From: Bryobacteraceae bacterium
GTDB taxonomy: Bacteria; Acidobacteriota; Terriglobia; Bryobacterales; Bryobacteraceae
Length of the DNA stretch: 41,622 bases
Direction: 5' to 3'
Assembly (NCBI GenBank): GCA_030041985.1
Contig: JASIAM010000279.1
Coordinates: 1-41,622, forward strand
The notes under the pieces: generated by a model
Database searches by the model: none
What the model saw: the letters and a program-made list of their open reading frames with translations, nothing else
Told to the model about the DNA's origin: nothing
Shown here: one piece after another, positions 1 through 41,622 of the stretch
Numbering within the stretch: position 1 is the first letter of the stretch
Layout: every line of letters begins with the position of its first letter
Made by a program: the position numbers and the translations under genes

Positions 1-1
1 C

Positions 2-208
2 TCCGCGCCGGCCATCAATCTCGATCAATCGCTGTACGCTTCGGCTCCTTTGCCCCAAACCAAGCGGCTCATGCTTAAGGATGAGGACCTCTGCGTCCAT
101 TGCGGCCTGTGCGCGGAACGCTGCCCCACCGCCGCCTGGGATATGCAGAAGTTCGAACTCCAAATTCCATACGCAGGAAGGCCAGTGCTTGCCACAGTCA
201 CTCAGTGA
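2..208 (+). CDS. 4Fe-4S ferredoxin-type C-terminus (5' truncated)
   Basis: Open from the window edge to a TGA at 206-208, giving the last 68 residues of a protein. It holds one 4Fe-4S signature, DLCVHCGLCAERCP (Cys-x2-Cys-x2-Cys-x3-Cys-Pro), so it probably carries or receives electrons at low potential. It overlaps korA by 20 nt (189-208), which points to translational coupling. Clusters of this kind often place a FAD-dependent, GltD-like oxidoreductase with a C-terminal ferredoxin domain in front of korAB, and that is my best guess for the missing part. The enzyme identity cannot be read from this fragment; the ferredoxin domain is certain. Confidence 0.8.
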   Translation, partial: SAPAINLDQSLYASAPLPQTKRLMLKDEDLCVHCGLCAERCPTAAWDMQKFELQIPYAGRPVLATVTQ

Positions 209-2051
209 ACCCGTCGTTTCCACCCCCGCGCGCCCTGCGGTGCGCGTGAACGATTTTGCTTTCAAATTAGCCAACGTCAACGGAACCGGTTCTGCCAGCG
301 CCAATGGCTTGCTTATGCAGGCCATTTTCCGTATGGGCATCCCCGTTTCCGGCAAGAACCTGTTCCCCTCGAACATTCAGGGCTTGCCCACCTGGTACGA
401 GATCCGCGTCAATAAGGACGGCCACACCGCCCGCGCGCTCGATTACGACCTCATGGTAGCCATGAACGGCCAGACCTACGGCCGCGATATCTATGAGGTA
501 CGCGAGGGCGGCTATCTGCTCTACGATTCCACCTGGCCGCTCGACCCCGCTTTGCGCCGCGACGATATCACGACCCTCGGCGTGCCACTGGCCCAAATGT
601 GCAACCAGCACTTCCGCGAGCCGCGTGAGCGCATTCTCATGAAGAATATCGCCTACGCCGGTTCGCTGGTGGCCCTGTTGAACGTCGATATGGACATAGT
701 CGAAACTCTCCTTGACGAAAAATTCGCCGGGAAAAAGGCTCTGCGCGAATCCAACCGGCGCGCGCTGCGGCTCGGCCTCGATTACGCCAAGGAACACTTC
801 GAGCCGCTCCCCTTCCGCCTGGAGCGCATGGACGCCAACCGCGACAAGATTCTCATCGATGGCAACACCGCCACGGCGCTCGGCTGCGTCTACGCCGGCT
901 GCACCGTGGCGGCGTGGTATCCCATTACACCCTCCACTTCGGTAATGGACGCCTTCAAAGACTTCTGCGAGAAGTACCGCCGCGATCCGGAAACCGGCCG
1001 TAACAACTACGCCATTATCCAAGCCGAAGACGAACTGGCGGCCATTGGCATGGTGATCGGCGCTTCCTGGGCTGGCGCGCGTGCCTTCACTTCCACTGCC
1101 GGCCCCGGCATCTCCTTGATGAACGAATTGCTGGGCCTGGCTTATTACACAGAAATCCCGGCCGTGGTCATGGACATCCAGCGAGTCGGCCCCTCCACCG
1201 GCATGCCCACGCGCACCCAGCAGGGCGACTTATTCGAATGCGCCTACGCCTCTCACGGCGACACCAAACATATTCTTCTTTTCCCGGCCAATCCACATGA
1301 GTGTTTCGAATTCGCGGTGAAAGCCTTCGACTTGGCCGAGCGCTTCCAAACGCCCGTGTTTATGATGTCCGACTTGGATATCGGCATGAACGACTGGGTG
1401 GTGCCGCGCCTCACCTGGGATGATTCCTACCGACCCGACCGCGGCCGCGTCTTGAGCCTGGAAGAGATTCAGCAGCTTTCTCACTTCCAGCGCTACAACA
1501 ACGAAGACGAAAATTTTGTGGCCGCGCGCACTCTGCCCGGCGTAGATCCGAAAGCTGCTTACTTCACCCGCGGCTCCGGCCACGCCAAAACGGGAGCCTA
1601 CACCGAGATCCCCGATGAGTACCAGGAAGTGGTGGACCGGCTGGCGCGCAAGCACAAAGCGGCGGCGCAGTTCGTCCCGGCGCCTGTGATTACCCCCAGT
1701 CCCCAGTCCCCGGCCGCTATCGGTCTCATCACTCTCGGCGGCTGCGATCAGGCGGTACGCGAAGCCGCGGCTCTGCTTCCCGAATACGGCGTGTTCGCCG
1801 ACGTGCTGCGTGTGCGGGGGTTCCCATTTGATCCTAGTGTCGAAGCATTCATCGCGGAGCACGAAGTCTCGTTTGTGATCGAGCAGAACCGCGACGGGCA
1901 ACTCCGCTCTTTGCTCATCCTCGAAACCGGGGCGCCTAAAGAAAAGTTGCGGCCGCTCTTGATCTACGGCGGTTTCCCCTTGAGCGCCCGCCACGTCATC
2001 GAAGGAATTACCAGTCAGTTAGGAGAAAACATTCTTGCCTTCCATCACTAA
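189..2051 (+). CDS. korA: 2-oxoacid:ferredoxin oxidoreductase, alpha subunit (gamma-alpha fusion)
   Basis: Catalytic subunit of a CoA-dependent 2-oxoacid:ferredoxin oxidoreductase of the 2-oxoglutarate/pyruvate type, cytoplasmic. About 620 residues. The first ~190 residues are the gamma-type domain (NGTGSASANGLL, then GLPTWYEIRVN). The alpha domain that binds the TPP pyrimidine ring follows, with YPITPSTSVMDAF, TSTAGPGISLMNE and the GPSTGMPTRTQQGD segment, then a C-terminal transketolase-like domain. I chose TTG at 189 because AGGAAGG lies 7 nt upstream and it overlaps the end of the ferredoxin-type gene; the ATG at 81 would add a nonconserved stretch inside that gene. korB starts 17 nt before this gene ends. 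The exact 2-oxoacid cannot be told from sequence. Confidence 0.93.
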   Translation: MPQSLSEPVVSTPARPAVRVNDFAFKLANVNGTGSASANGLLMQAIFRMGIPVSGKNLFPSNIQGLPTWYEIRVNKDGHTARALDYDLMVAMNGQTYGRDIYEVREGGYLLYDSTWPLDPALRRDDITTLGVPLAQMCNQHFREPRERILMKNIAYAGSLVALLNVDMDIVETLLDEKFAGKKALRESNRRALRLGLDYAKEHFEPLPFRLERMDANRDKILIDGNTATALGCVYAGCTVAAWYPITPSTSVMDAFKDFCEKYRRDPETGRNNYAIIQAEDELAAIGMVIGASWAGARAFTSTAGPGISLMNELLGLAYYTEIPAVVMDIQRVGPSTGMPTRTQQGDLFECAYASHGDTKHILLFPANPHECFEFAVKAFDLAERFQTPVFMMSDLDIGMNDWVVPRLTWDDSYRPDRGRVLSLEEIQQLSHFQRYNNEDENFVAARTLPGVDPKAAYFTRGSGHAKTGAYTEIPDEYQEVVDRLARKHKAAAQFVPAPVITPSPQSPAAIGLITLGGCDQAVREAAALLPEYGVFADVLRVRGFPFDPSVEAFIAEHEVSFVIEQNRDGQLRSLLILETGAPKEKLRPLLIYGGFPLSARHVIEGITSQLGENILAFHH

Positions 2052-3090
2052 GCCGGTCGCCGTTCATCCCAGCCTGCGGCGCAACGAGGTCGGGCTAACC
2101 GTTCGCGATTACGAAGGCTCCATGTCCACGCTGTGCGCCGGTTGCGGTCACGATTCCATCACCGCCGCGCTGATTCGCGCCATTTGGGAATTGGCCATTC
2201 CGCCGCACATGATCGCCAAGATCAGCGGTATCGGATGCTCCTCGAAAACACCTACCTATTTCGTCAGTGGCGGGCATGGTTTCAACGCAGCCCATGGCCG
2301 CATGCCGCCAATCGCTACCGGGGCCAATGCCGCCAATCGCGAACTCACCTACATCGGCATTTCCGGTGATGGCGATTCGCTCTCCATCGGCCTCGGACAT
2401 CTGTGCCACGCCATCCGCCGCAATGTGCGCATACTTTATGTGATCGAGAACAACGGTGTCTACGGTTTGACCAAGGGCCAGTTCTCCGCTTCCGCCGATG
2501 TGGGATCCAAAAGCAAACGCAAGGAGCCCAACCACATGGCGCCCATTGATCCGGTGGCGCTGGGCCTGAGCCTTGGTGCAACTTTTATCGCGCGCAGCTT
2601 TTCGGGAGACAAAGACCAGCTTGTTCCCATCCTCAAGGCCGGTATGAAACATAGCGGCTTCGCCTTGGTGGATGTGCTTTCGCCTTGCGTAACCTTTAAC
2701 GATCACGAAGGTTCCACCAAGAGTTATCTGCACGTCCGCCAGCAGGCCCGTGCCGCTACGGAAACTGACTTTGTCGAACCGACCTCGGAAATTCTGGCCA
2801 GCATCGGCACCAACGGCGCAGTGCACGTGACCATGCACGATGGCAGCATCGTGGCCTTCAAGGGTGTCCCACCCGACTACGATCCGCGAGACCGCGAGCG
2901 CGTCTACGCCTATCTGCACGAGCACCAGGCGAAAGGCGAGATCGTAACGGGCTTGCTGTATATTGATGAAACCGCCGCCGATCTGCACGACCTAAGCCAG
3001 ACTCCCGACGAAGCACTCATCAAGTTGCCGTTCGAGAAACTCTGCCCTGGCTCCGCGAAACTGGAGGAGCTACAAGAAGATTTCCGGTAA
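2035..3090 (+). CDS. korB: 2-oxoacid:ferredoxin oxidoreductase, beta (TPP-binding) subunit
   Basis: TPP-binding partner of KorA, 351 residues, the usual length for KorB. Visible signatures are CAGCGHDSI near the N-terminus (a cluster/TPP-associated Cys region), GIGCSSKTP, the diphosphate-Mg loop GDGDSLSIG with ENNGVYGLTKGQ after it, and a later SPCVTFNDHEGSTKSY segment. It starts with TTG preceded by TTAGGAGAAAA, overlapping korA by 17 nt, so the two subunits should be made together. The protein oxidatively decarboxylates a 2-oxoacid and passes electrons through its Fe-S cluster to ferredoxin. The ferredoxin-NADP reductase gene at 21.5 kb could use the same ferredoxin pool (inference). Confidence 0.94.
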   Translation: MPSITKPVAVHPSLRRNEVGLTVRDYEGSMSTLCAGCGHDSITAALIRAIWELAIPPHMIAKISGIGCSSKTPTYFVSGGHGFNAAHGRMPPIATGANAANRELTYIGISGDGDSLSIGLGHLCHAIRRNVRILYVIENNGVYGLTKGQFSASADVGSKSKRKEPNHMAPIDPVALGLSLGATFIARSFSGDKDQLVPILKAGMKHSGFALVDVLSPCVTFNDHEGSTKSYLHVRQQARAATETDFVEPTSEILASIGTNGAVHVTMHDGSIVAFKGVPPDYDPRDRERVYAYLHEHQAKGEIVTGLLYIDETAADLHDLSQTPDEALIKLPFEKLCPGSAKLEELQEDFR

Positions 3091-3104
3091 CTCACGCGGA
3101 TCGG

Positions 3105-4505
3105 CTACTCCCGCTGCCACGGCTTGATCCCGATCCCCATGTGCAGCCGAATGCTGTAAATCATTACTGGACCGCGGTCGCGATTGTAGGCCGGATCGGT
3201 GTCGCGCTGGAGATCGAAAGTGGCATAGAGGCCGGGGACAACACGAGCGGAGTAGAAGCTTTCCCATACGTATTCGGGAGCGTAGTTCAGCCGTCCATCG
3301 CCGATCAGAAAATCAAGTCCGCCCTCGGCAAGATACTGGCGGTGAACCGCAGATAAGCCGCCGGCGGTGAACGAGGTGCCCACTACATCGAACCTCCGAT
3401 GCCATCGCGTGGCCTTGACGGAGACGCCGCCGCCGGCCAGCCGGTCAATGGCGGTGAAGGCGAAACTTTGCGTTTTGCCATCGTTCCAGCCCAGGCGCGC
3501 GAAGATGCCGACATCGGAATTGATCGCCTGATCGAAGCTGATGCCTGTGCCGTATTTGAGCGTGCCGACACGATCGGTAAGAGAGATGTTGGGAGTGGTT
3601 CCGGTCGCTGCCGCCAACTGCAGCGCCTGTCCATAATTTCCCCCCTGTTCACGATTCGCGTATTCCATGATGCGAATCGCGCCGGCCCGGTTATGCCACG
3701 CGTAGCGCCGCTCCTCTTCCCAGACCTGTCCGTGGTCGCGGAACAAGCGCCGGTCGAATTGCTGGCCATTGGCGACCTTCGGCTCGGCTGCAATTCCGTA
3801 GCGGAACGACCAGTTGCGCGTGTGAAACTCCTGCACGATGCCCCAGGTGTAGCCGCGCGTATCAGCCGGATAATCCCAAGCGCCGTTGTACATCACGCCC
3901 CAGGCCATGAATTGCGTCCGCGGATCGTGGGTGTAATTGTTGTTGTCGAAGTAATCGGTCAGGGTGAAACGCCCGGCGTAGACGGAATAGCGGGTCATGG
4001 GCCGTTCGCCGGCGAGCTGATTTTCGTCACTCTCCTGGCGCTCTTTCTCCGAGCCGAATCCAAAATCATGCTGAATGAGCAGGCGCGCGACATATGGCTT
4101 GGGCGTGGCGCTGGCAACGCGCGGGATTTCTCCGTTAGGTTGATCGGCGATGCCGTTCACGCCGCTGAATCCTTTCCCGCCCGCGATCTCCGGATCGAAA
4201 ATCAGAAACGTATCCTGCTCCAGGCGGGCTGTGAAAAACAGCGTCGTGGTAAGCGATACATCGCGCTCGGGAGTGTCCTGCAGGCTGAGGGGGCCCTCGT
4301 AGGGAGAAGCAAACGTCCCGTGATAATCGCCAATCGAGGTGGCTTGAAAATAAAGATTCCAGCGCTCCGATTCGGTTTCCTCAAGAGAAGGTGCGTCGTT
4401 CGAAGCAGGAGTGTCAGTGGCAGGAGCAGAGGAAGCCTGGGCAGTGACTCGCAGTGACAATAACAGGAGCACCCGGCCGGCACGTAGTGTGTTTGAAAGT
4501 TTCAT
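3105..4505 (-). CDS. OprB-like carbohydrate-type outer-membrane porin
   Basis: A 466-residue exported protein with an N-terminal Sec signal peptide (hydrophobic stretch around residues 8-22, Ala-rich end) and a low-complexity linker. The rest reads as an outer-membrane beta-barrel: alternating aromatic/polar strands such as NLYFQATSIGDYHG, YSVYAGRFTLTDYFDNN and RGYTWGIVQEFH, ending in a short strand before WQRE. The strand order and the YFDNN...DPRTQFMAWG segment fit the OprB/carbohydrate-selective porin superfamily. It converges with korB, 14 bp apart. It is divergent from the metal regulator at 4684, so the shared 178-bp region could couple their expression, though the regulator operator points toward the regulator. 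Substrate unknown. Confidence 0.82.
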   Translation of the reverse strand: MKLSNTLRAGRVLLLLSLRVTAQASSAPATDTPASNDAPSLEETESERWNLYFQATSIGDYHGTFASPYEGPLSLQDTPERDVSLTTTLFFTARLEQDTFLIFDPEIAGGKGFSGVNGIADQPNGEIPRVASATPKPYVARLLIQHDFGFGSEKERQESDENQLAGERPMTRYSVYAGRFTLTDYFDNNNYTHDPRTQFMAWGVMYNGAWDYPADTRGYTWGIVQEFHTRNWSFRYGIAAEPKVANGQQFDRRLFRDHGQVWEEERRYAWHNRAGAIRIMEYANREQGGNYGQALQLAAATGTTPNISLTDRVGTLKYGTGISFDQAINSDVGIFARLGWNDGKTQSFAFTAIDRLAGGGVSVKATRWHRRFDVVGTSFTAGGLSAVHRQYLAEGGLDFLIGDGRLNYAPEYVWESFYSARVVPGLYATFDLQRDTDPAYNRDRGPVMIYSIRLHMGIGIKPWQRE

Positions 4506-4614
4506 TTTGGTTACACAGTCCGCGCCAGCGACTATTGCCGTCGGTCAGCGTGCTCCCCACAGTCAGGGCCTCCTTTCTGCCGGAATTTGAAGGGCGAAAC
4601 TCCTTCGCCATTCA

Positions 4615-4643
4615 TTGACAGCATATACCGCCTGGGGTATGCT
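4615..4643 (+). promoter_or_regulatory. Promoter with embedded CsoR/RcnR-family operator
   Basis: TTGACA (4615-4620) and TATGCT (4638-4643) are separated by 17 bp, a good sigma-70 type promoter. The spacer contains ATACCGCCTGGGGTAT (4625-4640), an inverted repeat ATACC-N6-GGTAT with a G/C-rich centre. This resembles operators of the CsoR/CstR/RcnR/FrmR family. The regulator gene starts 41 nt downstream, so autorepression by blocking polymerase is the simplest reading (inference). The site is seen directly; binding is not shown. Confidence 0.78.
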
Positions 4644-4683
4644 TGTAAAGCGTTTTCTGCAATTATTTTTGGCGAAACAAACT

Positions 4684-4962
4684 ATGCCTCACACAGCGAT
4701 GGAGAAAAAAAAGCTGCTGAACCGGATCCACCGGATCATGGGACAAGTGGCAGCGATTGAGAAAGCTTTGGATCAGGAAGCGGAGTGTTCCGATATTCTT
4801 CACAACATATCGGCGTGCCGCGGCGCTATGGACGCGCTCATGGCCGAGGTAATTGAGGGTCACATTCGTTATCACATTCTAGGCGAGGAGGGCAGAGTTA
4901 CGGATGAGCAAGCGCGCGCCGCTGATGACTTGGTGAGCGCCCTGCGATCCTATCTCAGGTGA
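4684..4962 (+). CDS. RcnR/FrmR-type metal- or formaldehyde-sensing repressor
   Basis: A 92-residue all-helical repressor of the CsoR/RcnR/FrmR (DUF156) family: EKKKLLNRIHRIMGQV, then AECSDILHNISACRGAMDALMAEVIEGHI. Starting at ATG 4684 the ligand positions are His3, Cys35, His60 and His64, with Glu34. This is the set used by Escherichia coli RcnR for Ni/Co; FrmR keeps Cys35 and His60 but has no His3. The longer reading frame from 4615 would destroy the His3 register and run through the promoter, so 4684 is preferred. The gene lies behind an operator-containing promoter and 18 bp before a PstS-like gene, with which it is probably co-transcribed. No RcnA-like or CopA-like exporter is in the window, so the effector is uncertain. 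Confidence 0.88.
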   Translation: MPHTAMEKKKLLNRIHRIMGQVAAIEKALDQEAECSDILHNISACRGAMDALMAEVIEGHIRYHILGEEGRVTDEQARAADDLVSALRSYLR

Positions 4963-4980
4963 CCCAGAGCGGAAGCTACA

Positions 4981-6459
4981 ATGAGGGTGATGAATTTCCG
5001 TCCCGGCAAATCACTGCTCGTCCTCGCTTGCTGCTTGCTGGCCGGCACATATCTTCCAAGTGGCCGGAGCTTTGCGTCTCCCGCAACCGACAGCGTAGCC
5101 AAACGGCTTTATGTAGAACCGTTCCAAACCAAAGAGGACGCGGCAAAACTGCGCGACGATGTAACGGCCGAACTTCGCAAGGTGAGTTCTGTCTCGCTGG
5201 TGGCTGACGCATCCAATGCAGACTTGATCCTGGGCGGCGGAGGAGAGATCTGGATCAGGGGGTACCACAGTTTTAGTCCCCGATCTCATATGAAGTTACC
5301 GACCAATGGCACACCGATTTATGGGGGCTTCTTATCAGTCGAGCTGAAAGATAAACGAGGAGTGACTCTCTGGTCTTACCTGGTGACACCCGGCACAGCA
5401 TCCGGCGATGTTTCGAAGGATCTTTCCAAGCAAATCGCGAAACGTCTTGCCGAGGCGCTGAATCACGTGGAAACACCCACCGCGGTGTCTCCACAGCAGC
5501 AACCCACGGTGTCACTCAGCGCAGCCGGGGCGACGTTTCCTTATCCCGTTTATCAGAAATGGTTCACCAATTTTCAAGTGGATCAGCCGGGCACGCTGAT
5601 CAGCTATGACGCGATGGGCTCGGAAGCGGGCATTCGTAAGCTACTGGCGGGAGGCGCCGATTTCGGAGCCTCGGACAGCCCGGAGGTGATTCATCAACTC
5701 GCTCCTGCCGCAGAAAGCAACTACCTGCTATTTCCTTCTGTGGCCGGGGCGGTGGTTCCTATTGTCAACCTGCCCGGTGTCTCGGAAGATATCGCCTTCA
5801 CGCCAGAAGCGCTGGCGGGCATCTATCTCGGAAAGATCACCAAGTGGAACGACCCCATTCTGGTTCGGACGAATCGTGGTGTGCACCTGCCCGATTTGGA
5901 CATCGTGGTGGTCCATCGTTCCGATGGGAGCGGCACAAGCTGGGCTTGGACGAGTTACTTGTCGAAGACAAGCCCGGAGTGGAAGAGCGCGGGCGGCGCC
6001 AGCATGGATCCTAAGTGGCCAACCGGACGCGGGGCCACCGGGAATGAAGGTGTCGGCAAGCTGGTCAGGGAACTGGGCGGTTCGATTGGTTACGTAGAGT
6101 TTATCTACGCGTTGCAGAATCACCTCACTTACGGCAAGGTACGGAATCAGAATGGCGAATTTGTGGGAGCCAGTCTGGAGAGCATCGCGGCGGCGGTAGA
6201 TCACTATTCGAAGGAGCTTCGTGAGAATGTGCAAGCATCGCTAGTGGATGCGCCTGGAGAAGGCGCGTATCCGATCGCTTCGTTCACCTGGATCGCCGTT
6301 CCGGTCCACATCGCGGATGACAACAAGCGGCATGCGATTGCGGCGTTTCTTCACTGGATGCTCGGCCCCGGCCAGCGCCAGGCCGCTGCGTTGGGCTATC
6401 TCGCACTTCCCAGAGAGATTGTGGCGAAAGAAGAAGAAGCTATCGCCAGGATTCACTGA
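4981..6459 (+). CDS. PstS-like phosphate-binding protein with extra N-terminal domain
   Basis: 492 residues, exported (hydrophobic signal about residues 10-22; a Cys pair inside it could be a nonstandard lipobox). From about residue 175 it is a PstS-type periplasmic binding protein: LSAAGATFPYPVYQKWF, YDAMGSEAGI, DFGASDSP, VVHRSDGSGTSW and GNEGVGKLV are the usual phosphate-contact segments, and GSIGYVEFIYA follows. Residues ~40-165 form a separate domain (RLYVEPFQT ... ADLILGGGGE ... LSVELKDKRGVTLWSY) that ordinary PstS (about 320-350 residues) lacks and that I cannot assign to a family. No pstC, pstA or pstB is nearby, so it may scavenge or sense rather than feed a local transporter. It sits 18 bp after the metal-type regulator. 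Confidence 0.85.
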   Translation: MRVMNFRPGKSLLVLACCLLAGTYLPSGRSFASPATDSVAKRLYVEPFQTKEDAAKLRDDVTAELRKVSSVSLVADASNADLILGGGGEIWIRGYHSFSPRSHMKLPTNGTPIYGGFLSVELKDKRGVTLWSYLVTPGTASGDVSKDLSKQIAKRLAEALNHVETPTAVSPQQQPTVSLSAAGATFPYPVYQKWFTNFQVDQPGTLISYDAMGSEAGIRKLLAGGADFGASDSPEVIHQLAPAAESNYLLFPSVAGAVVPIVNLPGVSEDIAFTPEALAGIYLGKITKWNDPILVRTNRGVHLPDLDIVVVHRSDGSGTSWAWTSYLSKTSPEWKSAGGASMDPKWPTGRGATGNEGVGKLVRELGGSIGYVEFIYALQNHLTYGKVRNQNGEFVGASLESIAAAVDHYSKELRENVQASLVDAPGEGAYPIASFTWIAVPVHIADDNKRHAIAAFLHWMLGPGQRQAAALGYLALPREIVAKEEEAIARIH

Positions 6460-6467
6460 AGCATCTG

Positions 6468-7634
6468 ATGTATTCCTCGCGCCTTCATTGGGACGTGCGG
6501 CCCAATCGCATTGCCTGCACTCTGGCCCGCAAGCGGAGTGAAGGCATCGCCATTCTCGATTTAACCGAGTCGAATCCGACGCACGCGGGCCTTCACTATC
6601 CGCCGGAAATCCTACGCGTGTTCGATGACGAGCGTTTGCTCCGCTACGAGCCAACACCCCAGGGCATGATGGAAGCACGCGAGGTAGTGGTGGGTTACTA
6701 CGCTGCGCGGGGCATCGCCATCGAGCCGGAACGAATCCTGCTAACGGCCAGCACGAGTGAGGCATATGCGTACCTCTTCAAACTGCTGGCGGACCCGGGT
6801 GATGAAGTGCTCGTGCCCCGCCCGTCCTATCCGCTTTTTGAATTCCTCGCAAACCTGGAATCAGTCGTGGTACGTTCGTACCCATTGGTGTATTACGGTG
6901 GCTGGAGCATAAATTGGCAGGCGCTCCTGGCCGCTATTACGGAGCGGACGCGCGCAATTGTTGTGGTGAATCCCAATAATCCCACCGGATCGTTTCTGAA
7001 GAAGGACGAAGTGGAGCGCCTGGCGGCGTTGTCGTTTGAGCGGCAGATCGCGTTGATTTCCGATGAAGTGTTTTCCGATTATGCTTTCGGCGCAGATGGG
7101 GAGCGGGCCGTCACTGTCGCGGGTCTAGAGCAAGGTCTCGCATTTGCGCTCAGCGGTCTTTCGAAAGTTGCCGGCCTTCCGCAGATGAAATTGGGCTGGA
7201 TGGTAATGGCTGGGGCGAGCGAGGAGCGGCGCCGCGCGCGGGAGCGCCTGGAGTGGATTGCCGACACTTATCTCTCAGTTGGCACGCCGGTACAATGCGC
7301 GGCCGCGCGGCTACTGACAGCCGGCCGGAGTGTGCAGGAACAGATTCGAAGCCGCACGGCGGAGAACCTGCAATTCGTGCGGCGCGCCCTGGAAGGAACC
7401 AAAGTAAACCTGCTCAACGTGGAAGGCGGTTGGTATGCGACGCTGCAGATTCCGCGCGTTCGCAGCGAAGAAGAATGGACGCTGGAGCTTCTCGAGCGCG
7501 CGAATGTGCTAGTGCAACCGGGCTATTTTTACGATTTTGAAAGCGAGGCTTTTCTGGTGGCCAGCCTACTGACTGAGCCGGGTATTTTTCAGCACGGATT
7601 GCGAAAGCTCGTGGCAGTTACGACCCATGTGTAG
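6468..7634 (+). CDS. PLP-dependent aminotransferase, class I/II
   Basis: 388 residues, the normal length for a fold-type I aminotransferase. Motifs: LTASTSEAYAYLFKLL (cofactor phosphate region), VVVNPNNPTGSF, LISDEVFSDY (the Asp that pairs with the PLP ring nitrogen) and LSGLSKVAGLPQMKLGW, where the Lys of SGLSK forms the Schiff base. A C-terminal Arg for substrate carboxylate binding cannot be placed with certainty. It begins 8 bp after the PstS-like gene, so it could share that transcript, although the functions do not obviously connect. Substrate unknown; alanine/aspartate-type or aromatic are possible. Confidence 0.9.
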   Translation: MYSSRLHWDVRPNRIACTLARKRSEGIAILDLTESNPTHAGLHYPPEILRVFDDERLLRYEPTPQGMMEAREVVVGYYAARGIAIEPERILLTASTSEAYAYLFKLLADPGDEVLVPRPSYPLFEFLANLESVVVRSYPLVYYGGWSINWQALLAAITERTRAIVVVNPNNPTGSFLKKDEVERLAALSFERQIALISDEVFSDYAFGADGERAVTVAGLEQGLAFALSGLSKVAGLPQMKLGWMVMAGASEERRRARERLEWIADTYLSVGTPVQCAAARLLTAGRSVQEQIRSRTAENLQFVRRALEGTKVNLLNVEGGWYATLQIPRVRSEEEWTLELLERANVLVQPGYFYDFESEAFLVASLLTEPGIFQHGLRKLVAVTTHV

Positions 7635-7702
7635 CGTTTAAAAAGTGGTTTTAAATCGTACGCAGATTCGCCACTCTTCGCGAATCCGCGTACAATAAAA
7701 AC

Positions 7703-7945
7703 ATGGCCAAAGGTTGGGAAAGTAAGTCGGTCGAAGCATTGGCCGGCGTATTCGACGTGCGCCCAGGTGCGCTCGAACGAAACATACCCGATTCCGCCAC
7801 TCTGGATCGACTTCGTCAGAAAGAAACCATGTTGCTTTCGCGGACTCGCATCGTGACGGACTTGAAATCGGCACAAAACCCACGGTACCGGGAGCTGTTG
7901 AGCCGGATGCTGGCGGATTTGGACGTAAAATTGGCAGCTTTATAG
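7703..7945 (+). CDS. Small conserved-looking hypothetical protein
   Basis: 80 residues, no signal peptide, mostly helical and charged, beginning MAKGWESKSVE and containing LLSRTRIVTDLKSAQNPRYRELLSRMLADLDVKL. The pattern of a short GWESKSVE start and a C-terminal helix with R-x-E-LL-x-x-LADLD is one I associate with a small Acidobacteria family of unknown function. The start codon has no Shine-Dalgarno; TACAAT (7691-7696) lies 6 nt before the ATG, so the mRNA may be leaderless. The gene is convergent with the PPOX-type gene, 12 bp apart. No function can be assigned. Confidence 0.7.
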   Translation: MAKGWESKSVEALAGVFDVRPGALERNIPDSATLDRLRQKETMLLSRTRIVTDLKSAQNPRYRELLSRMLADLDVKLAAL

Positions 7946-7957
7946 CAGCGGCGAGAA

Positions 7958-8404
7958 CTAAATATTACCCCAGGATGTGATTCGCTCAGGTGTGATGCGA
8001 ATGACAGCCGCATCATCTGCGAGCATGCCGCGCGCATACTGCACGTACTTGGCTCTTAATTTACGAATGGCCCTAGCCTGCTCCTTACGTGCTGACTCGG
8101 GAAGTAGCTTGGCGTTCCCTCGTATCAAGACATACCAGAGTTGCATCCAGTCCTCGTCGTAGTTATCGACTAGAAGCGCTACGCGCGGTATGGCCTGAAT
8201 GTTGCGCAAACGCGCGAGCCGTTCGGTAGGAACGCGCTTCGGTTTGTGGTCTATCGCTGTATAGAACCGCTTGCCGTCATATGCAAAACAGACGGGCACG
8301 AGGTGCGGCAGGCCTTGGGCGTCCAGTGTCGCAAGCCGGGCGACTCGGGCCTCTTTGAGGATTTTGCGAACTGCAGCGGAAATGTTTTGCGGTTTACCAG
8401 GCAT
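7958..8404 (-). CDS. PPOX-class flavin/F420-dependent protein (Rv0121-like)
   Basis: 148 residues of the pyridoxamine-5'-phosphate oxidase-like split-barrel fold. VARLATLDAQGLPHLVPVCFAYDGKRFYTAID and RNIQAIPRVALLVDNYDEDWMQLWYVLIRG are typical of the 'PPOX class probable F420-dependent enzyme' group (TIGR03668-type). Proteins of this fold bind FMN or F420 as dimers and reduce various substrates. It is the last gene of an apparent three-gene minus-strand operon, starting 19 nt after the end of an LLM-class oxidoreductase, which also often uses F420. The cofactor actually used is not determined by the sequence. Confidence 0.87.
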   Translation of the reverse strand: MPGKPQNISAAVRKILKEARVARLATLDAQGLPHLVPVCFAYDGKRFYTAIDHKPKRVPTERLARLRNIQAIPRVALLVDNYDEDWMQLWYVLIRGNAKLLPESARKEQARAIRKLRAKYVQYARGMLADDAAVIRITPERITSWGNI

Positions 8405-8423
8405 GCGGGACCGCTTGCGCCAG

Positions 8424-9269
8424 TCAAGCTAACAAGCGCGCGTACTGATCGAGCACGGCCAGGATTTCGTCGCGAGTCTGATCGGGAATGGCCAGAACCG
8501 CGCGATGAACACCCAGCTCACGGTACTCGGCGAGCACTCGCTGGTCGGGCGGGGCGAGGAAGACATTGAGCGACAGGGTCGAAAAGTCCCGCCCGGCCGC
8601 CGCGGCCGCTTTCCGTAAACGCGCAAGCGCATCTTTAGCGCTAAATGGCGGCCTGGCGAGAGGCATCCAGCCATCGCAAAATTCCACGACGCGTTTTACG
8701 GTGTAGTCGCTCCCGCCGCCGAGAAGAATCGGCGGGTGAGGCCGCTGGGCCGGCTTGGGGTAGAGCCAGACGGGATCAAAGTTGACCATTTCTCCGTGGA
8801 AGGAAGCCTCTTCCTGAGTCCACAGGGCTTTCATCGCCAGGATGCGTTCGCGCATCAGCTTGAAGCGCGTTTCGTAATGCGCCCCATGATTTTCCATTTC
8901 ATCGACATTCCAGCCGCCGCCGATACCGAAGAGGAACCGGCCACCGGACAACTGATCGAGGCTGGCGATCGACTTGGCTGTCACGATCGGGTCGCGCTGC
9001 GGGACCAGACAAACGCCGGTGCCGAGCATGATCTTCCTGGTTGCCGCGGCGGCAAACGAAAGCGCCACAAACGGGTCATGCGTATGGGAGTAAGCTTTGG
9101 GCAACTCGCCGCCGCCGGGATATGGCGTGCGGCGTGATGTGGGAATATGCGTGTGCTCGGGCAGCATGAGCGATTCGAAGCCACGCGCCTCCGCTTCACG
9201 CGCCAGCTCGCGAATGTCGATGCCGTAATCTGTCGGAAAGTAGGAAAGGCCAACGCGCAGTGTGGTCAT
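8424..9269 (-). CDS. LLM-class flavin/F420-dependent oxidoreductase
   Basis: 281 residues from ATG 9269. It is a luciferase-like monooxygenase TIM barrel: MTTLRVGLSYFPTDYG at strand 1, FESLMLPEHTHIP, LGTGVCLVPQRDP, ASLDQLSGGRFLFGIGGGWN (a hallmark of the family) and PHPPILLGGG. The motifs fit the F420-dependent TIGR03619-type group. I reject the longer start at 9317: the ATG at 9269 overlaps the upstream stop codon as ATGA (9266-9269), a clear translational coupling. Middle gene of the operon with the secreted hypothetical protein and the PPOX protein. Substrate unknown. Confidence 0.9.
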   Translation of the reverse strand: MTTLRVGLSYFPTDYGIDIRELAREAEARGFESLMLPEHTHIPTSRRTPYPGGGELPKAYSHTHDPFVALSFAAAATRKIMLGTGVCLVPQRDPIVTAKSIASLDQLSGGRFLFGIGGGWNVDEMENHGAHYETRFKLMRERILAMKALWTQEEASFHGEMVNFDPVWLYPKPAQRPHPPILLGGGSDYTVKRVVEFCDGWMPLARPPFSAKDALARLRKAAAAAGRDFSTLSLNVFLAPPDQRVLAEYRELGVHRAVLAIPDQTRDEILAVLDQYARLLA

Positions 9270-10132
9270 TTCTTCGCCTCTGTCCCGACATAATGAACGG
9301 CGTCTCTTTCCTCGCAAACAAATTCCATCAGTTCTGTATCGGGCATCAATTGATGATTTACGCGGACGGTGAATGGCTTGGTGTAGGCCTTGGGATCGTC
9401 AATCGTGACATCGATCTGCATCAGGCCGAACTTCACACGACGCCAACGCTCGATCATCTTGCCGGAGCTGGTGAGAGGGCTGCCTTCCACATCCAGCCAG
9501 ACATCATCGCGAAATCCGCTGGTCTCGACGACCAGTGTGTCGCCATCCCAGTGGCCGATAGAATAGCCGTACCACCACGGCGTAGGATCTTTCGGCAGCA
9601 AGCGGCCATCCATGTGAATCTGCCGGACATTGCCATTGGCCTCATAAAGGATGACGATGTCCCGCGGCGTCTGTATGATCTTGCGGGGCTGCGGGTGCAT
9701 AAGAAGCTGGGTTAAGCCTAAGGGCAGGCACGCTGCGTCCGGATTGTCTTTGTTGTTATTCCCTTTTCGTTGGGCGCGCAATTGCGCGGCCCAGGGAGTC
9801 ATAGGGAGGCCTTCCTTCAAACCCGCGCCGATATTGAAGAACTGCGCGACCGGAGGATCATCCGGCGAAGTAGGGATTGGGAACGGTAAAGGGAGCGTAC
9901 CGTTCATTGACTCGCCACCGCGGCCGCGGCCTCCAGCGCCACGCGCAGGCTCCCACAAGCCGGAAAAGTCAGGCTTGCCGTCAGGTGTGCGCGGGGGAGG
10001 CCCGGCGAGGTCGATTTTGCCGTCCTTCATTCTGGGGCCCGGTGTAGGGTAGTTCGGCCACTGAGCGAACATCGTTAGAGCGCCGGCAGCCAGCAGGGCG
10101 AGCAGAGCGGCGGGGAGCTTGAAGATTTTCAT
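9266..10132 (-). CDS. Secreted protein of unknown function (Acidobacteria-type family)
   Basis: 288 residues with a clear Sec signal peptide (MKIFKLPAALLALLAAGALTMFAQ). The mature part starts with a Pro/Gly-rich segment containing DGKPDFSGLWEPARG, a motif I have seen repeatedly in a paralogous Acidobacteria family without known function. It continues with PRKIIQTPRDIVILYEANGNVRQIHMDGR and GYSIGHWDGDTLVVETSGF, a beta-rich layout, and ends PDTELMEFVCEERD. It is the first gene of the operon with the LLM and PPOX genes and overlaps the LLM start by 4 nt. An AGGAT sequence precedes the start by 4 nt. Location periplasmic or extracellular; no enzyme motif recognised. Confidence 0.8.
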   Translation of the reverse strand: MKIFKLPAALLALLAAGALTMFAQWPNYPTPGPRMKDGKIDLAGPPPRTPDGKPDFSGLWEPARGAGGRGRGGESMNGTLPLPFPIPTSPDDPPVAQFFNIGAGLKEGLPMTPWAAQLRAQRKGNNNKDNPDAACLPLGLTQLLMHPQPRKIIQTPRDIVILYEANGNVRQIHMDGRLLPKDPTPWWYGYSIGHWDGDTLVVETSGFRDDVWLDVEGSPLTSSGKMIERWRRVKFGLMQIDVTIDDPKAYTKPFTVRVNHQLMPDTELMEFVCEERDAVHYVGTEAKK

Positions 10133-10196
10133 GGTGATCCTGTGTCAAGTTATCACAAGGCAAGGTATTCGCGGGCACCCGGCGTGGCGGCGCGAG

Positions 10197-10240
10197 CGCC
10201 GGGCGGAAGCCCGGCGGCGGGGCAGAAGCCCCGGCCCCAC
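10197..10240. repeat. Dispersed double-hairpin repeat, copy 1
   Basis: Two tandem hairpins: CGCCGGGC-GGAA-GCCCGGCG (10197-10216) and CGGGGC-AGAA-GCCCCG (10218-10233), then GCCCCAC. The same element recurs at 22320-22363 with a compensatory pair change in the second stem. It lies in the divergent gap just upstream of argS, whose -10-like TATACT starts 2 nt after the repeat. Probably a REP-like intergenic element; role unknown. Confidence 0.8.
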
Positions 10241-10258
10241 GTTATACTCTATGTTCTC

Positions 10259-12190
10259 GTGTTTCATTCCATCGAAAAACAGGTTTCGCAGGCGTTTCGC
10301 GCGCTGATCCAGGCGCGCTACGGCATTGATTTGGCGGCCGCGATCGAGCAGCCGCGGCAGAGCGATTTTGGTGAGATGGCGGTTCCGGCCGCCTTCCAAT
10401 TGGCGAAGCAGCTTCGCCAAGCGCCGCGGCAGATTGCGGCTGAACTGGTCGCGGGCATCGGACCTATTCCCGGGGTCGCTTCCATGGAAATCGCGGGCAA
10501 CGGGTACATCAACCTGCGGCTCGACCGCGGCGCTTACGGCTACGCACTGCTGCGCGGGGATGCGGAGGGCACCGCAGGGTCCGGCGAAAAAATCATCGTC
10601 GAGCACACCAATATCAATCCCAACAAAGCGGCGCATATCGGGCACCTGCGCAACGCCACTCTGGGCGACACCTTTGTGCGCATGCTGCGCGCGCGGGGGG
10701 AGCGCGTGGAAGTGCAGTACGTCATCGACAACACCGGGGTTCAGGTGGCGGATGTGGTAGTGGGATTCTTGCTCGAAGGCAAGCACCCGGAAGATGTGCG
10801 CGCGCTGATCGCCGACCCGAAGGTGCGGTTCGATTATTATTGCTGGGACCTCTACGCCCGCATCTCAGCGCGTTATCAGCAGGAGCCGGAACTCGCCCAA
10901 TGGCGGAGCCGGACTCTGCATGCTATCGAGGCCGGCGAAGGCGAGATGGCGGAAATGGGGCGCGTGGTGGCCGAGGCGATTGTCGAGGCGCATCTGGCGA
11001 CGATGCTGCGCCTGGGCGTTGAGTACGACGTGCTGCCGCGCGAAAGCGAGATTCTGCACCTGAAATTCTGGGCTTCCGCTTTTGAGCAGCTCAAGAGCCG
11101 CCAGGCCATTTATCTGGAAACGGAGGGCAAAAATAAAGGCTGCTGGGTGATGCCGGGACTATCGGAAGAGGGCAAAGTGATCGTGCGTTCGGATGGCACG
11201 GTGACTTACGTCGGCAAAGACATCGCGTATCAACTTTGGAAATTCGGTTTACTGGGCAAGGATTTTTATTACAGGCCCTTGCGCACCTATGCCGATGGGC
11301 GTGTGCTCTGGACCACTACGGACAAAGCGGAAGAGAGTGGCGCCGCAGTGGAATTCGGCCACGGCACGCGCGTTTACAACGTCATCGATTCCCGCCAGTC
11401 TTACCTGCAGGATGTGGTTGTGGCCGGTCTGCGCGCCTTGGGTTACGAGCAGCAGGCTGCGAATTCGGTGCATTTTTCCTACGAGATGGTGGCGCTTTCG
11501 CCGCGCTGCTGCGCCGATCTGGGCATCGAAATTCCGGAAGAGGACCGGAAGCGGCCGTACGTTGAAGTATCGGGGCGCAAAGGGCAGGGGGTGAAAGCGG
11601 ACGACCTGATCGATTCTCTGATCGCGAAGGCTTTCGACGAGGTATCGTCACGCCACACCGAATCGAGCGCCGAAGAACAGAAGCGGATAGCCACGCAAAT
11701 CGCCATCGGTTCCCTCCGGTACTTCATGCTGAAGTACACGCGCAATTCCGTGATTGCGTTTGATCTCGAGGAAGCCTTGAGTTTCGAGGGGGAGACCGGC
11801 CCGTATGTGCAATACGCCGCCGTGCGCGCTCGCAATATTCTGCGCAAGCTGGAAGAACGCGGCGAAAAGCTGCCGGATTTCGGGGCTGAACTGGACGCTG
11901 CGCGCATGGCGCGTCAACTGGAGGCGGAGGATTTCTGGCAGGTGCTGCTGGCCGCGTCGAAAGCCGATTCGGCAGTGGACCGGGCAGTAATTGCGGGCGA
12001 GCCCGCGCATGTCGCTAAGTATGCTTTCCAGCTTGCCCAGGCTTTCAATAACTTCTATCACCAATACCCGATTTTGCAGGAACAGGACCGCGAGAAGAGA
12101 ATCTTTCTGCTTTGGATGACGGACTTTTTCCGGCGGCAACTGGAGCGCACCGCGTCCATTCTGGGCATTCCGATTCCGGAGTATATGTAG
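10259..12190 (+). CDS. argS: Arginyl-tRNA synthetase
   Basis: Class I aminoacyl-tRNA synthetase charging tRNA-Arg, 643 residues. The N-terminal Add-1 tRNA-recognition domain spans roughly 1-110, the HIGH signature is at 126-129 (NPNKAAHIGHLRN), the KMSKS-equivalent is SGRKGQGVKADDL, and a DALR-type anticodon-binding domain ends the protein (SFEGETGPYVQYAAVRARNILRK ... FNNFYHQYPIL). The longer reading frame from 10142 runs through a repeat element. I prefer GTG 10259, where the family-like VFHSIEKQV... start begins. No Shine-Dalgarno is visible; TATACT at 10243-10248 lies 10 nt upstream, so the mRNA leader may be very short. The fic repeat array starts 6 bp after the stop. Confidence 0.95.
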   Translation: MFHSIEKQVSQAFRALIQARYGIDLAAAIEQPRQSDFGEMAVPAAFQLAKQLRQAPRQIAAELVAGIGPIPGVASMEIAGNGYINLRLDRGAYGYALLRGDAEGTAGSGEKIIVEHTNINPNKAAHIGHLRNATLGDTFVRMLRARGERVEVQYVIDNTGVQVADVVVGFLLEGKHPEDVRALIADPKVRFDYYCWDLYARISARYQQEPELAQWRSRTLHAIEAGEGEMAEMGRVVAEAIVEAHLATMLRLGVEYDVLPRESEILHLKFWASAFEQLKSRQAIYLETEGKNKGCWVMPGLSEEGKVIVRSDGTVTYVGKDIAYQLWKFGLLGKDFYYRPLRTYADGRVLWTTTDKAEESGAAVEFGHGTRVYNVIDSRQSYLQDVVVAGLRALGYEQQAANSVHFSYEMVALSPRCCADLGIEIPEEDRKRPYVEVSGRKGQGVKADDLIDSLIAKAFDEVSSRHTESSAEEQKRIATQIAIGSLRYFMLKYTRNSVIAFDLEEALSFEGETGPYVQYAAVRARNILRKLEERGEKLPDFGAELDAARMARQLEAEDFWQVLLAASKADSAVDRAVIAGEPAHVAKYAFQLAQAFNNFYHQYPILQEQDREKRIFLLWMTDFFRRQLERTASILGIPIPEYM

Positions 12191-12195
12191 AGCGG

Positions 12196-12332
12196 TTTTC
12201 GACGAGCTGGCTGAATATTTGCCTGTTTTCGACGCGCAGAAATGATTTTCGACGGTTGCCTTGATGAAATAGTTTTCGACGGTAGAATGCTTTTTGAGGC
12301 GGTTTTCGACGAGCGTGGAGCGATTTTCGACG
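12196..12332 (+). repeat. Six direct repeats of (A/G)TTTTCGACG upstream of fic
   Basis: TTTTCGACG occurs exactly at 12196, 12226, 12246, 12273, 12303 and 12324, always on the same strand and always after A or G. Steps are 30, 20, 27, 30 and 21 bp, mostly near whole helical turns. The array fills the whole gap between the argS stop and the fic start, and the last copy ends one nucleotide before the fic ATG, where a Shine-Dalgarno would normally be. Copies 1 and 5 share GCGGTTTTCGACGAGC. I saw no further copy elsewhere in the window. A binding-site array for a regulator is the simplest reading (inference). Confidence 0.93.
12261..12288 (+). promoter_or_regulatory. Candidate fic promoter inside the repeat array
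   Basis: TTGATG (12261-12266) and TAGAAT (12283-12288) are 16 bp apart. Repeat copy 4 (12273-12281) lies between them, and copies 5 and 6 would fall in the transcribed leader of about 40 nt. A protein binding the repeats would therefore occlude polymerase. Match to the consensus is moderate. Confidence 0.45.
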
Positions 12333-12333
12333 G

Positions 12334-13869
12334 ATGAAGCTTAAGTTCCAGGCCACGAGGGTCTTTCAGGAGCGGACGGTTCCCGCGGGCACCCGGCTGG
12401 CTGGCTGGAGCTTGTTGGCGGAGTTTTTCGGAATTGCAGCGCCGGTGCGCCAGCCCGGCTGCGTTTCGGAACAGCATGTTCATGGCAACGAGCGGCAGGA
12501 GGGTGACTGGCGCATATTCGATAAGCGGTACTGGCCCGGTGAAACGCTTGCCGATCATCTTAACTTTGCTCTTCGTCGTGAAGCGATTGATCTATTACTT
12601 CTGAAGCGCATTCTCGAAGCTGCGCCAAAGGCGGATTTGCTGCGAATGGTTCGGGCCGCGCCGCTCGGAATTCCATCACGGCGGCTCTGGTATTTCTACG
12701 AAGCTTTGACGGGCCGTACCTTGAACGTTGACGATGCTCCCCACGCCGCGGCCGTCGACCTGCTTGACGAAAGCTCGTATTTCACCGGCAAACCCCGCCT
12801 TTCCAAACGGCATCGGGTGCGCGACAATCTTTTGGGAACGGGCCGTTTCTCGCCTGTAATTCGCCGGACGGAAGCGCTCGAAAAATTCATCGGCCGCAAC
12901 CTCTCGCGCAAAGCGCAGGAGACGGTTGGGCGAACGGGCGCTCATCTCGTCTCGCGCGCCGCCAGCTTTCTGCTGCTGGCGGATAGCCGCGCCAGCTTTG
13001 AAATCGAGGGGGAGCGCCCTCCGCGCACGCGCCTGGAGCGATGGGGGCGCGCGGTGCTTCAGGCGGGAAAGCACCCGCTCACGCTCGACGAAATCATTCG
13101 GCTGCAGCGCGTGCTGATCGAAGACACGCGGTTTACCCATACCGGTCTTCGTGCGCACGGGGTCTTTCTGGGAGAGCGCGATCACAACGGCGACCCGTTG
13201 CCGGAATTTATCGGCGCCAAGCCAGGAAATCTGGCCGATCTTATGGCGGGACTATTGGAAGCCAATGACCGGATGCGCGAAGACGGTATCGATCCGGTAC
13301 TGAAAGCCGCGGCGACGGCTTTCGGTTTCGTGTACATTCATCCGTTTGAGGACGGCAATGGCCGCGTGCATCGTTGTCTGATTCATCATGTCCTGGCCGA
13401 GCGGAAATTTACGCCGTCCGGAATGGTGTTTCCGGTCTCGTCGGTGATGCTGGACCGGATTGACGACTACCGGGCCACCTTGCAGGCGCATTCAGGCCCA
13501 CTTATGCCTTTCATGGAATGGCGGGCGACCCCGGAACGTAATGTTGAAGTTCTCAATGAGACGGCGGACCTGTACCGGTATTTCGACTGCACGGAGGCCG
13601 CGGAGTTTCTGTACGGTTGTGTGCGGCGCACAGTGGACGAGGATTTGCCTCGCGAGATCGACTATCTTCGCCAGCACGACAACGCCATACGGCGAATTAT
13701 GAATGTGGCGGAAATGCCGGACCGCCTTGCGGACGACCTGGTGAGATACATTCGCCAAAACAATGGGAAACTCTCGAAAAAGCGCCGGCAGGGCCAATTC
13801 CGCCAACTGCGTGACGATGAAGTGATTTCGATCGAACGTATCGTCCGCGATGCCTTTGAAACATCGTGA
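12334..13869 (+). CDS. Fic-domain AMP-transferase-type protein, self-inhibited class
   Basis: 511 residues. The Fic core is unmistakable: HPFEDGNGRVHR with catalytic His336, preceded by FGFVYIHPF and followed by HHVLAERKFTPSGM. An inhibitory motif SFEIEG (Ser221, Glu225, Gly226; pattern S/T-x3-E-G/N) sits N-terminal to the core, the class II arrangement in which Glu blocks ATP until released. Fic proteins usually transfer AMP from ATP to a Ser, Thr or Tyr of a target. The first ~150 residues form an additional domain I cannot name; the C-terminal ~90 residues are basic and helical (NNGKLSKKRRQGQFRQLRDDE) and might bind DNA. No Shine-Dalgarno precedes the ATG; the last TTTTCGACG repeat takes its place. 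No separate antitoxin gene is visible. Confidence 0.9.
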   Translation: MKLKFQATRVFQERTVPAGTRLAGWSLLAEFFGIAAPVRQPGCVSEQHVHGNERQEGDWRIFDKRYWPGETLADHLNFALRREAIDLLLLKRILEAAPKADLLRMVRAAPLGIPSRRLWYFYEALTGRTLNVDDAPHAAAVDLLDESSYFTGKPRLSKRHRVRDNLLGTGRFSPVIRRTEALEKFIGRNLSRKAQETVGRTGAHLVSRAASFLLLADSRASFEIEGERPPRTRLERWGRAVLQAGKHPLTLDEIIRLQRVLIEDTRFTHTGLRAHGVFLGERDHNGDPLPEFIGAKPGNLADLMAGLLEANDRMREDGIDPVLKAAATAFGFVYIHPFEDGNGRVHRCLIHHVLAERKFTPSGMVFPVSSVMLDRIDDYRATLQAHSGPLMPFMEWRATPERNVEVLNETADLYRYFDCTEAAEFLYGCVRRTVDEDLPREIDYLRQHDNAIRRIMNVAEMPDRLADDLVRYIRQNNGKLSKKRRQGQFRQLRDDEVISIERIVRDAFETS

Positions 13870-13884
13870 CTCGTGCGTCACGAT
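13863..13884. other. Perfect hairpin at the fic stop codon
   Basis: ATCGTGAC (13863-13870) and GTCACGAT (13877-13884) form an 8-bp stem with a 6-nt loop straddling the fic TGA. There is no T-tract, so it is not a standard intrinsic terminator; it could protect the transcript 3' end or be a protein site. Confidence 0.5.
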
Positions 13885-13939
13885 ACGCATGCACGCGCGG
13901 CGGGCTCAGAGCGGTTAGTAATTTGCACGAGTCCAAAAC

Positions 13940-15388
13940 ATGAAAAGCTGTGCTTTACTGTGTGCCTGCCTACTGCTGGCTGCGTGCCAATCATCGGGGG
14001 TACGGCGAGACAGCACCGGATCCGCCTCGCGGGAACTGCCTGCGGGAAATGTAACGGCGAGTGGGCCGGTGCTTTCGTACGCTGATGTAGTGGATCAGGT
14101 AGCGCCGGCGGTAGTTACCATCCGGTCTTCACGGCGGGTGCGTGCGCCGCAACAGTTTCCGTTTTTCGAAGACCCGTTTTTCCGGCAATTCTTTGGGGGT
14201 GGCAATCCCGGAGGGGGCAACGGCCGCCAGACGATGGTGGAGCAGGCGCTCGGATCGGGTGTGATTGTACGTCCGGATGGGCACATTTTGACGAACGAGC
14301 ACGTGATCGACGGCGCCCAGGATATTAAAGTCGATCTCTCGAACCGGCAGACCTACTCTGCGAAAGTGATTGGCTCGGATGCACCCAGCGATCTGGCGGT
14401 GCTTAAAATCAACGCGACCGGCTTGCCGGTGCTGGAGCTGGGCAATTCCGATGCGGTGCGCGTGGGCGACGTTTGCCTGGCGGTGGGGAACCCTCTGGGA
14501 GTGGGAGAGACGGTGACTAGCGGCATTATCAGCGCCAAACAGCGCGCCACCGGACTGAGCAGCGGCAGCTTTGAAGACTTCCTGCAGACGGACGCGCCGA
14601 TCAATAAAGGCAATTCCGGAGGTGCGCTGGTGAACACGCACGGCGAACTGATCGGCATTAATTCGCAGATTCTTTCCTCCACGGGAGCGAGTATTGGCAT
14701 CGGCTTTGCGATCCCATCCAACATGGCGCGCAGCGTAATGGATCAATTAATCCAAAAGGGCAAAGTGCAGCGAGCGATGTTAGGCGTGGGCATTCAGGCG
14801 GTCACCAGCGACTTGGCGTCCAGCCTGGGCTTGAAAGGCGTGCGCGGGGTGCTGGTGAATAGCGTGGGTCCGGGAGGGCCGGGCGATAAAGCGGGGCTAA
14901 AGGCGGGCGATGTCATTGTGAAGCTGAATGGCAAGGATGTGAACGATCCGAATACATTGCGCAATGACATTGCCGGAAGCGCTCCGGGGACAGAGGTCAC
15001 GCTGACCATTGAGCGCAACGGAGCCGAGCAGGACGTTCACGCGAAACTGGGCGAGTTGACGGCGCAAACGGCTGGCGGCGGCCAGGGCGGCGGAACGCCC
15101 AGCGCTGGCAAACTCGGCATCAGTGTAGCGCCCATGAATGCGGATACGGCGCGGCAGTTGGGATTGCCGCCGGCGACCCAGGGGCTGGTGATCGAGTCAG
15201 TCGATCCGGGCGGACCGGCTGCGCAAGCGGGCTTGCAGAGCGGCGACGTGATCCTGGAGGTCAATCGCCAGAAGGTCAACTCGGTTGCCGATATGCAGCG
15301 GGTGCTGGCCGCGTCCGGAAATCGCCCGCCGTTGCTGCTGGTTAACCGCAACGGACAAACTATTTTTGTGCCGGTGCCGCTGAGTTAG
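13940..15388 (+). CDS. HtrA/DegP-type serine protease lipoprotein
   Basis: 482 residues. The N-terminus is a lipoprotein signal (LLLAAC, lipidated Cys16), so the protease is membrane-anchored on the periplasmic side. The trypsin-like domain carries the triad His121 (TNEHVI), Asp151 (SDLAV) and Ser226 (GNSGGAL), with a Q/F-rich loop near residues 70-86 (QQFPFFEDPFFRQFFGG) typical of DegP/DegQ. Two PDZ domains follow, about 285-375 and 395-480, separated by a Gly-rich linker (GGGQGGG). It should degrade or refold misfolded envelope proteins under stress. It is the only gene on its transcript as far as I can see, following fic by 70 bp and convergent with the MBL-fold gene. Confidence 0.94.
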   Translation: MKSCALLCACLLLAACQSSGVRRDSTGSASRELPAGNVTASGPVLSYADVVDQVAPAVVTIRSSRRVRAPQQFPFFEDPFFRQFFGGGNPGGGNGRQTMVEQALGSGVIVRPDGHILTNEHVIDGAQDIKVDLSNRQTYSAKVIGSDAPSDLAVLKINATGLPVLELGNSDAVRVGDVCLAVGNPLGVGETVTSGIISAKQRATGLSSGSFEDFLQTDAPINKGNSGGALVNTHGELIGINSQILSSTGASIGIGFAIPSNMARSVMDQLIQKGKVQRAMLGVGIQAVTSDLASSLGLKGVRGVLVNSVGPGGPGDKAGLKAGDVIVKLNGKDVNDPNTLRNDIAGSAPGTEVTLTIERNGAEQDVHAKLGELTAQTAGGGQGGGTPSAGKLGISVAPMNADTARQLGLPPATQGLVIESVDPGGPAAQAGLQSGDVILEVNRQKVNSVADMQRVLAASGNRPPLLLVNRNGQTIFVPVPLS

Positions 15389-15406
15389 GCGGGGGTTGGG
15401 TTGACC

Positions 15407-15430
15407 GCTGAAAGCTGATAGCTGACAGCT
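15407..15430. repeat. AGCTGA-type short intergenic repeat
   Basis: Imperfect tandem of GCTGAAA / GCTGATA / GCTGACA units in the gap between two convergent genes. Similar tracts occur at 29861-29939 and 33563-33585, always between genes. Confidence 0.6.
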
Positions 15431-15442
15431 CCTGGCTATGTA

Positions 15443-16450
15443 TTAGTGATAAGTTTTCTCGTACTTGTTCCGGCTGTTAAAGACGGTGAACGATGCGTCT
15501 TTATCGGCTGTCAGCCGCAACCACTTACCCTCACACTGCTCATCGATGTTAGCAAGAAAGGTATCGGGTGAGTTATGGTCCTTACCGGCAGCGATGGCGT
15601 AGTGAAGCTGCCAGATATCCTGGAGTCCCGGCGTGTCATGCAGAGTCTGCCACGCGGCCGGTTTGCCGCCCTTTCTCGGGCCATTATTGGAGATGGCCAC
15701 TTTGGGGTGAATGACGTGGACTAATTGCGGAGTGTTGGCTGCGGCTCCCATGTGATGAGAGGCAACGAGCACATCGACGGCGCCGATTTTGTTGATGGGG
15801 CAAACCAGTTCGTGCTCGCGGCTACTGGTGAGATCGCCTAAGTCGAGAATGCGAAAGCTGCCGAACGTGATGAGAAGGCCGAGTGACTGCTGGTTTTCGC
15901 CAGTTTCTTCGCCGGGATCATTGTGATAAGTAGAGCACTCCGGATTGGTCTGACCAGCACCCGGGAGAGGGGCAGTCAGGGTCACTCCTGCTCCAGCCAG
16001 CACCTTTACGTCCAGGCCTTTTATGGGAATGGTATCGCCTGGTTTGGCGAGGATGTGAGTACCCTTATCGCGGAACGAGCTGTACATATTGAAGCGCACG
16101 ACCGAATCTTTGTCGGTTTCGGTATTGACACCGTGGTCTACAAAGTTCCGAATGGGGAATTTCTGAGCGACATCATATAATCCCCCCACATGGTCGGAGT
16201 GAAAGTGGCTAATAACGAGATAATCGATCTTTTTGACACCTGCCAGTTTGGCGACCGCGGCGATGCGTTCGGGGTCGCGGTGATTGAAGCCAGCGTAACC
16301 GACGTCCATGAGCATGGTTTCGCCGGAGGGAGAGACAAATAGAGTAGACTGACCGCCTTCCACATCGATGAAATAGACTTCGAGGTTTTTGGCAGCGGAC
16401 AGAGATATCGCCGAGGCAGCGAGTAACGCGCAAGTCCATAGGAACCGCAT
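15443..16450 (-). CDS. Secreted metallo-beta-lactamase-fold hydrolase (ComEC-tail-like)
   Basis: 335 residues with a Sec signal peptide (about residues 1-20, ending SLSAA). The mature protein is an MBL-fold domain: VYFIDVEGGQSTLFVSPSGETMLMDVGY, the zinc motif HFHSDHVGG, a later DLGDLTSSREHEL and VASHHMGA. This sequence style is that of the ComEC C-terminal and related exported hydrolases acting on phosphodiesters or unknown substrates; there is no competence channel here, so a DNA-uptake role is not implied. TAAGAT lies 7 nt upstream of the ATG with no Shine-Dalgarno, suggesting a leaderless mRNA. Convergent with the protease gene. Confidence 0.85.
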   Translation of the reverse strand: MRFLWTCALLAASAISLSAAKNLEVYFIDVEGGQSTLFVSPSGETMLMDVGYAGFNHRDPERIAAVAKLAGVKKIDYLVISHFHSDHVGGLYDVAQKFPIRNFVDHGVNTETDKDSVVRFNMYSSFRDKGTHILAKPGDTIPIKGLDVKVLAGAGVTLTAPLPGAGQTNPECSTYHNDPGEETGENQQSLGLLITFGSFRILDLGDLTSSREHELVCPINKIGAVDVLVASHHMGAAANTPQLVHVIHPKVAISNNGPRKGGKPAAWQTLHDTPGLQDIWQLHYAIAAGKDHNSPDTFLANIDEQCEGKWLRLTADKDASFTVFNSRNKYEKTYH

Positions 16451-16545
16451 GGGCTCGATCTTAACATGAGAAACCTAAGGGGAACGGAAGGCGAAACTCC
16501 GAGCGTTACTGAGGCTGGTACACTGGGAGCGCGAGAGGAAGAAGT

Positions 16546-17220
16546 ATGACCTATCTGGTTTGCCGGGAGCCGATGCTTTTTGAGCCGGGGGACCGCCTCA
16601 CGCGGGAAGAGTTTCTGTCGCGATGGGAGCGCATGCCACACGTGAAGCTTGCGGAACTCATCAATGGAGTGGTTTATTTGCCATCACCTGTATCGCTTGG
16701 ACACGGCGAAAAGGTCCACTTACTCGACGTTTGGGCGGGTATATACGCTGTGCGCTCCGGTGTTGCCGAGGTGCTACCGAACGTCACCTGGCTTTTGGAG
16801 GAAAGCGTTCCGCAGCCCGATGTGGCTGTGCGCATTAAGCCGGAGTATGGAGGCCGAAGCAGGATCAGCGATAAATATCCCGAAGGGCCGCCGGAGTTTG
16901 TGGCGGAAGTGAGCCGGTCGAGCCGCTCGTATGACCTGGGGCCGAAGCTGGAATTATATGAGCGAGCGGGAGTGGGAGAGTATGTGACGGCGCTGCTCGA
17001 AGAGGAGCGGGTGGAGTGGCGGGTGCTTCGCAACGGCCGCTATCAACTGATGGCAGCGGATGCTAGCGGCGTTTTCCGGCCGGAGGGCCTGCCGGGGCTA
17101 TGGCTGGAGGAACCGGCGTTTTGGGCCAATGATCTGGCCGCCATGCTAGCGCGCCTCGAGGAGGGGATGGCATCGGTTGCGTTTCGCGAGTTCGTTCGAA
17201 GCCTCAAAGAGCGCGGTTAG
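16546..17220 (+). CDS. Uma2-family (DUF820) PD-(D/E)XK-type protein
   Basis: 224 residues of the Uma2/DUF820 family, which has a restriction-endonuclease-like fold. The expected pattern is present: Glu37 (LAELINGVVY), Asp92 (PQPDVAV), Glu121 (EFVAEVS) and Lys134 (LGPKLELYERAGVGEY). AGGAAG stands 6 nt upstream of the ATG, and TACACT further upstream may be the -10. Members occur in many copies in cyanobacteria, Chloroflexi and Acidobacteria; a nuclease function is predicted from the fold but generally unproven. It stands alone, ending 3 bp from the convergent molybdenum enzyme gene. Confidence 0.88.
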   Translation: MTYLVCREPMLFEPGDRLTREEFLSRWERMPHVKLAELINGVVYLPSPVSLGHGEKVHLLDVWAGIYAVRSGVAEVLPNVTWLLEESVPQPDVAVRIKPEYGGRSRISDKYPEGPPEFVAEVSRSSRSYDLGPKLELYERAGVGEYVTALLEEERVEWRVLRNGRYQLMAADASGVFRPEGLPGLWLEEPAFWANDLAAMLARLEEGMASVAFREFVRSLKERG

Positions 17221-17223
17221 TCT

Positions 17224-19521
17224 TCACGACCGTAGGTTGAGCGCGGCCTTTACACGCTCTGGCGTGAAGGGCACCTGGCGCAAGCGCGCGCCGGTGGCAT
17301 CGAAAACAGCGTTGCCGATGGCTGCCGCGACCACGGTAATAGAAAGCTCTCCAGCGCCAGTGGCTGCTTCATCCGGACGGTTGAGCAGTACGGTTTCGAT
17401 CTTCGGCACGTCGAAGCCCAGGGGTAAAGTGCGGTAGGTGCGCCAGTCGAAGGAAGTGACTTTCTGATCGTCCCAGGTCACTTCTTCGAGGAGCGCCCGG
17501 CTCATGCCCTGCAGGGCTCCGCCTTCGATCTGGTTGCGCAGGCCATCGGGGTTGGAGATGGGACCGCAATCGGCCGCGCAGACGAGGCGCTTGACAGCAA
17601 TCTGGCCGCTATCCGGGTGGACTTCGACTTCGGCGACGACGGCGGAATAGCCATTTTCGCCTTCGTAGGCAACGCAAGCGATGCCACGGCCCACGGCGGT
17701 TCCGGTTTGGCTTGAGCCGGATTGGGGTGAGGGGCGCCGGTCCCAATTGGCCGCTTTGGCCGCGGCTTCGACGACCGCGCGCAGCCGTTCATGAGAGAGG
17801 TGGCGCAGGCGGAATTCCACCGGGTCGGCCTTGGCGTGCGCAGCCAGTTCGTCCATGAAGGATTCATGCGCGAAGGTATTTTGCAGACGCGCGGGAGAGC
17901 GCAGAGGCCCTGTCCAGAAAGGCGACTGTACGGTGTGAACGAGCACGCGCTCGCTTCTGACGGTGCCTGTGCCACCGGCTTTGCCGCCTACCGATCCGGC
18001 CAGATAAGAAGGGATGGCGTTGCTGTTGTTGTTGTAGGCGCGCGGTGCAACCGCGGGGCGTGGGGTGAAAGCATCCGGCTCGAAGCCCGCGAGAAGGCCC
18101 GTGATGACATTGCCGGGCATGGCTGCGCCGGGCCGATTGCCGTAAGAGGCGGACCAGGCCTGGTGGTCCCACGCGATGATGTTTCCCTGAGTATCGAGGC
18201 CGGCTCGCAAGTCGATTACAAAGGCATTGCCGTAGTTTTCCCACGCCATCTCATCTTTGCGGGTAAGCTGCACGCGCACCGGCTTGCCCACGGCTTGGGA
18301 AAGCAGCGCGGCATCGTAGGTGACCGTATCAGCGCCATTCAAGCCGTAGCAACCGGAACCGCGGCGGAAGATCACGCGGACGTTTTCGGGCTTGAGACCG
18401 AGCAACAGGGCCGAGGTGGTTTTCTGATACCAGACGCCTTGCGTGGCCGACCACAGAGTGGCGCGATCGCTCGCAACATCAGCCACTGCGCACGAACTGC
18501 CCATGGAGCCGTGCATCTGATAGGGGTAATGATAAGTGGCCCGGAGGACGGTAGCGGCTTGCGCGAGTTTTGAATCGATATCCTGCGAATCGACCATGAG
18601 AGTGTCGCGCGCAGGTTGTTTCCGCAGCCACTCGTAAAAATCAGCGTGGCCCGGTAGACCTGTGCCGGGGGTCCAGGCGACCTTAAGCTTGCTTGCAGCC
18701 TGGAGGGCTTGCCACGGTTTTTCGGCCACCACGCCGACGAAATTTTTGCGGACCACCACCTTCACCACGCCGGGGAGGCCGCGAATCGAGCTTTCGTCTA
18801 CGCTGATGACGGTGGAACCGACGGCCGGCGGGCGGACGACGCGTCCATGCAGCATACGGGGCAGGCGCACGTTGTGCACGAATTCGAATTGGCCGGTGAC
18901 GATCGCGGGGAGATCGCGCTGCGGAACGGGCTTGCCCAGAATGGTCCACTCGGCGGGCGGCTTGCGGCGGGCTTGCGGATCGAGAGCGAGATTGAATTTA
19001 TGGCCGCCGATCAACTCGCCGTAAGTGACCTGCTTGGGCGCACCGCTTTGCGCGCGAATCACGCCGTCTTTGGCGGTAAGTTGCTCGATGGGGATCCCGA
19101 GCCGCTCCGAAGCGAGGCGCAGCAATGTCTGCCGGGCGGTGGCGCCGGCTTGGGCGAGGTTATTGTGGTTGAAATTGGCGGGGTGGGACTGGCTTCCGGA
19201 AGTGTAGGATTGATCGGGCGTAAGTGCGGTATCGCAGTAGATGAGTTTCACGCGCTCGATGGGCACGCAAAGCTCTTCGGCAACAAGTTGGGTTTGCGCG
19301 GTGGAGATGCCTTGACCGAGTTCTTCTTTACCGGTGTAAGCGGTCACGGAACCATCGGCGGCGATGGCAATCCAGGAATCAAGCTGACGGGTGGACGGAG
19401 AGCCGGCTATGGGCGCGATGCCGAACTGCGCTTCGGCGGCGCCGTCCAGGGCCACGGTGACAATAAGGGCGCCTGATGTTTTCAGGAAATTGCGGCGGGA
19501 GAAACCGGCTCGTGGGGTCAT
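17224..19521 (-). CDS. Molybdopterin-binding subunit, xanthine dehydrogenase family (IorB-like)
   Basis: 765 residues from ATG 19521, which overlaps the upstream stop as ATGA (19518-19521) and has AGGAG 8 nt before it. The N-terminus is a Tat signal (SRRNFLKTSGALIV), so the folded cofactor-loaded enzyme is exported. The molybdopterin domains follow: GKEELGQGIST, FRRGSGCYGLNGADTVTYDAALLSQ, the SYGNRPGAAMPGN segment, and the catalytic-Glu region GAGELSITVVAAAIGNAV near the C-terminus. It hydroxylates an aldehyde or N-heterocycle using water. The overall layout is that of isoquinoline-1-oxidoreductase-type enzymes. No FAD subunit, cytochrome c partner or XdhC-like maturation gene is adjacent; the electron acceptor is therefore unknown. 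Confidence 0.92.
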   Translation of the reverse strand: MTPRAGFSRRNFLKTSGALIVTVALDGAAEAQFGIAPIAGSPSTRQLDSWIAIAADGSVTAYTGKEELGQGISTAQTQLVAEELCVPIERVKLIYCDTALTPDQSYTSGSQSHPANFNHNNLAQAGATARQTLLRLASERLGIPIEQLTAKDGVIRAQSGAPKQVTYGELIGGHKFNLALDPQARRKPPAEWTILGKPVPQRDLPAIVTGQFEFVHNVRLPRMLHGRVVRPPAVGSTVISVDESSIRGLPGVVKVVVRKNFVGVVAEKPWQALQAASKLKVAWTPGTGLPGHADFYEWLRKQPARDTLMVDSQDIDSKLAQAATVLRATYHYPYQMHGSMGSSCAVADVASDRATLWSATQGVWYQKTTSALLLGLKPENVRVIFRRGSGCYGLNGADTVTYDAALLSQAVGKPVRVQLTRKDEMAWENYGNAFVIDLRAGLDTQGNIIAWDHQAWSASYGNRPGAAMPGNVITGLLAGFEPDAFTPRPAVAPRAYNNNSNAIPSYLAGSVGGKAGGTGTVRSERVLVHTVQSPFWTGPLRSPARLQNTFAHESFMDELAAHAKADPVEFRLRHLSHERLRAVVEAAAKAANWDRRPSPQSGSSQTGTAVGRGIACVAYEGENGYSAVVAEVEVHPDSGQIAVKRLVCAADCGPISNPDGLRNQIEGGALQGMSRALLEEVTWDDQKVTSFDWRTYRTLPLGFDVPKIETVLLNRPDEAATGAGELSITVVAAAIGNAVFDATGARLRQVPFTPERVKAALNLRS

Positions 19522-19985
19522 CGCGGCAACTCCTGTTGATAGCGTTCGATGGCGCGCAACATGCGGACGTGGGTGAAGCAGCGGCAGAGCACATTGGACA
19601 GGGCCTGGCGGATCTCCTCGGGGGAGGCCTTGGGATTTCTGTCGAGGAATGCCTTGGCGGTGAGGATCACGGCATTCAGGCAGAAACCGCACTGAGCCGC
19701 CTGCTCCTCGATGAATGCACGCTGGATGGGGTGGGGCTTGTCAACTGTGCCGAGGCCCTCGAGTGTGGTGATATCCGCTCCGGCCACGGATTCGACCGGC
19801 GTGATACACGACCGGATGGCCTGCCCCTTGACGATCACGGTGCAGGCGCCACACTGGCCAAGGCCACAACCGAATTTCGGCCCTTCGAGCGCCAGATCGT
19901 CGCTGAGCACATAGAGCAGAGGCGTTGCCGGGTCCACATCCAGGACGTGCGGGGAACCGTTCACCTTCAAGGTGATTGCACTCAT
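19518..19985 (-). CDS. 2Fe-2S subunit of the molybdenum hydroxylase (IorA-like)
   Basis: 155 residues with the two [2Fe-2S] domains of this family: the plant-type set in GCGLGQCGACTVIVKGQ plus a later Cys of IRSCITPVE, and the helical set CGFC ... CRC (QCGFCLNAV, NVLCRCFTH). It passes electrons from the molybdenum subunit outward. It has no signal peptide of its own, so export would depend on riding with the Tat-tagged large subunit. It is the first gene of the two-gene operon, its stop overlapping the next start by 4 nt. Confidence 0.94.
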   Translation of the reverse strand: MSAITLKVNGSPHVLDVDPATPLLYVLSDDLALEGPKFGCGLGQCGACTVIVKGQAIRSCITPVESVAGADITTLEGLGTVDKPHPIQRAFIEEQAAQCGFCLNAVILTAKAFLDRNPKASPEEIRQALSNVLCRCFTHVRMLRAIERYQQELPR

Positions 19986-20036
19986 AGCCGACTCCTGGTG
20001 ACTATTGTGCCTCAGAGGTGGCTGGGATAATGAGGT

Positions 20037-20831
20037 GTGGGTTTGCGCGGACTGTTGTTTGATCTGGACGGAGTCATTTATAACGATGAAGTGTTGATCG
20101 CGGGAGCGGTGGAGACCGTGGAGTGGGCGGTGGCGCGCGGTGTCCCGTTCCTTTTCATCACCAATACGAGTTCCAAGAACCGCGAAGCTCTGGTGGAAAA
20201 GCTACATCGGTTCGGCATCCGGACAGATCCTTCGCATATCCTTACGCCATGCGTAGCGGCAGCGAATTGGCTGCGGTCTGATGGCGGCGGCCCCGTGGCT
20301 CTGTTTGTGCGCGAACCGGCGCAGCGGGAATTCGAAGGCCTTGCGCTGGTTGCGCTTGAGGCGGAAACGGGGGCGCGCTATGTGGTGGTGGGCGATTTGG
20401 GGGAGGCGTGGGATTACAAAAATTTGAACCGCGCGTTTCGCCTGCTCCATCAACAACCCGAATCGCAACTGATCGCGCTGGGAATGACACGGTACTGGCA
20501 GACGGCGGAAGGTTTATGCCTGGACGTGGCTCCCTTTGTGGCCGCCCTGGAACATGCCAGCGGGCGCAAGGCGCTGGTGTTTGGCAAACCGGCGGAAGCC
20601 TTTTTTCAAGCGGCTGCGGGTCAATTGGGCTTGCCGGTTGGGCAAGTGGCGATGATCGGCGACGACATCCACGCGGATGTTGGCGGGGCCCAGGCTGCCG
20701 GAATGAAGGGCGTGCTGGTGAAGACGGGGAAATTCCGCCCGGGCGATCTGGGACGCGTTGTGAAGCCGGATGTGGTTCTGGAGTCTGTAGCCGGGGCCCC
20801 GGACTGGTGGGAAATGGAGCAAACGCAATAG
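20037..20831 (+). CDS. HAD-IIA family phosphatase (LHPP-like)
   Basis: 264 residues of haloacid dehalogenase subfamily IIA: the nucleophile motif LLFDLDGVIYN (Asp9, Asp11), FLFITNTSSKNRE (motif II Thr), FGKPAEAFFQAA (Lys), and GDDIHADVGGAQAAGMKGVLVKTGKF (motif IV). It is similar to LHPP/TIGR01458-type proteins, which hydrolyse phosphohistidine/phospholysine or pyrophosphate; NagD/AraL-type phosphatases are the alternative. It starts with GTG, with GATAAT (20026-20031) 5 nt upstream and no Shine-Dalgarno, a leaderless layout. Cytoplasmic. Confidence 0.9.
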   Translation: MGLRGLLFDLDGVIYNDEVLIAGAVETVEWAVARGVPFLFITNTSSKNREALVEKLHRFGIRTDPSHILTPCVAAANWLRSDGGGPVALFVREPAQREFEGLALVALEAETGARYVVVGDLGEAWDYKNLNRAFRLLHQQPESQLIALGMTRYWQTAEGLCLDVAPFVAALEHASGRKALVFGKPAEAFFQAAAGQLGLPVGQVAMIGDDIHADVGGAQAAGMKGVLVKTGKFRPGDLGRVVKPDVVLESVAGAPDWWEMEQTQ

Positions 20832-20898
20832 CATGGAAGCGATGCGATAAGCAATAGCTATCTGTCTCTTCCATTACGCTTCCTACGGAGATACCCGA

Positions 20899-20927
20899 TT
20901 GTCGGAAATCGTGCGTCATGGTATATT
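20899..20927 (+). promoter_or_regulatory. Candidate promoter for the RRM gene
   Basis: TTGTCG (20899-20904) and TATATT (20922-20927) are spaced by 17 bp. Transcription from here would give a leader of about 90 nt before the GTG at 21027. Such long leaders are common before cold-inducible RRM genes, but no specific structure was identified. Upstream, 20832-20898 holds nothing recognisable. Confidence 0.5.
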
Positions 20928-21026
20928 CAGAGCGCGTTTGAATAGCTTCTCCGGTCGAGTGTGTGTGAGCGTGATCCCGCTTGTTTGCCTCTCCGATGAG
21001 CGCGCTTTCAATCGTCAGGAGGATTT

Positions 21027-21359
21027 GTGAAGAACATTTTTGTCGGCAACCTGAACTTCCGCGCTACCGAAGAGTCGTTGCGGGGGTTGTTTGAACGTTA
21101 CGGTGTGGTGAACAGCGCCCGAATTATGACGGACCGGGATACGGGGCGGTCGCGCGGGTTCGGTTTTGTGGAAATGGCGAACGACGGAGAAGCCGACCAG
21201 GCGATTGCTGCTCTCAATGGTTACAACATGGAGGGCAGGGCTTTAAACGTCAACGAAGCCAGACCCAAGCCGGAGCGCAGTTTCGGCGCGGGCGCCGGGC
21301 GCGGCGGCGGCAGGCCCGGAGGCGGGTCACGCGGAGGACGGCGGGAACCGCGGTTTTGA
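21027..21359 (+). CDS. RRM-domain glycine-rich RNA-binding protein
   Basis: 110 residues. One RNA-recognition motif spans about 1-80: RNP2 is KNIFVGNL, RNP1 is RGFGFVEM, and the domain ends RALNVNEARP. The tail is a Gly/Arg-rich stretch (GAGRGGGRPGGG), the same architecture as cyanobacterial Rbp proteins and other bacterial single-RRM proteins. A role in RNA chaperoning, perhaps in cold, is known for some relatives. Start GTG has an excellent AGGAGG 5 nt upstream, which fixes it. Monocistronic. Confidence 0.95.
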   Translation: MKNIFVGNLNFRATEESLRGLFERYGVVNSARIMTDRDTGRSRGFGFVEMANDGEADQAIAALNGYNMEGRALNVNEARPKPERSFGAGAGRGGGRPGGGSRGGRREPRF

Positions 21360-21378
21360 GGGCTGGGAGCGTTGACTT

Positions 21379-21503
21379 CACCGCGGAACCGCAGAGACGC
21401 GGAGAATTAAAGTTAAAAGCTGAGAGCGCGGAGGCGGCACAGGTCGCGGAGGAAATCAGTCGGATTTCTTCGGATTTCTCTGCGTCTTGGCGTCTCCGCG
21501 GTG
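21379..21503. repeat. Inverted-repeat element between RRM and reductase genes
   Basis: Arms 21379-21406 and 21476-21503 are inverted copies matching at 23 of 28 positions, both beginning CACCGCGGA when read inward. The loop (about 70 bp) is rich in GCGGAGG-like words. The 'CACCGCGG...ACGC.GAGAA' type of sequence resembles intergenic repeats seen in several bacterial phyla (recollection, not checked). Folded as RNA it would give a long stem downstream of the RRM gene. Confidence 0.65.
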
Positions 21504-21523
21504 ATTAATGCGACAATCGAAGA

Positions 21524-22312
21524 GTGAGTGCTTCTACTGTTGCGCCCGGCCCGAAATTTATGCGGGCTGTGGTTACCGAGCGCCGTGATTTGACCGGCGA
21601 TTTATGGATCGTGCGGGTTCGTCCCGATGATCCTCTGGCGTTTCGCGCCGGCCAATACGTCTCGATCGGCCTGCCTTCTCAAGATAAGCTTATCGAACGC
21701 CCCTATTCGATTGTCTCTTCGCCGGATGAACCCGAACTGGAGTTCTTTTTCGAGCTGGTGCCACACGGCGAACTGACGCCCCGGCTGTATGAAGTTGCAG
21801 CCGGAGGGGAGGTTTACCTGCGCCGCTCAGCCAAAGGGCTATTTGTTTATGATCATGCCAGCAGCCACAAGCATCACTTTATGGTGGCCACGGTAACTGG
21901 CGTGGCTCCGTACGCGAGCATCGTGCGGCAGTTCGTAGCGAATGCCAGAAAAGGCGCAGCGATTCCCGCGCATATCACGATTCTCGAAGCCGCCAGTCTC
22001 TCCGCCGAACTAGGCTACGATGCCGAGTTTGCAGGGTATGCACAGGAGTTCGAGTGGTTCGATTACATAGCCACTGTGAGCCGTCCGTGGGTTGATACCG
22101 CGTGGGCGGGAGAACGCGGGCGCGCCGAAGACGTACTCCGCAAACATCTGGATGCAGCGGGGTGCGATCCGGCCGATACCACCGCTTATCTTTGTGGACA
22201 CCCGCAAATGGTCGCCAACGGCCAAGGCATTCTGGAGCGCGCCGGGCTCCCGGGCAAGTCCATCAAGTCCGAATTGTTTTGGGTTAGCACACAGAAGGCC
22301 GCGGAGGCTTAG
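21524..22312 (+). CDS. Ferredoxin-NADP reductase-type flavoprotein
   Basis: 262 residues. An FAD-binding beta-barrel comes first (FRAGQYVSIGL, then the FAD motif RPYSIVSSPDEPELEFFFELV), followed by a Rossmann NAD(P) domain (ATVTGVAPYASIVRQF, TAYLCGHPQMVANGQGILERAG). This is the ferredoxin/flavodoxin-NADP reductase layout, so it may exchange electrons between NADPH and the ferredoxin used by KorAB (inference). GTG start at 21524; GACAAT at 21512-21517 lies 6 nt before it with no Shine-Dalgarno. Gene order places it alone, converging with the anti-sigma-like gene across a hairpin repeat. Confidence 0.9.
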   Translation: MSASTVAPGPKFMRAVVTERRDLTGDLWIVRVRPDDPLAFRAGQYVSIGLPSQDKLIERPYSIVSSPDEPELEFFFELVPHGELTPRLYEVAAGGEVYLRRSAKGLFVYDHASSHKHHFMVATVTGVAPYASIVRQFVANARKGAAIPAHITILEAASLSAELGYDAEFAGYAQEFEWFDYIATVSRPWVDTAWAGERGRAEDVLRKHLDAAGCDPADTTAYLCGHPQMVANGQGILERAGLPGKSIKSELFWVSTQKAAEA

Positions 22313-22319
22313 AACGAAA

Positions 22320-22363
22320 CGCCGGGCAGAAGCCCGGCGGCGGGCCAGAAGGCCCGGCCCCAC
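22320..22363. repeat. Dispersed double-hairpin repeat, copy 2
   Basis: Hairpins CGCCGGGC-AGAA-GCCCGGCG (22320-22339) and CGGGCC-AGAA-GGCCCG (22341-22356), then GCCCCAC. It fills nearly the whole gap between two convergent genes, so it may also act in transcript termination. Compared with copy 1, one pair in the second stem is exchanged (G-C to C-G) with pairing kept. Confidence 0.8.
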
Positions 22364-22367
22364 ACTA

Positions 22368-22943
22368 TCAACTGCTTCGGTCCAGGTGGCAGAGGGCGCA
22401 CGCAACGTGCTGCATGGGCGCCGCAATGGCATACGTTTGCCCTCCCGCGACCCAGGCGACTACGGTGGATCCCCTGTCGGACAGATGGCGCATGGAAGGG
22501 TGTTCCGGGCCACCCGATTCGCCGCGCGCCACCAGGAGCTTGCCCCATTGATTTCCGGAGCGATAGGGGACACATACGACGAAACGCGATCCCCGCAGCA
22601 AGGCGGCGCCGATGAACTGAACGGATCGCCCGTTTACCAGCGGAATGTCGATGCCCGCGTGTGCTTCCACCCAGGCTCGGATTTGTTGCGGGTCGCTTGA
22701 GTGGAAATCGAGCTTGCCTGGATAACCGGTGCGATCCGGCGCAACTCTGAGGCAGCAAAGCACGGCGACGGCCGCTGCGGCGCACGCCCATAAGATGCGG
22801 CGACGCCCGGTGTTCGCAGGCGGAAGCGCCTGCCCCGCTTCGATTCTGGTCCACAGCTCCTCGGGGATCTTACTCCAAAGCTCCTCCGGAGCAGTCACTG
22901 GTTTGAGATGGCGGTACAACTCGGCATCCAAACTATTCCTCAT
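22368..22943 (-). CDS. Putative membrane anti-sigma factor or sigma-linked protein
   Basis: 191 residues. Its start overlaps the end of the ECF sigma gene (ATG at 22943; GTG at 22946 is an alternative), which is the usual position for a cognate anti-sigma factor. The first ~45 residues are cytoplasmic and helical (SLDAELYRHLKPVTAPEELW), one transmembrane helix follows (ILWACAAAAVAVLCCL, about 50-65), and the rest would be periplasmic. It lacks the classic N-terminal zinc anti-sigma motif. The C-terminus carries HVACALCH, a CxxCH sequence that could attach haem c or bind metal. No domain family recognised; the anti-sigma role is inferred from position and topology. Confidence 0.7.
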   Translation of the reverse strand: MRNSLDAELYRHLKPVTAPEELWSKIPEELWTRIEAGQALPPANTGRRRILWACAAAAVAVLCCLRVAPDRTGYPGKLDFHSSDPQQIRAWVEAHAGIDIPLVNGRSVQFIGAALLRGSRFVVCVPYRSGNQWGKLLVARGESGGPEHPSMRHLSDRGSTVVAWVAGGQTYAIAAPMQHVACALCHLDRSS

Positions 22944-23538
22944 CACAGCCCCCTTTTGTTTTCACCAGGTGTGCCAATCGGCGCTCCAGAACCTTATGCG
23001 CGCGATTCAGCCGCGAAGCCACGGTGCCGGCCGCGCATCCCAGGACCTCTGCGATCTGCTCGTAGGAGAGGCCCTGTGTATAGCGCAGGACAATCACGAT
23101 CCTTTGATCCGGCCGCAATTTTGCAATGGCTGAGCGGACCTGATCGCTCAATTCCTGGCGCAGTAGCTTTTGCAAGGCGGTTTCGCCGGGGAAGCGCAGG
23201 CTCTCCAGAAGCTGGTCCACGCAGGGCAGGAGCCGCCGCCGGCTCCGTTTTTGATCCAGGCACCGGTTGACGACCAGGCGGTACAGCCAGGATTCGAAAC
23301 TGGCCTCACCGCGAAAATCCCGTATGGAAGAGAAGAGTTTGACGAAGCTATCCTGCGCGATATCCATGGCGGCCGATGCATCGCCGGTGAAGCGCAGCGC
23401 GATGGAATATGCCTTATCCTTGTGCAGTTCAAACAGCGCGCGAAAAGCCTCGCGCTCTCCGCGTTGGCAAGCTTCGATCAGCTCGCGTTCAGTACTGTCC
23501 TGCACCATGCCTGGGCCAATCCCGGTGTAAAGACGCAT
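22933..23538 (-). CDS. ECF-type RNA polymerase sigma factor
   Basis: 201 residues of the sigma-70 ECF class. Region 2 spans about 25-95 (ELIEACQRGEREAFRALFELHKDKAYSIA, DIAQDSFVKLFSSIRDFRGEASFESWLYRL), and region 4 about 130-190 (AIAKLRPDQRIVIVLRYTQGLSYEQIAEVLGCAAGTVASRLNRAHKVL), the helix-turn-helix reading the -35 box. ATG 23538 has GGAG 4 nt upstream and is preferred; ATG 23508 is possible. Coupled by an 11-nt overlap to the membrane protein gene downstream. Regulon and signal unknown. Confidence 0.93.
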   Translation of the reverse strand: MRLYTGIGPGMVQDSTERELIEACQRGEREAFRALFELHKDKAYSIALRFTGDASAAMDIAQDSFVKLFSSIRDFRGEASFESWLYRLVVNRCLDQKRSRRRLLPCVDQLLESLRFPGETALQKLLRQELSDQVRSAIAKLRPDQRIVIVLRYTQGLSYEQIAEVLGCAAGTVASRLNRAHKVLERRLAHLVKTKGGCDEE

Positions 23539-23589
23539 GAAGCTCCGCAATCCTTCCCGTTTTTTTCGCGGTGCGGCAGGCGCGCCCGC

Positions 23590-24072
23590 TTAGCTGCGAA
23601 TCACGGTCACGATGGCTTGGGCATCGGCGGCGCGTTGCTCGCCTACGGGTCCCAGTTTTTCGGCGGTTTTGAATTTTACCGAGATGCGATCGAGTTCCAG
23701 GCCGAGCGCGGCGGCGATGCTCTCACGGATTGGCTGGCGGTAGTCCTTCAATTTAGGCCGCTCAAGAATCACGGTGGCATCGATATTAACCAGGCGATAG
23801 CCGCGGCCGGCGGCGAGGTCCCGCGCATGCCTGAGAAAGACCAGGCTGTCGGCGCCTTTCCAGCGGGGGTCGGAATCGGGGAAATGCATGCCGATATCGC
23901 CCAATGCGGCTGCGCCGAGGATGGCGTCGGTAATGGCATGAGACAGCACGTCGGCATCGGAATGGCCTTCGAGACCCAATTCAGAGGGCACGGTGATGCC
24001 GCCTAAAACCAGGGGCCGTTGCGGCGCCAGGCGGTGAGTGTCCCAGCCCAGGCCAGTGCGGATCTCGCTCAA
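23590..24072 (-). CDS. ispF: 2-C-methyl-D-erythritol 2,4-cyclodiphosphate synthase
   Basis: 160 residues, standard length. The metal-binding Asp and His are in GWDTHRL (Asp10, His12 region) and the third ligand in EGHSDADVLSHA; FPDSDPRWKGADSL and the C-terminal TAEKLGPVGEQRAADAQAIVTV match the trimer active site. It cyclises CDP-methylerythritol phosphate in the MEP isoprenoid pathway. It overlaps ispD by 4 nt (ATGA), and is the last gene of a yacL-ispD-ispF operon. Confidence 0.97.
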   Translation of the reverse strand: MSEIRTGLGWDTHRLAPQRPLVLGGITVPSELGLEGHSDADVLSHAITDAILGAAALGDIGMHFPDSDPRWKGADSLVFLRHARDLAAGRGYRLVNIDATVILERPKLKDYRQPIRESIAAALGLELDRISVKFKTAEKLGPVGEQRAADAQAIVTVIRS

Positions 24073-24815
24073 GAGTGAGCTTCTCCCGGCGCAACGGGCG
24101 CTCCGTGCTCTTGGAAGAATAGCCGCGCCAGATCCATATCGCTGGGTTTGGTGATCTTGATATTGCGGTCACTGCCGAGCACGACATTCACTTCGACATC
24201 GAGCCGCTCGACCAGGCTGGCTTCATCGGTAGCGGTGAAGCCGTCATTGCGCGCTGCCTCGAAAGCTTTGATCAGCAGACTGTAGCGAAACACCTGCGGG
24301 GTTTGGGCGAGCACCAGGCGGTCGCGAGGGAGAGTGGCGCGGATACGCGCGCGGCCATTGGAGCGGGATACCTGTTTCACCGTATCGACGGGCACTACGC
24401 CGACGATGGCTGCGCCCGTTTCGGCCGCTTCGTCGAGGACCTTGTGAATCGTCTCGAGTTCGATAAAGGGGCGAACGGCGTCGTGGACGGCAACCAGATC
24501 CGTGTCCGGCTGCAGGGCGGCGAGGGCATTAGCGACGGACTGCTGGCGGCTGTTGCCGCCTTCCACCACCCGCACCAGCGCCGGAGAAAACTCCCGCGCC
24601 AGCGTGTCGCGCACCCACTCAAGGTCATCGGGGCGAACGGCCACGACGATCTCCTGGACGCGCGGCGAAGCCGCGAATTTCCGCACGGTATGCAGCATGA
24701 TGGGCGAGCCTTCCAGCAGCATGAACTGCTTGCGGCTGGTGCCTGCCCGTTCGGCGGAACCACGGCCCATGCGCGTGCCGAGGCCCGCGGCGGGCACGAT
24801 TACGGCGATTCTCAT
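24069..24815 (-). CDS. ispD: 2-C-methyl-D-erythritol 4-phosphate cytidylyltransferase
   Basis: 248 residues. The CTP-binding loop is VPAAGLGTRMG, followed by RKQFMLLEGSPIMLHTVRKF, VAVRPDDLEWV, the VEGGNSRQQSVANAL signature, AVHDAVRPFI, and ATDEASLVERLDVEVNVVLGSDRNIKIT near the end. It makes CDP-methylerythritol for IspF, the next step but one in the MEP pathway. Located between the PIN-TRAM gene (5 bp away) and ispF (overlapping). Confidence 0.97.
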   Translation of the reverse strand: MRIAVIVPAAGLGTRMGRGSAERAGTSRKQFMLLEGSPIMLHTVRKFAASPRVQEIVVAVRPDDLEWVRDTLAREFSPALVRVVEGGNSRQQSVANALAALQPDTDLVAVHDAVRPFIELETIHKVLDEAAETGAAIVGVVPVDTVKQVSRSNGRARIRATLPRDRLVLAQTPQVFRYSLLIKAFEAARNDGFTATDEASLVERLDVEVNVVLGSDRNIKITKPSDMDLARLFFQEHGAPVAPGEAHS

Positions 24816-24820
24816 GTGCC

Positions 24821-25906
24821 CTACGATTCTATCGTGGTTTTCTCCGGACCAAGGTTGACAACAGGTTGGGGCTCGCTCTTGCGTAGGGGGCGTTCATGGC
24901 GTTCCGCTCCCGCCGCGGCAGCATGGGTGCGCTCATCATATTTGCCGAAGATCATCTTGCCCGCGGTAGTCTGCAGGACGCTGGTCACTGTAATATCGAC
25001 TGTTTTAGAAATCATGCGCTTGGCGTTATCCACGACCACCATGGTGCCATCATCCAAATAGGCGACCCCTTGGTTGTACTCTTTCCCTTCTTTGAGAATG
25101 AATACCCGCATGGTTTCGCCGGGCAGCACGATGGGTTTCAGAGCGTTGGCCAGTTCGTTGATATTCAGGACCTCGACGCCGTGAAGCTGGGCTACTTTAT
25201 TGAGGTTGAAATCGTTGGTAATGATCTTGCAGTCATAAATCTTGGCGAGCTCGATGAGCTTCATATCGACATCGCGAACGTTGGGGAAATCCTCCTCCAC
25301 GATCTGCACGTTGAGATGGGCCATCTTCTGAACGCGCTGCAGGATGTCGAGGCCGCGGCGGCCGCGGTTGCGTTTCATGGAGTCAGAGGAATCGGCCACC
25401 AGTTGCAGTTCGCGGAGGACAAATTGCGGAATCACCAGCACCCCATCCAGAAAGCCGGTTTCGGCGATATCGGCAATGCGGCCATCGATGATTACGCTGG
25501 TGTCGAGGATTTTGAAGGATTTTTTGGATCCGGCCTTTTCGCCACCGAAGATGCCTCCCAGAGCGGCGAGATTGAGCACGTCGCCTTTTTGCAAACCGAC
25601 CACGAGGCCAATGTAGGTCATCAACAGGAGCACGACCAACTGGAGAAACGGATCGGGGGAAACTTTTCCCACCACCAGGGAAATCAGATAAGCGCCTATG
25701 ATGCCCAAGACCGAACCGAAAGCGGCTCCAATCAAACGCTTTAAACTGACCCTCTCTAATCGGATTTCAAAGACGATGATGGCAAGTCCCAGGAGCATAC
25801 CGCCAGCGGCTGCCAGCCACGAAGGCGTATGAAAGGGATGCAGGGCGTACGCCGTGCCGGCGAACACCATCACAAAAATAATACGTAGGATAGCTAGATC
25901 GAGCAC
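24821..25906 (-). CDS. YacL-like membrane PIN-TRAM protein
   Basis: 361 residues. The N-terminal third has about four transmembrane helices (LAILRIIFVMVFAGTAYAL ... ILLLMTYIGLVVGLQ). A PIN nuclease-type domain then begins ILDTSVIIDGRIADI, with further acidic residues in RDVDMKLIELAKIYDCKIITNDFNLNKVA, and a TRAM RNA-binding domain closes it (GKEYNQGVAYLDDGTMVVVDNA). This is the layout of Bacillus-type YacL; RNase activity is suggested by the PIN acidic cluster but target and physiology are unclear. It begins with GTG at 25906 after a G-rich GAGGGGG stretch. First gene of the operon with ispD and ispF. Confidence 0.92.
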   Translation of the reverse strand: MLDLAILRIIFVMVFAGTAYALHPFHTPSWLAAAGGMLLGLAIIVFEIRLERVSLKRLIGAAFGSVLGIIGAYLISLVVGKVSPDPFLQLVVLLLMTYIGLVVGLQKGDVLNLAALGGIFGGEKAGSKKSFKILDTSVIIDGRIADIAETGFLDGVLVIPQFVLRELQLVADSSDSMKRNRGRRGLDILQRVQKMAHLNVQIVEEDFPNVRDVDMKLIELAKIYDCKIITNDFNLNKVAQLHGVEVLNINELANALKPIVLPGETMRVFILKEGKEYNQGVAYLDDGTMVVVDNAKRMISKTVDITVTSVLQTTAGKMIFGKYDERTHAAAAGAERHERPLRKSEPQPVVNLGPEKTTIES

Positions 25907-26071
25907 AAGAGGACCCCCTCAGGGTGAACCGAACCTTATCCAAAGGAGCTGTCATTATCCTTACGGCTATCAGGAAAGCGCAAGCATGGCGCGCCAAGAG
26001 TATATCACGGGGCTGTAACACTCTGGCCACAGTGTGACTGCCGTGCCGCGCCGCACTATGCTGGAGATAGC

Positions 26072-26980
26072 GTGCTCGAAAACCTGCTGACAGAACAAAC
26101 GAATCCCGCTTCCGCATCGATCGACGCGCTGCCTATTGAGGAGGCGCTGCGGATTATCAACGCGGAGGACCGAACGGTGGCTGAAGCCGTGGGACGGGAG
26201 ATACCGGCAATTGCGCGGGCGGTCGAAGTGATCGTGAACGCTTTCCGGAAGGGGGGGCGGCTGTTTTATATCGGCTCGGGAACGAGTGGCCGCCTGGGAG
26301 TGCTGGATGCGGCGGAGTGCCCGCCAACTTTCGGTGTTCCTGCCGGGATGGTCCGTGGCATTATCGCCGGTGGAGAGCAAGCGTTGGCACGGGCGACCGA
26401 AGCGAGTGAGGACGATCGGGCTGCGGGCGCACGCGACTTGATGGAACATGGCTTCCACGCGGGTGATGTTCTGGCCGGGCTCAGCGCCAGCGGGCGCACG
26501 CCGTATGTGCTGGGTGCGGTGGAAGCCGCGCGGGTGCTCAGTGCATCCACTATAGGGGTCAGTTGCACGCCGGAGTCCGAGTTGGCGCGCGCGGTGGATA
26601 TCGCGATTACGCCGGTGACGGGGCCAGAGGTGATCGCCGGCTCCACGCGTTTGAAGGCGGGCACGGCGCAGAAGCTGGTATTGAATATGCTCACTACTGG
26701 GGCGTTCGTGCGCATGGGCTATGTTTACGGCAACCTGATGGTGAATGTGCAGCCGGCCAACCACAAGCTTATGGACCGGGCGGCGCGCATCGTTGCCCAG
26801 GCCACAGGGCTTGATTACGAGAGCGCGCGGCAGGAGCTTTCGCGCGGGGGAAACAGTGTGCCCGTTGCCATCGTAATGGCGAAAACGGGGGCCAGCCGGG
26901 AGCAAGCAGAGCGGGCGCTGGCAGCAGCCGGCGGTAGTGTGTCGATGGTGTTGCATAAGGGCGAAATCAATCATGGATAA
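26072..26980 (+). CDS. murQ: N-acetylmuramic acid 6-phosphate etherase
   Basis: 302 residues. The SIS-type sugar-phosphate domain carries GGRLFYIGSGTSGRLGVLDAAECPPTFG, FHAGDVLAGLSASGRTPYVLGAVE and the catalytic-Glu stretch around GEQALARATEASEDDRAAG; GYVYGNLMVNVQPANHKLMDRA is a strong MurQ signature. It cleaves the lactyl ether of MurNAc-6-P to GlcNAc-6-P and lactate in cell-wall recycling. GTG start with GGAG 6 nt upstream. It overlaps murA by 8 nt, linking recycling to peptidoglycan synthesis. Confidence 0.96.
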   Translation: MLENLLTEQTNPASASIDALPIEEALRIINAEDRTVAEAVGREIPAIARAVEVIVNAFRKGGRLFYIGSGTSGRLGVLDAAECPPTFGVPAGMVRGIIAGGEQALARATEASEDDRAAGARDLMEHGFHAGDVLAGLSASGRTPYVLGAVEAARVLSASTIGVSCTPESELARAVDIAITPVTGPEVIAGSTRLKAGTAQKLVLNMLTTGAFVRMGYVYGNLMVNVQPANHKLMDRAARIVAQATGLDYESARQELSRGGNSVPVAIVMAKTGASREQAERALAAAGGSVSMVLHKGEINHG

Positions 26981-28232
26981 ATTTGTTATCAGCGGCGGGG
27001 AAGCGCTTTCCGGGGAGATTCCGATCAGCGGCTCGAAGAACGCGGCGTTGCCGGCGCTGGCCGCAGCGCTACTGACCGATGAGCCGGTCACCTTGAGAAG
27101 AATTCCACGCGTGCGCGACATTCGCACCATGCAGCGGCTGCTCGTGGATATCGGCACCCGAACCGAAGGGGAGGGTGAGATAATCCGCCTGCACACGCCC
27201 GAAATCGTGTGTCCGGAAGCGCCTTACGAACTGGTGAAAACTATGCGGGCTTCGAGCCTGGTGCTGGGTCCGCTGGTGGCGCGCAGCGGACGGGCGCGGG
27301 TTTCTTTGCCGGGCGGCTGCGCCATCGGAGCGCGGCCCATTAACCTTCACATTTTCGGACTGGAACAACTGGGCGCGCACATCCAGCAGGCGCACGGGTA
27401 CATTGAAGCGGAAGCTTCCGATGGCCTGCGCGGCGCGACGGTCCACTTCGACCGGATCACAGTGACGGGCACAGAAGACTTGATGATGGCGGCCGTGCTG
27501 GCCAAAGGCGAAACGGTGTTGCGCAACGCGGCGCGCGAGCCGGAAGTGGCCGATCTGGCGGAACTGCTGATCGCGATGGGCGCCAAAATCGAAGGCGCCG
27601 GCACATCGACGATCCGTATTCAGGGCGTGGAGAAGTTGGGAGGGGCCGAGCATACGATCATTCCCGACCGCATCGAAGCGGGCACCTTCCTGATCGCGGG
27701 GGCGATTACCGGCGGCGAAGTGACGATCACGGGTTGCAACCAGGAGCACGTGGGAGCGCTGGTGGCCAAGCTCGAACAGGCGGGAGTGGAAGTAGCGCGC
27801 ATGGATACAACCGCTTTGCGGGTTCGGAGCAACTCCAAGAAGCTTCGGTCGGTGGACATGACCACGGAAGAATACCCGGGATTCGCGACCGATTTGCAGG
27901 CGCAGTACATGGCCCTGATGACGCAGGCGGAAGGCATTGCCATTGTGGTCGAGACGATTTTCGAGAACCGCTTCATGCATGCCCTGGAACTGGCACGCAT
28001 GGGCGCGAACATCCGGATTGACGGCAGGCAGGCGATTGTGGCGGGGCCGCGCCAGTTGACCGGCGCGGGAGTGATCGCTTCGGACTTGCGGGCCAGCGCT
28101 TCGCTGGTGCTGGCGGCCCTGGTGGCGCGGGGCGAAACCGTGATCGACCGCGTGTACCATATCGACCGCGGCTATGAGAAAATCGAGGCGAAACTGGCCA
28201 GCGCCGGGGCCATGATCCGGCGCGTGGAGTGA
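26973..28232 (+). CDS. murA: UDP-N-acetylglucosamine 1-carboxyvinyltransferase
   Basis: 419 residues from ATG 26973, overlapping murQ; the extended frame from 26937 adds only a non-homologous piece. Key residues are Lys22-Asn23 in [12 protein letters not shown] and the loop Cys116 in [17 protein letters not shown], the fosfomycin-reactive Cys, so the enzyme should be sensitive type unless transport limits it. Inside-out alpha/beta barrel repeats recur (e.g. [15 protein letters not shown]). It transfers enolpyruvyl from PEP to UDP-GlcNAc, the first committed step of peptidoglycan synthesis. Confidence 0.97.
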
Positions 28233-28239
28233 TGCCGCT

Positions 28240-28608
28240 ATGACGCACAGTCCGGGATTCTTGAACCTGGTGAACGACGCCAAGACACGCGTTCGCGAAA
28301 TCGATATCGAACGGTACAAACGCATGGTTTCAGCGGGCGAAGCCCACCTGCTGGTAGACACGCGCGAGGACAGCGAATGGACGGCCGGCCACGTAAAGGG
28401 CGCGATTCACTTGGGCAAGGGCGTTATCGAGCGGGATATCGAAGCCAAGGTGCCGGATAAAGGAACCACGCTGGTGCTGTACTGCGGCGGGGGTTTCCGT
28501 TCTGCGCTCGCGGCCGATAATTTGCAGAAAATGGGCTACACCAACGCCATCTCGCTCGACGGCGGTTGGCGCGCGCTCAAAGATGCAGGGGTAGAGTTGG
28601 AAAAGTAA
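28240..28608 (+). CDS. Single-domain rhodanese-like protein
   Basis: 122 residues with one rhodanese domain: HLLVDTREDSEWTAGHVKGAIHL, the active-site loop YCGGGFRS with Cys82, and ISLDGGWRALKDAG at the end. The Cys would carry a persulfide for sulfur transfer; the loop is six residues, the length seen in sulfurtransferases rather than arsenate reductases. It starts 7 bp after murA and is probably on the same transcript, without an evident functional link. Confidence 0.93.
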   Translation: MTHSPGFLNLVNDAKTRVREIDIERYKRMVSAGEAHLLVDTREDSEWTAGHVKGAIHLGKGVIERDIEAKVPDKGTTLVLYCGGGFRSALAADNLQKMGYTNAISLDGGWRALKDAGVELEK

Positions 28609-28684
28609 ACCTCAGCCGTTCGCGATGAGCCGGGCGCCCCTTCTGATACACTGGCCATGAGCGAAAGTTCGAGACCAGAACAAA

Positions 28685-29860
28685 ATGGCCGTTCCCGGAT
28701 TGCACCGTATGCAGGTGGCGTCGAGCGAGGTAGTCCGGGACATTAACCGGCGGATCGTACTGAATCTTATCCGCACCCGCCAGCCTATTTCGCGCGCGGA
28801 CCTGGCCCGAGTCTCGGGATTACAACGCAGCACGATTTCGCTCATCACCGAGGAGCTAATCGGCGAGCACTGGGTGATGGAAGGGCCGACGGGCCGATTG
28901 CCGCGGGGGCGCCGGCCGACCTTCCTGCGGCTGAACGACGAGCGCGTGATTATCGGGATCGATGTGCGTCCCTATCAGATCACGCTGGCGCTGGCGGACG
29001 TGAATGGGAAGTTCACTTCGCAGGAGGTTCTGGCGACGCCGCCTGACCCCAAAACCGCCGTAGAGGCGCTGATCCAAAAGGTCCAGGCAATGATACGAGC
29101 CAGCCGCGGCAAGAAGATCCAAGGGATCGGGATCAGCCTGCCGGGGCGCGCCCATCTGGGGCGGTTGGTGTTTGCGCCGAATCTGAAGTGGGCCGATTTC
29201 GACCTGCGTTCTCCGCTGGCGAAAGCCACCGGTTTGGAAGTCGAACTGGAGAACGCCGCTAACGCCTGCGTGCTGGCTGCGGTCTGGTTCGACCGTATGG
29301 ACTCCTGCCAGAATCTGGTGGTGGTGACCGTCTCCGAGGGCATCGGCACGGGTATGCTGGTGAACGGCCAGATCGCACGCGGGCTTCAGGGTATGGCCGG
29401 CGAGTTTGGCCATGTGCCGTTAGATCCTTCCGGCCCGGCTTGCGGATGCGGCAGCCGCGGCTGCTGGGAGGTATTCGGTTCCAATCGCGCCGCGCTACGT
29501 TACTATCATCAATCCAGTTCGCATCCGGCGGGACTGACGTTTCTCGATTTGCTCAGCCTGGCGGACCAAGGGAATGCCCGCGCGGCCAAAGCTCTGGAAA
29601 AGATGGCGCATTATCTCGGCCGCGGCATGCGCATGATTGTGGCCGGCCTGGCGCCCGAACGCATCATCATCATTGGTGATCTGACGCGTTCCTGGAAGCG
29701 TTTCGGCCCCGTGATTGAAGCCGAAGTGCAGGCCCAGGCGCTTCCAGGCGGCTGCCCGCCGCGGCTCATTCCGGTGCATGAAGATGGTATGGCGCGGCTT
29801 CGCGGCACTATCGCGCTGGTGTTGCAGAAGCATTTTGGAGCGGTGGGAGAAGCGGTTTAA
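28685..29860 (+). CDS. ROK-family transcriptional regulator
   Basis: 391 residues. An N-terminal winged helix-turn-helix (PISRADLARVSGLQRSTISLITEELI, about 35-62) is fused to a ROK sugar-kinase-like domain with IGIDVRPYQITLALAD, GMAGEFGHVPL and the zinc motif CGCGSRGCWE. The catalytic Asp of ROK kinases (in N-D-x-N) is replaced: the sequence is ENAANAC, so kinase activity is unlikely and the domain should sense a sugar. NagC/Mlc/XylR-type function; the neighbouring murQ makes GlcNAc-6-P an attractive ligand (inference). An alternative start is the internal Met at 28709. TACACT upstream may be its -10. Confidence 0.92.
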   Translation: MAVPGLHRMQVASSEVVRDINRRIVLNLIRTRQPISRADLARVSGLQRSTISLITEELIGEHWVMEGPTGRLPRGRRPTFLRLNDERVIIGIDVRPYQITLALADVNGKFTSQEVLATPPDPKTAVEALIQKVQAMIRASRGKKIQGIGISLPGRAHLGRLVFAPNLKWADFDLRSPLAKATGLEVELENAANACVLAAVWFDRMDSCQNLVVVTVSEGIGTGMLVNGQIARGLQGMAGEFGHVPLDPSGPACGCGSRGCWEVFGSNRAALRYYHQSSSHPAGLTFLDLLSLADQGNARAAKALEKMAHYLGRGMRMIVAGLAPERIIIIGDLTRSWKRFGPVIEAEVQAQALPGGCPPRLIPVHEDGMARLRGTIALVLQKHFGAVGEAV

Positions 29861-29939
29861 AGCCATCAGCCATCAGCTATCAGCACTCAGCTATCAGCCC
29901 AATTCCGAAGAAGCTGATGGCTGAAAGCTGAAAGCTGAT
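29861..29939. repeat. AGCTGA/TCAGCT repeat tract with 10-bp hairpin between convergent genes
   Basis: Alternating CATCAGC / TATCAGC units followed by GCTGATGGCTGAAAGCTGAAAGCTGA. AGCCATCAGC (29861-29870) pairs perfectly with GCTGATGGCT (29913-29922), with extra pairing by neighbouring units. It exactly fills the gap between the ROK gene and the TonB receptor gene, so it may act as a bidirectional terminator as well as belonging to the dispersed repeat family. Confidence 0.7.
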
Positions 29940-29947
29940 CGCTCGGT

Positions 29948-32900
29948 TCAGAACCGCAGGTATCCGCTCACTTGCAACTGCCGCGAGCCACCCAGCCCGG
30001 CCTCGGGGTTAATGACATTCGTGATGACGCTGTAGCCTCCGTAGCTTTTTACCGTCCCATTGGGATTGTACGTTGGCGTAGCGAACGTGTTCGCAGTGGT
30101 GCCGCCTCCACCCGGGTTGGCGAATGACGGCGTGTTGGTCAAATTGAATGCTTCGCCGACGAGCTGAAATGTGATTCTGCCCTCTTTGAAGGCGAAGGTG
30201 CGCGAAACGTTCTCATCCATATCGAAAAAGCCGGGGCCGAACAGGAGGTCGCGGCCCGTAGTTCCCAATGTTCCTGTCGCGGGGTTAGTAAAGGCTGCAC
30301 CATTGAAATAAGGGTCATTGGCGTCGTGACCTCCCAGAATCTGAACTACGGGACTGATCTGGGTAGCTGTCTGTGTTTGTGCCTGGCAATTACAACTGGT
30401 GTTGGAGCCGATGGTAAAGGGCAGGCCGCTAAACTTGCTGAGTGTGCCGCCGATCTGGAAACCGCCGAAGATCTTGGATGCCACGCCGCTGTTGAGATAA
30501 TGGTGGCCCCTCCCGAAGGGCAACTGGTACACGTGGAAGATCACAAACGTATGCGTCCGGTCGAAACCGGAGATCGCCTTATCCAGTGCGTATGGCACGG
30601 GGTAAGCACGGAACATTGTCCCATCGTTGTTGTCGCCGCTGATGTTGTCAATGGCTTTGGAGAAGGTGTAAGCAACTCCAATCACTGACGCACCAATGCG
30701 TTTCTGCAACCGTGTTTGTAATGCGTTGTAAGTGCTGTCGCCGAATGGCTCGATATCGTTCAGATTAGTGGTCAGGTAGGGATAGAGTTGGTCGCCCGTA
30801 ACCCCGCTGCCGGGAGCGGATCCGTTGACGTTCACATTCATATCTATATGGACCCCGTGTGTGCCCACGTATCCTGCTTCCGCCGTCAACGTCGGAGAGA
30901 ACTCATGCTGCACAAAGAAATTCCAGCTCTCGACATATCCGCGGTTGAAATACTGTGGGATGGTGGAGCCGATGTTAGTGCTAGGCGTATACGTGTTGGG
31001 AGAGGCTGTAGAAGAAGGGGTAATGACTCCAGCCTGAAGGTTCGGATAAGTAGGTGCGGGAATACCGGTTCGCAGCGAAGCTTGCGCTACACCGGGCGTC
31101 GTGTCGAATTGATAGATATTCACTATGCCATTGTTGTAGTCCTGGTTAATGATGACGGGGAAATCATTCCGCTGGTTGCGATAGTTGTCCGGGTCCACGG
31201 CGATGCCTTAGCCGGCACGGATGACGGTCTTCTGAGTGAGGCGGTAGGCTGCCCCGAAGCGCGGGGCGAAGCCTTTGTTGCTGACGGAGGCGCCAGTCGA
31301 GCACGGGGTGGGGCCCTCACATCCAATCAGGACGTCATCGTCAGCGAGATTGAAGCGGGTCGGGCCATACCAGTCGTGGGAGTAAAGCGGGTAATATTCC
31401 CAGCGCAGACCATAGTTGATGGTGAGTTTGCGGGTAAGTTGCCATTGATCACGTGCGTAGATAGCCCAAGTGGAAAAGCGGAGCGAATTGGGATCGTTCA
31501 CCTGGGTGATCTTGCCCAGTTCCGAGGGATAACCGAGCAGGAATTGCGCCCACGAGTTGGCTGGCACGCCATTCGCATTGGGCGTTATGCCGGAGGTGCA
31601 AACACCAGAGGCATTCGCCTGGTTGCAGAGGGCCGTCAGGCCGCCATTAAAACTAAATGTTCCGCGCGCGGTGCCAAAGGTTCCGCCTTGCGGCTGGAAA
31701 TGGTTCAGGGCGTAGTGATCATATTCGAATCCGAAGCGCAGATTGTGCGAGCCTTGCACTTTGCCGAGATTGATGGCACTGGTGTATTGATTGTCGCGGA
31801 AGAGGAAGGGGCTACCGGTGTTAGTGTTGCCCAAATTCAGAGTTGAGCCAGCAGGCTCAGGGGCACTAATCTGGAAGCCCGGGATTCCGGCATAGTTGGG
31901 ACCTATTCCGTTGGTGCCGGGAATGTTCAACACGTTCAAACCGTAATCGCCGAGATTCTCGTCACCATTAGCGCCGATATTCTGCCGCGTATAACCCACG
32001 TTGCCGTCTAACAGCAGAGTGGGTGTAATGGTATAGCTGAAGCCGGCGGCCGTAGTCTGTACACGTCCGCCCGCAATGCCCGGCTGGGCACCGCCAAGCA
32101 CATCACCCTCTGCCGGACCCAACGCAAACGTACCCGGAATATCGATGGGGGAGAAACTGTAGCGGCCCCAGATCGCCGACCGTTCCGTGGGGTTGTAGTT
32201 CACTTTGTAGTCCCAACTGTAGCGGTTGTAGGCCGTGTCACCGAAAGCGTTGTAGTTGGTGGTGTAGGTGTTGGCTAACGCCGGAGTCAGTTGCGGAAGC
32301 AAACCTGTCAGGGTCGCGGCTGCGGGGTCGATGCGGTTGGTTGGGATCGTGTCGTTGGGGAAAGGCTGACGGCCAGTGCCATCCGCGTTGCCAGTGAGCG
32401 GATCATAAATAGTGATGCCGGCGCCGTTGAAATTGCCCTGGCGCATGGCAGCGGTGGGCAGCGTCATATTCACTTCGGAGGCATACTGGCGCTGCTTGGT
32501 GCCCTGATAATCGAGAAAGAAGAAGAACTTATTCTTGCCGTTGATAATTCTGGGTATCCAGACGGGCCCGCCGAACGAGAAACCATACTGGTTGAAAATG
32601 TTTTTGACAATCGGGCTGGTCTCGGTGAAGTAACCCTTGGCCGTCATGTCGTTATTTTGATTGCGTTCGTATGCGGAGCCATGGAAGTCGTTGGTTCCGG
32701 ACTTGATCTGTACGTTGACAGCGGCGGCTCCGGCCGAGCCCTGCTCGGCATCGAAATCGTTGGTCGCGATGTTGACGGTTTCGATGGCTTCCGTAGGGGG
32801 AATGTACGCAACGTTAACGGGCAGCCATGGGTAGGCGTCAGTGGCACCATCGATCTTCGTATTAACTCCCTGGGATGAGACGCCGTTCATGAAGAGCGTC

Positions 32901-33460
32901 TGGGCGCGCATGGGATTGCCGGCCGCCGAGTTGGCTTCGCGAGTAGCGATGGCTGATGCGCCGGGCACCAGGTACAGGAGGCTTTGGAAGTTTTTACCTT
33001 CATTGCCGTTGTATGGCAGTTCGGCCACCTCCTGAGAAGTAATTTCGGCGTGCACGTCCGCCTTGTCGGTTTGTAAAATGGCGGAGGCTGCCGAGACTTC
33101 CACTGTTTGGGTGGCTTGGGAAATCGTCATATTGACGTCGATACGGCGCACTTCGTTGGCGTTCACCACAACGTTGTCAGTGACGGCTGTCTGAAAGCCT
33201 GTAGCCTGGGTGGTTACGCGATAGGTTCCCGCTTGCAAGTCGCTAAATAAGTAGGCGCCGCGGGCATCTGTCTGTGTCTGGCGCGATACACCGGTGCCGG
33301 CGTTCAGGGCTTCGACTCTTGCGCCCGGGACGCCGGCCCCGGTAGGATCGACGACATTCCCGGTAAGCGATCCGTAAAGCACTTGAGCATAAGCCACACC
33401 GCCAACTTGCGACAGCAACAAGGCAGCGAGCCAGAACGAAGACGGGGTTATTCGCCTCAT
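29948..33460 (-). pseudogene. Oar-type TonB-dependent receptor interrupted by an in-frame stop
   Basis: One frame encodes a ~1170-residue outer-membrane receptor: Sec signal (residues 1-25, ending VAYAQ), a carboxypeptidase-regulatory-like domain (GSLTGNVVDPTGAGVPGARVEALN ... AGTYRVTTQATGF), a plug region with VELPYNGNEGKNF-like text, and a long beta-barrel ending GSRQLQVSGYLRF with terminal Phe. Codon 751 is TAA (31208-31210), in the context RAG-stop-GIAVDPDNYRNQ, where relatives have a Tyr; coding resumes in the same frame with no shift to residue 1170. One base change (TAT or TAC to TAA) explains it. Fragments are 31208-33460 and 29948-31198. It could be a real nonsense mutation or a sequencing error. 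No binding partner genes are adjacent; the substrate, probably oligosaccharide, is unknown. Confidence 0.88.
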
Positions 33461-33516
33461 AACCGTTGTCTAACCTCCCAATCACCTGAAGGGCAAACAA
33501 TTCGTTGCAGCCTCAA

Positions 33517-33548
33517 ATTATATACACGGCCATGAATTCCAAAGTCAA
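33517..33548 (-). promoter_or_regulatory. Promoter of the TonB-dependent receptor gene
   Basis: On the minus strand TTGACT (33548-33543) is followed after 18 bp by TATATAAT (33524-33517). The start codon is 57 nt beyond, giving an ordinary leader. The best-looking sigma-70 type promoter on this strand of the window. Confidence 0.65.
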
Positions 33549-33562
33549 GGGTCTTGAAGAGA

Positions 33563-33585
33563 AGCTTTCAGCTTTCAGCTTTCAG
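33563..33585. repeat. AGCTTTC tandem (AGCTGA-type family)
   Basis: Three head-to-tail copies of AGCTTTC, i.e. GAAAGCT read on the other strand, upstream of the TonB receptor promoter. Same word family as the tracts at 15407 and 29861. A partial further copy (GAGCTGAAAGATGAG) lies near 33620. Confidence 0.6.
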
Positions 33586-33650
33586 ACTCTTCGACCGCCA
33601 GCCTGCGAGCGGACTTGATGAGCTGAAAGATGAGTGCTGAGAACCCGGAA

Positions 33651-34802
33651 TCAGCGAACCATGGCCGCGCGAGCGCCACGGCCTGAAGCCGCGCGGAGGG
33701 CGGCTACTTCGGCGAACACGTCCAGGATCTTACTGGCAGTCTTCTGCCAACTGAACTGGCTGGCGCGCTGCAAGCCCAGACGTTCCATTCGAGCGCGCAA
33801 TTCCGCGCTCAGCAGAATGTCGGCAATGGCGCGCACTGTTTCGGTGGTGGAATAGGGGTCGAACAAAATAGCGGCGCCGTCCACCACTTCGGGCAGCGCG
33901 GATGTGGAGGAGCAGGCCACGGCCCGGCCACAAGCCATCGCCTCGAGCGCGGGCAGGCCAAAGCCTTCGTAAAAGGAGGGAAACACGAACAGATCGCAAG
34001 CGTTGTAAAGTTGCAGCAAATCCTCATCGGCAACGAAACCGAGAAAGCGAATCCGCTCCCTGACTCCGGAATCGCGCGCGGCCAGGCGCACACGATCTGC
34101 GTACCAAGTACTTTTTCCCGCAAAGACCAAGTGATGCGGGAACTGCGGGTATGCCTGCACAAGTTGCGCAAACGCCCGAATCAGGCCGATTGGATTCTTG
34201 CGCGGCTGCAAATCGCCAACCGAGAGGAGGAATGGCGCCGCCAGATCGAAGCGCTCGCGAACGGATAGGGCCGCGGCTTCCCGCGCGATGGGCCGGAAAG
34301 CTGTGCCAGGACCATTGGGCACCGCCACCACTTTATCCTCGCTCAGTTGCCCGTAGCACCGGAGAATCGATGCACGCGAGAATTCGCTGACGGTCAAGAT
34401 CTTGGCGGCGTGGCGCACGGTCCGGCGAACGGTGACTCGCAACTGCCACGCGCGTTCGCGGGGGAAGTACTCGGGATGCTCCAGAAAACTGACATCGTGG
34501 ACGCTTACGACCACAGGCACCGGACAACCGAGCGGAGCGGTGTATTGAACGTGCAGCAGGTCAGGCCGGTCCGCGTAGAGTTTGGCGGAGAGATCGAGTC
34601 CGAGGCGAACGAAAGGATTGGCGGCGACCTGGCGCAGCCTGATACCTGGCGGCAACGCCCCCAGGGCCTCACCCGAGGAAACATAGGCTATGAACTCGGA
34701 TTCGGGACTGCTGGTTGCCAACGCACCCAGCAGGCTGCGCACGTATACTTCGTTCCCCGTCAGATGGCGGCCGATGGCATGGGCATCAACGGCATAACGC
34801 AT
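33651..34802 (-). CDS. Glycosyltransferase, GT4 family
   Basis: 383 residues with GT-B fold features: N-terminal YAVDAHAIGRHLTGNEVYVRSLL, the donor-site text LSVGDLQPRKNPIGLIRAF, and the E-x7-E signature FYEGFGLPALEAMACG that contacts the sugar nucleotide. SVHDVSFLEHPEYFPRE and ILTVSEFSRASI are typical of GT4 enzymes building polysaccharide or lipid-linked glycans. No further polysaccharide genes flank it, but a phosphomanno/glucomutase able to supply the sugar-1-phosphate lies 0.9 kb away. TATACT (34818-34813 on the minus strand) is 10 nt before the ATG with no Shine-Dalgarno. Confidence 0.92.
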   Translation of the reverse strand: MRYAVDAHAIGRHLTGNEVYVRSLLGALATSSPESEFIAYVSSGEALGALPPGIRLRQVAANPFVRLGLDLSAKLYADRPDLLHVQYTAPLGCPVPVVVSVHDVSFLEHPEYFPRERAWQLRVTVRRTVRHAAKILTVSEFSRASILRCYGQLSEDKVVAVPNGPGTAFRPIAREAAALSVRERFDLAAPFLLSVGDLQPRKNPIGLIRAFAQLVQAYPQFPHHLVFAGKSTWYADRVRLAARDSGVRERIRFLGFVADEDLLQLYNACDLFVFPSFYEGFGLPALEAMACGRAVACSSTSALPEVVDGAAILFDPYSTTETVRAIADILLSAELRARMERLGLQRASQFSWQKTASKILDVFAEVAALRAASGRGARAAMVR

Positions 34803-35004
34803 TGACCGTACCAGTATACAGGACTAAGAGTTTTGATTCTCGGTTACAAATCCCAAACTCACCGGCATTAGTCGGGTTAAATGTCAGGAAAAAGCCCGCT
34901 CGGGAGGGAAATCGCCGTTATCAAGCACACCGCTTCACCGCTCAGGCAGCGATCGCGCCTTGCAAAAAACGTCAAGAATTCCTGCGCTACAATGGGCATT
35001 CGCC

Positions 35005-35499
35005 ATGCAGGTGTTGCAAGCAGGCAATCACAAGCTGCTGTTTCTCGAGGTGCAACCCGAGATGATAGCCAATATTGCCCGCAAAGCGGGCTTCGAGGCG
35101 AAGACCAAGGATGGGCAGAGACACATCCAACTGGATTTGAGCGCTCCGGGGCGGCTGCTGCTATTTGACGCCTCCGATCCCGGCAATCTTGGCTGGTTCT
35201 CCCGCTGCCAGTTTTATGTGGATGGACGTAGCGGCTCCGTCATGCAAACGCCCATTACACTGGCCAACAAGCGCGACCGATCGGGCCGGCCGCAGCAGAA
35301 TTCGGTCCGGCTTTCAATTGCCAAGGAGCTTCCGGCGAATTTCCGGCTTCCCGGAAAGCAGACGCTGACGGAACAGGTCTTTTATTCGTTGCTGCTCGAA
35401 TTCCTGAACGCACTGGTGGAACGGGGCGTGGCCGTTTGCGGCACGGGCGCTGTGCAGCCGCTCGCGGGGCGTACGGAAAACCCCGGAACACGAAACTGA
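35005..35499 (+). CDS. Hypothetical protein
   Basis: 164 residues from ATG 35005 (an upstream start at 34960 adds a nonconserved piece). No signal peptide or membrane segment. The text is soluble-protein like: VLQAGNHKLLFLEVQPEMIANIARKAGFEAKTKDGQRHIQLDLSAP, then GRLLLFDASDPGNLGWFSRCQFYVDG, and a helical C-terminal TEQVFYSLLLEFLNALVERGVAVCGT. No family recognised. TACAAT (34988-34993) precedes the ATG by 11 nt. A strong terminator at 35645 follows in the same direction. The preceding 200 bp holds nothing else I can identify. Confidence 0.7.
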   Translation: MQVLQAGNHKLLFLEVQPEMIANIARKAGFEAKTKDGQRHIQLDLSAPGRLLLFDASDPGNLGWFSRCQFYVDGRSGSVMQTPITLANKRDRSGRPQQNSVRLSIAKELPANFRLPGKQTLTEQVFYSLLLEFLNALVERGVAVCGTGAVQPLAGRTENPGTRN

Positions 35500-35644
35500 C
35501 CGTAATTTCACATACCCTCGCGGCCCAAGCCGGGACAGATGCCTATCTTTGATGGAACGAAAGACACCTCCAGCGAATCCCTAAAACTGGAGACTAAGCA
35601 GGAGGGCGATTCGGGGGGAACGTCCTTCCGCTTTGGTCGTTTGG

Positions 35645-35672
35645 AGCCGGCTCTCCGGAGCCGGCTATTTTT
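35645..35672 (+). terminator. Intrinsic terminator
   Basis: AGCCGGCTC (35645-35653), loop TCCG, GAGCCGGCT (35658-35666), then A and five T. The 9-bp G/C-rich stem plus T-run is oriented to stop transcripts coming from the hypothetical gene at 35005. Its 3' half overlaps the stop codon of the convergent phosphomutase gene. Confidence 0.85.
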
Positions 35673-37041
35673 GCGCTGCTGCTCGCTCGACAGCGGCGAC
35701 CGCGCTTGCCACGACGGATTCCACCTCAGAGCGATACTGATTGAGTAGGGCTTGGTTGCTTGCTTCGAAGCGCAGCACCAGCACCGGTTGCGTATTGGAA
35801 GCACGAATCAATCCCCAGCCCTCCGGAAACAGGACACGCACCCCGTCCACGCCGAGTGTGGGATAGCGGGATTGAAAATGCTCCGCTGAGGAACGCACCA
35901 CTGCGAACTTGATTTCGTCAGGGCAATCGAAACGGATCTCGGGAGTAGTGACCGTCTTGGGAAGCCCATCGAAATGGGCTGAGAGCGGCCGTTCGCTGTT
36001 GGCCACGATTTCCATCAGGCGGCACGCGGCGTAAAGCGCGTCATCGAAACCGTAGTAGCGATCCCCAAAGAACATATGGCCGCTCATCTCGCCTGCCAAT
36101 TCCGCGTGGCACTCCTTCATCTTCGCTTTGATCAACGAATGGCCGGTTTTCCACATGATCGGGTTGCCTCCGCGGGCCTTTAGTTCGTCGTACATCAACT
36201 GCGAGCACTTCACTTCCCCGATGAACGTCGCCCCCGGTTTGCGGGAAAGAATCTCGCGCCCGTACAGAATCATAAGCTGGTCGCCGTAGATGGTGTTCCC
36301 CTTCTCGTCTACTGTGCCGATCCGGTCGGCGTCACCGTCGAACGCGATGCCCAGGTTGGCGCCCTCGCTGCGAACTTTGCCGATCAGTGCTGCGAGATTG
36401 GCGGGGATGGTCGGGTCGGGGTGGTGGTTCGGAAAATGGCCGTCCATTCCGAAGTACATTTCGATGGCATCGACATTCAAATTTTGCAGGATGCGATGCA
36501 TCGCCGGGCCGCCCACTCCATTACCGGCATCGACTACCACTTTGATGCGGCGCGGAAAATGAAATTGGGAAGCAACTTCGGTGACATAAGGCGAAATGGC
36601 GTCCACTTCTTTGACGGAACCGGGGCCGCTCGCAAAATCTCGTGCTTCGATTAACCGGCGCACCGCCTGGATGTCGTCCCCATAAATCGTGGAAGCGCCC
36701 GCCACCACCTTGAACCCGTTGAACTCCGGAGGATTATGACTGCCGGTGATCATAATGCCGCCATCCGCCAGGAAATGCAGAACCGAGTAGTACAGAACGG
36801 GCGTGGGCACGATGCCGATATCGAGCACTTCGCAACCGCTCCGGAGCAAGCCGCACAGCAAGGCGTCATGCAGGCGCGGCGAGCTCAAGCGAGTGTCGCG
36901 CCCAAAAGCCACCTGCCTGCCAGCATAGCGCTGCAGGTACGTTCCCAGGCCCTGCCCGAGGAGTTCCGCACCGGCATCCGGCAACTCGGTGGCAGCGATG
37001 CCGCGGATATCGTACTCGCGAAAAATAGTCGGTTTCAGCAT
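35665..37041 (-). CDS. Phosphomannomutase/phosphoglucomutase
   Basis: 458 residues of the alpha-D-phosphohexomutase superfamily, AlgC/ManB-like. Domain 1 has FREYDIRGIA and the phosphoserine loop TGSHNP (Ser101); the Mg site is DGDADR (235-240); the sugar-specificity loop GEMSGHMFFGD is present; the C-terminal phosphate-binding loop is RASNTQP. The GEMSGH loop is that of enzymes using mannose or glucose phosphates rather than GlcN-6-P (GlmM). It interconverts hexose-6-P and hexose-1-P, feeding sugar nucleotides for the glycosyltransferase nearby. Divergent from the DUF6644-type pair. Confidence 0.95.
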   Translation of the reverse strand: MLKPTIFREYDIRGIAATELPDAGAELLGQGLGTYLQRYAGRQVAFGRDTRLSSPRLHDALLCGLLRSGCEVLDIGIVPTPVLYYSVLHFLADGGIMITGSHNPPEFNGFKVVAGASTIYGDDIQAVRRLIEARDFASGPGSVKEVDAISPYVTEVASQFHFPRRIKVVVDAGNGVGGPAMHRILQNLNVDAIEMYFGMDGHFPNHHPDPTIPANLAALIGKVRSEGANLGIAFDGDADRIGTVDEKGNTIYGDQLMILYGREILSRKPGATFIGEVKCSQLMYDELKARGGNPIMWKTGHSLIKAKMKECHAELAGEMSGHMFFGDRYYGFDDALYAACRLMEIVANSERPLSAHFDGLPKTVTTPEIRFDCPDEIKFAVVRSSAEHFQSRYPTLGVDGVRVLFPEGWGLIRASNTQPVLVLRFEASNQALLNQYRSEVESVVASAVAAVERAAAQK

Positions 37042-37178
37042 GAACGTTTTGGGGTTTCTGGCTCAAGTCTAGCAGTTCTGTCCCGCCAGGCTCCCTTTCT
37101 GTGCGATGGCCGCGCCGGATTATTCGGCGCAGGCGTCGGGCGTCCAGATCCCCTCAATTCTGATATAAGTACAATTTG

Positions 37179-37610
37179 ATGTTTGTCGACAATCCCCTCG
37201 ATTCCTCCGAGCTGATTTTTCCCACCCTGGAGGTCTGCCACATTCTCGGGTTTGCGGTGACCTTGGGGACTATTGCCCTGCTGGATCTTCGTGCCCTCGG
37301 CTTAGGGCTGAAACGGCAGGCGCTCGGGGACTTGGCGCGGGATTTCGCGCCATGGACTTTGGCGGGACTGGTGAGCATCTTTTTATCGGGCCCCATGCTG
37401 TTTTCCTCCGACCCGGACATGTACTCCCTCAACCGTGCGTTCCAGTTCAAAATGGTATGCCTCGTTCTGGCGGTCGTTTTCAACTACACGGTGCATCGCA
37501 AAATGGTTCAATCGGGCAAATCGACCGCATGGAGTAAACTGATCGCCTGCGTCTCTCTTTTGCTTTGGGCCGGAGTAGTCGGCGGCGGCATCTTTATCGG
37601 GTTTGCTTAA
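37179..37610 (+). CDS. Four-helix membrane protein, DUF6644-like (first of pair)
   Basis: 143 residues, nearly all membrane: helices about HILGFAVTLGTIALLDL, WTLAGLVSIFLSGPML, KMVCLVLAVVFNYTV and LIACVSLLLWAGVVGGGIFIGF. Single His residues lie at the start of helix 1 (VCHILGF) and after helix 3 (YTVHRK). The second gene, whose ATG overlaps this stop (TAATG at 37608), encodes a paralog with the same plan, so the two may form a heterodimer. TATAAG (37164-37169) is 9 nt before the ATG without Shine-Dalgarno. Function unknown; the family name is my recollection. Confidence 0.8.
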   Translation: MFVDNPLDSSELIFPTLEVCHILGFAVTLGTIALLDLRALGLGLKRQALGDLARDFAPWTLAGLVSIFLSGPMLFSSDPDMYSLNRAFQFKMVCLVLAVVFNYTVHRKMVQSGKSTAWSKLIACVSLLLWAGVVGGGIFIGFA

Positions 37611-38206
37611 TGTTTCTCTTATCGTTTACCCAATGGGTGCAGGCGACGGGTTGGGCTACGGAACTCCGCGGCTCCTGGTATGTATACCCGGTGGTCCTGA
37701 CCTTGCACCTGGTCTTCATATCCATTTTCGGCGGCATGATCTTTCTGAGCAACCTTCGCCTGCTTGGCCTGGGCCTACGCCGCTATTCCATCTCGGATGT
37801 GATCGGCCAGTTGCGCTGGCCGAAGCGGCTCACTTTTTTGGGTGTGCTAACCTGCGGCGCGCTTCTCGCGTCGTCCAAGGCCGAGGAATACTATTACAAC
37901 GTGTTCTTCTGGTCGAAAATGTCGTTGTTGGCTTTGATTGTCATACACGGGCTGGTGTTTCGCCGCAGCGTTTATTACAACACTGCGGCGCTCGACAAAG
38001 CTCCCCGTATACCCGGTGTGGCGAAAGTAGCGGCGGCTCTGTCCTTGCTGCTCTGGACCGGTGTCGTCATCTGCGGCCGCGGGATCGGTTACATCGAGCC
38101 GCCGGTTGAGAAACTGCACGCAGAAGGAAAATGGACAGCAAGCCACACGGTGGTCTGTTGCGGGTCTGTCCAAATAACCCGGTGCCGCCGGTGCGCCGCG
38201 ATGTAG
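37610..38206 (+). CDS. Four-helix membrane protein, DUF6644-like (second of pair)
   Basis: 198 residues. The core matches the first gene: helices VVLTLHLVFISIFGGMIFL, FLGVLTCGALL, SLLALIVIHGLVF, VAAALSLLLWTGVVICG, with His in helix 1 and helix 3. It starts at the overlapping ATG 37610. After GRGIGYIEPP, where I would expect such proteins to stop, about 35 residues of Cys/Arg-rich, non-family-like text follow, overlapping the convergent cupin gene by 118 nt; the frame may have lost its original stop. Confidence 0.78.
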   Translation: MFLLSFTQWVQATGWATELRGSWYVYPVVLTLHLVFISIFGGMIFLSNLRLLGLGLRRYSISDVIGQLRWPKRLTFLGVLTCGALLASSKAEEYYYNVFFWSKMSLLALIVIHGLVFRRSVYYNTAALDKAPRIPGVAKVAAALSLLLWTGVVICGRGIGYIEPPVEKLHAEGKWTASHTVVCCGSVQITRCRRCAAM

Positions 38207-38451
38207 ATGTAATCGCCGGGGCCCAATAATTGCGCCTGGGCTTCGCCCTCAAACAGCAAGCGTGCGGCGCCCCGAAGCAGGATTACCCACTCGTCCCAAT
38301 GCTGGTCGTACCACTGATTCGCCGGGGTTGCCTGGCCCATTGAAAGGATGCGCTCGATCCGCAGATTCGGCGCGGCAAGAAGCTCGGTAAACTCCTCGGC
38401 AGCGAGCGGAGTATTGGGCAGGCCGGCGAATATGTTGCCGTCAATGGCCAT
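38089..38451 (-). CDS. Small cupin-domain protein
   Basis: 120 residues from ATG 38451, whose first base overlaps the upstream stop (TGATG). One cupin barrel: RIERILSMGQATPANQWYDQHWDEWVILLRGAARLLFEGEA, LLGPGDYIYIAAHRRHRV. Typical metal-binding His are partly present (QHWDEW, AHRRHR), so metal binding is plausible but unproven. The last ~15 residues (SACSFSTGGSM) look like read-on into the overlap with the DUF6644-like gene. It is the second gene of a two-gene minus-strand operon with the alpha/beta hydrolase. The longer start at 38553 lies inside the hydrolase gene and is rejected. Confidence 0.85.
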   Translation of the reverse strand: MAIDGNIFAGLPNTPLAAEEFTELLAAPNLRIERILSMGQATPANQWYDQHWDEWVILLRGAARLLFEGEAQAQLLGPGDYIYIAAHRRHRVIWTDPQQTTVWLAVHFPSACSFSTGGSM

Positions 38452-39587
38452 CAATATCCGAGCTTCAGCAATCCTTCCTTCTCGCCGTTCACCGTTCCCT
38501 TGGTCAGCCACTCGAGCGAGGCGTTGAAAAGCAGCAGATGATTCTTCTCCCACATGGCGTTATGCGAAGAGCACGCAAGATCAACGAACACTTTCCGGGG
38601 AGAGCCGAGATCGGCGTATAGCTCGCGCACGCGCTCCGGAGCCACTTGCTTATCGTGCGCGCCGGAAACCATCAGCACCGGCATCATCATCTTGGCTACA
38701 GCGGCGCTGGTCCAACCCCAGGTGGTCGTCCCGGGCGCCCGCCGCACTCCGCTGCCCCAGGTTGCGCCAACCGGGTCGGAAGCGAGCATCGCGGCCCAGA
38801 CCGCGTCGTGAGTGCCGCGGCCGTATTGGTCCGCACAGCCTACCTGCCGGTCCCAGTTGGCGGTGAACTCCGCGAGCGACTGGGTATTCATCGCTGCGCC
38901 GGAAGCGGGAACCTGTTCGGGCGGGTCGCTGCGCGCGGCGCGGTTATACGCCGGGGCGAGCAGCACCAGGGCCTGCACCTTATCCGGATGCTGTGCCGCG
39001 TATCCGCCAGCCCGCGGCCCTCCCAAAGACCAGCCAATCATGTTGAGCTTGTCTACGCGCCGCAATGTGCGCAGGTAGTCTACCACCGCGCCAATGTCAT
39101 TCCAATCGGAAGCGATGGTGGTCATCTGGTGCGAGTACGAGGGCATGCAAGGCGCCGGAAGCAACGCCGGAATGAACAGGGCCTGTTGTGCGGCCGAGAG
39201 GTTGCAAGGGTCATTCATCGGCGTGGGCCGGGTAGAGCGGCCGTAACCGGTCGTGTCCATGGAGAAAACGTCGAAGCCCGCGCGGGCGAGATAGGCCATC
39301 CAACTGTAATCCTGGTAGGGCACATCGAAGGCGACCTCAGCGGGTGTCCCCGCGCCGTGAACGAATAAAACCACGTGATTGGGGCTGATCTCTTGGCGCA
39401 ACGCGCTTCCCGCCAGCACCACTTCGCGGACGTAAATGGCCGTAGTCTGCCCGCTGATCGCGGGCACGGTGGAGCGCACACGGACGTAGTGATCGACGCT
39501 GAGAAGATCGGCGCTATCATCGGCCGCCGCAAGCTGGGCGAAACAGCAGCAGCCAGCCATCAGCAGAGTTGGCAAAGCGAAACGCAT
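38451..39587 (-). CDS. Secreted alpha/beta-hydrolase
   Basis: 378 residues from ATG 39587, fixed by a near-perfect AGGAGGTGA 3 nt upstream; the frame extends to 39623 without support. Signal peptide about 1-22 (LPTLLMAGCCCFAQLAAA). The hydrolase core shows HVVLFVHGAGTPAEVAFD (oxyanion region), the nucleophile elbow GWSLGG, MVSGAHDKQVAPE (acid) and SSHNAMW (His). Periplasmic esterase/lipase or thioesterase-like; substrate unknown. Coupled to the cupin gene. Confidence 0.9.
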   Translation of the reverse strand: MRFALPTLLMAGCCCFAQLAAADDSADLLSVDHYVRVRSTVPAISGQTTAIYVREVVLAGSALRQEISPNHVVLFVHGAGTPAEVAFDVPYQDYSWMAYLARAGFDVFSMDTTGYGRSTRPTPMNDPCNLSAAQQALFIPALLPAPCMPSYSHQMTTIASDWNDIGAVVDYLRTLRRVDKLNMIGWSLGGPRAGGYAAQHPDKVQALVLLAPAYNRAARSDPPEQVPASGAAMNTQSLAEFTANWDRQVGCADQYGRGTHDAVWAAMLASDPVGATWGSGVRRAPGTTTWGWTSAAVAKMMMPVLMVSGAHDKQVAPERVRELYADLGSPRKVFVDLACSSHNAMWEKNHLLLFNASLEWLTKGTVNGEKEGLLKLGY

Positions 39588-39705
39588 GGTCACCTCCTGA
39601 AAGTCGCATCGGCGCCGCGCCATTAGGCCGCGCGAGCGCTCCGTATCAGTATACTGACCGCGGCTCTCCGTTTCTGATAAGCTCTCCGTCTAAAGGAGGC
39701 AAAGA

Positions 39706-41364
39706 GTGAAGAAACAGTGCCTGCTTGGGTTGCTATTGGACTTGTGGGCCGGGTGGGGCTTGGCCCAAACCACCACCGATCTGGTGAATGATGGCCGCAA
39801 TACGGAAAACGTCACGGCCGAAAGCATGGGCTATGCGCGCAGGAGCTATAGTCCGCTCGAACAGATCAACAAAACCAACGTCAAGCGGCTGGTCCCTGTC
39901 TGGAACACCAGTCTCATGAACGACCAGGGCGAGCTTGCCGCTCCGATCATTTACAACGGGGTCATGTACCTCATCAATGGCAAGTGGACGTTTGCTCTTG
40001 ATGTGGCTACGGGCCGCCAGATCTGGCGCACACCGGTCGAAATCGAACCTGGTATCACGCGCGCGCCCATCAACCGCGGAGCGGCAGCCATTTATAACGG
40101 CAAACTGTTTCGCGTGACCATTGACAACCATCTGGTCGCGCTCGATATGAAGACCGGGGAGCAGCTTTGGAACCAGAAGTTCGCGGATGCTCACGAGGGA
40201 TTTTACGCTACTGGCGCGCCGATTGTTGCGAATGGGGTGCTGATTTCCGGTGTGTCCGGCGGCGAGTCCACCACGCGCGGGTTTCTGGACGGTTGGGACC
40301 CCGACACAGGCAAGAAATTGTGGCGCAGATACACGATTCCCGCTCCCGGCGAGCCCGGCTCAGAGACGTGGCCCAAAAACAGCGATGCGTGGAAACAAGG
40401 CGGCGGCCCGACGTGGCGCTCCGGTTCCTATGATCCGCAACTCGACCTGGTGTATTGGGGCACCGGCAATGCGGAGCCTTACGACCCGCGGCCTCGTGGC
40501 AACCTGGATAGCCTGTTCACCAACAGTGTGCTGGCTCTTCGCCCGAAAACGGGCGAGGTGGTGTGCTATTACCAGTACACGCCCAACGACGTGTACGACG
40601 TCGATGCCACCGATGAGCAGGTTCTGGCGGACATTCCGATTAACGGACAGTTGCGGAAAGTGATGATCCAGACCAATAAGAACGGCTTTCTTTACGTGGT
40701 GGACAGAACCAATTGCAAGCTGATTGCCGCGCATCCTTATGTAAAGGTCAACTGGGCCACGCATATCGACATGGCTACGGGCCGGCCGGTCCTGACGGAT
40801 GTACAACAACGTTTCGTTGCGGGACAAGAGGTGGAGATCTGGCCATCGCGCGGAACCAACGCGGTGCCCGTCGCCTTCGATCCGAACACGCGCCTGATTT
40901 ACGCAACCACGTGGAATGTGGCGCGCATACAGAAGCTTGCCGCGCCACGGCCAACGGTAATTGGCGGAACCTCAACCGGAGTCGACGCACGGTATCCGGA
41001 AAGCAAGCCCGGTGACGTGTTGGGTTACTTCCTGGCGATCGATCCTGTGTCGGGCGAAAAGAAGTGGGAGATGCCTTTGACCGATCTGCCCAGCTCGGCC
41101 GGAATGCTGGCGACCGGCGGCGGACTGCTGTTCACCGGGAAAATGACCGGTGAATTTCTGGCGCTCGATAAGGACACCGGCAAAACCTTGTGGCAATTTC
41201 AAACCGGGTCGAGCGTGAACGCGACCGCGATCACGTATACCCATAACGGCCGCCAATATGTAAGCGTTGCTTCGGGAATCGGCGGCATCCTGGCGACTCG
41301 CTATGCGGCGCGTAAGGTGCCGGCCGGAGGTTCGGTCTGGACGTTCGCGGTCATGACTGAATGA
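39706..41364 (+). CDS. PQQ-dependent alcohol dehydrogenase-type protein
   Basis: 552 residues, an eight-bladed beta-propeller quinoprotein with recurring W-docking motifs (TGRQIWRTPVE, TGEQLWNQKFA, TGKKLWRRYT, SGEKKWEMPL, TGKTLWQFQTG). WGTGNAEPYDP matches the Asn-containing metal/PQQ segment, and NDVYDVDATDE places the catalytic Asp298 with a second Asp300 two residues on, the signature of lanthanide-type enzymes (Ca-type MxaF has Ala there). The vicinal Cys pair of methanol dehydrogenases is absent (ITRAPINRG instead), and there is no haem domain, so electrons need a separate cytochrome, not seen here. GTG start with AAAGGAGG 7 nt upstream. The signal-peptide core is unusual, containing an Asp (LLLDLWAG). 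Substrate class, alcohol or aldehyde, is not determined. Confidence 0.85.
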   Translation: MKKQCLLGLLLDLWAGWGLAQTTTDLVNDGRNTENVTAESMGYARRSYSPLEQINKTNVKRLVPVWNTSLMNDQGELAAPIIYNGVMYLINGKWTFALDVATGRQIWRTPVEIEPGITRAPINRGAAAIYNGKLFRVTIDNHLVALDMKTGEQLWNQKFADAHEGFYATGAPIVANGVLISGVSGGESTTRGFLDGWDPDTGKKLWRRYTIPAPGEPGSETWPKNSDAWKQGGGPTWRSGSYDPQLDLVYWGTGNAEPYDPRPRGNLDSLFTNSVLALRPKTGEVVCYYQYTPNDVYDVDATDEQVLADIPINGQLRKVMIQTNKNGFLYVVDRTNCKLIAAHPYVKVNWATHIDMATGRPVLTDVQQRFVAGQEVEIWPSRGTNAVPVAFDPNTRLIYATTWNVARIQKLAAPRPTVIGGTSTGVDARYPESKPGDVLGYFLAIDPVSGEKKWEMPLTDLPSSAGMLATGGGLLFTGKMTGEFLALDKDTGKTLWQFQTGSSVNATAITYTHNGRQYVSVASGIGGILATRYAARKVPAGGSVWTFAVMTE

Positions 41365-41561
41365 GGCTCTGCGTTAGATGCGCTGCAGCGAACGCGCCGT
41401 CATCTGCATCAAAGTTATCAGTTATCAGTAGTGTCCGGCTGATAATTCGCCCGTCTGGTGTAAACGTGTGAATCGTCCGAGGTTAGAGGGCCAAGAGGCC
41501 GTAATCGATTTGAACTCGCGGCCTGTAATTTGTGCTGATATGGCGCCGGAAAGGTGGCGTC

Positions 41562-41622
41562 ATGAACAGTGGGCAGACCCTCTTCGCGCAATTGATCGAT
41601 TTCCTGCCCAGCCACGAGTTTC
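41562..41622 (+). CDS. IS4-type transposase, N-terminal fragment (3' truncated by window)
   Basis: Begins ATG 41562 and runs off the window after 20 codons: MNSGQTLFAQLIDFLPSHEF. This is the start typical of IS4-family transposases with an N-terminal DUF4372 domain. The outer end of the element could be at GTGTCCGGC (41431), following GTTATCA repeats at 41414-41427, which would put ~130 bp between the tip and the gene. The other end is outside the window, so neither inverted repeat nor target duplication can be checked. Confidence 0.72.
   Translation, partial: MNSGQTLFAQLIDFLPSHEF

Follow-up and report, generated by a model that had tools for sequence, protein, structure and literature searches.

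A PstS-type phosphate-binding protein joined to an LptE-like domain and encoded near OprB-family porin genes in Bryobacteraceae

Background

Five described systems come closest to the locus reported here, the OprB-family porins (PF04966) among them. PstS (TIGR00975) belongs to PstSCAB, and LptE (PF04390) is described as the plug of the LptD barrel in the excerpt of the relevant paper (PMC7204523). In Prochlorococcus MIT9312 the Pi-stress porin PhoE and PstS were both more abundant under low phosphate and in Prochlorococcus NATL2A PhoE was not seen, and the excerpt of that report describes no LptE-like domain (PMC3349580). In the formaldehyde sensor FrmR, the residues Pro2, Cys35 and His60 are discussed for formaldehyde sensing, according to the excerpt of PMC5146963. 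For marine bacteria it has also been argued, in the excerpt of PMC7250820, that the accumulation of phosphate in the periplasm is left unexplained by the PstS-mediated model.

We analysed a stretch of 41,622 nucleotides from a Bryobacteraceae bacterium (assembly GCA_030041985.1, contig JASIAM010000279.1), called the window below, which carries a gene for a PstS-like protein with an extra N-terminal domain. The protein shares with PstS of PstSCAB a core that is over the equivalog cut-off and the phosphate-contact residues, but unlike ordinary PstS it has an additional LptE-like domain, falls with its relatives in a clade of its own and is not encoded beside pstC. With LptE the extra domain shares a colinear profile match, but unlike the LptE lipoprotein it has no lipobox by eye, it is fused or adjacent to PstS, and most of the genomes searched have a separate LptE. 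The porins encoded near it pass the Pfam cut-off just as other OprB porins (PF04966) do and differ from them in sitting near a phosphate-binding protein. Each part belongs to a known family or resembles one, and what seems to be new is the combination; among the literature matches listed, no title dealt with a fusion of LptE to PstS or with a complex of PstS and OprB. The reading that we favour, tentatively and with slightly less than even confidence, is that the fused protein serves to catch phosphate at the outer membrane, where the LptE-like domain would dock to a barrel and from where phosphate would be handed over to PstCAB.

Results and discussion

The fused gene and its neighbours in the window

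The fused gene lies at positions 4981-6459 on the plus strand and is an intact open reading frame with an ATG start that encodes 492 amino acids, a PstS-like protein fused to an extra periplasmic domain just as the earlier note had described it. Residues 1-32 of the product (4981-5076, plus strand) are a probable signal peptide of Sec type I, which by eye would be cleaved after SFA, and no lipobox was seen by eye in the N-terminus. This is followed by the LptE-like domain (residues ~39-168, 5095-5484, plus strand), placed by a family-profile match at 5095-5484, a short linker, and the PstS core (residues ~177-492, 5509-6456, plus strand), placed by a TIGR00975 match and the phosphate-contact residues. 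Upstream, a gene for a DUF156/FrmR-type regulator (PF02583; 4684-4962, plus strand) stops 18 bases before the fused gene, and a gene for an OprB-family porin (PF04966; 3105-4505, minus strand) is divergent from both. Between the porin and regulator genes is the palindrome ATACCGCCTGGGGTAT (4625-4640, no strand), a probable operator with similar palindromes elsewhere, which is overlapped by a promoter-like site (4615-4643, plus strand) that was found by a consensus scan only and matches at 10 of 12 positions. At 81-3090 of the window a 2-oxoacid:ferredoxin oxidoreductase is encoded, its two parts being two adjacent genes, which is ordinary.

Recurrence of the module in fused and split form

The module, that is, the extra domain together with PstS, is present in all 29 loci studied (the window included), fused in 22 of them and as two neighbouring genes in the other seven, which rules out a one-off or mis-assembled fusion. 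The 29 loci were gathered from matches and are not an even sample. When 237 family genomes were searched with the whole protein, the same fusion turned up in relatives down to 46% identity, and so did split loci; searches of the class and the family with a 15-row profile brought further loci; these profile searches scored at most 10 and at most 17 candidates per genome, respectively, and loci may have been missed. Left outside the 29 are L214-L217 and the phylum-level matches in G324, G247, G321 and G103, with frames of 324-656 aa. In four of the split loci (L146, L147, L149 and L150) the two genes overlap or almost touch, and by eye an apparent signal peptide is found at the start of each gene.

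In a phylogenetic tree the 29 module PstS sequences form one clade (100/100) that is separate from 34 ordinary PstS, the latter being a selection out of many more, and the fused and split states require at least three changes on this tree. The tree and the gene layouts together show that the domain and PstS evolved jointly. Two loci from other families, L200 and L201, are placed inside the part of the PstS tree that belongs to the window's family and this suggests that their module copies were gained by horizontal transfer. One locus that was counted as fused (L204, 4068-5600) has a PstS part that runs on in another frame (5296-5499), and therefore the gene is either broken or mis-assembled there.

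The extra domain is related to LptE

Searches with the window alone leave the domain without a name. With residues 35-175 as the query, Pfam and NCBIfam gave nothing at E<=1 and PDB nothing significant, and neither the window sequence nor the first profile found anything significant for the window's domain in PHROGs, Pfam, NCBIfam or PDB. The earlier note had called the domain unrecognised, but the family profile identifies it as LptE-like. When the profile of the 29 N-terminal domains was aligned by hhalign with that of 20 Acidobacteriota LptE sequences, the result was 97.0% with an E of 9.9e-11 over 117 colinear columns, and ten column shuffles and the reversed profile gave 0.2% or less. The same profile gave 0.5% with CsgG and 5.4% with DUF4136, by which both are ruled out as the identity of the domain; these two were the control families (nine of 11 matches for CsgG; for DUF4136 18 of 24 passed, one was dropped for a stop and 17 were used).

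Matches to single sequences point the same way. Pfam LptE was the only family that matched more than one N-terminal domain (five of 15 at E<=1), and of the 29 domains it matched 12 at E<=0.1 with a best E of 2.3e-06; three other families matched one domain each. In the fusions of G199 and G747 the LptE model scores over its cut-off of 23 within the N-terminal domain (27.2 and 23.5 bits, respectively), in those of G759 and G762 it matches under the cut-off, and the window's domain has no match to it. A separate LptE over the cut-off is present in 20 of 24 genomes searched, G000 included, that of the window's genome being at C27:32908-33312, and no lipobox cysteine is conserved by eye among the module N-termini inspected. 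The profile comparisons make the relationship to LptE well supported, and we call the domain LptE-like and not LptE because the window's copy falls short of the Pfam threshold, shows no lipobox by eye and comes from a genome with an LptE of its own. The domain was found in none of the best 80 PstS relatives listed from genome contigs (tblastn, E<=1e-3; in three of these, L028, L061 and L069, the upstream part is cut off by the contig edge), which rules out a common variable PstS N-terminus and bears out the view that the domain is foreign to the usual PstS.

Two single-sequence structure models were poor (pLDDT 44-45); in these weak models the order of elements is beta-alpha-beta(n)-alpha, as in LptE. 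Foldseek with the first weak model gave no match at E<=0.001, the best being PelC at E 0.17, and among the 50 matches listed PelC chains recur and LptE is absent. Three standalone secreted paralogs of the domain (G000:C199:30113-30583, which is L151, and L152 and L153) gave 97.8% by hhalign with the profile of the N-terminal domains and only 11.5% with LptE. Further standalone proteins of this kind are encoded at L214-L217, with no PstS or OprB in the fetched stretch, and the domain profile has matches in at least 205 of the 237 family genomes, a count that includes the module's own matches and many weak partial ones. A sub-cut-off LptE match at G574:C1:1635445-1635801 (L242) lies in a 603-aa protein that by eye is unlike the fusion, and is perhaps a TolB-like region or due to chance.

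The PstS core and the Pst transporter genes

The PstS core of the window is over the equivalog cut-off (TIGR00975, residues 180-491, 308.7 bits against a cut-off of 205), and in a PDB search solved PstS structures matched residues 177-483, the best being 2z22 with an E of 2.7e-68. All nine phosphate-contact residues of the E. coli PstS contact list are present in the window (T185, F186, S214, D232, R313, D315, S317, G318 and T319). The nine are complete in 22 of the 29 module PstS, the window included, and the other seven have one change each. The best 80 PstS relatives listed from genome contigs are mostly from Acidobacteriota.

The remark of the earlier note that no Pst transporter genes are nearby agrees with the search for pstC (TIGR02138), which has no match on the window, the whole of contig C256. 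The over-cut-off pstC of this genome is at C231:3622-4482, on another contig than the fused gene and beside an ordinary PstS. PstC over the cut-off is present in 27 of the 29 module genomes and never beside the module; the two genomes that have none over the cut-off are 82% and 74% complete, and G420 has two permease matches below the cut-off at a distance of about 9 kb from the module.

Of 40 ordinary pstS genes, 11 (L005, L007, L010, L011, L012, L014, L020, L026, L030, L032 and L043) have an upstream tandem TGTAA(C/T)-N5-TGTAA(C/T), for which shuffles (n=200) gave a mean of 0.015 and a maximum of 1. This tandem is possibly a Pho box of Acidobacteriota, the pattern having been fixed only after viewing a scan with a PhoB consensus. 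With TGTCA(C/T) also allowed, such a tandem is upstream of only two of the 29 module loci (L142 and L147), some others having weaker sites, and there is none within 400 bases upstream of the window's fused gene; the per-locus scores come from 400 bases with approximate gene starts and 100 mononucleotide shuffles, uncorrected for 29 tests. As a phosphate link of the module these sites are suggestive only. A different ligand would be one way to account for their rarity. The PstS part would then be a general anion binder, for example for arsenate or for a phosphorylated compound admitted by OprB, which would agree with the naming of OprB (PF04966) for carbohydrates and with a regulator of the FrmR type, unexpected for phosphate, in the window. 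We consider this distinctly unlikely, since the phosphate-contact residues are kept in the window and in most module loci and the equivalog cut-off for PstS is passed.

The porin neighbourhood

The porin of the window, which the earlier note did not mention, turned out to be the recurring partner. It scores 77 bits with PF04966 against a cut-off of 22.9, and the other module porins scored are also over this cut-off. Of the 29 loci, 20 have an OprB gene nearby (the window, L137-L150, L200, L201 and L211-L213), among them all 18 loci of the window's family and two of 11 beyond it. The recurring pair is OprB together with LptE-like/PstS. When 15 module genomes were searched for OprB, each had one to three matches and the neighbouring porin was among them every time. 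The window's OprB had no tblastn match (E<=1e-3) in the 80 best-listed ordinary PstS loci with flanks of up to 6 kb. Neighbour genes of 26 loci were clustered, on frames picked by length and unannotated, and besides OprB no cluster occurred in more than four; Pfam was run on the neighbour genes of L201-L210.

Module and porin are divergent in 16 loci (the window included), on the same strand in three and convergent in one, and what lies between them is the regulator in the window and L200 and a 322-aa frame in L201. Fifteen of the module porins group in a single clade of the porin tree. The porins of the window, L137, L138 and L200 form a second clade that is nested among OprBs with no module, and that of L201 stands apart on a long branch. 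In the PstS tree, however, the window, L137, L138 and L200 are nested among loci that have the first type of porin. The 17 non-module OprB places include two, L244 and L247, that are missing from the porin tree and one, L243, that like L201 has a very long branch. As the two trees disagree for these four loci, it appears that the porin was replaced by that of another lineage while the neighbourhood stayed.

This bears on whether the porin neighbourhood is merely an inherited gene order with no functional meaning. Such inertia could be read from the fact that 18 of the 20 OprB-bearing loci are from one family and that 15 of their porins are one clade, but it does not predict a porin swap or a varied orientation, and it sits poorly with the absence of a match to the window's OprB around the ordinary PstS genes; we regard it as improbable and give it little weight. 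A weightier alternative comes from the nine fused loci L202-L210, all from other families, whose fetched stretches (5.7 to 14 kb) have no OprB and no common neighbour. LptE binds LPS, and the LptE-like domain may likewise bind LPS or another outer-membrane component and so keep PstS near the outer membrane, with the porin linked functionally and not physically. The LptE-like identity of the domain and these nine loci both speak for such an anchor, and the nine fit it, or docking to another barrel, at least as well as they fit docking to OprB. Against it stands the presence of OprB at every locus of the window's family, where it was kept despite the apparent replacement of the porin and rearrangement, and we hold the anchor to be unlikely, though to be taken seriously.

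The regulator and the palindrome

The window's regulator scores 76.6 bits with PF02583 (cut-off 22.8) and, although it carries the Pro2, Cys35 and His60 of the FrmR formaldehyde sensor, it is under the FrmR equivalog cut-off with 97.6 bits against 133. At position 2, L200 has Ala and L201 has Ser, and therefore formaldehyde sensing is possibly unconserved even there. The earlier note had proposed looking for the regulator-PstS pair in other genomes. A gene of the FrmR type is near only three of the 29 module loci, the window, L200 and L201, so that a conserved pair is ruled out, and elsewhere this regulator pairs with OprB porins. Such a gene is beside a module-free OprB in five of the 17 places fetched (L251, L252, L253, L256 and L258), a recurring regulator-porin pair with no PstS module in the stretch and with a palindrome between the two genes. 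Palindromes like ATACCC-N4-GGGTAT precede the porin gene in six of these 17 places, namely L254 and the five just named, and the window, L200 and L201 have one near the regulator; the pattern has 27 matches over all loci (1.95 Mb, overlapping copies included). L137 and L138 have neither an FrmR-type gene nor the palindrome.

The simplest reading of these data is that the regulator belongs to a porin cassette. In the window, porin, regulator and palindrome have the look of a preassembled cassette that took the place of the usual porin, and the fused gene in the window is therefore probably under the FrmR-type regulator. The earlier note had offered two roles for the fused protein, a sensor or a carrier docking elsewhere, and it is the docking carrier that comes close to our favoured reading. 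A periplasmic phosphate sensor that signals via a partner would be in keeping with the missing pstC gene alongside, but nothing else that we found favours it. A regulator near only three of the 29 loci and the lack of any non-OprB neighbour cluster in more than four of the 26 clustered loci speak against it, and we judge it highly improbable.

A possible route for phosphate at the outer membrane

For the phosphate catcher proposed above, the following sequence of events may be envisaged. The LptE-like domain would probably fix the protein to an outer-membrane beta-barrel, either inside it or at its periplasmic mouth, and in many cases this barrel would be the OprB-family porin encoded nearby. 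PstS would bind phosphate on entry and would then pass it to PstCAB encoded elsewhere in the genome. A more far-reaching version is that a plug of the LptE type carries the binding protein of an ABC system and that the exit of the porin opens onto PstS, so that the two would make up one outer-membrane intake unit in which entry is coupled to high-affinity capture; this we regard as doubtful. The main difficulty for the docking proposal is the nine fused loci with no OprB nearby. Further points against it are the window's N-terminal domain having no Pfam match, the standalone paralogs being unlike LptE, the poor structure models, a fold search with no significant match, the lack of a lipobox by eye, the naming of OprB for sugars and the small number of Pho-box-like tandems.

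Conclusions

The finding bears on how a very dilute nutrient, once through a porin, reaches its binding protein. With a PstS that is built onto an LptE-like domain and encoded near a porin gene, the hand-over from porin to carrier becomes directly testable. If the docking proposal is true, the LptE fold would be employed in these bacteria outside LPS export.
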